Shown: positions 1-38,979 of the stretch, in pieces
Numbering within the stretch: the stretch's first letter is position 1
Layout: each line of letters starts with the position of its first letter
Program-made: the position numbers and the translations under genes
NCBI GenBank assembly: GCA_015295805.1
Contig: DVEF01000081.1
Span: 1-38,979 of the forward strand
Reading direction: 5' to 3'
DNA from: Geminocystis sp. M7585_C2015_104
GTDB taxonomy: Bacteria > Cyanobacteriota > Cyanobacteriia > Cyanobacteriales > Cyanobacteriaceae
DNA length: 38,979 bases
Notes under the pieces: generated by a model
What the model saw: the letters and a program-made list of their open reading frames with translations, nothing else
Database searches by the model: none
Told to the model about the DNA's origin: nothing

Positions 1-282
1 ATGGTATAACCATATACACCAAGAGCTAAATAACCTCCTTTTCAGTGGCCTCAAGGGCAATACCTCGGCATCTTGTAAGCCATAACCCAAAACCCCACAT
101 TTCCTCATCCTATCTTCCGGCCGGTCGAACAAACCCCGGTTGGGCATTGACCCCATATGTGCTAAAATGCGCTTGTGCCTCTAATCCCAGGAAAGTGGTT
201 GTCTCGTCATAGCCTCCAAGAGTTTCAATAGCAACTAAATCCTAACCCCCCCTAAATCCTAACCCCTAACCCCTATACCCCT
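1..282. other. Intergenic left edge with C-rich direct repeats
   Basis: I see no supportable gene here. A possible minus-strand ORF start lies in the first 22 bases behind an AGGAGG at 34-39, but too little is present to call it. TTGGGC (140-145) and TAAAAT (163-168) are 17 bp apart and could be a promoter for ybeY. The last 45 bases are C-rich direct repeats of the type CCTAACCCC running straight into the ybeY start codon. Confidence 0.4.
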
Positions 283-780
283 ATGACCTACCATCTAGAA
301 TTGTATCTGGAGGATTTGTATTTCAGCCAAAGACAAGAAAATCCGCCAATAACTGAGGCTCAATGGCAAAAATATCTGGAAAAATGGCTTAACAGTCTGG
401 AATTGGACTTGGATGCCCAAAAAAACTATGAAATGACCCTTCGCCTTACTGACGACGAAGACATCCAGAATTTCAACTACCAGTTCAGAAATAAAAATCA
501 ACCCACTGATGTGTTATCCTTCGCCGCTTTGGAAACAGAATTCCCTCCGTTGGAATTAGACAGTGTTATCCTGGGGGATGTGATTATCTCTGTGGAAACC
601 GCCTCCCGTCAAGCTCAACAACTGGGACACCCCCTCGAGGTAGAATTACTATGGTTGGCTAGTCATGGTTTATTACACCTACTAGGATGGGATCACCCGG
701 ATGAAAAATCCCTACAAGAAATGATAACCCTACAAGTCTCCCTCTTGGCTTCCATAGGCTATCATTACCCCTACTCTTAG
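283..780 (+). CDS. ybeY: Endoribonuclease YbeY (rRNA maturation factor)
   Basis: A 165-residue single-strand-specific endoribonuclease of the UPF0054 family. The family acts in 16S rRNA 3'-end maturation and ribosome quality control in the cytoplasm. The zinc motif HGLLHLLGWDH is complete, with His128, His132 and His138, and is preceded by the family signature PTDVLSF at about residues 75-81. Length is normal. The ATG at 283 sits in a pyrimidine-rich leader with no purine Shine-Dalgarno, which is odd for a core gene, though no better start is visible. It is the first gene of a plus-strand run with a 131-bp gap to the kinase-like gene behind it. A ybeY-dgkA neighbourhood is widespread in bacteria, which supports both calls. 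Confidence 0.95.
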   Translation: MTYHLELYLEDLYFSQRQENPPITEAQWQKYLEKWLNSLELDLDAQKNYEMTLRLTDDEDIQNFNYQFRNKNQPTDVLSFAALETEFPPLELDSVILGDVIISVETASRQAQQLGHPLEVELLWLASHGLLHLLGWDHPDEKSLQEMITLQVSLLASIGYHYPYS

Positions 781-911
781 GAGCTTGAATTACATAAAAA
801 GTTACAGAAAATCCCCCGAAGACAAAGAAGAAGAGAAAAAATGGTCACAGCAAGGGCACAAACTGCTAAAATTCCGGCAGTCGGAGCTATAAAACCACTA
901 AAAGGGGAAAA

Positions 912-1349
912 ATGTCAAAGTTTCAACTGGCATCAATGTCGGAGATAGAGACAGTGGGAAAACGTCGTCTGGCATGGAAGGTAGCCAACAACTTGCTAGT
1001 GAGTTTCCAATACGCCTGGGAAGGGGTAAAATATGCCTTTTTGAGCCAGCGTAACTTCCGTATCCACACCTTTATGACTGCCATCGCCTTGGGTTTAGGT
1101 TTTTGTCTCCGGGTGACAGGAGTGGAAATGGCATTGATTGCCCTCACCTGTGCCTTGGTGTTAGTATTGGAACTATTAAACACGGCCATAGAGTCGGTGG
1201 TGGATTTAACAGTCAAGCAAACCTACCATGAATTAGCTAAAATAGCCAAGGATTGTGCGGCAGGCGCGGTATTAGTCGCCTCAATTGCCTCACTGATGGT
1301 GGCGGCTTTTATTTTGTTACCCCATGGGATAGACTTAATATTTTCATAG
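912..1349 (+). CDS. dgkA: Diacylglycerol kinase / undecaprenol kinase (DagK family)
   Basis: A small integral membrane lipid kinase of 145 residues. Family members phosphorylate diacylglycerol or undecaprenol at the membrane. The signature ELLNTAIE is at residues 87-94, followed by KDCAAGAVL at about 113-121. Three hydrophobic segments are visible at roughly 52-68, 70-92 and 116-137. The N-terminus is about 20 residues longer than the shortest homologues. The upstream GGGGAAAA is a moderate ribosome site for the ATG at 912. The gene lies between ybeY and a glutamine amidotransferase. Whether the substrate is diacylglycerol or undecaprenol cannot be told from sequence; Gram-positive DgkA enzymes of similar size are undecaprenol kinases. 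Confidence 0.9.
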   Translation: MSKFQLASMSEIETVGKRRLAWKVANNLLVSFQYAWEGVKYAFLSQRNFRIHTFMTAIALGLGFCLRVTGVEMALIALTCALVLVLELLNTAIESVVDLTVKQTYHELAKIAKDCAAGAVLVASIASLMVAAFILLPHGIDLIFS

Positions 1350-1388
1350 AGTCCAAATTAAGTCTAATTGAGGGAGAGGAGAAATAGC

Positions 1389-1979
1389 TTGATTCTCGTC
1401 ATCGACAACTATGATAGTTTCACCTACAACCTAGTGCAGTATCTAGGTGAATTGGCTACTGACTATGCCGTAGCTGAAGACATCAGGGTATATCGTAATG
1501 ATCAAATCAGTGTTAAGGAGGTGGAGAGTCTCAAACCCGACGCCATTGTCATTTCTCCCGGCCCCGGCAATCCTGATAGTGCCGGTATTTGTTTAGAATT
1601 AATAGAAAAACTAGGGCCAAAATGCCCAATTTTAGGCGTATGTCTTGGACACCAGGCCATAGGACAAGTTTATGGTGGTAAAATAGTGCCAGCACCAGTT
1701 TTGATGCATGGCAAAACCTCCTCCATTTACCACAATAACGCTGGTGTGTTTAAAAATTTACCTAACCCCCTCACCGCCACCCGCTATCATAGTCTCGTGG
1801 TAGATAGAGAAACCCTACCCCCTGTCCTAGAAATAACCGCCTGGACAGAGGACAATACTATCATGGGCCTCCGTCATACTCAATATCCTCATATACAGGG
1901 AGTACAATTCCACCCAGAAAGTATCCTAACAGATTCTGGGCTAAAATTATTAGGCAATTTCCTCAAACAGATAGACTAA
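1389..1979 (+). CDS. trpG: Anthranilate / aminodeoxychorismate synthase glutamine amidotransferase
   Basis: Class I glutamine amidotransferase subunit that delivers ammonia to a TrpE or PabB partner, for tryptophan and/or folate synthesis. It opens with the classic [14 protein letters not shown], has the nucleophile Cys in [10 protein letters not shown], and ends with QFHPES carrying the catalytic His and Glu. I place the start at TTG 1389, with GGGAGAGGAG about 8 bases upstream as the ribosome site. A TTG at 1368 is in frame, but it adds seven residues (RERRNSL context) that are encoded by the Shine-Dalgarno itself. Product is about 196 residues, normal for the family. In many bacteria one subunit serves both pathways, so trpG versus pabA is not decided here. 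It follows the kinase gene by about 40 bp. Confidence 0.93.
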
Positions 1980-1985
1980 CTCACC

Positions 1986-2759
1986 ATGAAACGCCGCGAT
2001 TGGATTTTTTGCTTTGGCGGGGGGTTAGCCACAGTAATTCTCTGGAAGCATCTGCCTGCTGTTGCCCAAAATAACCCCCAAGAGGGTGTGACTATCCAAT
2101 GGTTGGGCCATAGTGCATTCCTATTCACCAACTCCCAAGCCAGAATCCTAGTTAATCCCTTCAGCCGCATCGGCTGCACTGCTAAATATCCCCCCCCAAA
2201 CCCTTCTGTAGATATAGTCATGATTAGTAGTCGTCTGTTGGATGAGGGGAGTGTCACCGATTTACCTGATAACCCTAAATTGATGTTTGAACCAGGAGTA
2301 TACCAGGTAAAGGGCATAGAATTCCAAGGTATTAAAACCCTTCATGACAGGGAAAAAGGGCGCAGATTTGGCATCAATGTGGCTTGGCGATGGCGTCAAG
2401 GAGGATTAAACCTCTTACACCTAGGTGGTATTGCCTCTCCCATCGGTATTGAGGAAAAAATCCTCATGGGAAGTCCAGATGTTGTATTTATCCCGGTAGG
2501 AGGTACTGCTAAAACCTATAATGCCAAAGAAGCTATAGAAGCCATCAAAATCCTCACACCTAAAGTGGTATTCCCTACCCAGTATCTAACCGCCGCAGCC
2601 GATAAGAACAATTGTAACCTGGAGCCGGTAGACTCATTTTTGGCACTTGCTAAACAAGAGGGAATGGCTATAGGATTTATCAAAGGCAATCGTACCACCA
2701 TCAGACCAAAAGATTTACCCCAAAAAGGCACTTTAATTCGTGTTTTCCAAGCCTTCTGA
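1986..2759 (+). CDS. Exported metallo-beta-lactamase-fold protein lacking the metal motif
   Basis: A 257-residue protein of the UlaG-like MBL fold: an opening strand IQWLGHSAFLF (residues about 38-48), then ILVNPF, and late IPVGG and TPKVVFPTQY. Where family enzymes have HxHxDH, this protein has ISSRLLDEG, so both histidines of the HxH pair and the final His are missing. A later conserved PTHY is PTQY here. The N-terminus, KRRDWIF followed by a hydrophobic stretch and AVAQ, looks like a Tat or Sec signal peptide. The gene starts 6 bp after trpG and ends 14 bp before cobU, so it is probably cotranscribed. I infer a non-hydrolytic or altered-metal role. My memory is that similar cyanobacterial relatives also carry SSRLLDEG, but I cannot check this here. 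Confidence 0.75.
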   Translation: MKRRDWIFCFGGGLATVILWKHLPAVAQNNPQEGVTIQWLGHSAFLFTNSQARILVNPFSRIGCTAKYPPPNPSVDIVMISSRLLDEGSVTDLPDNPKLMFEPGVYQVKGIEFQGIKTLHDREKGRRFGINVAWRWRQGGLNLLHLGGIASPIGIEEKILMGSPDVVFIPVGGTAKTYNAKEAIEAIKILTPKVVFPTQYLTAAADKNNCNLEPVDSFLALAKQEGMAIGFIKGNRTTIRPKDLPQKGTLIRVFQAF

Positions 2760-2773
2760 CATTACATATCCAC

Positions 2774-3316
2774 ATGCTTATCCTAGTAACGGGCGCCGCC
2801 AATTCTGGTAAAAGTGAATGGGCAGAGTATCTTGCCAGTCAATCTCAACAGCCTGTACTCTATATAGCTACAGCACAAAAAATACCAGAAGACAAAGAAT
2901 GGTCGCGAAAAATAGAGAAACATAGACAAAGAAGGCCAAAAGACTGGCAAACCCTCGAAATAACCCATGAAATAAGTAATGCCCTTCAAAATGCTCCCCC
3001 GCAAACCTGTGTCCTTATTGACTCCTTGGGAAACTGGGTTGCTAACCATCTAGAAATCCAAGAGGAAAATTGGGAAAGGATAGTAAAAGACTTCCTAACC
3101 ACCCTAAGACGGCGTAGGGGAGAAACTATCCTGGTAGCAGAGGAAACCGGCTGGGGTGTCATACCTCCTTACCCGACAGGCAGAATTTTCCGCAGTCGCC
3201 TAGGAGAGTTGATTCAACAAGTGGGGAAACTCGCCAATACAGTATATCTCACAGTGGGCGGCTATGCAGTAGACATTACTAAAATCGGCCTCAGACTGCC
3301 ATCTCAATGGCGTTAA
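2774..3316 (+). CDS. cobU: Adenosylcobinamide kinase / adenosylcobinamide-phosphate guanylyltransferase
   Basis: Bifunctional CobU (CobP) enzyme of cobalamin nucleotide-loop assembly; it phosphorylates adenosylcobinamide and attaches GMP. The 180-residue protein begins with LVTGAANSGKSEWAE (P-loop at about residues 6-13). The HRQRRPKDWQTLE segment carries the His expected to take GMP, and the VLIDSLGNWVANHL and EETGWGVIPPYPTGR motifs are all present. The length is typical. It lies 14 bp after the MBL-fold gene and faces the histidine kinase gene convergently with a 35-bp gap. I see no other cobalamin gene and no cobalamin riboswitch near it. Confidence 0.93.
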   Translation: MLILVTGAANSGKSEWAEYLASQSQQPVLYIATAQKIPEDKEWSRKIEKHRQRRPKDWQTLEITHEISNALQNAPPQTCVLIDSLGNWVANHLEIQEENWERIVKDFLTTLRRRRGETILVAEETGWGVIPPYPTGRIFRSRLGELIQQVGKLANTVYLTVGGYAVDITKIGLRLPSQWR

Positions 3317-3351
3317 ACTTGCAATTTGTTCCGGAGATAATTAGGAGTTTC

Positions 3352-5388
3352 TTAGCCTTTTGATTTTTGTTTTTTCCTATTCTTTTTAGTAGCGGTTTTC
3401 AAAGTAGAATTATCCTGATAGATGGGGATAGTAAAATGGAAGGCACTGCCCTGATTTTTACCCTTGGATTCGGCCCAAATTTCGCCCCCCCAGGTGTTGA
3501 CAATTTGCCTACAAATGGCTAAACCTAAACCGGTGCCCCCCTTAGACCGTCTCAAAGCGCCCTCTTCCTGATAAAATCGCTCAAAGACCTTATCTAACAA
3601 TTCCGGTTCGATACCCCTGCCATTGTCGGCAACAGTCACCTCCAGGGTGTGCGAGTCTCTTTCCTTGACGCTAATAGTAACTATCCCGTTGCTGTTGGTA
3701 AACTTACAGGCATTGTCCAAAAGCTTGCTTAAAACCTCCACTAGCCACTCCCCATCAGCCTGTACTAGTGGCAGAGAGGAGTCAAAATCAGTGACGATCT
3801 GAGGGAGGGAATTGCCCCTGGCACGAGAGCGAATCTGGGATATGGACAAGTCAATACACTCCTGTAGGGAAAGAGGCTCAGGATGCCATTGAATATTACC
3901 ACTTTCTAGCTGAGACAGGGTGAGAAAATCTTGAATCAGTTGCCGCATCCTCTCGGCATCATGAAGGGCAGTGCTTAACATCACCTGTTTTAACTCTTCA
4001 GACATGTCAGGCTCATTGGCAAGACTCTCTAAACAGACTTGAATAGTAGAAAGAGGTGTCCTCAACTCATGGCCGGTAATGGCAACTAAATTGGAGCGAG
4101 TGCGATCTAACGCCTCCAACTGCTCGTTTAACTCCTCCAAGTGGGCATAAGACTCCGCCTGAATGAGGGCCACTCCCACCTGGGTGGCAATGGTGTTAAC
4201 CAGGGCAATGTCTTCCTGTTTCCAGTTAACAGGATTGCCTCTGCAGTGGTGTAGTTCTATCATCCCCAATAGTCTACCCCGGTAAAGAATGGGCACAATT
4301 AACCAGGAAACAATACAACAACTGTTCACCAAGGGCAATAACACCTTGGCATCGCCGCAAATACGAGCATCCGCCTTCACATCATCAATACTCACAGACT
4401 CCTTCTGGGCAACCACCTCCCGAAACAGAAGATTGTCCCTCAGGGGCCACAAATACCCCCTTACAGAAGTAACCCCCTCCCGAATAAACTCATGCTCGAT
4501 TTCTGCCTCTGTGTCTTCCTCCTGACAACGGTAAATGAGACAACGACATACCCCAAAGCCCTCTCCCAACTTCTCCACACACAACCGCAAAATCTCGTCC
4601 GGATCCATGGAATGTCGTATGGCAGTGGTAACAGAGTTTAAAAGTCTTTCCTTCTTCTCCTTGGCTGCCAACTGACCATAGGCCTTCATCAGTTTATACT
4701 GGCCGGCCTGTAAATAGGTGATCAACCTCTGGACAAAGGGATCGGAATTGCCCTCTTGTTCTACACCCACTTCCTCCTCCTCCTCGAGACAGTAGGTAGC
4801 AATGGTTTTTTCCACCTTCTCAGACAACTGAGGGCGATAATAGAGGATACGCCGCAACAAAATCAATGCTGCCTTTCTACTCACCCTCTGTTCACAAGTC
4901 CAAATCCCCTCAAACCGGCGACTATTGTCCATTACCGCCTCAACGGCATCAATATAGGTCTTCTCACGACAGACCAAACAGCCAGTATAATGGGCAGTGA
5001 GCACCACTAAGTGCCATTCCTGGGCTAAAGGATCATCGGGAGAGAAAGCAATCTTCTCATAAACCTCTGAACTGTTGTCAAAATCACTCTCCGGGGCGGC
5101 CAAGACGTAGACATGAGAACACTTCTGCCCAATTTTCAAGTAACGATGAGCCTCCTGTTTATAGAACTTCTCCCTCTGGAAGCTGGCAATTACCAAGGCA
5201 TCTCCTCCACCCGCCAAAACCTGGTCTTCCATGGCATGGGAGAGGGCAATTAATGAGGATTTGAAATACAGTTGTGGTCTCTTCTCCGGGAATAACTGTA
5301 ATACCTCCTCAACAACCGAACCTAGATTGCTCATCGCCGCCTGAGTTGTGTTTTCTCTGATTATTACTCGTCTTTCTTCCCTTGCCAC
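3352..5388 (-). CDS. DICT-GAF sensor histidine kinase
   Basis: A soluble two-component sensor kinase of 678 residues. Residues about 25-165 fit the DICT sensory domain, common in cyanobacterial kinases. A helical, Glu-rich stretch (about 185-250) leads to a GAF domain (about 255-410) and a short coiled coil. The HisKA box ITGHELRTPL has phospho-acceptor His440. The N box LLDNACKF, G1 DNGRGIEPE, F box FERFYQ and G2 GGTGLGLAI are all intact. There are no membrane segments. The C-terminus is basic (KKNRKKQK). No response regulator is adjacent. The DICT domain holds several Cys residues (Cys90, Cys137, Cys140, Cys165), and the GAF has CRC at 281-283, so redox or metal sensing is possible but unproven. 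The signal is unknown. Confidence 0.9.
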   Translation of the reverse strand: MAREERRVIIRENTTQAAMSNLGSVVEEVLQLFPEKRPQLYFKSSLIALSHAMEDQVLAGGGDALVIASFQREKFYKQEAHRYLKIGQKCSHVYVLAAPESDFDNSSEVYEKIAFSPDDPLAQEWHLVVLTAHYTGCLVCREKTYIDAVEAVMDNSRRFEGIWTCEQRVSRKAALILLRRILYYRPQLSEKVEKTIATYCLEEEEEVGVEQEGNSDPFVQRLITYLQAGQYKLMKAYGQLAAKEKKERLLNSVTTAIRHSMDPDEILRLCVEKLGEGFGVCRCLIYRCQEEDTEAEIEHEFIREGVTSVRGYLWPLRDNLLFREVVAQKESVSIDDVKADARICGDAKVLLPLVNSCCIVSWLIVPILYRGRLLGMIELHHCRGNPVNWKQEDIALVNTIATQVGVALIQAESYAHLEELNEQLEALDRTRSNLVAITGHELRTPLSTIQVCLESLANEPDMSEELKQVMLSTALHDAERMRQLIQDFLTLSQLESGNIQWHPEPLSLQECIDLSISQIRSRARGNSLPQIVTDFDSSLPLVQADGEWLVEVLSKLLDNACKFTNSNGIVTISVKERDSHTLEVTVADNGRGIEPELLDKVFERFYQEEGALRRSKGGTGLGLAICRQIVNTWGGEIWAESKGKNQGSAFHFTIPIYQDNSTLKTATKKNRKKQKSKG

Positions 5389-5518
5389 ACTCTGCCGACA
5401 TGCGGGACTGAAACTACCATCTATCCTATATCACTTCCGCCCGGCTCGCTGGAGTATTCCCTCCTTTTTATGTTAAGTTTTGTAACAAAGAGTTAAACCA
5501 TCCGGGCTAGCCTATTGC

Positions 5519-5527
5519 TGTTATAAT
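5519..5527 (+). promoter_or_regulatory. Extended -10 promoter for rpmH-rnpA
   Basis: TG-t-TATAAT is a perfect extended -10 box about 42 bp before the rpmH start. No good -35 element lies at 16-18 bp, which is usual for extended -10 promoters. It is placed between the divergent histidine kinase gene and rpmH. Confidence 0.6.
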
Positions 5528-5568
5528 GGAAAATGTTTTTTTGGTAGAGCCGAGAAAAGGAGGCAAAA

Positions 5569-5706
5569 ATGACTAGAATAACTTTAATGGGCACCAGACG
5601 GAAACAAAAGCGCACCTCTGGTTTCCGAGCCCGCATGAGGACAAAAAGTGGTAGAAGGGTAATTCAGGCACGTCGTCGCAAGGGCAGAAAAAGACTGGCA
5701 GTATAA
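5569..5706 (+). CDS. rpmH: 50S ribosomal protein L34
   Basis: A 45-residue, strongly basic protein with [16 protein letters not shown] and the C-terminal KGRKRLAV-type tail of bacterial L34, a component of the large ribosomal subunit. The start ATG is preceded by AAGGAGG at 5558-5564, a near-perfect ribosome site. The gene precedes rnpA by 34 bp, the order found in most bacteria. It is shorter than 60 residues, so simple ORF scans miss it. Confidence 0.98.
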
Positions 5707-5740
5707 CAGTATACTCCTCCTTGTAAAAGCTGCCGCTAAC

Positions 5741-6106
5741 GTGGGATTACCTTCTAAAAACCGACTTAAAAGACGTCAAGACTTTGAGGCTGTATACAAA
5801 CAGGGCATACGCGTAGCAAGTCGTTATTTTGTCGTAAGGGCCCTCCCCGTAACTGCCAATACCTCCCCCCCACCACCTACCAAATTCGGCCTGTGTGTCA
5901 GCCGCCAGGTAAGCAAAAAGGCAGTAGTGCGCAACAAGATTAAAAGGCATCTACGTAATGCTCTCCGCAATCTCCTCCCCCTTTTTACCTCCCCCTGGCT
6001 AATAGTCATCATCGTAAAGCCAGAAGTGACTGAATGCAATTATGATAATTTTTTGAGAGAATTAGAGAAGTTATTTATCAAGGCAGGGATAATCCATGGG
6101 AATTAA
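5741..6106 (+). CDS. rnpA: Ribonuclease P protein component
   Basis: The 121-residue protein cofactor of RNase P, which processes the 5' end of tRNA precursors. LKRRQDFEAVYKQG is the family N-terminus, and the RNR-type motif appears as KAVVRNKIKRHLRNALR. It starts at GTG 5741. The 3' end overlaps the PH-domain gene by 11 bp, indicating translational coupling. A Pro-rich insert (about residues 43-48) lies between the first strands and is slightly unusual. Confidence 0.95.
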   Translation: MGLPSKNRLKRRQDFEAVYKQGIRVASRYFVVRALPVTANTSPPPPTKFGLCVSRQVSKKAVVRNKIKRHLRNALRNLLPLFTSPWLIVIIVKPEVTECNYDNFLRELEKLFIKAGIIHGN

Positions 6107-6488
6107 AGAAGAGGTATTCTACGAAGGCGGCCCACACATCGGCGACTTAATTGTAAATATCTTGTTGGCCTTCACCGTCATCTTCTTGCCCCTCACCGTA
6201 GGCGCTATTGTCAGGGCTATATGGTTAAGGTACCGTATTACTAATCGTAGGATTTCTGTAACAGGGGGTTGGATGGGAAGAGACAGGACGGATATAATCT
6301 ATGCGGAAATAGTAAAAGTGGTAAAGGTGCCACGGGGATTAGGTTTCTGGGGGGACATTGTAGTAACCCTGAAAGACAAGAGTCGTCTGGAAATGCGTTC
6401 TTTACCCCGTTTCCGGGAAATATATGACTACATCTGCCAAAGGGCGGCCGAAAAAACCGGCAAACCCATAGAAGCCATCGCTAAATAG
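6096..6488 (+). CDS. PH-domain (bPH) membrane protein of the rnpA-yidC cluster
   Basis: A 130-residue protein with a hydrophobic segment at about residues 15-40, then a bacterial PH-like domain: [17 protein letters not shown] and [16 protein letters not shown] are typical of the DUF304/YdbS group. The fixed position between rnpA and yidC is a cyanobacterial hallmark. The biochemical role is not known; a link to membrane insertion or ribosome-membrane contact is only inferred from the conserved neighbours. The start overlaps rnpA by 11 bp. Confidence 0.82.
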
Positions 6489-6538
6489 TTAAGAATTGTT
6501 TACAATCAGAACAAAGTAAAAAGAGAAAAGAAAAAACA

Positions 6539-7684
6539 ATGGATTTTGGCATCAGTTTCATCTCCACCAACATAATGTTGCCAATCCTAGACTTCTTTTA
6601 TGGGATTGTGCCAAGTTACGGATTCGGCATAGTTGCCTTAACCCTGGTGGTAAGACTAGCAGTATATCCCCTTAGTGCAGGGCAAATCCGTAATATGAGA
6701 AGGATGCGGATTGCTCAACCCCTAATACGGGAAAGACAAGCAGAAATACAGCGAAAGTATAAAGATAATCCGCAAAAGCAACAGGAGGAAATGGCTAAAC
6801 TCATGCAGGAGTTTGGCAATCCCCTGGCCGGCTGTTTGCCCCTCCTGCTACAAATGCCTATCCTGTTTGCCCTGTTTGCCACTCTTAGAGGCTCACCCTT
6901 CGCCGACACCAACTATACCGTGGACATCCAGATTTTCCCCAGAGAACAAATTGAAAGAATACAACCCCAACCCTTTGCTACTAAACCCCAAAATCTGTTC
7001 GTCAGCCCCGGAGTGCACTATCCAGTAAGCGTTATACTCCCCGGGGGCAATAAACTGGTGGTAGGACAGACAGAAAAAATAGAACTGCAAACCCCCCAAG
7101 GCAAAACCCTAGACAGCATCCTAGCCTCTTACCCGGAATCCCACCTCACGCCCAGCTTTAAGGTACTGAAAGGACAAGAAAGAGTTAAAATAGACGAAGA
7201 GGGACAAATAACAGCCCTTACCCCGGGAGATGCTACAATTCAAGTAACAGTGCCCGGCATTGCCGCCAATGAAGGCTTCCTCTTTGTCAAAGCACTAGGA
7301 AAAGTGGGGGTGGTGAACGGAGATGGTAGCATTAACTGGGACATCCTGGCCATGGTCGTCTTCTTTGGTTTGAGCATTTATCTCAACCAGGAATTGGCCT
7401 CCGCCGGACAGGATACCCCCGAAAATGAACAACAGCAGACAGTAAACAAAATCACACCCATAATCTTCTCGGCCATGTTCCTTTTCTTCCCACTGCCGGC
7501 GGGGGTTTTGATGTATATTGTAATTGCTAATATCTTTCAGACCATCCAAACCCTCATCCTCATGCGGGAGCCTTTGCCGGAAAACCTACAAAAAATAGTC
7601 GCTGAGAGAGAAAAAGCCGCTAAGGCAAAACAACCTCTTCCTTTTGAGAAAAGGAAACTGAAAAAGAAGGAAAAAACTTCCTAG
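6539..7684 (+). CDS. yidC: Membrane protein insertase YidC/Oxa1/Alb3
   Basis: A 381-residue insertase that places proteins into the plasma and thylakoid membranes. The N-terminal core holds [15 protein letters not shown] and the substrate-groove Arg, then [16 protein letters not shown] large soluble insert (about residues 125-265) follows, whose end resembles a bacterial Ig-like (BIG2) fold: [19 protein letters not shown]. The core resumes with the last membrane segments (about 268-285, 307-335) and a basic C-tail ending KLKKKEKTS. The insert between membrane segments is expected for cyanobacterial YidC. Its stop is 3 bp before the open frame of jag, so the two are coupled. Confidence 0.95.
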
Positions 7685-7725
7685 TATTGTTGTACTGTGT
7701 AATTGAGGTAAGGGAAAGAGTAGTT

Positions 7726-8217
7726 ATGGAGGACAAAATCCAAAGGGGCAAAAAATGGTTAGAAACCGTCCTGGCTTTGATGGGTGTGCCCGCCAACGTT
7801 AATGTAAGTAGAATAGAAGAAGGGGAAAATGGCACAGTCTCCTGTTGGCTAACCATCGACCAAACCAATCTCCCCGCTAGTGTCATAGACGCCCTCATCG
7901 GCAAAAAAGGGGAAAATATAGACTCCCTGCAGTATCTCATAAACGTCCTGCTAAATCTCAATCTCCCAGAAAATGAGCAATGCACCTATATAATCGAGTT
8001 AAATGGCTATCGGCTTCGCCGCCAAGCGGAACTGATGGCCATTGCCCAGAGGGCCGCCGAAAAGGTCCGACTCACCGGCCTGCCAGAGGAAATACGTCAT
8101 CTTTCATCAGTAGAGAGAAAACAAGTACACAACTTCCTAGCAAAAGCAGGGGATTTGGCCACCGAAAGTTACGGCAGTGAACCAGATCGTCGTCTGGTCG
8201 TAAAATTGAGACGTTAA
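7726..8217 (+). CDS. Jag/KhpB RNA-binding protein (KH-R3H)
   Basis: A single-stranded nucleic-acid-binding protein with a KH domain carrying LIGKKGENIDSLQYL and a C-terminal R3H domain with ERKQVHNFL. It is the usual partner downstream of yidC and pairs with KhpA in other bacteria. I place the start at ATG 7726 (163 residues), with a GAGGTAAGGGAAAGAG purine tract just upstream. A TTG at 7687 is in frame but would use the yidC stop region and add a non-conserved leader. The first short N-terminal Jag domain of Firmicutes is absent, as usual in cyanobacteria. Confidence 0.92.
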   Translation: MEDKIQRGKKWLETVLALMGVPANVNVSRIEEGENGTVSCWLTIDQTNLPASVIDALIGKKGENIDSLQYLINVLLNLNLPENEQCTYIIELNGYRLRRQAELMAIAQRAAEKVRLTGLPEEIRHLSSVERKQVHNFLAKAGDLATESYGSEPDRRLVVKLRR

Positions 8218-8263
8218 CCCGGACCGCCACCAGAAAATTGACCCTAACCCGAGGAGAAAGACA

Positions 8264-8752
8264 ATGGAAACCATCCACCTTCCCCAGCTATTGAAGATGC
8301 CGGAGCGGACGATGGTATTACGGCTCTGCCATCGCATTGCCGGCTTGGATACCCTTACCCCTGTCAGGGGGCTTTTTACCATCCGTCACGGGGGCAACTT
8401 CATTGAACTGTCCCTGGTGGCGGACACCATCATCACCCTAGTTTGTGATCGCTGTTTACAAACCTTCAATCATCGTCTATCTGTAGATACCTCGGAAATC
8501 ATATACCTAAAAGAAGAACCACAAAACCCCCTCCCCGAGAGGGAAATCACCTGGGAGGAGCTGTGTGAAACCCTGCCGCCAGACAGCGAATTCCTCATAG
8601 AAGACTGGATTTATCAACAACTCTGTCTGGCCCTCCCCCTCCGTAACATATGCAGCAACAACTGTAGCATACCCCCTTATTCCAGCACCGGCCCCGAGGT
8701 GGACAGCCGTTGGTCTGCCCTTGCCCAGCTCAAGCACCTCCTCCCAGACTAG
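8264..8752 (+). CDS. YceD/DUF177 family protein
   Basis: A 162-residue protein with the family signature VCDRCLQTF at about residues 64-72. A second Cys cluster (NICSNNCSI, about 129-137) near the C-terminus suggests a metal-binding pair of Cys knuckles. Relatives take part in 23S rRNA accumulation and are often cotranscribed with rpmF; here no rpmF follows. It starts 46 bp after jag behind GAGGAGAAAG, so it is the likely last gene of the rpmH operon. Its 3' end faces clpS. Confidence 0.88.
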   Translation: METIHLPQLLKMPERTMVLRLCHRIAGLDTLTPVRGLFTIRHGGNFIELSLVADTIITLVCDRCLQTFNHRLSVDTSEIIYLKEEPQNPLPEREITWEELCETLPPDSEFLIEDWIYQQLCLALPLRNICSNNCSIPPYSSTGPEVDSRWSALAQLKHLLPD

Positions 8753-8788
8753 GGTCTGTAATTCTTCATGCTTTTTTCTTTACTACGG

Positions 8789-9088
8789 CTATGCCGGCTC
8801 CAGGGGGGCCATGGTTAGCCCCTCCCCCTTCAGCTGCTGGTGGTACAATTCCGCCTGTTCCAACGGCCCAACCCACACCAACGCCTGCCCCTCAAAATGC
8901 ACCTGATTGGTCAACTCCCATGCCCTTTCCGGTGTCATGTTGGGTATGTACTTCAGTAAACAGTTAGCAACGTGTTCAAAGGTGTTAAAATCGTCGTTCA
9001 ACACAATCACCTTGTAGTTGGGGTAGTGTTTTCGCACTACCTCTCTTGATTTAGTCGGTGCTGTGATTGTTCCAGCAGACATCGCCAT
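8789..9088 (-). CDS. clpS: ATP-dependent Clp protease adaptor ClpS
   Basis: A 99-residue adaptor that hands N-degron substrates to ClpC/ClpA. The conserved VIVLNDDFNTFEHV and the late VHFEGQALVWVG-type segment are both present. The N-terminal 20 residues are a Ser/Thr-rich linker. GGGAGGG just before the ATG at 9088 is a good ribosome site. No clp protease gene is adjacent. Cyanobacteria often carry two ClpS paralogues; this one has the standard binding-pocket Asn-Asp-Asp. Confidence 0.94.
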   Translation of the reverse strand: MAMSAGTITAPTKSREVVRKHYPNYKVIVLNDDFNTFEHVANCLLKYIPNMTPERAWELTNQVHFEGQALVWVGPLEQAELYHQQLKGEGLTMAPLEPA

Positions 9089-9195
9089 TATCCCTCCCTT
9101 TGCCTAATTTTCCCAACCGCGCAACTGTTCTCCTCCTACACTCCCATTATTTTATCCTAAAACAGGGATTATGCCCATTTGCCCCCCGTCGGGGT

Positions 9196-9201
9196 TATAA
9201 T
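9196..9201 (+). promoter_or_regulatory. -10 box before bacteriohemerythrin
   Basis: TATAAT, 43 bp before the chosen start at 9244. A start at ATG 9211 would leave almost no leader, so the box argues for the downstream start. No clear -35 is visible. Confidence 0.5.
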
Positions 9202-9243
9202 GTAGATAGCATGTTACTATACGCCTCCAGGCGTCCTTGCCCC

Positions 9244-9663
9244 ATGCCCATTGCTTTTTGGCGTGATGAATACGCCACCGGCATAGAAGAAATCGATCAA
9301 CAACACCGTTTCCTCTTCTCACTCATCAATAGGTTACATGATGCCATGAGTGAGGGCAAAGGCCAAGAGGTGTTGTCTGATATTCTTGTCCAACTTGGTC
9401 AATATACCACCGAACACTTCTCCCTAGAAGAGAAAATAATGGCTCAGTACAATTATCCTCACCTAGAGGAACATAGACAAGCCCATCAGGAACTAACCCA
9501 GGACGTCTTAAAATTGCAGAATAAAATGCAAAATCATGAGCAATTCCTCACCATAGAACTGTCTCAATTCCTCACCAATTGGCTCATCCATCACATCAAA
9601 AACGAGGATTTAAAGATGATTGAATATCTTAGAAAATATAGGAACGCTTGGGTAACTAAATAA
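9244..9663 (+). CDS. Bacteriohemerythrin (oxygen-binding di-iron protein)
   Basis: A 139-residue four-helix hemerythrin-like protein that binds O2 at a di-iron site in the cytosol. The ligand pattern is complete: FWRDEYATGIEEIDQQH gives the first His, then EHFSLEE (HxxxE), HLEEHRQAH (HxxxH) and HHIKNED (HxxxxD). The start at ATG 9244 removes a 59-residue extension that would overlap the clpS start and the -10 box. It is divergent from clpS with about 155 bp between start codons. Proposed roles in cyanobacteria include O2 delivery or protection; none is shown by context here. Confidence 0.9.
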   Translation: MPIAFWRDEYATGIEEIDQQHRFLFSLINRLHDAMSEGKGQEVLSDILVQLGQYTTEHFSLEEKIMAQYNYPHLEEHRQAHQELTQDVLKLQNKMQNHEQFLTIELSQFLTNWLIHHIKNEDLKMIEYLRKYRNAWVTK

Positions 9664-9672
9664 CCAAAATGG

Positions 9673-9681
9673 TGGTATAAT
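9673..9681 (+). promoter_or_regulatory. Extended -10 promoter for asnS
   Basis: TG-g-TATAAT, 51 bp before the asnS ATG and just after the bacteriohemerythrin stop. It suggests asnS has its own promoter. Confidence 0.6.
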
Positions 9682-9731
9682 GGGGGGAAATGTGAGATTT
9701 TTTCTCTCCAAAAAATACCAAAAAAAACCCT

Positions 9732-11123
9732 ATGCAGTTGGAAAGAATAGTCAGAATACTAAGAGAAGCTCAACCGGGAGAGAGGATAAAAATAAAGGGA
9801 TGGGTGAGAACTAAAAGGGAACTCAAGGCGTTTTCATTCCTGGAAATAAATGATGGATCTTGTTTGGCTAATTTACAAGTAATTGTCAACTCCAATTTGC
9901 CCCACTATGCCGAGAAAATTAAAAGAATAAATACCGGCACGGCAATAGCAGTAGAGGGAAATTTATTAGAATCGCCTGCCAAGGGTCAGAGAATAGAATT
10001 ACACGCCGAATCCCTTGACATAATAGGTGATTGTGATCCCGAAACTTATCCCCTACAAAAAAAACGTCACTCCTTTGAATTTTTAAGAACTATAGGCCAC
10101 CTGCGCATGAGGACAAATACCCTCGGCGCAGTTATGCGAGTGAGAAACGCCTGTGCCACCGCCATCCATGAATTCTTCCAAAGTCGTGGTTTTTTGTGGG
10201 TTCATACCCCCATTATTACCGCTAGTGATTGTGAAGGCGCAGGTGAATTGTTTACAGTTACCACCCTTGATTTAGAGGAAATTAGTCAACAAAAAGACAA
10301 ACAAATTACCTATAAGGATGACTTTTTTGGCCGTCATACCTATCTGACTGTCAGTGGCCAATTGGAAGCAGAAATAATGGCCATGGCTTTTACAAATGTC
10401 TACACCTTTGGCCCCACTTTTAGGGCAGAAAATTCCAATACCTCCCGACACCTGGCCGAATTCTGGATGGTTGAACCGGAAATGGCTTTTTGTGATTTGG
10501 AAGGAGACCAAAATTTAGCTGAGGAATTTCTCAAATATATCTTCAAATATGTATTAGAAAAATGTCCCGATGACCTAGAATTTTTTAATCAGAGAATTAA
10601 TAATAATGTCTTCAGCAATGCCGAAAAAATTATTAATAGTGAATTTGCCAGGATTACCTACACCGAGGCAATTAATATATTGGAAAAAAGTGGCAAAAAT
10701 TTTGAGTTCCCGGTAGAATGGGGGGTGGACCTACAATCAGAACACGAACGCTATCTAGCGGAAGAATATTTCAAAAAACCAGTAATTGTTACCAATTATC
10801 CCAAAGAAATTAAGGCATTTTATATGCGCCTCAACGACGATGGCAAAACAGTGGCAGCCATGGATATATTAGCACCGGGAATCGGCGAAATCGTAGGGGG
10901 ATCTCAAAGAGAAGAAAGACTCGATGTTTTACAATCCAGAATTGAAGAATTAAAAATAAATCCTGAACCTCTTTGGTGGTATTTAGAATTGAGAAAATAT
11001 GGAAGTGTGCCCCATTCGGGATTCGGTTTGGGCTTTGATAGACTGGTACAATTCATCACAGGAATGGATAATATTAGAGACGTTATTCCCTTCCCCCGCA
11101 CCCCCATGAATGCAGAATTTTAG
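9732..11123 (+). CDS. asnS: Asparaginyl-tRNA synthetase
   Basis: A class IIb aminoacyl-tRNA synthetase of 463 residues that charges tRNA-Asn. The N-terminal OB-fold begins [18 protein letters not shown]. Motif 2 is [21 protein letters not shown] and motif 3 is [15 protein letters not shown]. AsnRS-specific features (the [11 protein letters not shown] context and the ending TPMNAEF) separate it from AspRS. Length is standard. The gene is rich in AT and in AAA/AAT codons relative to its neighbours. Its 3' end faces the prepilin-like gene. Confidence 0.97.
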
Positions 11124-11229
11124 TATTTTATTTTGTTTGTCTACTTGACATTAATTCTAACTTTCTTGCTTTTAACAACCATCAAAAAAGGATTAAACCC
11201 CTACCCCCCACCCCCCTACCCCCTGTGGC

Positions 11230-11952
11230 CTAATTCCCGGGAAACCTCCCCCTCGTCAGGGCAATCCCGGAAACATACAATCTCTCCTTTGTCCCCATTA
11301 TATGCCCATACAAAAAAATCCTAACCAGTTGACTTTTCCCCTTATTGTTAAGACAAAAACGAAAACCCCCCTTGTTTTCCCTAGTTCCTCCGTAAACATC
11401 TGTATTCCAATTAGAAATGTCCCACTGTATACTGTCTTGATTACAGGTGACGGTAGGCTGCTTTTCCTTAACACTAATTAAACCATCCACTAATACCCGC
11501 CAGCCAGAATCAGTGCCATCCTTTTTGATAGTTTTTCTCCTCAAAACTCCCGGTTTTTGCCAGGTATGTTGCCCTATGCTGATGTCATCAAAGGCATAAT
11601 AAATAAACTCCTCAGTTGAGACGATTATCTTCAAACAGTGTTGGGAATCAATAGAGGCAGAATCGCATTTTTTATCCTCACTTCCCGTCACCGCCATCAC
11701 ATAATCAGCCTGTTTTATTTCTTCCTGAATGTAAGAAAGTGCCCTGTTTAAGGTGTTACTCTGAGTAGTTTTTGCCTCCAGGTTTTCGGTTATCCTCAAC
11801 ACATTTACAAAAACATTTACCCCTAGCAACAAAATCACACCACTACTTATTCCAGCTACTAACAATTCCATCAGAGAATGTCCTTGATTCTGATTCTGAC
11901 GAGAAGATTGCCATAGCAAACATATTCCTGTCTTATTTAAAGTAAAAGGCAT
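11230..11952 (-). CDS. Prepilin-like protein with type IV N-methylation site
   Basis: A 240-residue pseudopilin-like protein. A 24-residue leader ends in G|HSLMELL, with the cleavage Gly and the Glu at +5 conserved; Phe +1 is replaced by His. A hydrophobic helix of about 20 residues follows. The rest is a soluble domain with Cys residues near 95, 103, 176 and 205 that could form disulfides. It resembles PilW/minor-pilin or Hps pseudopilins, but no other pilus gene is adjacent, so I give no symbol. The start ATG at 11952 gives an unusually long leader, as often seen in minor pilins. Function may be in type IV pilus assembly or polysaccharide secretion. Confidence 0.75.
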   Translation of the reverse strand: MPFTLNKTGICLLWQSSRQNQNQGHSLMELLVAGISSGVILLLGVNVFVNVLRITENLEAKTTQSNTLNRALSYIQEEIKQADYVMAVTGSEDKKCDSASIDSQHCLKIIVSTEEFIYYAFDDISIGQHTWQKPGVLRRKTIKKDGTDSGWRVLVDGLISVKEKQPTVTCNQDSIQWDISNWNTDVYGGTRENKGGFRFCLNNKGKSQLVRIFLYGHIMGTKERLYVSGIALTRGRFPGN

Positions 11953-12221
11953 TTTTCTGTTTTATTTTTGGTTTCCTGTTAATCATACATTTAAATGAGC
12001 ACTAGTCTTCTTCCCCTTCCCCCTTATTCCACTTTGACGCCCCACTCACTAGCACAATTCGTTATAATCCTAGACGTGACACCTTGCCTTGATACCTACT
12101 CACAGAGTCTAAACCCAGCTTATCCTTACAAGCCACCTGTATCCAACCCTTCGCCATTATTATCTCCACACAGTCTTATTCCACTTTTTATTATCTCTTT
12201 TTATTATTCCTCCATTAAGTT

Positions 12222-13403
12222 ATGGAAAATCCATCCCTGTTATTAACTCAAAAAATTATTGATACCATCCTCGCCTCCCCCCAACAAAAGATTACCTTTT
12301 CCGACTACATGAATCTCTGTCTCTATAGCTATCCTTACGGCTATTACAACTGGGAAAAAACCTCCATAGGCTTTGAGGGAGATTTTTTTACTTCCTCTAC
12401 CCTTAGCGAGGACTTTGGTGAATTATTGGCCAAGCAACTGGTACAATTTTGGGAGATTTTAGACAAACCTTCTCCTTTTCACCTGGTAGAAATAGGCGCG
12501 GGGGAAGGCAATTTATCCCTGACTATTCTAAGATGCCTCCAGCAGAATTACCATGAAATTTACTCCAATTTGCAATACATTATTATCGAAACTTCTACTA
12601 CTTTTAGAAGGAAACAGGCAGATTTGTTAAAAAGAAATATTCCAGGCATAGCAGTGGTGAAATGGTGTAGCCTAGAAGAAATAGAAGACAACTCCATCCA
12701 AGGAGTGTTTTTTAGCAATGAATTGTTTGACGCCTTCCCGGTTAATATTGTGGAAAAAAAGAATAATAAGCTGAAGGAAGTATATGTTGCCTATAACCCC
12801 CAAAGGGGATTTGTGGAGGTAGTTGATGAATTATCCACAGAAAAAATCCTGGAATACCTAGCCGCGTTAAACGTAGATTTAACGGGGGAGGAATACCCAG
12901 AAAATTATCGCACAGAGGTAAACCTAAGGGCAGTTGATTGGCTGGAAAAAATCAGCAGAAAAATAAAGCAAGGCTATCTCCTCACTATCGACTATGGCTA
13001 CACGGCAGAAAAATACTATCACCCCCAGAGATTTAAGGGCACTCTAAAATGTTATTATCGTCACCGACACCACGACAACCCCTATGTCAACATTGGCTGT
13101 CAAGACATCACCAGTCATGTGAATTTCTCTGCCATTCAAACCTATGGAGAGAAATGGGGATTACAAACCCTAGCCTATACCTCCCAGGCATTATTTCTCA
13201 TGGATTTAGGATTAGGAGAAAGACTGGCAAAACTGTCTGAAGGCAACATGGGGATGAGAGAATTAATCCGACGTCGTTACCAACTACACCAACTAGTCAA
13301 CCCCGAAGGCTTAGGCGGTTTCAAGGTGTTATTACAGGCAAAAAACCTCACCAGTTTTCAAAAATCACAAACCCTCACTGGCTTTCAACACCTACACCCC
13401 TAG
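12222..13403 (+). CDS. MidA/NDUFAF7-type SAM-dependent methyltransferase (DUF185)
   Basis: A 393-residue class I methyltransferase. The N-terminus DYMNLCLYSYPYGYY is the MidA family signature. The SAM site is LVEIGAGEGNLSLTIL, and SNELFDAFPV and LTIDYGY are further family motifs. The mitochondrial relative NDUFAF7 dimethylates an Arg of the complex I subunit NDUFS2, so a role in NDH-1 assembly is a reasonable inference. No NDH gene is in the window. The stop codon shares a CTAG palindrome with the convergent gene. Confidence 0.88.
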   Translation: MENPSLLLTQKIIDTILASPQQKITFSDYMNLCLYSYPYGYYNWEKTSIGFEGDFFTSSTLSEDFGELLAKQLVQFWEILDKPSPFHLVEIGAGEGNLSLTILRCLQQNYHEIYSNLQYIIIETSTTFRRKQADLLKRNIPGIAVVKWCSLEEIEDNSIQGVFFSNELFDAFPVNIVEKKNNKLKEVYVAYNPQRGFVEVVDELSTEKILEYLAALNVDLTGEEYPENYRTEVNLRAVDWLEKISRKIKQGYLLTIDYGYTAEKYYHPQRFKGTLKCYYRHRHHDNPYVNIGCQDITSHVNFSAIQTYGEKWGLQTLAYTSQALFLMDLGLGERLAKLSEGNMGMRELIRRRYQLHQLVNPEGLGGFKVLLQAKNLTSFQKSQTLTGFQHLHP

Positions 13404-13933
13404 GAGAATAACAAAAACCCAGTAAGGAGACAAACAGAAACCACTAGGGTTAACCAGAGGAAATTGTTATCCTTGGTGTTGATTTTACTCAAATCCTCCC
13501 ATTGGGGGGGTGGTGTTTTGATTTTACCAGGATTGGTGAGGCGGTGTTTATTGAAATTCCCAGCGGTGGCAGTCAAATCGGGTATCTCCGTCAACCATTC
13601 CCGACGACGTTTCAGTCTGGGAGCCTTTAGAATATAAAGTAGTGTGGTTGCCTGGGTTTTTATATGCTGGTGGGGGTGGCCGGTTAACTCTTCACACAGT
13701 TTAATAGCCTTGTCTAAATCTCCCACAGCCTGATAGGCATTCACCAACCAAAGACGCGCCTCCCCCCCCTGTTTACTGTAAAAAGGAGTTAATTGACAAG
13801 CTTGTTCTAGAATATTAACACTTAAACCATAACGCCCCCTTTCAAAGGCCAATTTTCCACTCTCGAGTTTCTCAGTAAAATCCTGAGGGGAAATGGGTGC
13901 CACCGCCTTACAACATCCAGAATTCAGAGGCAA
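13400..13933 (-). CDS. TPR-like membrane-anchored protein, function unknown
   Basis: A 177-residue protein. Residues about 17-105 look like two to three TPR-type helix pairs (GKLAFERGRYGLSVNILEQA, ARLWLVNAYQAVGDLDKAIKL). A Pro/Asn-rich linker follows, and a C-terminal hydrophobic helix (about 158-175) suggests a tail anchor. The first codon at 13933 is TTG; an in-frame GTG at 13903 may be the true start, and neither has a strong ribosome site. It is convergent with the methyltransferase gene and overlaps it by 4 bp. I do not recognise a named family. Confidence 0.7.
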   Translation of the reverse strand: MPLNSGCCKAVAPISPQDFTEKLESGKLAFERGRYGLSVNILEQACQLTPFYSKQGGEARLWLVNAYQAVGDLDKAIKLCEELTGHPHQHIKTQATTLLYILKAPRLKRRREWLTEIPDLTATAGNFNKHRLTNPGKIKTPPPQWEDLSKINTKDNNFLWLTLVVSVCLLTGFLLFS

Positions 13934-14013
13934 CAGTGGTAGTCTATCACAAAACTGATTGCAAAACAGCCATGTCTACAAAATTTTTTACAAACCTTTG
14001 ATATGATAAAATG

Positions 14014-14240
14014 ACCCCATGCTTATTGACCCATAAACCCAATGACAGGGGTTTTGACTTGGTGGGCGTTGATAACGTCTACTAGTTGGCATTTGCTTGC
14101 CTACGTTGCCTGAATGTGGCAGCCGATACTGAGTTGTTTCTGTCATGGGGTATTGTCAGACTATGAGGGGGGAAGATGAGGATAAGGAGACGATTTTATA
14201 ACTACCACCCTCCCTGTCAACTGCTGCAGGGAGCTTCTTT
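14014..14240 (+). ncRNA. Candidate structured non-coding RNA, unassigned
   Basis: Read directly: ATGACAG (14042-14048) pairs perfectly with CTGTCAT (14140-14146), and the helix extends outward through CCC/GGG. Inside are three local hairpins: GGCGTT/AACGTC with loop GAT (about 14066-14080), GGC/GCC (about 14088-14102), and GTTGCC/GGCAGC (about 14105-14123). A CTCCCTG/CAGGGAG hairpin follows at 14210-14233. A -10-like TATGAT is at 14002. This is a multi-branch junction with a possible transcript of about 225 nt. It does not match what I know of 6S, 4.5S, tmRNA, RNase P RNA or Yfr RNAs. The strand is inferred from promoter and hairpin order. Confidence 0.4.
14210..14240 (+). terminator. Possible intrinsic terminator of the candidate RNA
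   Basis: A perfect 7-bp stem CTCCCTG/CAGGGAG with a 10-nt loop, followed by CTTCTTT. The T-tract is interrupted, so efficiency is uncertain. Confidence 0.4.
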
Positions 14241-14550
14241 AACACTGACTGTCATTATATCCCACTATCACCCAATTCCCCGAAAAGAATAACAATTCCA
14301 TCCCACCGTCTCAATGAATCTAATTATCTTTATCGACTTTCTCCCCCTCCGACTAAAATCCATCAATAGAGTCTTGAAGAAAGAGAAAATCAAGTGTTGG
14401 GAGGGTAAAAAATCTATTACCACTGTGGTAATATGTTCTCACTTCCAAGCAACTGTAATAAGAATTCTATTACTTCTGTCTACCCGTCGACGGGGAATCC
14501 TAACTGCCGGGAGGTTATTATAACTTTTCCCCGGCTAACTGAATACAATG

Positions 14551-14577
14551 TTGAAAACTTTACTACTGTCTTATAAT
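14551..14577 (+). promoter_or_regulatory. Promoter-like box 1 before the permease
   Basis: TTGAAA (14551-14556), 15-bp spacer, TATAAT (14572-14577). It is one of two near copies; see the box at 14674-14700. The spacer is short for a sigma-70 promoter. Confidence 0.45.
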
Positions 14578-14673
14578 TCAATGGGAATAAGAAGGAGTGA
14601 ATAACATCACTGTTTTTTGTTTTTGCAACTCACTGGCAGTTTTTGTGATTCAATGGGCTTTAGAAAGGGAATG

Positions 14674-14700
14674 TTAAAAACCTTGCCATTCTCCTATAAT
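14674..14700 (+). promoter_or_regulatory. Promoter-like box 2 before the permease
   Basis: TTAAAA (14674-14679), 15-bp spacer, TATAAT (14695-14700), 82 bp before the permease ATG. It is similar along its length to box 1, 123 bp upstream. Confidence 0.45.
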
Positions 14701-14781
14701 TTAACAACAACCAGTTAGCATTTCAGAGACAAGTTCAGTTTTATTAGTGGGGCTGTAAATTTCACGGTTTAAAACAGGTAT

Positions 14782-15810
14782 ATGACTCAAATTTATACGG
14801 CATTTACTCTATTTATTAGTCTCCTGGTGGAGGCAATTCCCTTTTTGTTGTTGGGGGTATTATTGTCCAGTGTTTTTCCACTTTTCTTTGAAGAGGGTAA
14901 TCTGATAAATAAAATTCCCAATCATCCCATTGTTGGGGCTATTGTTGGCAGTCTTTTTGGTTTTTTCTTTCCCGTTTGCGAATGTGGAAACATACCTGTA
15001 GCTCGTCGTCTTTTACTGCAGGGCTTACCAATTTCCGTGGCAATATCTTTTCTTTTAGCGGCGCCCACTCTCAATCCCGTAGTTATTTGGTCTACATATG
15101 TAGCTTTTAGGGGGCAACCGGAAGTATTTTGGCTGAGGATAATATTTTCCCTGATAATAGCCATTAGTTTGGGTTGTATTTTTAGTGTACAAAAAGATAT
15201 TCGCCCATTCCTCAGGCCGTTGTTGGCGAAGCGTCTAACTGCTATTATGGAGGCTAAACAATGCCATTTGAAAACTGTTAACCCCATTGCTGAGTATAGT
15301 TTACTACAGTCTGGTAGCTTCTTGCTTTCTTCTGGGGGGAAAACCATCAAAATAGATGAAACTTTACTCCCTTCAAAGCCTATCCTAAAATCTAAACTTC
15401 CTCTTCAAAGTAGATGGCATTTATTTGTTAATAATGTGTACAACGAATTTAGGGAGTTAGGGGGAGTGTTGATTTTGGGCAGTGCCGTCGCCTCTGGCAT
15501 TCAGGTTTTTGTGCCTAGGGATATTATTCTCAATTTGGGGCAAGATAGTGTTACCTCTATTCTAGCCATGATGATTTTAGCAGCGGTAATCTCTATATGT
15601 TCCACTGTAGATTCGTTTTTCATTTTGTCCTTTTCTTCCACCTTCACCACTGCTTCTATTGTAGCTTTTTTGGTATTTGGTCCCATGATAGACATCAAAG
15701 CCTTGGGATTAATGTTATCCATTTTTAGACCTAGGATGCTAACATATATGATGATTATAATAGCCCAATTAACTTTTGTTCTTACCCTCGGTTACAGCTA
15801 CTTATTCTAG
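14782..15810 (+). CDS. DUF318/ArsP_1-family permease
   Basis: A 342-residue polytopic membrane protein of the PF03773 family. The conserved FFPVCECGNIPVARRLL (about residues 53-69) holds the family Cys pair. TM bundles lie at about 5-30, 45-60, 70-95, 110-130, 220-245 and 250-340. A hydrophilic, variable loop (about 135-210) separates the two halves. Relatives export trivalent organoarsenicals (ArsP) or are of unknown metal or anion specificity. It is cotranscribed with the DUF1980 gene 26 bp downstream, a fixed pairing in many bacteria. No arsenic genes are adjacent, so substrate is unknown. The ribosome site is weak (ACAGGT). Confidence 0.88.
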   Translation: MTQIYTAFTLFISLLVEAIPFLLLGVLLSSVFPLFFEEGNLINKIPNHPIVGAIVGSLFGFFFPVCECGNIPVARRLLLQGLPISVAISFLLAAPTLNPVVIWSTYVAFRGQPEVFWLRIIFSLIIAISLGCIFSVQKDIRPFLRPLLAKRLTAIMEAKQCHLKTVNPIAEYSLLQSGSFLLSSGGKTIKIDETLLPSKPILKSKLPLQSRWHLFVNNVYNEFRELGGVLILGSAVASGIQVFVPRDIILNLGQDSVTSILAMMILAAVISICSTVDSFFILSFSSTFTTASIVAFLVFGPMIDIKALGLMLSIFRPRMLTYMMIIIAQLTFVLTLGYSYLF

Positions 15811-15836
15811 CTATACTTATAGTAATATTTTCGCCT

Positions 15837-16631
15837 ATGAAAAGGGTATATTTACAATTTTTAAGGAGGATAAATGGCCGACAGGCGAAGGAATTGATGG
15901 CATTTTTTTTGTGGGGTTTATTGCTGTTTAAATATTGGGCAACGGGGGAATTATATTTACTAATTCATCCTAGCTATTTTCCCCTGGTTTTTGCTAGTAG
16001 TATTATTCTATTTTTGGTGTTTATAACTAAAGTCTATTTGTTGTTATTCCAGCCTAATTTTGCCTCGGGGGTGTTGGAAGAAAACAAATATAACAGTAGC
16101 CTTCTCCCTCGGGGGTGGGCAAGCAATTTATTGATTTTTGTGGCTATAATAGGTCTAACGGTGCCACCCATGGTGCTAAACAGTGAGACGGTGATGAAAA
16201 GGGGGGTTAATGACCTGCCGCCAACCACCCTGCAACCTCAGTCTTTTTCACCACAAACAGAGCCAGAAAAACGTTCTTTGATAGAATGGATAAGGACCCT
16301 AAGTGTATATCCAGAGCCCGACAATTATGTTGGTCAAAGGGCGGATATAAGTGGCTTCGTGGTATATGGGGAAAATTTGCCAGAAAATTATATCTATCTT
16401 TCCCGTTTTGTGCTAACCTGTTGTGCGGCAGATGCGTATCCGGTGGGTATGCTGGTAGAGTTGCCACAACCTCGCTATAAATATCCTCCAGACAGTTGGT
16501 TACAAGTCAGAGGAGTAATGAAAGTGGCAAATCTCCCCACCCTCTCAGAGAAGACGGCAAGAAGGCAATTGGCATTGCAGGCAGAAGAGGTAATAAGAAT
16601 AGCTGCCCCAAAAAATCCCTACCAATACTAA
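15837..16631 (+). CDS. TIGR03943/DUF1980 putative permease subunit
   Basis: A 264-residue protein with two or three N-terminal TM helices (about 20-65 and 95-112) and a C-terminal soluble domain. The conserved FVLTCCAADAYPVG (about residues 187-200) carries the adjacent Cys pair typical of this family and is a likely metal site. It is the obligate companion of the DUF318 permease and probably forms a membrane complex with it. The gene begins 26 bp after the permease stop; I see only a weak ribosome site. The pair is the last intact gene set before the 4-kb desert. Confidence 0.87.
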   Translation: MKRVYLQFLRRINGRQAKELMAFFLWGLLLFKYWATGELYLLIHPSYFPLVFASSIILFLVFITKVYLLLFQPNFASGVLEENKYNSSLLPRGWASNLLIFVAIIGLTVPPMVLNSETVMKRGVNDLPPTTLQPQSFSPQTEPEKRSLIEWIRTLSVYPEPDNYVGQRADISGFVVYGENLPENYIYLSRFVLTCCAADAYPVGMLVELPQPRYKYPPDSWLQVRGVMKVANLPTLSEKTARRQLALQAEEVIRIAAPKNPYQY

Positions 16632-16906
16632 CCCGCCTCCCAAGCCTAGTTGGTTATATTGCCCCATTGGAAAATACAAGCCAAAGTTACGCAGACAACC
16701 TGTAATTGTTTTCCTAAGTGGTCTCCCTGCTGGATATACGCCATCATCCCCAAAAATATGTCTGGCAAACTCAGCCAACTTTTCCCCCTAATGCTTTCCG
16801 GCTGGAAGCCATTTTTCGTGATTGATAAAATCTACTTTCTCAGGGAAAACACTTTGTTTATTCCAAGGCTATTCGCCCACAACAGAAGTGGAAAAGAAGT
16901 ATTTTT
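16632..16906. other. Intergenic, possible gene remnant
   Basis: Open frames here are short and overlap the 3' end of the DUF1980 gene. One frame (about 16673-16785) reads RRQPVIVFLSGLPAGY before a stop, which vaguely recalls the start of a P-loop protein, but the Lys of a P-loop is absent. I would not call it a gene. Confidence 0.3.
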
Positions 16907-17263
16907 ATGAATACCATTGAGTTAGAGAAATTAATATTTAATAGCCTAAGAAAGGGTGGTTATTTTCAGGAAGACACCAACATTAAGCAACTTGAAAAAG
17001 AAAATATTATTCCCCCATGGAGGTGGCAAGCAACAGCAGTGAATTCCCCAAAAAGTGCTAAATATTCTTGGGCAGCTGCCACTAGTAAATGGCAAAAAAT
17101 AGCTAAGAAAACACCCACCATATTCTTTTGTCTGGATGCTAGTAGCCGACGGGAGACAACCGACAACATACTGACAATCACACTTATCCCATCACACTTA
17201 TTTGGAATAGATACCACCAAGGGGGAGGATAGTCTAAAGTCTTTGGCTAGATGCCAAGGGTAG
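16907..17263 (+). CDS. Hypothetical ORF of doubtful reality
   Basis: A 118-codon open frame starting at an ATG behind AAAGAAGT. The first 60 residues (ELEKLIFNSLRKGGYF, PPWRWQATAV) look protein-like and moderately charged. The last third runs into the degenerate repeat array (TCTGGATGCT at 17131), so the C-terminus is probably not genuine. I do not recognise any family. It may be the tail of a decayed gene fused to repeats. Low-confidence record only. Confidence 0.3.
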   Translation: MNTIELEKLIFNSLRKGGYFQEDTNIKQLEKENIIPPWRWQATAVNSPKSAKYSWAAATSKWQKIAKKTPTIFFCLDASSRRETTDNILTITLIPSHLFGIDTTKGEDSLKSLARCQG

Positions 17264-18935
17264 ATGACAAGAAATGGCCTATAATTTTTTCCCAATACCG
17301 GCAAAGGATAGTAGCATTTCTAAATGCCAGTGGGGTAGAAGGAAACGGGGGATTGGAAGACAACTAATCATTTTTAAATACCAGTGATGGAGGGAAGACA
17401 GCCTAAAAAACACTAACTCATTCAGATGGCAGCGGTAAACAACGTGAGATGAATAAAAGACACTAATACTTTTTGTCTAGATGCCAACGGGTGACAAGGG
17501 GATAACCGAAAACACATACTAAATCATGCTTGTTGTCTAGACTAGATGTCACCGAGGGGGGATAGCCTACAATTGTTACCTGAATGCTGCGTATGACAAA
17601 ATGCTGTGTATGATGGGAAGTGGCTTCAAATCCCCCCTAGATAACAAAAGGTGACAGGAAACGGTTTATAATCCTTATAATCCTAGCCTGGGTGTCGGCA
17701 ACATACAACCCTCGTTTTTCTGGTTACTGGTGAAAAAAAGGTATGGTTTAAAACATACTACCCAGTCTTGTCTCGGTGTTAATGAGAGATAATAGGGGAT
17801 AACTCAAAATCATTGTCTAGATGCAAGTCAGACAAGACAAAAAGTAGCCTAAATATCATTACATAGCATTCTTGTGTGGATAGCAGTGGTAGATGACGAG
17901 AAAACAGCCAACCCACTCAGCAGCGGCTATTAGAGAATAACAAATAATGTCTTAAATAAATAAGCTCCTAATAAGACCTTAAAATGGGAAACAATAGCCT
18001 AAAACCCACTTGTCATCTCCTTATTTGATTATTTGAGTTACGGAAGTATCTGGCGACTGACAGATGACAATGGGTAGAATAACAGCTGAATTTGCTATCT
18101 AGACGTCATTGGGTAATAAAACCACAAAGAGAATAGTCTGAAAAACACCCACTATATTCTTATCTGGATTTCCGCTGGGAGGCAACAGATAATAGCCTGA
18201 AACACTATAGTCGCCTTCATCTAAAACTGTAGCAGACAACCAATGCCCAATGCCCAAAAAACCTGCAGAGGTGAGGATGAGAAAAACAGTCTAACGAAAG
18301 GCTGATTTTATTGTTATTCAGCCGCTAATGGCAGACAAAAATATCCCAAAAAATACTGGTATCCCACCCGGATGCCATCCCACCCGATGCCATTAGGAGA
18401 TAAAAGGGATTGTCTGAATAGGTGACTTGGAATTCTCTTCTGGATGCCAAAGGGATGCCAATATAAGGGGAAAGATGGCTTAAAACCCACCAGTCTTATC
18501 TGGAGGCTAAAAAGATAAAAGATAACAGCAAGGAAACAGCCTTTCCTCTCAAATCTCCGCATTGCCGTGGTTTGAAATCCAGTCTACCGGTAAAACACCA
18601 CAAAAAGTAGCCTGGAAATAAGTAAATCCCCGGTTATTGGCTTGAATACCGGTGGAGAAATGCTAGAGGCAGATGACATGACGGAAAATCTTGTTTAGCC
18701 GCTACTGGCAGAAACACAAAAGACATCCTAAAACTAAAAAAAAAAAAATACTAATCCTATGTCTGGATGCCTGCCTTATCTGTCTAGGCATAACAAGACA
18801 TAGCTGGAGAGATATTAATGCCCGACTGATAAACAGCCATAGAGAGATAACAAATGGTGACAGATGATGCAGGAAGAAAGGAAAAAAAGATGGGGGAATG
18901 ACTTGAAAACAAAATATGAGATTTTTGTCTGGATT
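17100..18935. repeat. Long degenerate tandem repeat array, period about 50-65 bp
   Basis: A core like TCTGGATGCC or TCTAGATGCC recurs at 17131, 17247, 17319, 17476, 17543 (as TAGATGTC), 17816, 18098, 18163, 18439, 18762 and 18928. It is followed after 25-35 bp by AGCCTAAAAC-type text (17400, 17570, 17848, 17996, 18134, 18192, 18477, 18608, 18725), often preceded by GGGAGATAACA-like purine text and followed by CACTAACTCATT. Spacing between neighbouring cores measured at 17321-17543 is 48-65 bp. No unit is exact, and all frames are closed. It is too degenerate and too long in period to be a CRISPR. Origin and function are unknown. Confidence 0.65.
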
Positions 18936-19400
18936 TTTATCCGGATAGGGGGATGTATGGTTTACTTTTAACGAGAATATTAGCACCATTTTATTTGACA
19001 ATTTTTTTGGCGGCGGTAGCCAATGTTAAACCACTTTTCTTTCGTTTCGTTTTGCTTTTTATCCTTGCTAAATGAAAGGGGAAAAGATACTTTAAATCTT
19101 GGGGATACTAATGCCAGTATCTTATACCCCCATAATTACCCGGGGATATTTTTGTTTTAGAGTTAGTTTTACCTTGCTGCCGAAATGGTTGTATTGTATG
19201 GTATTGCTGATTAGGTTTTTCAGTAATCTTTGCTTTCTTTCAGTAATCTTTGCAGATAAATAGTACTTCTCCAAACTAGAAGAATGGTAAGGAAAATGGT
19301 ATTGAAGGGTTGTCTGTTTTACGGCTGCCGGGAGAATATACATATTCACTAAGTCTTCATAAATTTCGTCCATTGGGGCGTCCGAGATTGTTTTTCTGCC
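18935..19400 (-). pseudogene. Relic of a sensor histidine kinase catalytic domain
   Basis: Reading the minus strand in one frame gives the kinase boxes in order. EIYEDLVNMYILPAA leads in, then the N box RLLKNLISNTIQYN and GSKVKLTLKQ. A TAA stop (19122-19124) sits immediately before a G1 box DTGISIPKI. After another stop come an F-box-like IFSPF and KAKRNERK. The G2/C-terminal part follows as PPPKKLSNKM with IFSLKVN, where the glycines are gone. At least four in-frame stops interrupt it. I cannot find a convincing H box upstream (19400-19900), so the sensor half is lost or beyond recognition. The family resembles OmpR-class partner kinases of cyanobacteria. It is clearly non-functional. Confidence 0.72.
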
Positions 19401-20870
19401 CCCCTTTGGCTGGGAGTAACAGGTATTATACCAGAAGTGACAATAATTTTTGTTTTCTGTTGGTTTTCTGTCTTTAAAGTTTTAGGATTTTCTGGCAAGA
19501 TTTGGGCGGGAAACTAATCCCAGTAAGGGTATTTCGCAATTTATGGAATACATCTGCCGCAAACCGTTTAAATTATTGGAGACTGGCAGGCATTGGCTGA
19601 CTGGATTTGTGACTCAAAAAAAAAAACGAAACTGGCGCAATTATGCTTATAGGACCAAACTGGGAGATAATTTAAACTAAGGGACAATAAGCCACACCCC
19701 AATACGCCCTATAATAACCGGAAGAGTTTAACTGGCAGTATTATTGAAAAAAAAATTGCTACTTTTGTTTGTAGTGCCTCAAGTTTCCATCCCTCTGGTT
19801 TTTTATTTATGCCCTATTGTTATTTATACCCCATTGTCAGGCTCCAAACCTATTATTTTATCTTGGAATAACAATTATCTAGCAATATTAGAATCATTTT
19901 TCTGGTGCATCTTGTAGATTTGATAGGATTATCTGAAAGAAAATGCTCCTTGTTTGAGGGGCGGGTGTGGATATTAAAAGCGATTGTTTCTCATAAGAAA
20001 CCACAAGCAATCCCATTACCACCGTCTACCGGTTTAGGAAGAATTTAGATTGGCATATTGGTCTTTTAGGCTGATGGCTAGGCTGATGGCAATCACCGCA
20101 ATTATTTTTGTTCTAAACTAACCATTCCCTGTTAGAATCCTGCTTATGATTATTTTCCATCAATCAGCAAAGGGGCGGTGTACTTTAGGTTTATACCTAT
20201 GGTTTGAGATTATTTATGTAAACAATTATTGCTTAAATTCACTGCATTTTAAAAGGGCAATAGGGTATAATTTAATAGGTATTACCAATATTTTTACCAT
20301 TTTATTTTGCATATTTGTTAAGATATAATACGAGGGTGCGGCCATGGCGAGGCAACAATTAGCTGGTTTATGAAGTTAGAATATAGCCTAAACAATAATC
20401 CGATTTAAGAGGATATAAATGGCTATTAAAACCCTAGAAATAGCATCTATTTTGTCCCATTTTTTATACGGCATATTTATATGCTATTCGCCTTGGTTAT
20501 CTTCAAGGAGAATATAAGCCAGTTAAGTTAAATCAGGCTGAGGGAACAATAAAAAGGTATTTTTTATACGCTTAATAGTTTCAGGGAAAAAAAACAAAAA
20601 AAACTGCCAGTGTTATGGAGTAAATAATCTTGAACCTCGTGGGGCGGAAATGGGAAAATCTTGAGAAAGGAGGAGGGAGAAGGAGGAAACAAGGGGAGAG
20701 GTGAAAAAAAAGTTATTTTTGGGGAGGACTTTGCTAAACTAGAGAGAGGGAGCTAAGACAACGATTTGAGGTGTCTGCTCCTAGTCTAACACGGTTCCCC
20801 TAAAGGGGACATGGGGTTGGAAAAAAGCAATAAGCATGGCAATTAGACAATATAAGAGGGACTAACAGTT
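19401..20870. other. AT-rich region without genes, leading to cp12
   Basis: Short open frames only. One frame at about 19542-19679 (45 codons, basic, FVTQKKKRNWRNYAY) is isolated. Another at 20146-20328 is Ile/Phe-rich. Neither has a ribosome site plus family match. The last 170 bp hold the cp12 leader with a TCCCC/GGGGA hairpin. The remainder of the 16.6-20.8 kb desert is likely decayed DNA. Confidence 0.5.
20796..20809 (+). promoter_or_regulatory. Leader hairpin before cp12
   Basis: TCCCC-TAAA-GGGGA, a perfect 5-bp stem with a TAAA loop, about 62 bp before the cp12 ATG. It has no T-tract, so it is more likely a leader structure than a terminator. Confidence 0.4.
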
Positions 20871-21104
20871 ATGGGCAATTTGGAAAACTTAGAGGAAAGA
20901 ATCCAAGAGGAAATCAAACACGCTAGGGAAGTGTGCGAAAATCCCAACAGTACAAGTGCTGAATGTGCAGCCGCTTGGGATGCAGTAGAGGAATTGCAGG
21001 CAGAGGCGGCGCACCAGCGGGTAAAAGAGGAACATAAGACTTCGCTGGAAAAATACTGCGAGGAGAATCCCGACGCGGTAGAGTGTCGCATATATGATGA
21101 CTAG
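20871..21104 (+). CDS. cp12: CP12, Calvin-cycle redox regulator
   Basis: A 77-residue intrinsically disordered protein that links GAPDH and phosphoribulokinase into an inactive complex in the dark. The hallmark AWDAVEEL is at residues 35-42. The four regulatory Cys are all present: Cys22 and Cys32 (PRK side), and Cys63 and Cys72 in YCEENPDAVEC (GAPDH side), with the terminal RIYDD inserting near GAPDH. GAGGGACTAACAGTT precedes the ATG. It stands alone between the desert and a DUF3177 gene. This is a complete, canonical CP12 without a CBS fusion. Confidence 0.96.
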   Translation: MGNLENLEERIQEEIKHAREVCENPNSTSAECAAAWDAVEELQAEAAHQRVKEEHKTSLEKYCEENPDAVECRIYDD

Positions 21105-21129
21105 AATGTAGTTTAATTGTAATAAAAAA

Positions 21130-21163
21130 TAGCGAGGCGATGCCAATATCGGCTTTTTCGCCC
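21130..21163 (+). terminator. Possible terminator after cp12
   Basis: GGCGA...TCGCC outer arms (21136-21140 and 21158-21162), with inner CGAT/ATCG pairing and a TTTTT at 21154-21158. The stem is imperfect, so this is a weak call. Confidence 0.35.
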
Positions 21164-21213
21164 TGCATACTTGAGTGGAGTTTTTCCCCCCCAGTGGGGG
21201 GTTATTGTCAGTC

Positions 21214-21807
21214 ATGGGAGAGGCGTTAACAAAGGCACTGATTTGGACTAACTATAAGTTATTTGTAGTAGTTTGTTTGATTTTGCCGTTGGTTTTGTCT
21301 TTTTGGAGTATAAAGACACCATACCCTTCAATTCAACGGCTGCTGGGGATATATTGGCGGGTGTCAAGTCTGTTGGCCATCGCCATTTATCTGTTAATCC
21401 CGGTGTGGGAAGTGGGTTATCTAGCCTGGTTTGCGGGGCATATCTTGATAGTCATCTCCCTTTGGTTTTGGGTGGACATCAATGACGAGATTCGGGATTT
21501 GCCAAAGAGTAGGCTGCAGTTGGCAATCACCTCCTGGCGCTGGGCGGTAACCTTTTATGGGATTGCCTCGGCTATTGGCTTTATCCCCTTTCTCCGGTGT
21601 GGGTTTCTGGAAGACGCGAGGGAGGATAAAATGTGCCGACTGTGGCTGGAGGCTCCATGGCACTACAAAGCCTGGTTCCACCCCACGGCTACCACTGGCT
21701 TTCTGGGCTTTTTGGGGATGATGGGGCTAATTATCTATCTCATTTCCTTTGCCTATTTTTTGACCTTCCGTTTGATTAAACAAGGAAGGATTGCATTAGA
21801 CCAGTAA
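21214..21807 (+). CDS. DUF3177 family membrane protein
   Basis: A cyanobacteria-specific protein of about 197 residues with five predicted TM helices. WVDINDEIRDLP and a Cys-containing loop (RCGFLEDAREDKMCRLW) between helices are distinctive. The function is unknown. I place the start at ATG 21214; a GTG at 21175 in the same frame adds 13 residues that overlap the terminator-like hairpin region. It converges on fabF, with 29 bp between the two 3' ends. Confidence 0.78.
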   Translation: MGEALTKALIWTNYKLFVVVCLILPLVLSFWSIKTPYPSIQRLLGIYWRVSSLLAIAIYLLIPVWEVGYLAWFAGHILIVISLWFWVDINDEIRDLPKSRLQLAITSWRWAVTFYGIASAIGFIPFLRCGFLEDAREDKMCRLWLEAPWHYKAWFHPTATTGFLGFLGMMGLIIYLISFAYFLTFRLIKQGRIALDQ

Positions 21808-21836
21808 ATTGTTATATTACAATATCTTCCTGTGTG

Positions 21837-23087
21837 TTACTGATGTTTACGGAAGGCCAGGGTGACGTTGTGACCACCAAAACCAAAAGAGTTGGAGAGG
21901 GCGACGTTGACAGTCATGTGACGGGGTTTGTGGGGGACGTAGTCCAAATCGCACTCTGGATCTGGATTTTCGAGATTGATGGTGGGGGGCACCAGATCGT
22001 GGGCGATAGCCAAAACGGTGGCTACGGCCTCTACTCCCCCTGAGCCCCCCAATAGGTGTCCTGTCATGGATTTGGTGGAACTGATGGCCACGTTGTAGGC
22101 GTGTTCCCCTAAAGCGCGTTTAATGGCTCTGGTTTCAGTGACATCATTGGCGGGGGTGCTTGTGCCATGGGCGTTGATGTAGGAAACCTCTTCTGGAGTT
22201 ATGCCGGCATCTTTAAGGGCAAGAGTCATGGCACGGCTGGCGCCAATTCCTTCTGGTCCTGGAGCTGTCATATGATATGCGTCACACGTCATACCATAAC
22301 CCACCATTTCTGCGTAGATGCGGGCGCCCCTGGCTAGGGCATGTTCTCTTTCTTCTAAGATGAGGATGCCACAGCCCTCCCCCATAACAAAGCCGTCTCT
22401 GTCGCGATCAAAGGGGCGACAGGCGGTTTCTGGGCTGTCATTGCGGGTGGAAAGAGCCTTGGCGGCAGCGAAACCTCCCACCCCCAGGGGGGTAATAGCC
22501 GCCTCTGTGCCACCGCAAATCATCACCTGGGCATAACCCCCCTGGATGAGGCGGAAGGCATCGCCAATGGCATTAGCTCCTGCTGCACAGGCGGTGACTG
22601 AACAGGAATTTGGCCCTTTAGCCCCAGTGTGAATAGCAGTTAAGCCGGCCGCCATGTTACAAATCATGGTAGGCACTAGGAAAGGAGTAATGCGACTGGG
22701 CCCTTTTTCCAGTAGTACCTTGTGTTGTTCCTCCATGATAGCCAGCCCGCCGATACCAGTGCCAATCACCACCCCAACCTGTTCAGCATTGGCCTCTGTA
22801 ATCTTCAACCCCGCGTCTTCCAGGGCCATTTTGCTACAGGCGACGGCGAAATGGGAGAAACGAGCCATCCGCTTGGCATCTTTCTTCTCCATGTAGTCTA
22901 GGGGGTCAAAATTTTTCACCTCGCCGGCAAACTGACAGGAGAAATCACTGGCATCAAAGGCGGTAATTTTGGCGATGCCGTTGCGCCCACTCACCAACCC
23001 TTCCCAGTATTCCTTTAGGTTGTTACCAATGGGGGTTATAGCCGCCAACCCTGTCACAACAACTCTTTTCTTTTCCCAATAAGTCAT
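21837..23087 (-). CDS. fabF: 3-oxoacyl-[ACP] synthase II (KAS II)
   Basis: A 416-residue condensing enzyme of type II fatty acid elongation in the cytosol. The nucleophile Cys167 is in TACAAGAN, and the catalytic His307 (NAHGTSTPAND) and His344 (SMTGHLLGGSGG) are present, with Lys339. The sequence is full length. It lies 128 bp downstream of acpP on the same strand, the common acpP-fabF order, so the pair is likely cotranscribed. Confidence 0.98.
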   Translation of the reverse strand: MTYWEKKRVVVTGLAAITPIGNNLKEYWEGLVSGRNGIAKITAFDASDFSCQFAGEVKNFDPLDYMEKKDAKRMARFSHFAVACSKMALEDAGLKITEANAEQVGVVIGTGIGGLAIMEEQHKVLLEKGPSRITPFLVPTMICNMAAGLTAIHTGAKGPNSCSVTACAAGANAIGDAFRLIQGGYAQVMICGGTEAAITPLGVGGFAAAKALSTRNDSPETACRPFDRDRDGFVMGEGCGILILEEREHALARGARIYAEMVGYGMTCDAYHMTAPGPEGIGASRAMTLALKDAGITPEEVSYINAHGTSTPANDVTETRAIKRALGEHAYNVAISSTKSMTGHLLGGSGGVEAVATVLAIAHDLVPPTINLENPDPECDLDYVPHKPRHMTVNVALSNSFGFGGHNVTLAFRKHQ

Positions 23088-23215
23088 AGTTTTGTCATAT
23101 AAAAACTAAAATCTGCCATGGCTAGCAGAAGTATAAGTTATTAATATATATTAAGGGGTGAACCGATAAACTGAATGCGGTTCGGTTCATATTCTCCCCC
23201 AACTTCACTCACCAA

Positions 23216-23464
23216 CTAAGCCTTGGCAGTGATTTTACTTTCAATGTGTTCCACTGCCTGGCCCACTGTCTTGATTTTTTCCGCCTCCTCATCGGAAATT
23301 TCGATGTCGAATGCCTCTTCTAAGGCCATTACTAATTCCACTACGTCTAGGGAATCGGCGTCCAGGTCATTCACAAAATCGGCCTCGGGAGTTATTTTTC
23401 CCTTGTCTACATCTAATTGTTCGGCTACTATGTCTACTACCTTTTCAAATATCTCCTGATTCAT
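23216..23464 (-). CDS. acpP: Acyl carrier protein
   Basis: An 82-residue acidic four-helix carrier that holds acyl chains on a phosphopantetheine arm. The attachment site is Ser38 in [12 protein letters not shown]. It is upstream of fabF in the same direction. The gene is compact, typical in length and highly conserved. The 145-bp region behind it, up to the SPOR gene 3' end, should hold its promoter; I see no strong consensus box. Confidence 0.98.
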
Positions 23465-23609
23465 ATTCTTCTGTCCACACTGTCTTTGGTCTATGGTAAT
23501 AGTGATTTGTCGGCCGCCAAAAGGAGGGGCAGACGATTTGACTGTTTTTCAGTTTACATTTTCTTAGACAATCATTGAACAATAATATCGCAAAATTGCA
23601 CCGAAAATT

Positions 23610-24458
23610 TTAGGGTACAATGAGAAATTTGAGACCCGCCCGTGCTACCGCCTTGGCGGCCTGTTGGGCGTTGGGGTAGCTGCTAAAACGGCCTATTTGC
23701 CAAAAGGTTTGCCCCTGATGGTTTGTTCTAAAGGCTTCCGGGTACAGGTTTTTGAGGGTTTTCTCCTCTTGCCCACTAATTGCCCTCACCAACACCCTAT
23801 ATGTAGCAGTCGTCTCTGGTTTTGATGCCGGGGCTGATTTATTATTTTTTTTGTCACTTGTTGTAATCTGATAATTTCTGGCAATAGTCTCCATGTCAGG
23901 GGGTTCGGAGAAAACAAGGATTTCCTTTAGACTCCGGCGTCTTGGGGTTTCACTCGTTGGGTTAGGGCTTGTTGGGGCAGGGGGTGTCTCTAAGGGTGGT
24001 GGAATTATTTGTATGGCGATACTACTGGGACTGGAGACCCTTTGAGATGGTGGTGTAATATCCGCGGGGGTGATGTCAAAGGGGGACACACTGCCAGAGG
24101 TTTGTTCTGTAAGGGGTTGTGGCAGAATGTAGGGCTCTTTTAAGGGGGGTACGGGTGGCAAACTCTGATGACTGGATACCGGATTACCTCCCACTGCTGC
24201 TGGCTTGGGTGTGTTGTTCTCTCTGATATAATACACGTCTACCCCGGGAGGAGCATTATCTGGCTTTGGCAGTGGGGGAATGGGGGCATTTGCGCCTCTT
24301 AAAAGGTCCATCCCCGGCACCTCTGCGCTGGAATTATAGGGGTCTACATTTATTGCTATCCCCTGTGCCTGTGCATCTTTGTATGACAAAAATAGTGGAA
24401 AAAAAGAGAACCCCCACACAAGAAAAGTAAAATAGCCTTGAGATGATTTTGTTTTCAT
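23610..24458 (-). CDS. Exported SPOR-domain protein
   Basis: A protein of 282 residues with an N-terminal signal peptide (MKTKSSQGYFTFLVW through AQAQG), a long Pro/Ser-rich linker (about residues 40-200), and a C-terminal SPOR-like repeat (YRVLVRAISGQEEKTL...FWQIGRFSSYPNAQQAAKAV) that should bind denuded peptidoglycan. I chose ATG 24458, behind AGGGTG, because it gives a clean signal peptide; a longer frame from 24563 adds 35 residues that spoil it. It probably acts in the periplasm or at the septum. It lies downstream of chlN on the same strand with 130 bp between. Confidence 0.8.
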   Translation of the reverse strand: MKTKSSQGYFTFLVWGFSFFPLFLSYKDAQAQGIAINVDPYNSSAEVPGMDLLRGANAPIPPLPKPDNAPPGVDVYYIRENNTPKPAAVGGNPVSSHQSLPPVPPLKEPYILPQPLTEQTSGSVSPFDITPADITPPSQRVSSPSSIAIQIIPPPLETPPAPTSPNPTSETPRRRSLKEILVFSEPPDMETIARNYQITTSDKKNNKSAPASKPETTATYRVLVRAISGQEEKTLKNLYPEAFRTNHQGQTFWQIGRFSSYPNAQQAAKAVARAGLKFLIVP

Positions 24459-24588
24459 AGCACCCTGGATGAAAAAAAGACTCCCCTGGCATGTGGTAAG
24501 TACTCCTGTCAATGGGTTAAAGTCCTTGCCACATGCCAAACCAATATAAACACAATAGCACAAGAGTTGGGAGCTGAGCTTTTAATGT

Positions 24589-25986
<1,398 letters not shown>

Positions 25987-26150
25987 TTATTATGGCGAAT
26001 AAGCAGTACAATTTGGTCAAGCAGCCCGTTTTGTTTCCCTTTGTCCCCGGCGCCCTTCCATTGCCTGGAGGGTGTAGAAATTTAAATCCAAAAAAGGGAT
26101 AGCATCTAAGGTCCTGCCACCACCTTTTGTCACGTGGGTCAGGTAAAATT

Positions 26151-26544
26151 TCACCCCCCCTCTGGATACAAATCCGGATACGAAAAGGTCAAAACCCTCA
26201 AGATGAAGTTATAATCTGGTATGTTTTCGCTATACCATTCATATCCCTGTTTTCTTCTTTTTTCTAGCTCCTCAATTGGAGCGAGATTTGCTACTAGTAA
26301 CAAGTTTGGAAAATTAGAGGGATTCACCTCCCCAATACGGGCTTGTGGGGGGTATTTAAGAAATTCTAAGCCTTGGCAAGTTTCCTCCGGGCAAAGGGCA
26401 GTCACAAGGCCAAGAATGAAACTTTGTTGAATCCATCCCTTTTACCCAAAACAGAATATCAGGTACTCATTTTTTTCCCAGAATTGAAGGAGTTTTTCCT
26501 TAGTTGGGGCTCGGAAATTAGTGTGAATATCCCGAAAGTGTTTT
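26151..26544 (-). pseudogene. Broken DUF5331-like gene between chlL and chlN
   Basis: An 84-codon frame (GTG 26405 to stop at 26151-26153) continues upstream in the same frame. Before the GTG it reads KGWIQQSFILGL, then a TAA at 26442-26444, then about 29 further codons including TKEKLLQFWEKNEYLIF, then another stop near 26533. The split parts look like one protein: an LKQKW-like segment followed by a FILGLVTAL segment, which is how I remember the small DUF5331 proteins that sit between chlL and chlN in many cyanobacteria. Family identity is tentative. No ATG or ribosome site is left for the 5' half. The GTG at 26405 could in principle start a shortened product. Confidence 0.5.
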
Positions 26545-26618
26545 AGGTTTACCCCCCTTTGATGGTAAAAATTTATCGTAAACTGGTGGCAAGCAAAGAG
26601 GAATTAACAGATGTAATT

Positions 26619-27482
26619 TCAAACCATCATTAGTTCCAATTCCTCTTGTGGTTGTGGTTTGGGGGGATTGAGATAGTAGTCGGAAAGAAGGGCAAATAAT
26701 TCCCTGTCAGAGGCTTCCTTGGGAATGACGCCTTCCGGTTGTGCCAAAATCTGGTCAGCAATATTTAGGTAGTACTGACAAACGTAATTCAGAGAGGGAT
26801 CATTTTCTGCCATTTCAAACAAAGTCTTGCCTTTAACCCTGGAAATACGTATGTCCTCAATGAGGGGTAAGACTTCCAAAACCGGCATGGGCACATGGGA
26901 GACATACTTGTCTATCAAATCCCGTTTGGAGGTGCGATTACCAATTAAACCCAAAAGACGAAGGGGATGGGTGCGCGCCTTTTCCCTTACGGAGGCAGCA
27001 ATACGATTGGCGGCAAACAGGGCATCAAAGCCGTTGTCTGTCACAATGACGCAATAATTGGCATAGTTTAAAGGTGCAGCAAATCCACCACATACCACGT
27101 CGCCCAACACGTCGAAGAGAATCACGTCATACTCGTCAAAGGCGTTTAATTCCTTCAACAACTTGACGGTTTCCCCTACTACATAGCCACCACAACCTGC
27201 CCCTGCCGGTGGCCCTCCCGCCTCCACACAGTCTACCCCCGCGTAGCCCTTGTATATCACGTCTTCCGGCCAAATGTCCTCATAGTGGAAGTTTCTTTCC
27301 TGAAGGGTGTCAATTATAGTGGGAATAAGGAAACCAGTCAAGGTGAATGTACTATCGTGTTTTGGATCGCAACCTATCTGTAATACTCTCTTCCCCCTTT
27401 TAGCTAGCGCTACTGATATATTGCAACTTGTAGTGGATTTTCCGATGCCCCCCTTGCCATAAACGGCTAGTGTCAGTGTCAT
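26619..27482 (-). CDS. chlL: Light-independent protochlorophyllide reductase Fe-protein ChlL
   Basis: A 287-residue NifH-like ATPase that donates electrons from a bridging 4Fe-4S cluster to ChlN-ChlB. The P-loop GKGGIGKST is at residues 10-18, and the cluster ligands are Cys97 (GAGCGGY) and Cys131 (DVVCGGF). The sequence is full length. CTAGGGAG about 7 bases before ATG 27482 is a fair ribosome site. It is followed by the broken ORF and chlN on the same strand. The enzyme is oxygen sensitive, so it matters mostly in the dark or at low O2. Confidence 0.98.
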
Positions 27483-27842
27483 AGTTTTTTCTCCCTAGTT
27501 GCATTTGTACTATTTATCAATTTGACACAATTTAACGGGGGCGCAAAGATTAAAAGAAGTAGCTATTGTTTCTCCGCTCGTTAAATGAAGCTAAAATGCG
27601 TTTATATTAGGCCTATTCGGATATAAATGCGATATTTTGCCTTTTTTTCCAGTTTTGTGTTCTAGTACATGGTAATTTGGCACAATAGCAAAAGTTTAAA
27701 TAAAAAAAAAGCTAAAAAGATAAATGGTACACTTTAGAGGCTTTTGAAGGCTTTATGGTCAATTATGGAAAAAATCCAGGAAAACAAAAAGGAGAATGAT
27801 TAGCCAATGTAAATTATTGCAACAATTTTGCACCGGGAGACA
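27483..27842. other. chlL upstream region
   Basis: About 360 bp with no gene. It is AT-rich with a minus-strand TATAAA at 27601-27606 as a weak -10 candidate for chlL. The speE terminator borders it on the right. Confidence 0.45.
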
Positions 27843-27865
27843 ATAAAAAAAGCCCCGTCGGGGGC
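27843..27865 (-). terminator. Rho-independent terminator of speE
   Basis: On the minus strand, GCCCC-CGAC-GGGGC followed by TTTTTTT (plus-strand A-run at 27845-27851). The stem is a perfect 5-bp GC helix, 45 bp after the speE stop. It is the cleanest terminator in the window. Confidence 0.85.
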
Positions 27866-27909
27866 AATATATGAAGGTCTAGACTAACAGACTATAATTA
27901 TATAGTACC

Positions 27910-28854
27910 CTATTTTTTTACTCCTTGGCCGAAAAATATAGGAGGATTCTCTAGGGTGTAAATTTGGGTTTCGGTGGCAATTTTCTTGCGGATGTAACCG
28001 GGAGTGTTTAACATCCCCAGCAAAGCAGTGCCGTCAAAGGTGCGAAATCCTCCCTTGGTTTTCTCCTGTAGTATTCTGTCTATCTCCTCGGGGTCAGGAC
28101 GAGAGTCAATGGCGGTTTCGGAGGCGAGAATAAACCCCCAAGGGGAACCATAAGTACAAGTTGGGGCGAAATAGGAGTGAACATGGGTAAAGACAGTTTT
28201 GAGGGTGTTGAACAGACGGGCGTGGAGGTGTACGTCGGCGGGAGAAACTGGTCCTGCTTGAATAACTACAATACCTTTGTCGTCTCGGAGAATTCTTTTG
28301 AGGCGCTCAAAATACTCTTTGGTAAACAGTTGAAAAGAGGGTCCTTCTTCGATAGGATCAGACAAGTCGGAGATGATAATGTCCCACTCGGCACCACTGT
28401 TGTCAATTACCTCAAAGGCATCGCCAATAACCAGCTGCAGACGGGGATCATCAAAGGAGCCCTGGTGCATCTCTGGGAGGAATTGACGACAGGCTTCTAC
28501 CACATCACCGTCAATATCCACCATCATTGCCTTCTTGACGCTATGCCAACGGAAGACTTCCCTTGTGGTTGCTCCCTCGCCTCCTCCCAGAATCAACACA
28601 TTTTCGGGATTGGGGTGGCTAACCATAGCTGGGTGCACCAACGCCTCATGGTAAATGAATTCATCCCCCACAGAAGATTGCCATTTGCCGTCCAACACTA
28701 GGGCCTTTCCGTAAGCACCAGTTTCTACAACGTACATTTCTTGATAGGGGGTTTTCTTGTAAGCCAAGATTTTGGTCAGGCCGTGAACATACATGTCATA
28801 GGGCGTAATGTATTCAGTTAACCAGACGTCGGCCCCCAAATGTGCTCCCGCCAT
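27910..28854 (-). CDS. speE: Spermidine synthase (polyamine aminopropyltransferase)
   Basis: A 314-residue aminopropyltransferase that joins decarboxylated SAM to putrescine or a longer polyamine. VLILGGGEGATTREV is the nucleotide motif, and IISDLSDP and YHEALVHPAM are further signatures. The start at ATG 28854 is preceded by AGGAGG at 12 bases; a frame start at 28893 would encode that ribosome site. Length is slightly above the bacterial average, due to a C-terminal extension (about the last 30 residues). Substrate specificity (spermidine versus thermospermine) cannot be read off. It is divergent from sufB, in the position where sufR often lies. Confidence 0.93.
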   Translation of the reverse strand: MAGAHLGADVWLTEYITPYDMYVHGLTKILAYKKTPYQEMYVVETGAYGKALVLDGKWQSSVGDEFIYHEALVHPAMVSHPNPENVLILGGGEGATTREVFRWHSVKKAMMVDIDGDVVEACRQFLPEMHQGSFDDPRLQLVIGDAFEVIDNSGAEWDIIISDLSDPIEEGPSFQLFTKEYFERLKRILRDDKGIVVIQAGPVSPADVHLHARLFNTLKTVFTHVHSYFAPTCTYGSPWGFILASETAIDSRPDPEEIDRILQEKTKGGFRTFDGTALLGMLNTPGYIRKKIATETQIYTLENPPIFFGQGVKK

Positions 28855-28981
28855 AGTTGTCTTCCACCTCCTCAAATTAGTGCAAACCCCCATTATAACT
28901 CAAATTTCCTATCGTTGCCACCACAACAATATTTGCTCAATGAACCACAAAAGTGGCAAAAGACAGTAAAATGGACTTTAG

Positions 28982-28995
28982 CAACAAAATTGTTG
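28982..28995 (+). promoter_or_regulatory. Putative SufR operator before sufB
   Basis: CAAC-N6-GTTG, a perfect inverted repeat matching the site reported for cyanobacterial SufR. It lies 37 bp before the sufB ATG and just downstream of a TAAAAT (28967-28972), so a bound repressor would cover the start of transcription. An everted GTTG-N6-CAAC is at 28914-28927. sufR is not in the window. Confidence 0.6.
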
Positions 28996-29031
28996 TTAAA
29001 CTAAGGAGAAAGGTCACAACGACAATTCAAT

Positions 29032-30471
29032 ATGAGCGCTACTGTAAAAGCACTAGTAAATCAACCCTACAAGTATGGATTCGTTACCCCGATAGAGTCG
29101 GATACTATTCCCAAAGGCCTCAATGAGGATATTATCAGACTAATTTCTGCCAAGAAGAACGAGCCCGAATTCATGTTGGAATTCCGTCTGAGGGCATATC
29201 GTCAATGGCTGAAAATGGAGGAACCAAAATGGGCTCACGTGACTTATCCCCCCATTGACTACCAGAATATTGTTTACTACAGTGCCCCTAAACAGAACAA
29301 GAAAAGGCTAAACAGTCTGGATGAAGTGGATCCGGCCCTATTAGAAACCTTCGAGAAATTGGGGATACCTCTGTCGGAACAAAAAAGGCTGGCCAATGTG
29401 GCAGTGGATGCTATCTTTGACAGCGTTTCTATAGCTACCACCTTCAAGGAGAAATTGGCAGAGGTGGGGGTTATTTTCTGTTCCATGTCTGAGGCGATAC
29501 AAGAACACCCGGAATTGGTGAAAAAATACCTAGGGACTGTGGTGCCCATTGCCGACAACTATTTTGCTGCCCTCAACTCGGCAGTATTTAGCGATGGCTC
29601 TTTTGTGTATATTCCTAAGGGTGTAAAATGCCCCATGGAATTGTCTACCTATTTCCGCATCAACAACGGCGAAACGGGACAGTTTGAACGCACCCTGATT
29701 ATAGCTGACGAGGGCTCTTATGTTAGCTATCTGGAGGGGTGTACTGCCCCCATGTATGACAGCAACCAGTTACATGCTGCAGTGGTAGAACTAATTGCCC
29801 TAGACAACGCTGAAATTAAATACTCCACTGTGCAAAACTGGTATGCCGGCGATGAAAACGGTAAGGGTGGTATTTACAATTTTGTTACCAAACGGGGACT
29901 GTGTAAGGGGGTTAACTCTAAAATATCCTGGACCCAGGTGGAAACTGGCTCAGCTATTACCTGGAAGTATCCCAGTTGTATTCTTGCCGGTGACAACTCG
30001 GTAGGGGAATTCTACTCCATCGCCCTCACCAATAACAGACAACAGGCTGATACGGGAACCAAAATGATCCACATCGGTAAAAACACCCGTAGCACCATCA
30101 TTTCCAAGGGGATTTCCGCCGGCAAGTCGAAAAATAGCTACCGGGGGTTAGTCAAAATCACTAAAAATGCCGTGGGGGCCCGTAACTACTCCCAATGCGA
30201 TTCTATGTTGATTGGCGACGAGGCAGAAGCTAATACCTTCCCCTATATACAGGTGGAAAACAATACCGCCAAGGTGGAACATGAGGCTTCTACCTCTAAA
30301 ATCGGGGAAGATCAACTCTTCTACTTCGCCCAAAGGGGCATTTCTGAAGAGGATGCGGTTTCCATGTTGGTGAGTGGTTTCTGTAAGGATGTGTTGAACA
30401 AACTGCCCATGGAATTCGCCGCTGAGGCCGATAAACTCCTCGGTTTGAAGCTGGAAGGCACTGTCGGCTAA
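29032..30471 (+). CDS. sufB: Fe-S cluster assembly protein SufB
   Basis: A 479-residue scaffold subunit of the SUF iron-sulfur assembly machine (SufBC2D). The core beta-helix segment with [19 protein letters not shown] and the conserved Cys in NYSQCDSM are present. The full length is normal. It is normally first in sufBCDS, but here the next 200 bp are non-coding and decayed minus-strand genes follow, so sufC, sufD and sufS must be elsewhere. GGAGAAAG precedes the ATG at about 20 bases. Confidence 0.97.
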
Positions 30472-30480
30472 ACAGTAAAA

Positions 30481-30508
30481 CAGGCCCTCACCCAGAGGGG
30501 GGCCCCTG
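30481..30508 (+). terminator. GC-rich hairpin after sufB
   Basis: CCCTC/GAGGG with loop ACCCA and outer CAGG/CCTG arms, directly after the sufB stop. No T-tract follows, so it may stabilise the mRNA end rather than terminate alone. Confidence 0.4.
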
Positions 30509-30674
30509 TGAATAAACCTGTAAATAAATAGGGTTAATTTGCTAGCGGATTTTGGCCAATAATGGCCCGGTGGGGACTATTTGTTTATCACCCCTAGTTG
30601 ACGGAGGGATAATCCTAAGGCCAAGCCCACCATTTCGGTGACCTAAACAATGGGCGGGTTATATTTATTCATTA

Positions 30675-31266
30675 TTATATTTCTTTTCTGTCCGCTTTTC
30701 TTAATTCTAGGTAACTGTCACAAGGGGGACAGGCTAAAACAATACAGTCTGCCCCTTTTGCCTTGGCCTCATTCAAAATTCGTTTGGTCAACTGTAACGC
30801 CAGAATCCTCTTGGAAAATCGAAATAGCTCCGCCATAACATTTGGTTTTGCCGCGGAAGTCTACCACTTCCGGGAAAGTCCCAACCAGTGATGTCCACTG
30901 GGCGGGTTAACAGACAGCCATAATAACAGGCTACCTTTATACCTTTGAGGGGTTTTCTGATTCTACCAGTCAGGAGCTCCCACAAGTCATTGGCTAGGAC
31001 GTCCACTACGTTTCTGACAGGGATGTTGTAGGCGGAGACGTATAGCCCCTTTTAGGGCCTTCAGAGCACGGGCAGACTTATTGTAACACCCAAAACAGCG
31101 GGCTAGCTGGGCAAGGGTTACGGGGAGACACCAGCGGCTAGCCCCCACAACAGGATCAATCTTGTAATTTTTTTAGCTCAACTCCTATTTGGGGACGACA
31201 CGGGTAGGGATGTCAAATTCCTTTACGCTGGCGTGAAGGCCACAGCCAGGACAGTAGGCTTATCTA
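30675..31266 (-). pseudogene. hdrB-like gene (heterodisulfide reductase subunit B), decayed
   Basis: Fragments in consecutive frames rebuild a CCG-domain HdrB-like protein. They are YCPGCGLHASVKEFD, then VELKKLQD, a TGA (31156-31158) where family members have Trp, then SCCGG. Next come LARCFGCYN and VVDVLANDLWELL, then KPLKGIKVACYYGCLLTRP (open frame 30788-31006). After a frame change the text is KTKCYGGAIS, where a Cys-Cys is now Cys-Tyr. After one more shift it ends LNEAKAKGADCIVLACPPC and a stop at 30675. At least three frameshifts and two stops are present. It cannot encode the full protein. Its order after an hdrC-like relic fits an electron-transfer module. Confidence 0.8.
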
Positions 31267-31267
31267 G

Positions 31268-31690
31268 TTACGGTTGTGGACGTGATTTTGCTTTTTCCGA
31301 TTTTGCTTTTTCTATGGCTTGACTGAACTGTTGGGGATTTTTGACGGTTTCTGGAAAGGGGGGAATTTCGCCCCTGAGGGCCAGTTTTATCCCCAGGGGT
31401 ACTTGTTGGAAAACCCTCTCCCAGCCGGCATACCTGTGAATTAGCCACGGCTCAAAGAGAATGCCCCTTGCACCACCTCCACAAACACCTTAGCAAGCCA
31501 GTGGCGTCGTTTTCAATCCCCTGTTTGATGGCAATGGCTTTCACCGCTTCAATCACATCTGAAGGACGAACTTTCCTAGGGAATTTTGTAAAACAAATGT
31601 ATTGAAAACATAGCCAAAGGGTGTTGCTCTTGATAACCCCCTCCCATTCTCCCCGTTGCACCACCAACACCAGACTATGGGGGGTTTAAA
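31268..31690 (-). pseudogene. hdrC-like gene (heterodisulfide reductase subunit C), decayed
   Basis: The minus strand reads VLVVQRGEWEGVIKSNTLWL then CFQYICFTKFP, where the CxxCxxCxxxCP of a 4Fe-4S site has lost two Cys. VRPSDVIEAVKAIAIKQGI follows. A frameshift near 31498 moves to LAKVFVEVVQGAF, and a second near 31463 to FEPWLIHRYAGWERVF. It ends in a basic tail SEKAKSRPQP with a stop at 31268-31270. The N-terminal first cluster is missing or unrecognisable upstream. It lies 2 bp before the hdrB-like relic, so the pair was once an operon. Confidence 0.75.
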
Positions 31691-31845
31691 TTTTAATGGC
31701 AAAATAATACAATTTTATTACATTTACCGCACTCACTACCTGTTCCATGAACTGGGAATTCATCCTGTTGTTGTCCAGAAGGCGATCGGGTCTCAGTCCG
31801 AAGACAAATTTTCTCTTACTCCTAGTGGTTACCACAATAGACACC

Positions 31846-32215
31846 TCATACTAAAGTGGGGACTTTAGTCTCCACCCCCTTGGCCTTTTGCATCAGAAAA
31901 CTCAGCCCTTCTGGTATTTTTAACTCGTCGTAGAGAATACCTATTTTGTCTAACAGGGGCTCAGTGGGTACTACTCTGGCATTAAACCCGCAATCTTTGA
32001 GGAGATAATAACCCAGCAACAGGCCAGTAGGCTGGGCATAGTCCATCAATACCTCCTTCATGGTGGCCTGTTCGGAATCCTGGAAGGCCGTACAACCGGG
32101 ACAGTTGGTTAGGATGAAATCACAGTCGGGGTGGGTTTCTTTCCAACTAGATAGTTTCTTGTAAACACTGCTGGCAGTATGGCCGCGGTTTTCCAGAAGG
32201 GCACAAGTTGCGGGG
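31846..32215 (-). pseudogene. 5'-truncated Cys-containing protein fragment upstream of the hdr relics
   Basis: The open frame (ATG 32061) extends upstream in frame to a TAA at about 32218-32220. It contains DCDFILTNCPGCTAF, PTGLLLGYYLL, and PTEPLLDKIGILYDEL. The CPGC motif and position beside hdrC/hdrB suggest an Fe-S or CCG-type redox protein, but I do not recognise the family. There is no start codon with ribosome site at the 5' end, and the divergent ferredoxin promoter occupies what should be its N-terminal region. The C-terminal 71 residues from ATG 32061 are open, so a short product is conceivable. Confidence 0.5.
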
Positions 32216-32258
32216 GCTTATGCCACAACAGTGACCAGATTTTGGGACAGGGGAAGGA

Positions 32259-32264
32259 TATAAT
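32259..32264 (+). promoter_or_regulatory. -10 box for the ferredoxin gene
   Basis: TATAAT, 32 bp before the ferredoxin ATG. No -35 of good match at 16-18 bp. The box lies at the lost 5' end of the minus-strand fragment. Confidence 0.5.
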
Positions 32265-32296
32265 CGTAAAAAGGGAGAAAAATTAAGCTATAAGCA

Positions 32297-32665
32297 ATGA
32301 CAAAGGTTTATAAGGTAACCATTCACAATCGCCAAACCAATCAAATCCAAACAGTAGAAGTGCCGGAGGATCAGTACATTTTGCAGACAGCGGAGAAACA
32401 GAACGTGTTCCCGCCTTTTTCTTGTAGAAATGGAGCCTGTACCACCTGTGCGGTGAGAATTTTGGAAGGGGAGGTATATCAGCCAGAGGCCATGGGATTG
32501 TCTGTGGAATTACAGAAAAAGGGTTATGCCCTGTTGTGTGTCTCTTATCCCCGTTCAGACTTGGTAGTGGAAACCCAAGATGAGGACGAGGTTTACGAAC
32601 TACAGTTCGGGCGTTATTTCGCCAGAGGCAGGGTGCGTTTTGGTTTACCCCTCGACGACGACTGA
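32297..32665 (+). CDS. [2Fe-2S] plant-type ferredoxin with C-terminal extension
   Basis: A 122-residue electron carrier. The cluster ligands are Cys43, Cys48, Cys51 and Cys81 in CRNGACTTC and LLCVSYP (C-X4-C-X2-C-X29-C). It is longer than photosynthetic PetF by a 20-residue basic/acidic tail (FGRYFARGRVRF then LDDD), and the sequence is closer to the minor ferredoxins of cyanobacteria than to PetF1. A -10 TATAAT is at 32259-32264. It diverges from the decayed hdr-like cluster, so it may have served that module. Redox partner now unknown. Confidence 0.92.
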   Translation: MTKVYKVTIHNRQTNQIQTVEVPEDQYILQTAEKQNVFPPFSCRNGACTTCAVRILEGEVYQPEAMGLSVELQKKGYALLCVSYPRSDLVVETQDEDEVYELQFGRYFARGRVRFGLPLDDD

Positions 32666-32733
32666 CCACTAAAGAAGTGTCAGGAGGCGTCTCTAACAGT
32701 TTTTTGTAGCTAGTTTTTGTAGCTGAAACAATT

Positions 32734-33231
32734 GTGAAAAGGGTCATTCTTTCTATCATACTGGCCAGTCAACTACCACTGATAAGTTGTCAGTCAAAGC
32801 CCATACTCCCCAATAGTCAAGTGGCAGGGGTGAAGAGAGTTGTCAGTGGCCAGTCTTTGGACGTTGTGGTAGGTGGAAGTCTGTATCGTCTGCGTTTGGA
32901 GGGGATAAAAATCCCCCCCTCCCTCCCCCCCTCCCAGAAAAAAGAGGCACAGCAATTTCTATTCCTACTGCTGACGGACAATTCTCGCCATACCTTGGAC
33001 TCTGTAAGGGTAACAGTGGAGGCAGATTTCAATCACAAAGAAAAATTTGGGCGCGGCTATGTTTGGTATAATGGGCAAATGCTAAATGAGAAGATGCTAG
33101 AGGAAGGCTGGGCTGTTGTCTCCCTGGATTATACTCTTGGCCAGTATGACCAACTACTATTAAACGCCCAAAACTACGCCCGTGTAATGGAAAAGGGCAT
33201 CTGGGATACCGGGTTTAGTAGTCAAAGGTAA
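32734..33231 (+). CDS. Nuclease-like (SNase fold) lipoprotein
   Basis: A 165-residue protein with a lipobox LPLISC (Cys19), so a periplasmic lipoprotein. The rest follows the staphylococcal nuclease fold: VKRVVSGQSLDVVV, YRLRLEGIKIP, and GRGYVWYNGQMLNEKMLEEGWA. Active enzymes have DAPE after the R-x-x-GI motif; here it is KIPP, so the catalytic Glu and one Ca-site Asp are missing. The Arg of RLRLEG and of FGRGY remain. A reduced or lost nuclease activity is likely. It starts at GTG 32734 with no clear ribosome site. It follows the ferredoxin gene by 68 bp. Confidence 0.8.
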   Translation: MKRVILSIILASQLPLISCQSKPILPNSQVAGVKRVVSGQSLDVVVGGSLYRLRLEGIKIPPSLPPSQKKEAQQFLFLLLTDNSRHTLDSVRVTVEADFNHKEKFGRGYVWYNGQMLNEKMLEEGWAVVSLDYTLGQYDQLLLNAQNYARVMEKGIWDTGFSSQR

Positions 33232-33254
33232 GTAAAACAGGGGAGGGTGGAGTG

Positions 33255-33608
33255 TTATTTCTTTTTGGCAAGGGAGAGGTTGCGAAACTTGAGGGCCTGT
33301 TTTTCAATCTTGTCTGCTAGGTGATTACACACCAGATGAGACAAGTCGAAGATAAGAGAATCCTCGATGTAGTAGTAGGCGGAAGTGCCCTCGGGACGAC
33401 GGTTGATGATGCCAGCCTGTAGCATGATTTTCAGGTGCTTGGACACATTAGCCTGACTGGTTTTGGTGGCTTCTACCAACTCCTGAACACATTTTTCCCC
33501 CTCCCCCAAAAGATTGAGAATCTGCAACCGCATGGGATTGCTGAGAATGTTAAAATACTCCGCTACTTGTTCCAAGACTTCCGGAGGTACGGGTTTAGCT
33601 TTGGGCAT
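33255..33608 (-). CDS. ArsR/SmtB-family transcriptional regulator
   Basis: A 117-residue winged-helix repressor. The helix-turn-helix is visible as CVQELVEATKTSQANVSKHLKIM, and the wing as GIINRRPEGTSAYYYIED. I choose ATG 33608; a longer frame from a TTG at 33701 adds 31 uncharged residues that look like read-through leader. Cys residues (in EKCVQEL and LVCNHL) are too few to assign a metal site. SufR, which would carry a C-terminal Cys cluster, is not this protein. The gene faces the SNase-like gene. The upstream region has an iteron-like operator. Confidence 0.85.
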   Translation of the reverse strand: MPKAKPVPPEVLEQVAEYFNILSNPMRLQILNLLGEGEKCVQELVEATKTSQANVSKHLKIMLQAGIINRRPEGTSAYYYIEDSLIFDLSHLVCNHLADKIEKQALKFRNLSLAKKK

Positions 33609-33798
33609 GGAATTTAATGGCAATGTGGGCAACGGACAAATACAAAAGGGGAATAATCCAATTTTAGCTCCATTATCTCCCAAGTTGGTTGTTTTTTGCA
33701 AGTGAACCGTCCACCCCGCCCTGGGGCCTTTTCCAGGGGCCTAACCCTGAGGGTTTGAGCCTTCTAGTTATTGCTACTGGTTATCATCTTAGCATCTG

Positions 33799-33860
33799 AT
33801 TATAAGCCCAATTGTAAACCCATTAGTTGTAAACCCGGTTAGTTGTAAACGCGGTTACAA
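33799..33860 (-). promoter_or_regulatory. Iteron-like repeats and inverted repeat upstream of the ArsR gene
   Basis: TTGTAA followed by A-C-rich text occurs three times: 33812, 33827 and 33843 (15- and 16-bp spacing). The third forms a perfect inverted repeat with TTACAA at 33855-33860 (6-bp arms, 6-bp spacer). A minus-strand TATAAT is at 33799-33804 on the downstream side. This looks like an operator for an autoregulated repressor. Confidence 0.55.
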
Positions 33861-33919
33861 ACTGACCCAGCTAGTCCCGGGGCGTTTATCGAGCTAATGT
33901 CATCTAGGATTATTAGATT

Positions 33920-34906
33920 TTAACGGACAAAGGAGGGCATCACCTCTGCAGGGGTGAATAAACCATAAATGCCCCTTTGATGCAACTTGATACCAGTTTT
34001 GAGATAACCAAAGGCGGGGCCACACACGTTAGCGGCCATACTGGTTTCATCCCCTAGAATAAAGGTATGGGTGGAGATTTTGCCCTCAAAGGTGCGTCCG
34101 GTGATTTTAACATTGGTGCTGATGGGCTTTTTGGGGTTGCGGGTGTCAACGATACCCCCCACAGTTACCTGAGAGCGATGACAAACTCCTGCCAACTCTA
34201 GGATGATATCATCGGCATGCTCCATGTTTTCTAGGGTAAGGATGCCATTAGTTTTGTCCAACAAGGCCGCCACCTCTTCATCTGTCATTGCCCTTGCTTT
34301 TTCCACATCAAAACCGGGTAGATGGGCTATGTCTTCTCGGATGGTGGCGCGATAGGCTTCCCAGTTAGCAATGCCCACACCGAAGGTAATTTTAATGTTA
34401 TGAATTTCTGTAAAACTCTGGGCTGCCAGGGCCGCTGCCGCTGTCAACAAGCCTGGGGTGGCACCACATCCTGTGAGATAGGTAATACGAGCTCTTTGTA
34501 AGTCTTCCTGTAGGCCCAAAAGTTGCTCAACGGCGCTGGTGCGTTTGAGTGCGTCCACCAGTACTCCCTGCCAACCAGACTGAATAAACTGACGGGCAGT
34601 GTCAGCCATGAAGGTATTGGGGAGATTGGGGAGGGCGAGAAAATAACCATCCACCCCGGCGTTGGCAATCAAGTCGGTGATACTCTGACTACTGGCAACA
34701 CCCCAGTTAGGTAAATGACTAACACTTCCCTGGTTGTGGTAGGTGGCAATCAAGTCATCGGCATCTAAACCTTCTGGATTGTAGGCATAGCCCTTTTTGT
34801 CTGCCACTGCCACCAGACGCATTTCTGATTTGAGTTGGAGAATTCTGGCACAGGCTTGCCCCAAACCACCAAATCCTAAAACACCTACTCTTATCGGTTT
34901 TTCCAT
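33920..34906 (-). CDS. Saccharopine-dehydrogenase-like NAD(P)-binding oxidoreductase
   Basis: A 328-residue protein with an N-terminal Rossmann motif [16 protein letters not shown] (about residues 8-23), and a catalytic-domain region including [13 protein letters not shown] and LEDGK-like segments. It resembles the cyanobacterial saccharopine-dehydrogenase-like family, whose substrate is not known to me. No lysine-pathway neighbours are present. The 3' end is 60 bp from the iteron block. Confidence 0.75.
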
Positions 34907-35042
34907 ATATATTCGTAAGTAGCAGTGCTAAAAAGGCCCAGTGGGGGAGTCCCTTGTGGTAATGTATAAATTTATAGAACAATGTGGGGTACAGTCAAGG
35001 AAGAAGGGGGGTTAAATCCCTCCCGAAATGGTTTACAAAAGT

Positions 35043-35315
35043 TTAAAGGAGCAAATCGGGCTCCTCCTCTTCTCCCAATTCCAAGTCTTCAAAGTCTTCC
35101 TCGTCTAGGTCAAATCCCTCACTTTCTAGCAATTCGCTAATCTCCTCGTCTTCTAAGAGGAGCTCTTCTGGCTCAAAGTCTCTGTCTTCATCCTTTTCCC
35201 GGTAGATAATACGATTGTTGGCTTTCAACCAATCCAAAATGGAACCTTCTTGCTTTGGAGGTATTATAGCAGCAGGCTCATGGAGTCTCTCTCGACGGAG
35301 GGCCGGGTTATCCAT
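35043..35315 (-). CDS. DUF3134 family acidic protein
   Basis: A 90-residue cyanobacterial protein: a conserved N-terminus (MDNPALRRERLHEPA, IIPPKQEGSILDWL) and a strongly acidic C-terminus of Asp/Glu repeats. The N-terminus matches what I know of the DUF3134 family; function unknown. It diverges from the PAP/fibrillin gene with about 57 bp between starts, and a minus-strand TATAAT (35345-35350) is its likely -10. Confidence 0.78.
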   Translation of the reverse strand: MDNPALRRERLHEPAAIIPPKQEGSILDWLKANNRIIYREKDEDRDFEPEELLLEDEEISELLESEGFDLDEEDFEDLELGEEEEPDLLL

Positions 35316-35344
35316 AGCTGTACCAGTAATAGGGGCAGTTAACG

Positions 35345-35364
35345 ATTATAGCATGTGCTAGAAT
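35345..35364. promoter_or_regulatory. Closely spaced divergent -10 boxes
   Basis: Minus-strand TATAAT at 35345-35350 and plus-strand extended -10 TG-c-TAGAAT (box 35359-35364), only 8 bp apart. Each lies where the -10 of its gene would be expected. The plus-strand TSS would be at about 35371, next to the PAP ATG at 35373. Confidence 0.5.
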
Positions 35365-35372
35365 AAAACAAC

Positions 35373-35993
35373 ATGATGAGTCACAAAAGAGAGCTTTTGG
35401 AGGCCATTGCCGGTAAGAATCGGGGGATAGAGGCAACGGAAAAGGACAAGGTCAGAATTCTGACTGCCGTGGAACAGTTGGAAGACCATAATCCCACCAT
35501 CGCTCCTCTTTCCCACCCTGAGTTACTCAAAGGCATGTGGCGTCTACTTTACACCACTAACAAGGGGATTTTGAGACTAAACGAGTTGCCCTTAGCCAGG
35601 CTGGGGGGGGTGTTCCAGTATATTGATACTGAGAACAAGATGTTATACAACCTGGCGGAGATTGTAGGACCACCCTTTCTGGACGGATTTGTGGCGGCGG
35701 GGGCAAGGGCAGAGGCGGTTTCCGAGAAGAGATTCAATGTTTATTTTCAACGAGGGATTGTCGGTTGGAAATCAGTGGTGGGATACTCTTCCCCCCAGGG
35801 GCTAATTGAGAGAATCCAAAAGGGGTGTTTGTTCCCGGTAGCCCTCGACTTGAATTGGGGTGAAGGTTGGTGGCCCTTTTGGCAAGAGAATAAAAGTGGT
35901 GGCTGGCTGGAGGTCACCTATTTGGATGAAAACTTGAGGATTAGTAGAGGCAATCAAGGCAATGTTTTCATCCTGGAAAAGGTGGGCAGTTAA
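35373..35993 (+). CDS. PAP/fibrillin (plastid lipid-associated) family protein
   Basis: A 206-residue lipocalin-like protein. Family motifs: LLKGMWRLLYTTNKGIL, QYIDTENKMLYNLAEI, and LEVTYLDENLRISRGNQGNVFIL. Relatives associate with thylakoids or lipid droplets and bind lipids or protect photosystems. The start is ATG 35373, with an alternative at 35376. The leader may be nearly absent. Standard family length. Confidence 0.9.
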   Translation: MMSHKRELLEAIAGKNRGIEATEKDKVRILTAVEQLEDHNPTIAPLSHPELLKGMWRLLYTTNKGILRLNELPLARLGGVFQYIDTENKMLYNLAEIVGPPFLDGFVAAGARAEAVSEKRFNVYFQRGIVGWKSVVGYSSPQGLIERIQKGCLFPVALDLNWGEGWWPFWQENKSGGWLEVTYLDENLRISRGNQGNVFILEKVGS

Positions 35994-36082
35994 GGGATGC
36001 GGAGGGCACTATTCTTTGTCCTCATCCGTCCTGGGGCTATCATAGAAGTGAAACCAGTATATTCCAGACGGGTGGTGTAACT

Positions 36083-36535
36083 ATGAGCTGTAGTATGAGT
36101 ATTAAGAGGAAATACCATACCCTGTTGCTGATGTTGGTTTCTTTAGGTTGGCCTGTGGTGGGGGGTATAATTCCCCTCAGGACTGAGGCAGTGGCCCAGA
36201 GCACTCCCAAATCGGGCACTGCTCCCAGACAGGCGTTGACACTGCGGGCTGACATTCAAGAAGCCAACTCGGAAACAGGAGTCATCACTGCCAGGGGCAA
36301 TGTCTATATAAGTTACCCCGCCCGCAACATTCAGGCCACTTCTGCCCAAGCACAATACTTCAGTAAAGAAAGACGTTTGGTGCTAACGGGTAACGTCTAC
36401 GTAATCCAGAATGGCAATACCATTAGGGCAGAAACCATGACTTATCTCATAGACGAGGGGCGTTTTATTGCCACCCCCAAGAAACAACAACAAGTAGAAT
36501 CAGTTTATCTGATAGAGGATAATACCTCCAAATAG
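36083..36535 (+). CDS. lptA: LptA/OstA-like periplasmic lipopolysaccharide transport protein
   Basis: A 150-residue protein with an N-terminal signal segment (LLLMLVSLGWPVVGG, ending near AVAQS) and an OstA-like beta-jellyroll: LTLRADIQEANSETGVITARGNVYISY and LVLTGNVYVIQNGNTIRAETM. It should bridge the inner and outer membranes, carrying LPS-like glycolipid. An in-frame ATG at 36095 is an alternative start. It is followed 15 bp on by lptB and then an LptF/G-type permease, so the export module is complete apart from LptC/D/E. Confidence 0.9.
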   Translation: MSCSMSIKRKYHTLLLMLVSLGWPVVGGIIPLRTEAVAQSTPKSGTAPRQALTLRADIQEANSETGVITARGNVYISYPARNIQATSAQAQYFSKERRLVLTGNVYVIQNGNTIRAETMTYLIDEGRFIATPKKQQQVESVYLIEDNTSK

Positions 36536-36550
36536 CCCATAAGGTCTTCC

Positions 36551-37285
36551 TTGTCCATGGAATTGAAGCTGCAAAATATACACAAGTATTATCAGAGAAG
36601 GTGCGTTGTCAACCGAGTGAGTCTGAGGATATCCCAGGGGGAAATAGTAGGGTTGTTGGGGCCAAACGGTGCTGGCAAAACTACTACCTTTTATATTACC
36701 ACCGGCCTCATCAAACCGGACGAGGGACATGTGTATCTGGATGACAAAGATATTACTAAATTGCCTTTGCACCAGAGGGCAAGACTAGGGATAGGCTATT
36801 TAACCCAACAACCCAGTATCTTCCGAAATCTCACGGTAAGGGAGAACATTTTGTTAGTGTTGGAACAAACCAATCCCCCGGGGAGATGGCGGCAAATGCG
36901 TTTGGAGCAGTTGTTGGCAGAGTTTCGCCTGGAGAAAGTGGCTGACACCTTGGGGTTTCAGGTTTCCGGGGGAGAAAGACGTCGAACGGAATTGGCTAGG
37001 GCCCTGGCGGTGGGGAAGAATGGGCCTAAATTCCTGCTTCTGGATGAGCCCTTTGCCGGCGTTGATCCCATTGCCGTATCTGAGATTCAAGAAATTATCG
37101 CCCGTCTTAGAAACAGAGGCATGGGCATTCTTATTACAGATCACAACGTGAGGGAAACCCTAGCTATTACCGGACGCTCTTATATCATGAGAGAAGGGCA
37201 AATCCTCGCCGCTGGCACCGCCGAAGAACTTTACAACAATCCCCTAGTCAGACAATATTACCTAGGAGATAATTTCCAATTGTAA
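36551..37285 (+). CDS. lptB: LPS export ABC transporter ATPase LptB
   Basis: A 244-residue ABC ATPase that powers LPS extraction with LptFG. Walker A GPNGAGKT (37-44), signature VSGGERRRTELARAL (138-152), Walker B FLLLDEPFAGVDP (161-173) and the H-loop ITDHNVRETL are intact. The signature starts VSGG instead of the common LSGG, a conservative change. Coupled to lptA (15 bp) and the permease gene (3 bp). Confidence 0.95.
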   Translation: MSMELKLQNIHKYYQRRCVVNRVSLRISQGEIVGLLGPNGAGKTTTFYITTGLIKPDEGHVYLDDKDITKLPLHQRARLGIGYLTQQPSIFRNLTVRENILLVLEQTNPPGRWRQMRLEQLLAEFRLEKVADTLGFQVSGGERRRTELARALAVGKNGPKFLLLDEPFAGVDPIAVSEIQEIIARLRNRGMGILITDHNVRETLAITGRSYIMREGQILAAGTAEELYNNPLVRQYYLGDNFQL

Positions 37286-37288
37286 CTG

Positions 37289-38506
37289 ATGCTGATGGAC
37301 AGAACAAAAGGCAGCCGAGGGAGGGGGTTAGTGAGAGATGGGTTTACTGCCAACAGAAAAGGGTCATATTTGGGTTTTTCTTTGGTCTCCATAATGGATC
37401 GGTATATTACCACCGAACTGTTGTTACCTTTTTTGTTTGGTGTTGGCTTATTTACCTCCCTAGGGTTGTCTATTGGAACCCTATTTGAATTAATCAGAAG
37501 GGTAACGGAATCGGGACTCCCTTTGACGGTGGCAGGGAAGATTCTTTTATTGCGGCTACCGGGATTCATTGCCCTGGCCTTTCCCATGTCCGTGTTGTTG
37601 GCCACTCTTATGGCCTACAGTCGTCTCTCCAGTGATAGTGAAATTATTGCCCTTCGCAGTATCGGGGTTAGCGTTTATCGTCTGGTGGTGCCTGCTGTGG
37701 TTCTAAGTCTTGTAGTAACAGGAATTACATTTGTTATAAACGATTTAGTCACCCCCTCCGCCAACCGAGAGGCCACTCTCACTCTTCAAAGGGCTCTAAA
37801 CCGGGTCAAACCCACTTTCCGGGAACGAAACATACTATACCCTGAGTATAAGACAGTACAAGCCCCCGATGGTAGTCGTCACTCGGTGTTGGAAAGACTA
37901 TTCTATGCCCAGGAGTTCAATGGCAGGGAGATGAAAAACCTCACCATTTTGGATCTTTCGCGGGAGGGGTTAAATCAAATTGTGACTGCCAGAAGTGCCA
38001 CTTGGAATATCAAGGACAATGTTTGGGATTTTTTCCATGGTACTGTTTATCTTATCTCCCCTGATGGAGCCTATCGGAATATAATTCGTTTTGAACACCA
38101 ACAGCTAGCCTTGTCCCGTGCACCTCTTGATTTAGCTCAACGCCCCCCCGGTTATGATGAAATGAGTATCCGTCAAGCACGGGAATATCTTAAAATTCTG
38201 AAACTGGAAGGCAACGAGAGGGAAATCAGGAAACTTTTGGTAAAAATCCACAATAAAATCGCTCTTCCCTTTGTCTGTGTCGTTTTTGCTTTAATTGGCG
38301 CCGCTTTAGGGGTGCGCCCGCAACACACTAGTAGGGCTACTAGTTTTGGCGTCTGTGTCCTTTTGATTTTTGGCTACTATCTCTTTTCCTTTATTAGTGA
38401 ATCCATGGGCATCTGGGGGATTCTTACTCCTCTCATGGCGGCTTGGTTACCCAACATTTTTGGTTTTATTGCTGGTATTTTGTTACTCACTCGCTCTGCT
38501 AATTAG
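37289..38506 (+). CDS. LptF/LptG-family permease
   Basis: A 405-codon frame encoding a YjgP/YjgQ protein: two N-terminal TM helices with LLLPFLFGVGLFTSLG and PGFIALAFPMSVLLATLMA, a large beta-jellyroll periplasmic domain (about residues 155-320), and C-terminal TM helices. In cyanobacteria one such protein replaces separate LptF and LptG. A start at ATG 37394 (MDRYITTELL) fits the family N-terminus better, since residues 1-35 are not conserved; I keep the long form because the gap to lptB is only 3 bp. Neither start has a clear ribosome site. Confidence 0.88.
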   Translation: MLMDRTKGSRGRGLVRDGFTANRKGSYLGFSLVSIMDRYITTELLLPFLFGVGLFTSLGLSIGTLFELIRRVTESGLPLTVAGKILLLRLPGFIALAFPMSVLLATLMAYSRLSSDSEIIALRSIGVSVYRLVVPAVVLSLVVTGITFVINDLVTPSANREATLTLQRALNRVKPTFRERNILYPEYKTVQAPDGSRHSVLERLFYAQEFNGREMKNLTILDLSREGLNQIVTARSATWNIKDNVWDFFHGTVYLISPDGAYRNIIRFEHQQLALSRAPLDLAQRPPGYDEMSIRQAREYLKILKLEGNEREIRKLLVKIHNKIALPFVCVVFALIGAALGVRPQHTSRATSFGVCVLLIFGYYLFSFISESMGIWGILTPLMAAWLPNIFGFIAGILLLTRSAN

Positions 38507-38764
38507 TTATTTCTTGTCCTTTCTCGTCTTGGTTTATTTATTGTTTCACACTGTTATTTTTTTTTACATATCTTAATATTTCGCCTATAAAATTCACAGA
38601 AATATACATGTTTAAGATAAGTGAAATAAACTGGCAAGGAACATGAAAAATGGGCTAGTGTAAGAATAAGAAAAAAAAAGAATTAAAGGGAAATAAAGAG
38701 AAGAAGATTATTTGTTCTCTAGACAGGGTTGTTTCTAACAATAGGAGAAAAGGAGTGAAAATTT
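38507..38764. other. Intergenic, AT-rich, before the EF-G-like gene
   Basis: About 258 bp without a gene. A TATAAA near 38585 is a weak -10 candidate. AAAGGAGTG about 11 bp before 38765 is the ribosome site of the next gene. Confidence 0.45.
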
Positions 38765-38979
38765 ATGGGGAATAGTTCGCGTCAACAGGCAGGGACAACC
38801 GGGTTCAGGAATGTGGCAATTGTAGGGCCTTATGCCAGTGGAAAAACGACGTTACTGGAGAGCATTTTATATGTTACAAAAGCTATAACTAGAAAGGGGA
38901 CTGTGGAGGAGGGAAACACCGTAGGAGACAGCAGTCCAGAGGCGAAAAGCCATCTAATGAGTGTAGAGGTATCCTGTGC
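38765..38979 (+). CDS. Elongation factor G-like GTPase, 5' part
   Basis: The first 71 codons of a translation-factor GTPase, cut by the window edge. The P-loop GPYASGKTTLLE and the switch region GNTVGDSSPEAKSHLMSVE mark an EF-G paralogue: true FusA has AHIDAGKTT-type text. Such EF-G-like proteins are common in cyanobacteria; role uncertain. The ATG at 38765 has AAAGGAG upstream. Confidence 0.85.
   Translation, partial: MGNSSRQQAGTTGFRNVAIVGPYASGKTTLLESILYVTKAITRKGTVEEGNTVGDSSPEAKSHLMSVEVSC

What the first reader, a model, noticed from the sequence alone, without database searches (positions are those of the whole stretch)
17100..18935. About 1.8 kb of ancient, highly degenerate tandem repeats with no known class
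A core (TCTRGATGCC) and a second block (AGCCTAAAAC) alternate at roughly 50-65 bp across the whole interval, but no two units are identical. The units carry stops in all frames and are not CRISPR-like. It may be a decayed satellite, an old expansion of an extragenic repeat, or a series of binding sites or small RNAs. It fills most of the largest gene-free region in the window.
Basis: seen in the sequence. Interest (0 to 1): 0.65.

Follow-up and report, generated by a model that had tools for sequence, protein, structure and literature searches.

The report
Fossil tandem repeat array, cyanobacterial spacer
A stretch of about 1.9 kb between genes in a cyanobacterium is a very old, decayed head-to-tail DNA repeat that also sits at the same place in its sister species, and several other spacers sampled in these two genomes hold similar arrays with different repeat units.

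Summary
About 17,069-18,950 holds a degenerate head-to-tail array, mean spacing 57 bp, units on one strand. It scores far above dinucleotide shuffles, but TRF reports only fragments. The sister species (G001) has an array with the same unit at the same place, between a sensor-kinase and a PepSY_TM gene; a profile from window units finds it. In four genomes of another genus that spacer is only about 155-457 bp, without units. A unit profile finds no second locus in either genome, nor an array in 13 other family genomes or a 148-genome sample of the order. Units within a species are no more alike than between the two. No RNA fold or coding signal was found. Best reading: an old single-locus minisatellite that grew before the species split, then decayed.

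Other spacers also hold arrays, with other units; three more array loci look shared by both species, and G001 has two young arrays. But in stretches not chosen by unit hits, arrays are 2 of 34 long gaps in G000 and 8 of 42 in G001, against 2 of 30 in controls: enrichment is suggestive in G001 only. Function, if any, is undetermined.

The parts
17069..18950 (+). degenerate tandem array, unit about 57-59 bp, about 33 unit lengths (tiling forced), units in the same orientation
17472..17517 (+). best-scoring unit (33 bits to the unit profile)
17242..17291 (+). second-best unit of the window (28.7 bits)
17304..17551 (+). patch of the array with two local matches to the sister array on nearby diagonals (72% and 68% identity); possibly orthologous
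   Evidence: positions 680-751 and 810-927 of the stretch that starts at 16625
16682..16786 (-). decayed remnant of the PepSY_TM gene that is intact in the sister species
18961..19620 (-). decayed remnant of the sensor histidine kinase gene (C-terminal half, four tblastn pieces); intact in the sister species
15837..16631 (+). DUF1980 gene, left conserved neighbour
20871..21104 (+). 77-aa ORF that looks like CP12 (recalled resemblance, no family search made), right conserved neighbour
   Evidence: region 83% identical in the sister
16907..17263 (+). 118-aa orphan ORF overlapping the first units; perhaps a chance frame
   Evidence: no Pfam match; no relative in 39 other genomes

Best explanation
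It is a fossil minisatellite. In the common ancestor of the two species of this genus, a sequence of about 59 bp in the spacer between a sensor-kinase gene and a PepSY_TM gene was amplified head to tail, by slippage or unequal recombination, to some tens of copies (inferred). Amplification stopped, and the copies then diverged by point mutation and small indels without being made alike again (shown: no species-specific homogenisation). In the window's species the neighbouring two-component and PepSY genes have also died (shown). Amplification of other local sequences has happened at other spacers of these genomes, and two such arrays in the sister species are young (shown for those loci). No sequence-dependent function is needed; the array is most likely tolerated spacer DNA (inferred).
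For: Array real and head to tail. Same unit, strand and place in sister species G001. A profile from window units alone finds 9 places at E<0.1 in the 19.5-kb sister stretch, all 9 inside its array; one from sister units finds 4 at E<0.1 in the 39-kb window, all 4 inside the array, though those sister seeds had been picked with the window's core motif. Absent from other genera at this place: in G008, G010, G012 and G014 the HK-PepSY spacer is about 457, 331, 341 and 155 bp with no unit at E<=10. Single locus. Mean unit-unit identity is 0.448 within the window, 0.425 within the sister, 0.439 between them: no concerted evolution. Fourfold sites of 9 flanking genes are 64% identical (1253 sites), so units at about 44% probably diverged before the species did. 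Unit lengths show no excess of multiples of three (mod-3 counts 11/8/14 and 13/11/17) and all six frames carry many stops. Birth seen elsewhere: 36 bp x 21 and 17/35-bp arrays in G001 (L119) against a 225-bp spacer in which I read by eye about two degenerate units, and an abutting junction, in G000.
Against: Order of units is not conserved with the sister beyond block-shuffled controls (z 0.0, 60 permutations at each of two block sizes), although the dead kinase next to it still aligns over 710 columns at 66%; so the array has been rearranged more than plain decay predicts. Column conservation is uneven (26-84%), which could mean constraint on the core, though anchoring of the alignment on the core also does this. 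Neutral DNA is usually deleted in bacteria (general knowledge), yet the array persists in two species.
Confidence: 0.7

Rival explanations
1. The units are degenerate binding sites, for instance for the response regulator encoded next to the array or for a nucleoid protein, kept by selection on the core TCTGGATGCC.
For: Some core columns are better conserved than linkers; the core is shared by two species; the array lies in a two-component operon. In Mycobacterium tuberculosis the senX3-regX3 spacer holds MIRU repeats that can drive regX3 (PMC4213456, two passages seen).
Against: No unit in the HK-PepSY spacers of four genomes of another genus that keep these genes together; no profile hit in the PepSY promoter-proximal part of the sister locus; in the window the kinase is dead and no regulator was found at the locus, the best relative in the genome being 43% identical, while the array remains. 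Promoter-like sites are 9 against 5.5 +- 2.1 in shuffles, a slight excess.
Confidence: 0.12
2. A dead or dying gene for a protein with roughly 20-residue repeats.
For: Period near 60 bp; the first units overlap a 118-aa open frame.
Against: Many stops in all six frames in both species and no mod-3 bias of unit lengths; no relative of the 118-aa frame in 39 other genomes; only short spacers between HK and PepSY in the four genomes of another genus that keep them adjacent.
Confidence: 0.04
3. A decayed CRISPR array.
For: Rough periodicity, non-coding, tens of units.
Against: Both halves of the unit are conserved, so there are no unique spacers; spacing varies widely; no RNA fold. Cas genes were not searched for.
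Confidence: 0.02
4. A local array grown from a dispersed extragenic element (REP, MITE or MIRU-like).
For: Other spacers of these genomes also hold arrays, and this array shows some similarity to one of them (z 13.8 on one strand).
Against: The unit occurs nowhere else in either genome at E<0.01; the other arrays examined have different units; the z-13.8 similarity looked like purine runs on inspection.
Confidence: 0.06

Closest known systems
Bacterial minisatellites / VNTR loci (general class, recalled)
   Same: Head-to-tail units of tens of bp in an intergenic spacer; lineage-specific growth seen at other loci of the sister genome
   Different: VNTRs known from typing are mostly short, near-identical and variable (recalled); this array is about 1.9 kb, highly degenerate, shows no recent unit duplication, and is shared by two species whose fourfold sites are 64% identical
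MIRU of the senX3-regX3 spacer in Mycobacterium tuberculosis (PMC4213456, passages seen)
   Same: Tandem units of 53-77 bp between genes of a two-component operon
   Different: There H37Rv has three identical 77-bp copies, and MIRUs are dispersed (recalled); this unit is single-locus, about 33 copies, degenerate, without ORF or fold
Cyanobacterial STRR and LTRR repeats (recalled; LTRR later seen as CRISPR)
   Same: Tandem repeats in cyanobacterial spacers
   Different: Unit length and sequence differ (recalled); no conserved repeat with unique spacers
Triplex-prone repeats in bacteria (PMC4666352, passages seen)
   Same: Several arrays of these genomes are strongly purine- or pyrimidine-biased
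   Different: No triplex motif was searched for here

Membership tests
Intergenic minisatellite (tandem array) | head-to-tail copies, same strand, beyond chance | tested here: met
Intergenic minisatellite (tandem array) | located in a non-coding spacer | tested here: met
   stops in all six frames; no Pfam match for the frames tried there
Intergenic minisatellite (tandem array) | copy number changes between close relatives (activity) | tested here: inconclusive
   lengths differ (about 1.9 vs 2.4 kb) but no recent duplicate unit (max identity 0.745 and 0.723); no strain-level data
VNTR, active | near-identical copies | tested here: not met
   mean unit identity 0.448
MIRU / dispersed extragenic repeat | copies at many loci of the genome | tested here: not met
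   in own genome and sister only this locus at E<0.01
REP/MITE | inverted repeat or hairpin in the unit | tested here: not met
   0 consensus pairs; 178 of 200 shuffles fold at least as well as the consensus
CRISPR array | conserved repeat alternating with unique spacers | tested here: not met
   both unit halves conserved
CRISPR array | cas genes nearby | not tested
   no dedicated search; none of the 15 frames given to Pfam (12 window, 3 sister) matched a Cas family
Repeat-protein pseudogene | unit length multiple of 3, one frame depleted of stops | tested here: not met
Known RNA family | Rfam match above gathering score | tested here: not met
   0 matches in the window

The most novel reading that the evidence does not exclude
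This cyanobacterial genus, probably from hot springs, behaves in its spacers like a small eukaryotic genome: locus-specific satellite arrays are born, grow to kilobases, persist at fixed positions through speciation and decay, perhaps because repeat removal is impaired, or because long, strand-biased spacers are useful irrespective of their sequence (insulating neighbouring genes or organising the chromosome). My own unbiased sample supports enrichment in the sister genome only, not in the window's genome.
Probability: 0.18. Interest if true: 0.65.

Novelty: new variant of a known kind. Interest (0 to 1): 0.4.

Why it matters
Bacterial spacers are thought to lose useless DNA quickly. Here a kilobase array without detectable coding or folding content stays at the same place in two species while its sequence decays, and younger arrays nearby in the sister genome show how such arrays start. 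If more species bear this out, arrays of graded age would let the life cycle of a minisatellite be dated in a prokaryote.

Tried and rejected
Small RNA or structured repeat: Rfam, RNAalifold and three of four single folds negative. Coding repeat: rejected. Dispersed element: rejected at the sensitivity of a 58-position sequence profile; the two single hits in other genera of the order (E 8.4e-4 and 2.7e-3 per genome, 148 genomes) are about what chance allows. A common ancestral unit for all arrays: suggested by eye (a TAGACACCCAGTGG-like core) and by z 13.8 (window against L116, one strand) and 21.4 and 17.2 (L116 against L099, the two strands); the printed window-L116 matches looked mainly like purine runs, so not claimed; L116-L099 was not followed. 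De novo fits with 120-column models are overfitted and not used. A first global alignment was badly scored and replaced. Pyrimidine bias of the sense strand: 5 of 9 G001 co-directional gaps of at least 800 bp lie below 0.45 purine, but one array is 0.66, and G000 shows it in 1 of 7; not general. A published description was looked for in eight searches and none was seen in their listings; one search returned no paper. Four papers were opened by term search: three gave passages, one none.

Full report
WHAT IS THERE. The stretch 17100-18935 is strongly self-similar: 391 matching 21-base placements against 49 +- 16 in 40 dinucleotide shuffles, with offset peaks at 50-65 bp. The unit was defined by fuzzy core matches, iterative profiles and a cyclic profile fit over the window and the sister locus. 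Fitted scores are 373 and 322 for the two arrays against 71-125 and 92-197 in 12 pairs of shuffled sequences treated alike. The starting consensus is TTGTCTGGATGCCAGTGGGAGATGACAAGGGGATAACAGCCTAAAACACTAATCATTCT, 59 columns; mean spacing is 56.8 +- 9.6 bp in the window (34 starts, tiling forced). All units found point the same way. TRF does not report the array as such.

THE SISTER SPECIES. The only other genome held for the genus, G001, has the window's left neighbours (ArsP_1 permease and DUF1980) and right neighbours at about 81-83% DNA identity. Its contig length equals that of JAUQQP010000051.1, Cyanobacteriota bacterium SRBZ.bins.94.201705. SRBZ is the code of the ShuiReBaoZha hot spring in PMC11304991, one of eight springs in Tibet and Yunnan (passages seen); that the MAG comes from there is inference from the name. 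Between these neighbours G001 has an intact PepSY_TM gene, about 2.4 kb of degenerate repeats with the same unit and strand, and an intact sensor kinase and response regulator with a Trans_reg_C domain. In the window the kinase and PepSY genes survive only as fragments (18961-19620 and 16682-16786) and no regulator was found between 16001 and 21500; the best relative elsewhere in G000 is 43% identical. Trained on window units only, a profile finds 9 places at E<0.1 in the 19.5-kb sister stretch, all 9 in its array. Trained on sister units, it finds 4 at E<0.1 in the 39-kb window, all 4 in the array, but the sister seeds had been picked by likeness to the window's core. The first direction is the cleaner evidence that both arrays share one unit.

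OTHER GENERA. Of seven stretches fetched around regulator or PepSY relatives, four, all from one other genus (G008, G010, G012, G014), hold kinase and PepSY gene side by side, with about 457, 331, 341 and 155 bp between the match ends; in the two G004 stretches the genes lie apart, and the G005 stretch shows no kinase match. The unit profile matched none of the other fetched loci at E<=10. The array is therefore most simply an addition in this genus. A 58-position sequence profile built from 22 units (13 window, 9 sister) finds only this locus in G000 and G001 at E<0.01, and no match below 0.0116 elsewhere in 15 genomes of the family, where the tool scored the 150 best candidates per genome. 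In 148 genomes of the order, with stricter filters and 37 candidates each, two single hits in other genera appear at 8.4e-4 and 2.7e-3.

AGE AND MODE OF EVOLUTION. Mean identity between units (aligned to the fitted consensus, which inflates it; 33 window and 42 sister units with at least 40 columns) is 0.448 within the window (528 pairs), 0.425 within the sister (861) and 0.439 between (1385); letters shuffled within units give 0.26. So neither species has homogenised its array since the split. Fourfold-degenerate sites of nine flanking genes are 64.3% identical (1253 sites; codon bias may raise this). Units at about 44% are thus probably older than the split. Against simple decay: the order of units is not conserved between species beyond block-shuffled controls at this locus (z 0.0 at two block sizes, 60 permutations each) nor at L126/L162 (z -0.9, 24 each), though it partly is at L116/L161 (z 4.4 and 2.2, 24 each). 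Here only one patch of about 250 bp (17304-17551) gives two local matches on nearby diagonals, while the dead kinase next door still aligns at 65.8% over 710 columns. The array has therefore been reshuffled or trimmed more than its single-copy neighbour. The highest unit-unit identities (0.745 and 0.723 within, 0.79 between) show no recent duplication of a whole unit.

WHAT IT IS NOT. No Rfam family at gathering score in the window; no consensus base pair over 22 units; of four sequences folded singly one was better than most shuffles (z -2.2) and three were not. Six frames hold 25-47 stops in 638 codons in the window array, and unit lengths show no bias to multiples of three. Both halves of the unit are conserved, so it is not repeat plus spacer as in CRISPR. 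Promoter-like sites (9 against 5.5 +- 2.1) are slightly above, terminator-like sites (1 against 2.1 +- 1.6) slightly below, the shuffles.

THE WIDER FINDING AND ITS LIMIT. I compared ORF-poor gaps of at least 600 bp with their own shuffles (first 3000 bases of each). The first sample gave z>5 in 4 of 33 gaps of G000 (392 kb) and 7 of 24 of G001 (401 kb), against 2 of 30 in evenly spaced stretches of three genomes of other genera (400 kb); two of the 11 are this locus, and three of the G001 gaps are one locus, L116. But five of the contigs (C52 and C93 of G000; C4, C6 and C46 of G001) had been chosen because weak unit hits named them. Leaving out those contigs and this locus, and adding 20 fresh stretches from each genome taken by contig number, the count is 2 of 34 gaps in G000 (6.6 kb of 479 kb), 8 of 42 in G001 (20.9 kb of 593 kb), and 2 of 30 in the controls (3.1 kb of 400 kb). 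Enrichment is thus suggestive in G001 and not seen in G000. The control gaps are poorer in G+C and shorter; one control hit is a heptamer-type repeat and one AT-rich. The six fresh hits were not inspected, so some may be other things.

What the examined arrays show: different units, with spacings of about 36, 41, 44-51 and 50 bp in the clearest. Beside this locus, three array pairs at matching places in the two genomes share repeated words on one strand only: both sides of a cofH-like gene (L116/L161, two arrays) and the comEC-glycerate kinase spacer (L126/L162); with this locus the z values are 24-34 on one strand and -3.1 to 0.8 on the other. Caution: pairs at unrelated places reached z 13.8 (window against L116, one strand) and 21.4 and 17.2 (L116 against L099, both strands), so z alone does not prove a shared unit. 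At the cofH-like gene the upstream spacers are 5.1 and 4.5 kb long and give no BLASTN match at E<=1e-4. For L106 and L099 the matching spacer could not be delimited. Two arrays are young and, of the two genomes, in G001 only: 36 bp x 21 after a fumC-like gene, where G000 has a 225-bp spacer in which I read by eye about two degenerate copies, and a 17/35-bp array where the flanking G000 sequence abuts directly. The gene names cofH, comEC, glycerate kinase, fumC and CP12 are recalled from the protein sequences and come from no family search.

HOW IT MOST LIKELY WORKS. Shown: tandem structure, shared place and unit in two species, absence from the spacers of another genus, lack of homogenisation, young arrays elsewhere. 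Inferred: amplification by slippage or unequal recombination, arrest by divergence of copies, and persistence because nothing selects strongly against it. I give this 0.7. Binding-site function is the main rival (0.12). The closest parallel I saw in print is the MIRU-bearing senX3-regX3 spacer of M. tuberculosis (PMC4213456, passages), which shows that repeats between two-component genes can matter for expression; in H37Rv those copies are three and identical.

LIMITS. Both genomes are in many contigs (108 and 50), and the G001 contig title reports about 3x coverage; an artefact would hardly create the same unit at the same place twice, but exact lengths may be wrong. Only two species of the genus were available. 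Self-similarity z-scores depend on gap length and composition.

Noticed in passing
L116 2645-7740 and 8890-12140 (G001:C4), with L161 (G000:C108): About 5 kb and 3.3 kb of pyrimidine-rich degenerate arrays on either side of a cofH-like gene; the G000 spacers are arrays too but give almost no BLASTN match.
   Followed up: partly
L119 3572-4347 and 6569-6983 (G001:C6): Two young, fairly homogeneous arrays (36 bp x 21; 17/35 bp) in G001; G000 has about two degenerate copies of the first (by eye) and nothing at the second place.
   Followed up: partly
L099 14460-19246 (G000:C52): What look like three adjacent non-coding arrays with different units and opposite purine bias in one 4.8-kb spacer.
   Followed up: partly
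L126 5180-9560 (G001:C3) and L162 (G000:C80): 4.4-kb against 2.3-kb degenerate array in the comEC-glycerate kinase spacer (gene names recalled), shared words on one strand.
   Followed up: partly
L200 11573-17922, L197 1-3518, L199 10739-12767 (G001); L172 1941-4703 (G000): Further long ORF-poor gaps with strong self-similarity (z 8.8 to 31.3), not inspected.
   Followed up: no
window 16682-16786 and 18961-19620: A two-component/PepSY gene group intact in the sister species is dead in the window's species.
   Followed up: partly
window 249-283 and 11198-11224: Short arrays of a C-rich heptamer (CCCCTAA / CCCCTAC), like the short tandem repeats known from cyanobacteria (recalled).
   Followed up: no
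L091 1-2608 (G000:C93 end), L106 10060-13910 (G000:C4), L130 14515-15518 (G001:C9): Further self-similar non-coding spacers with their own units.
   Followed up: partly
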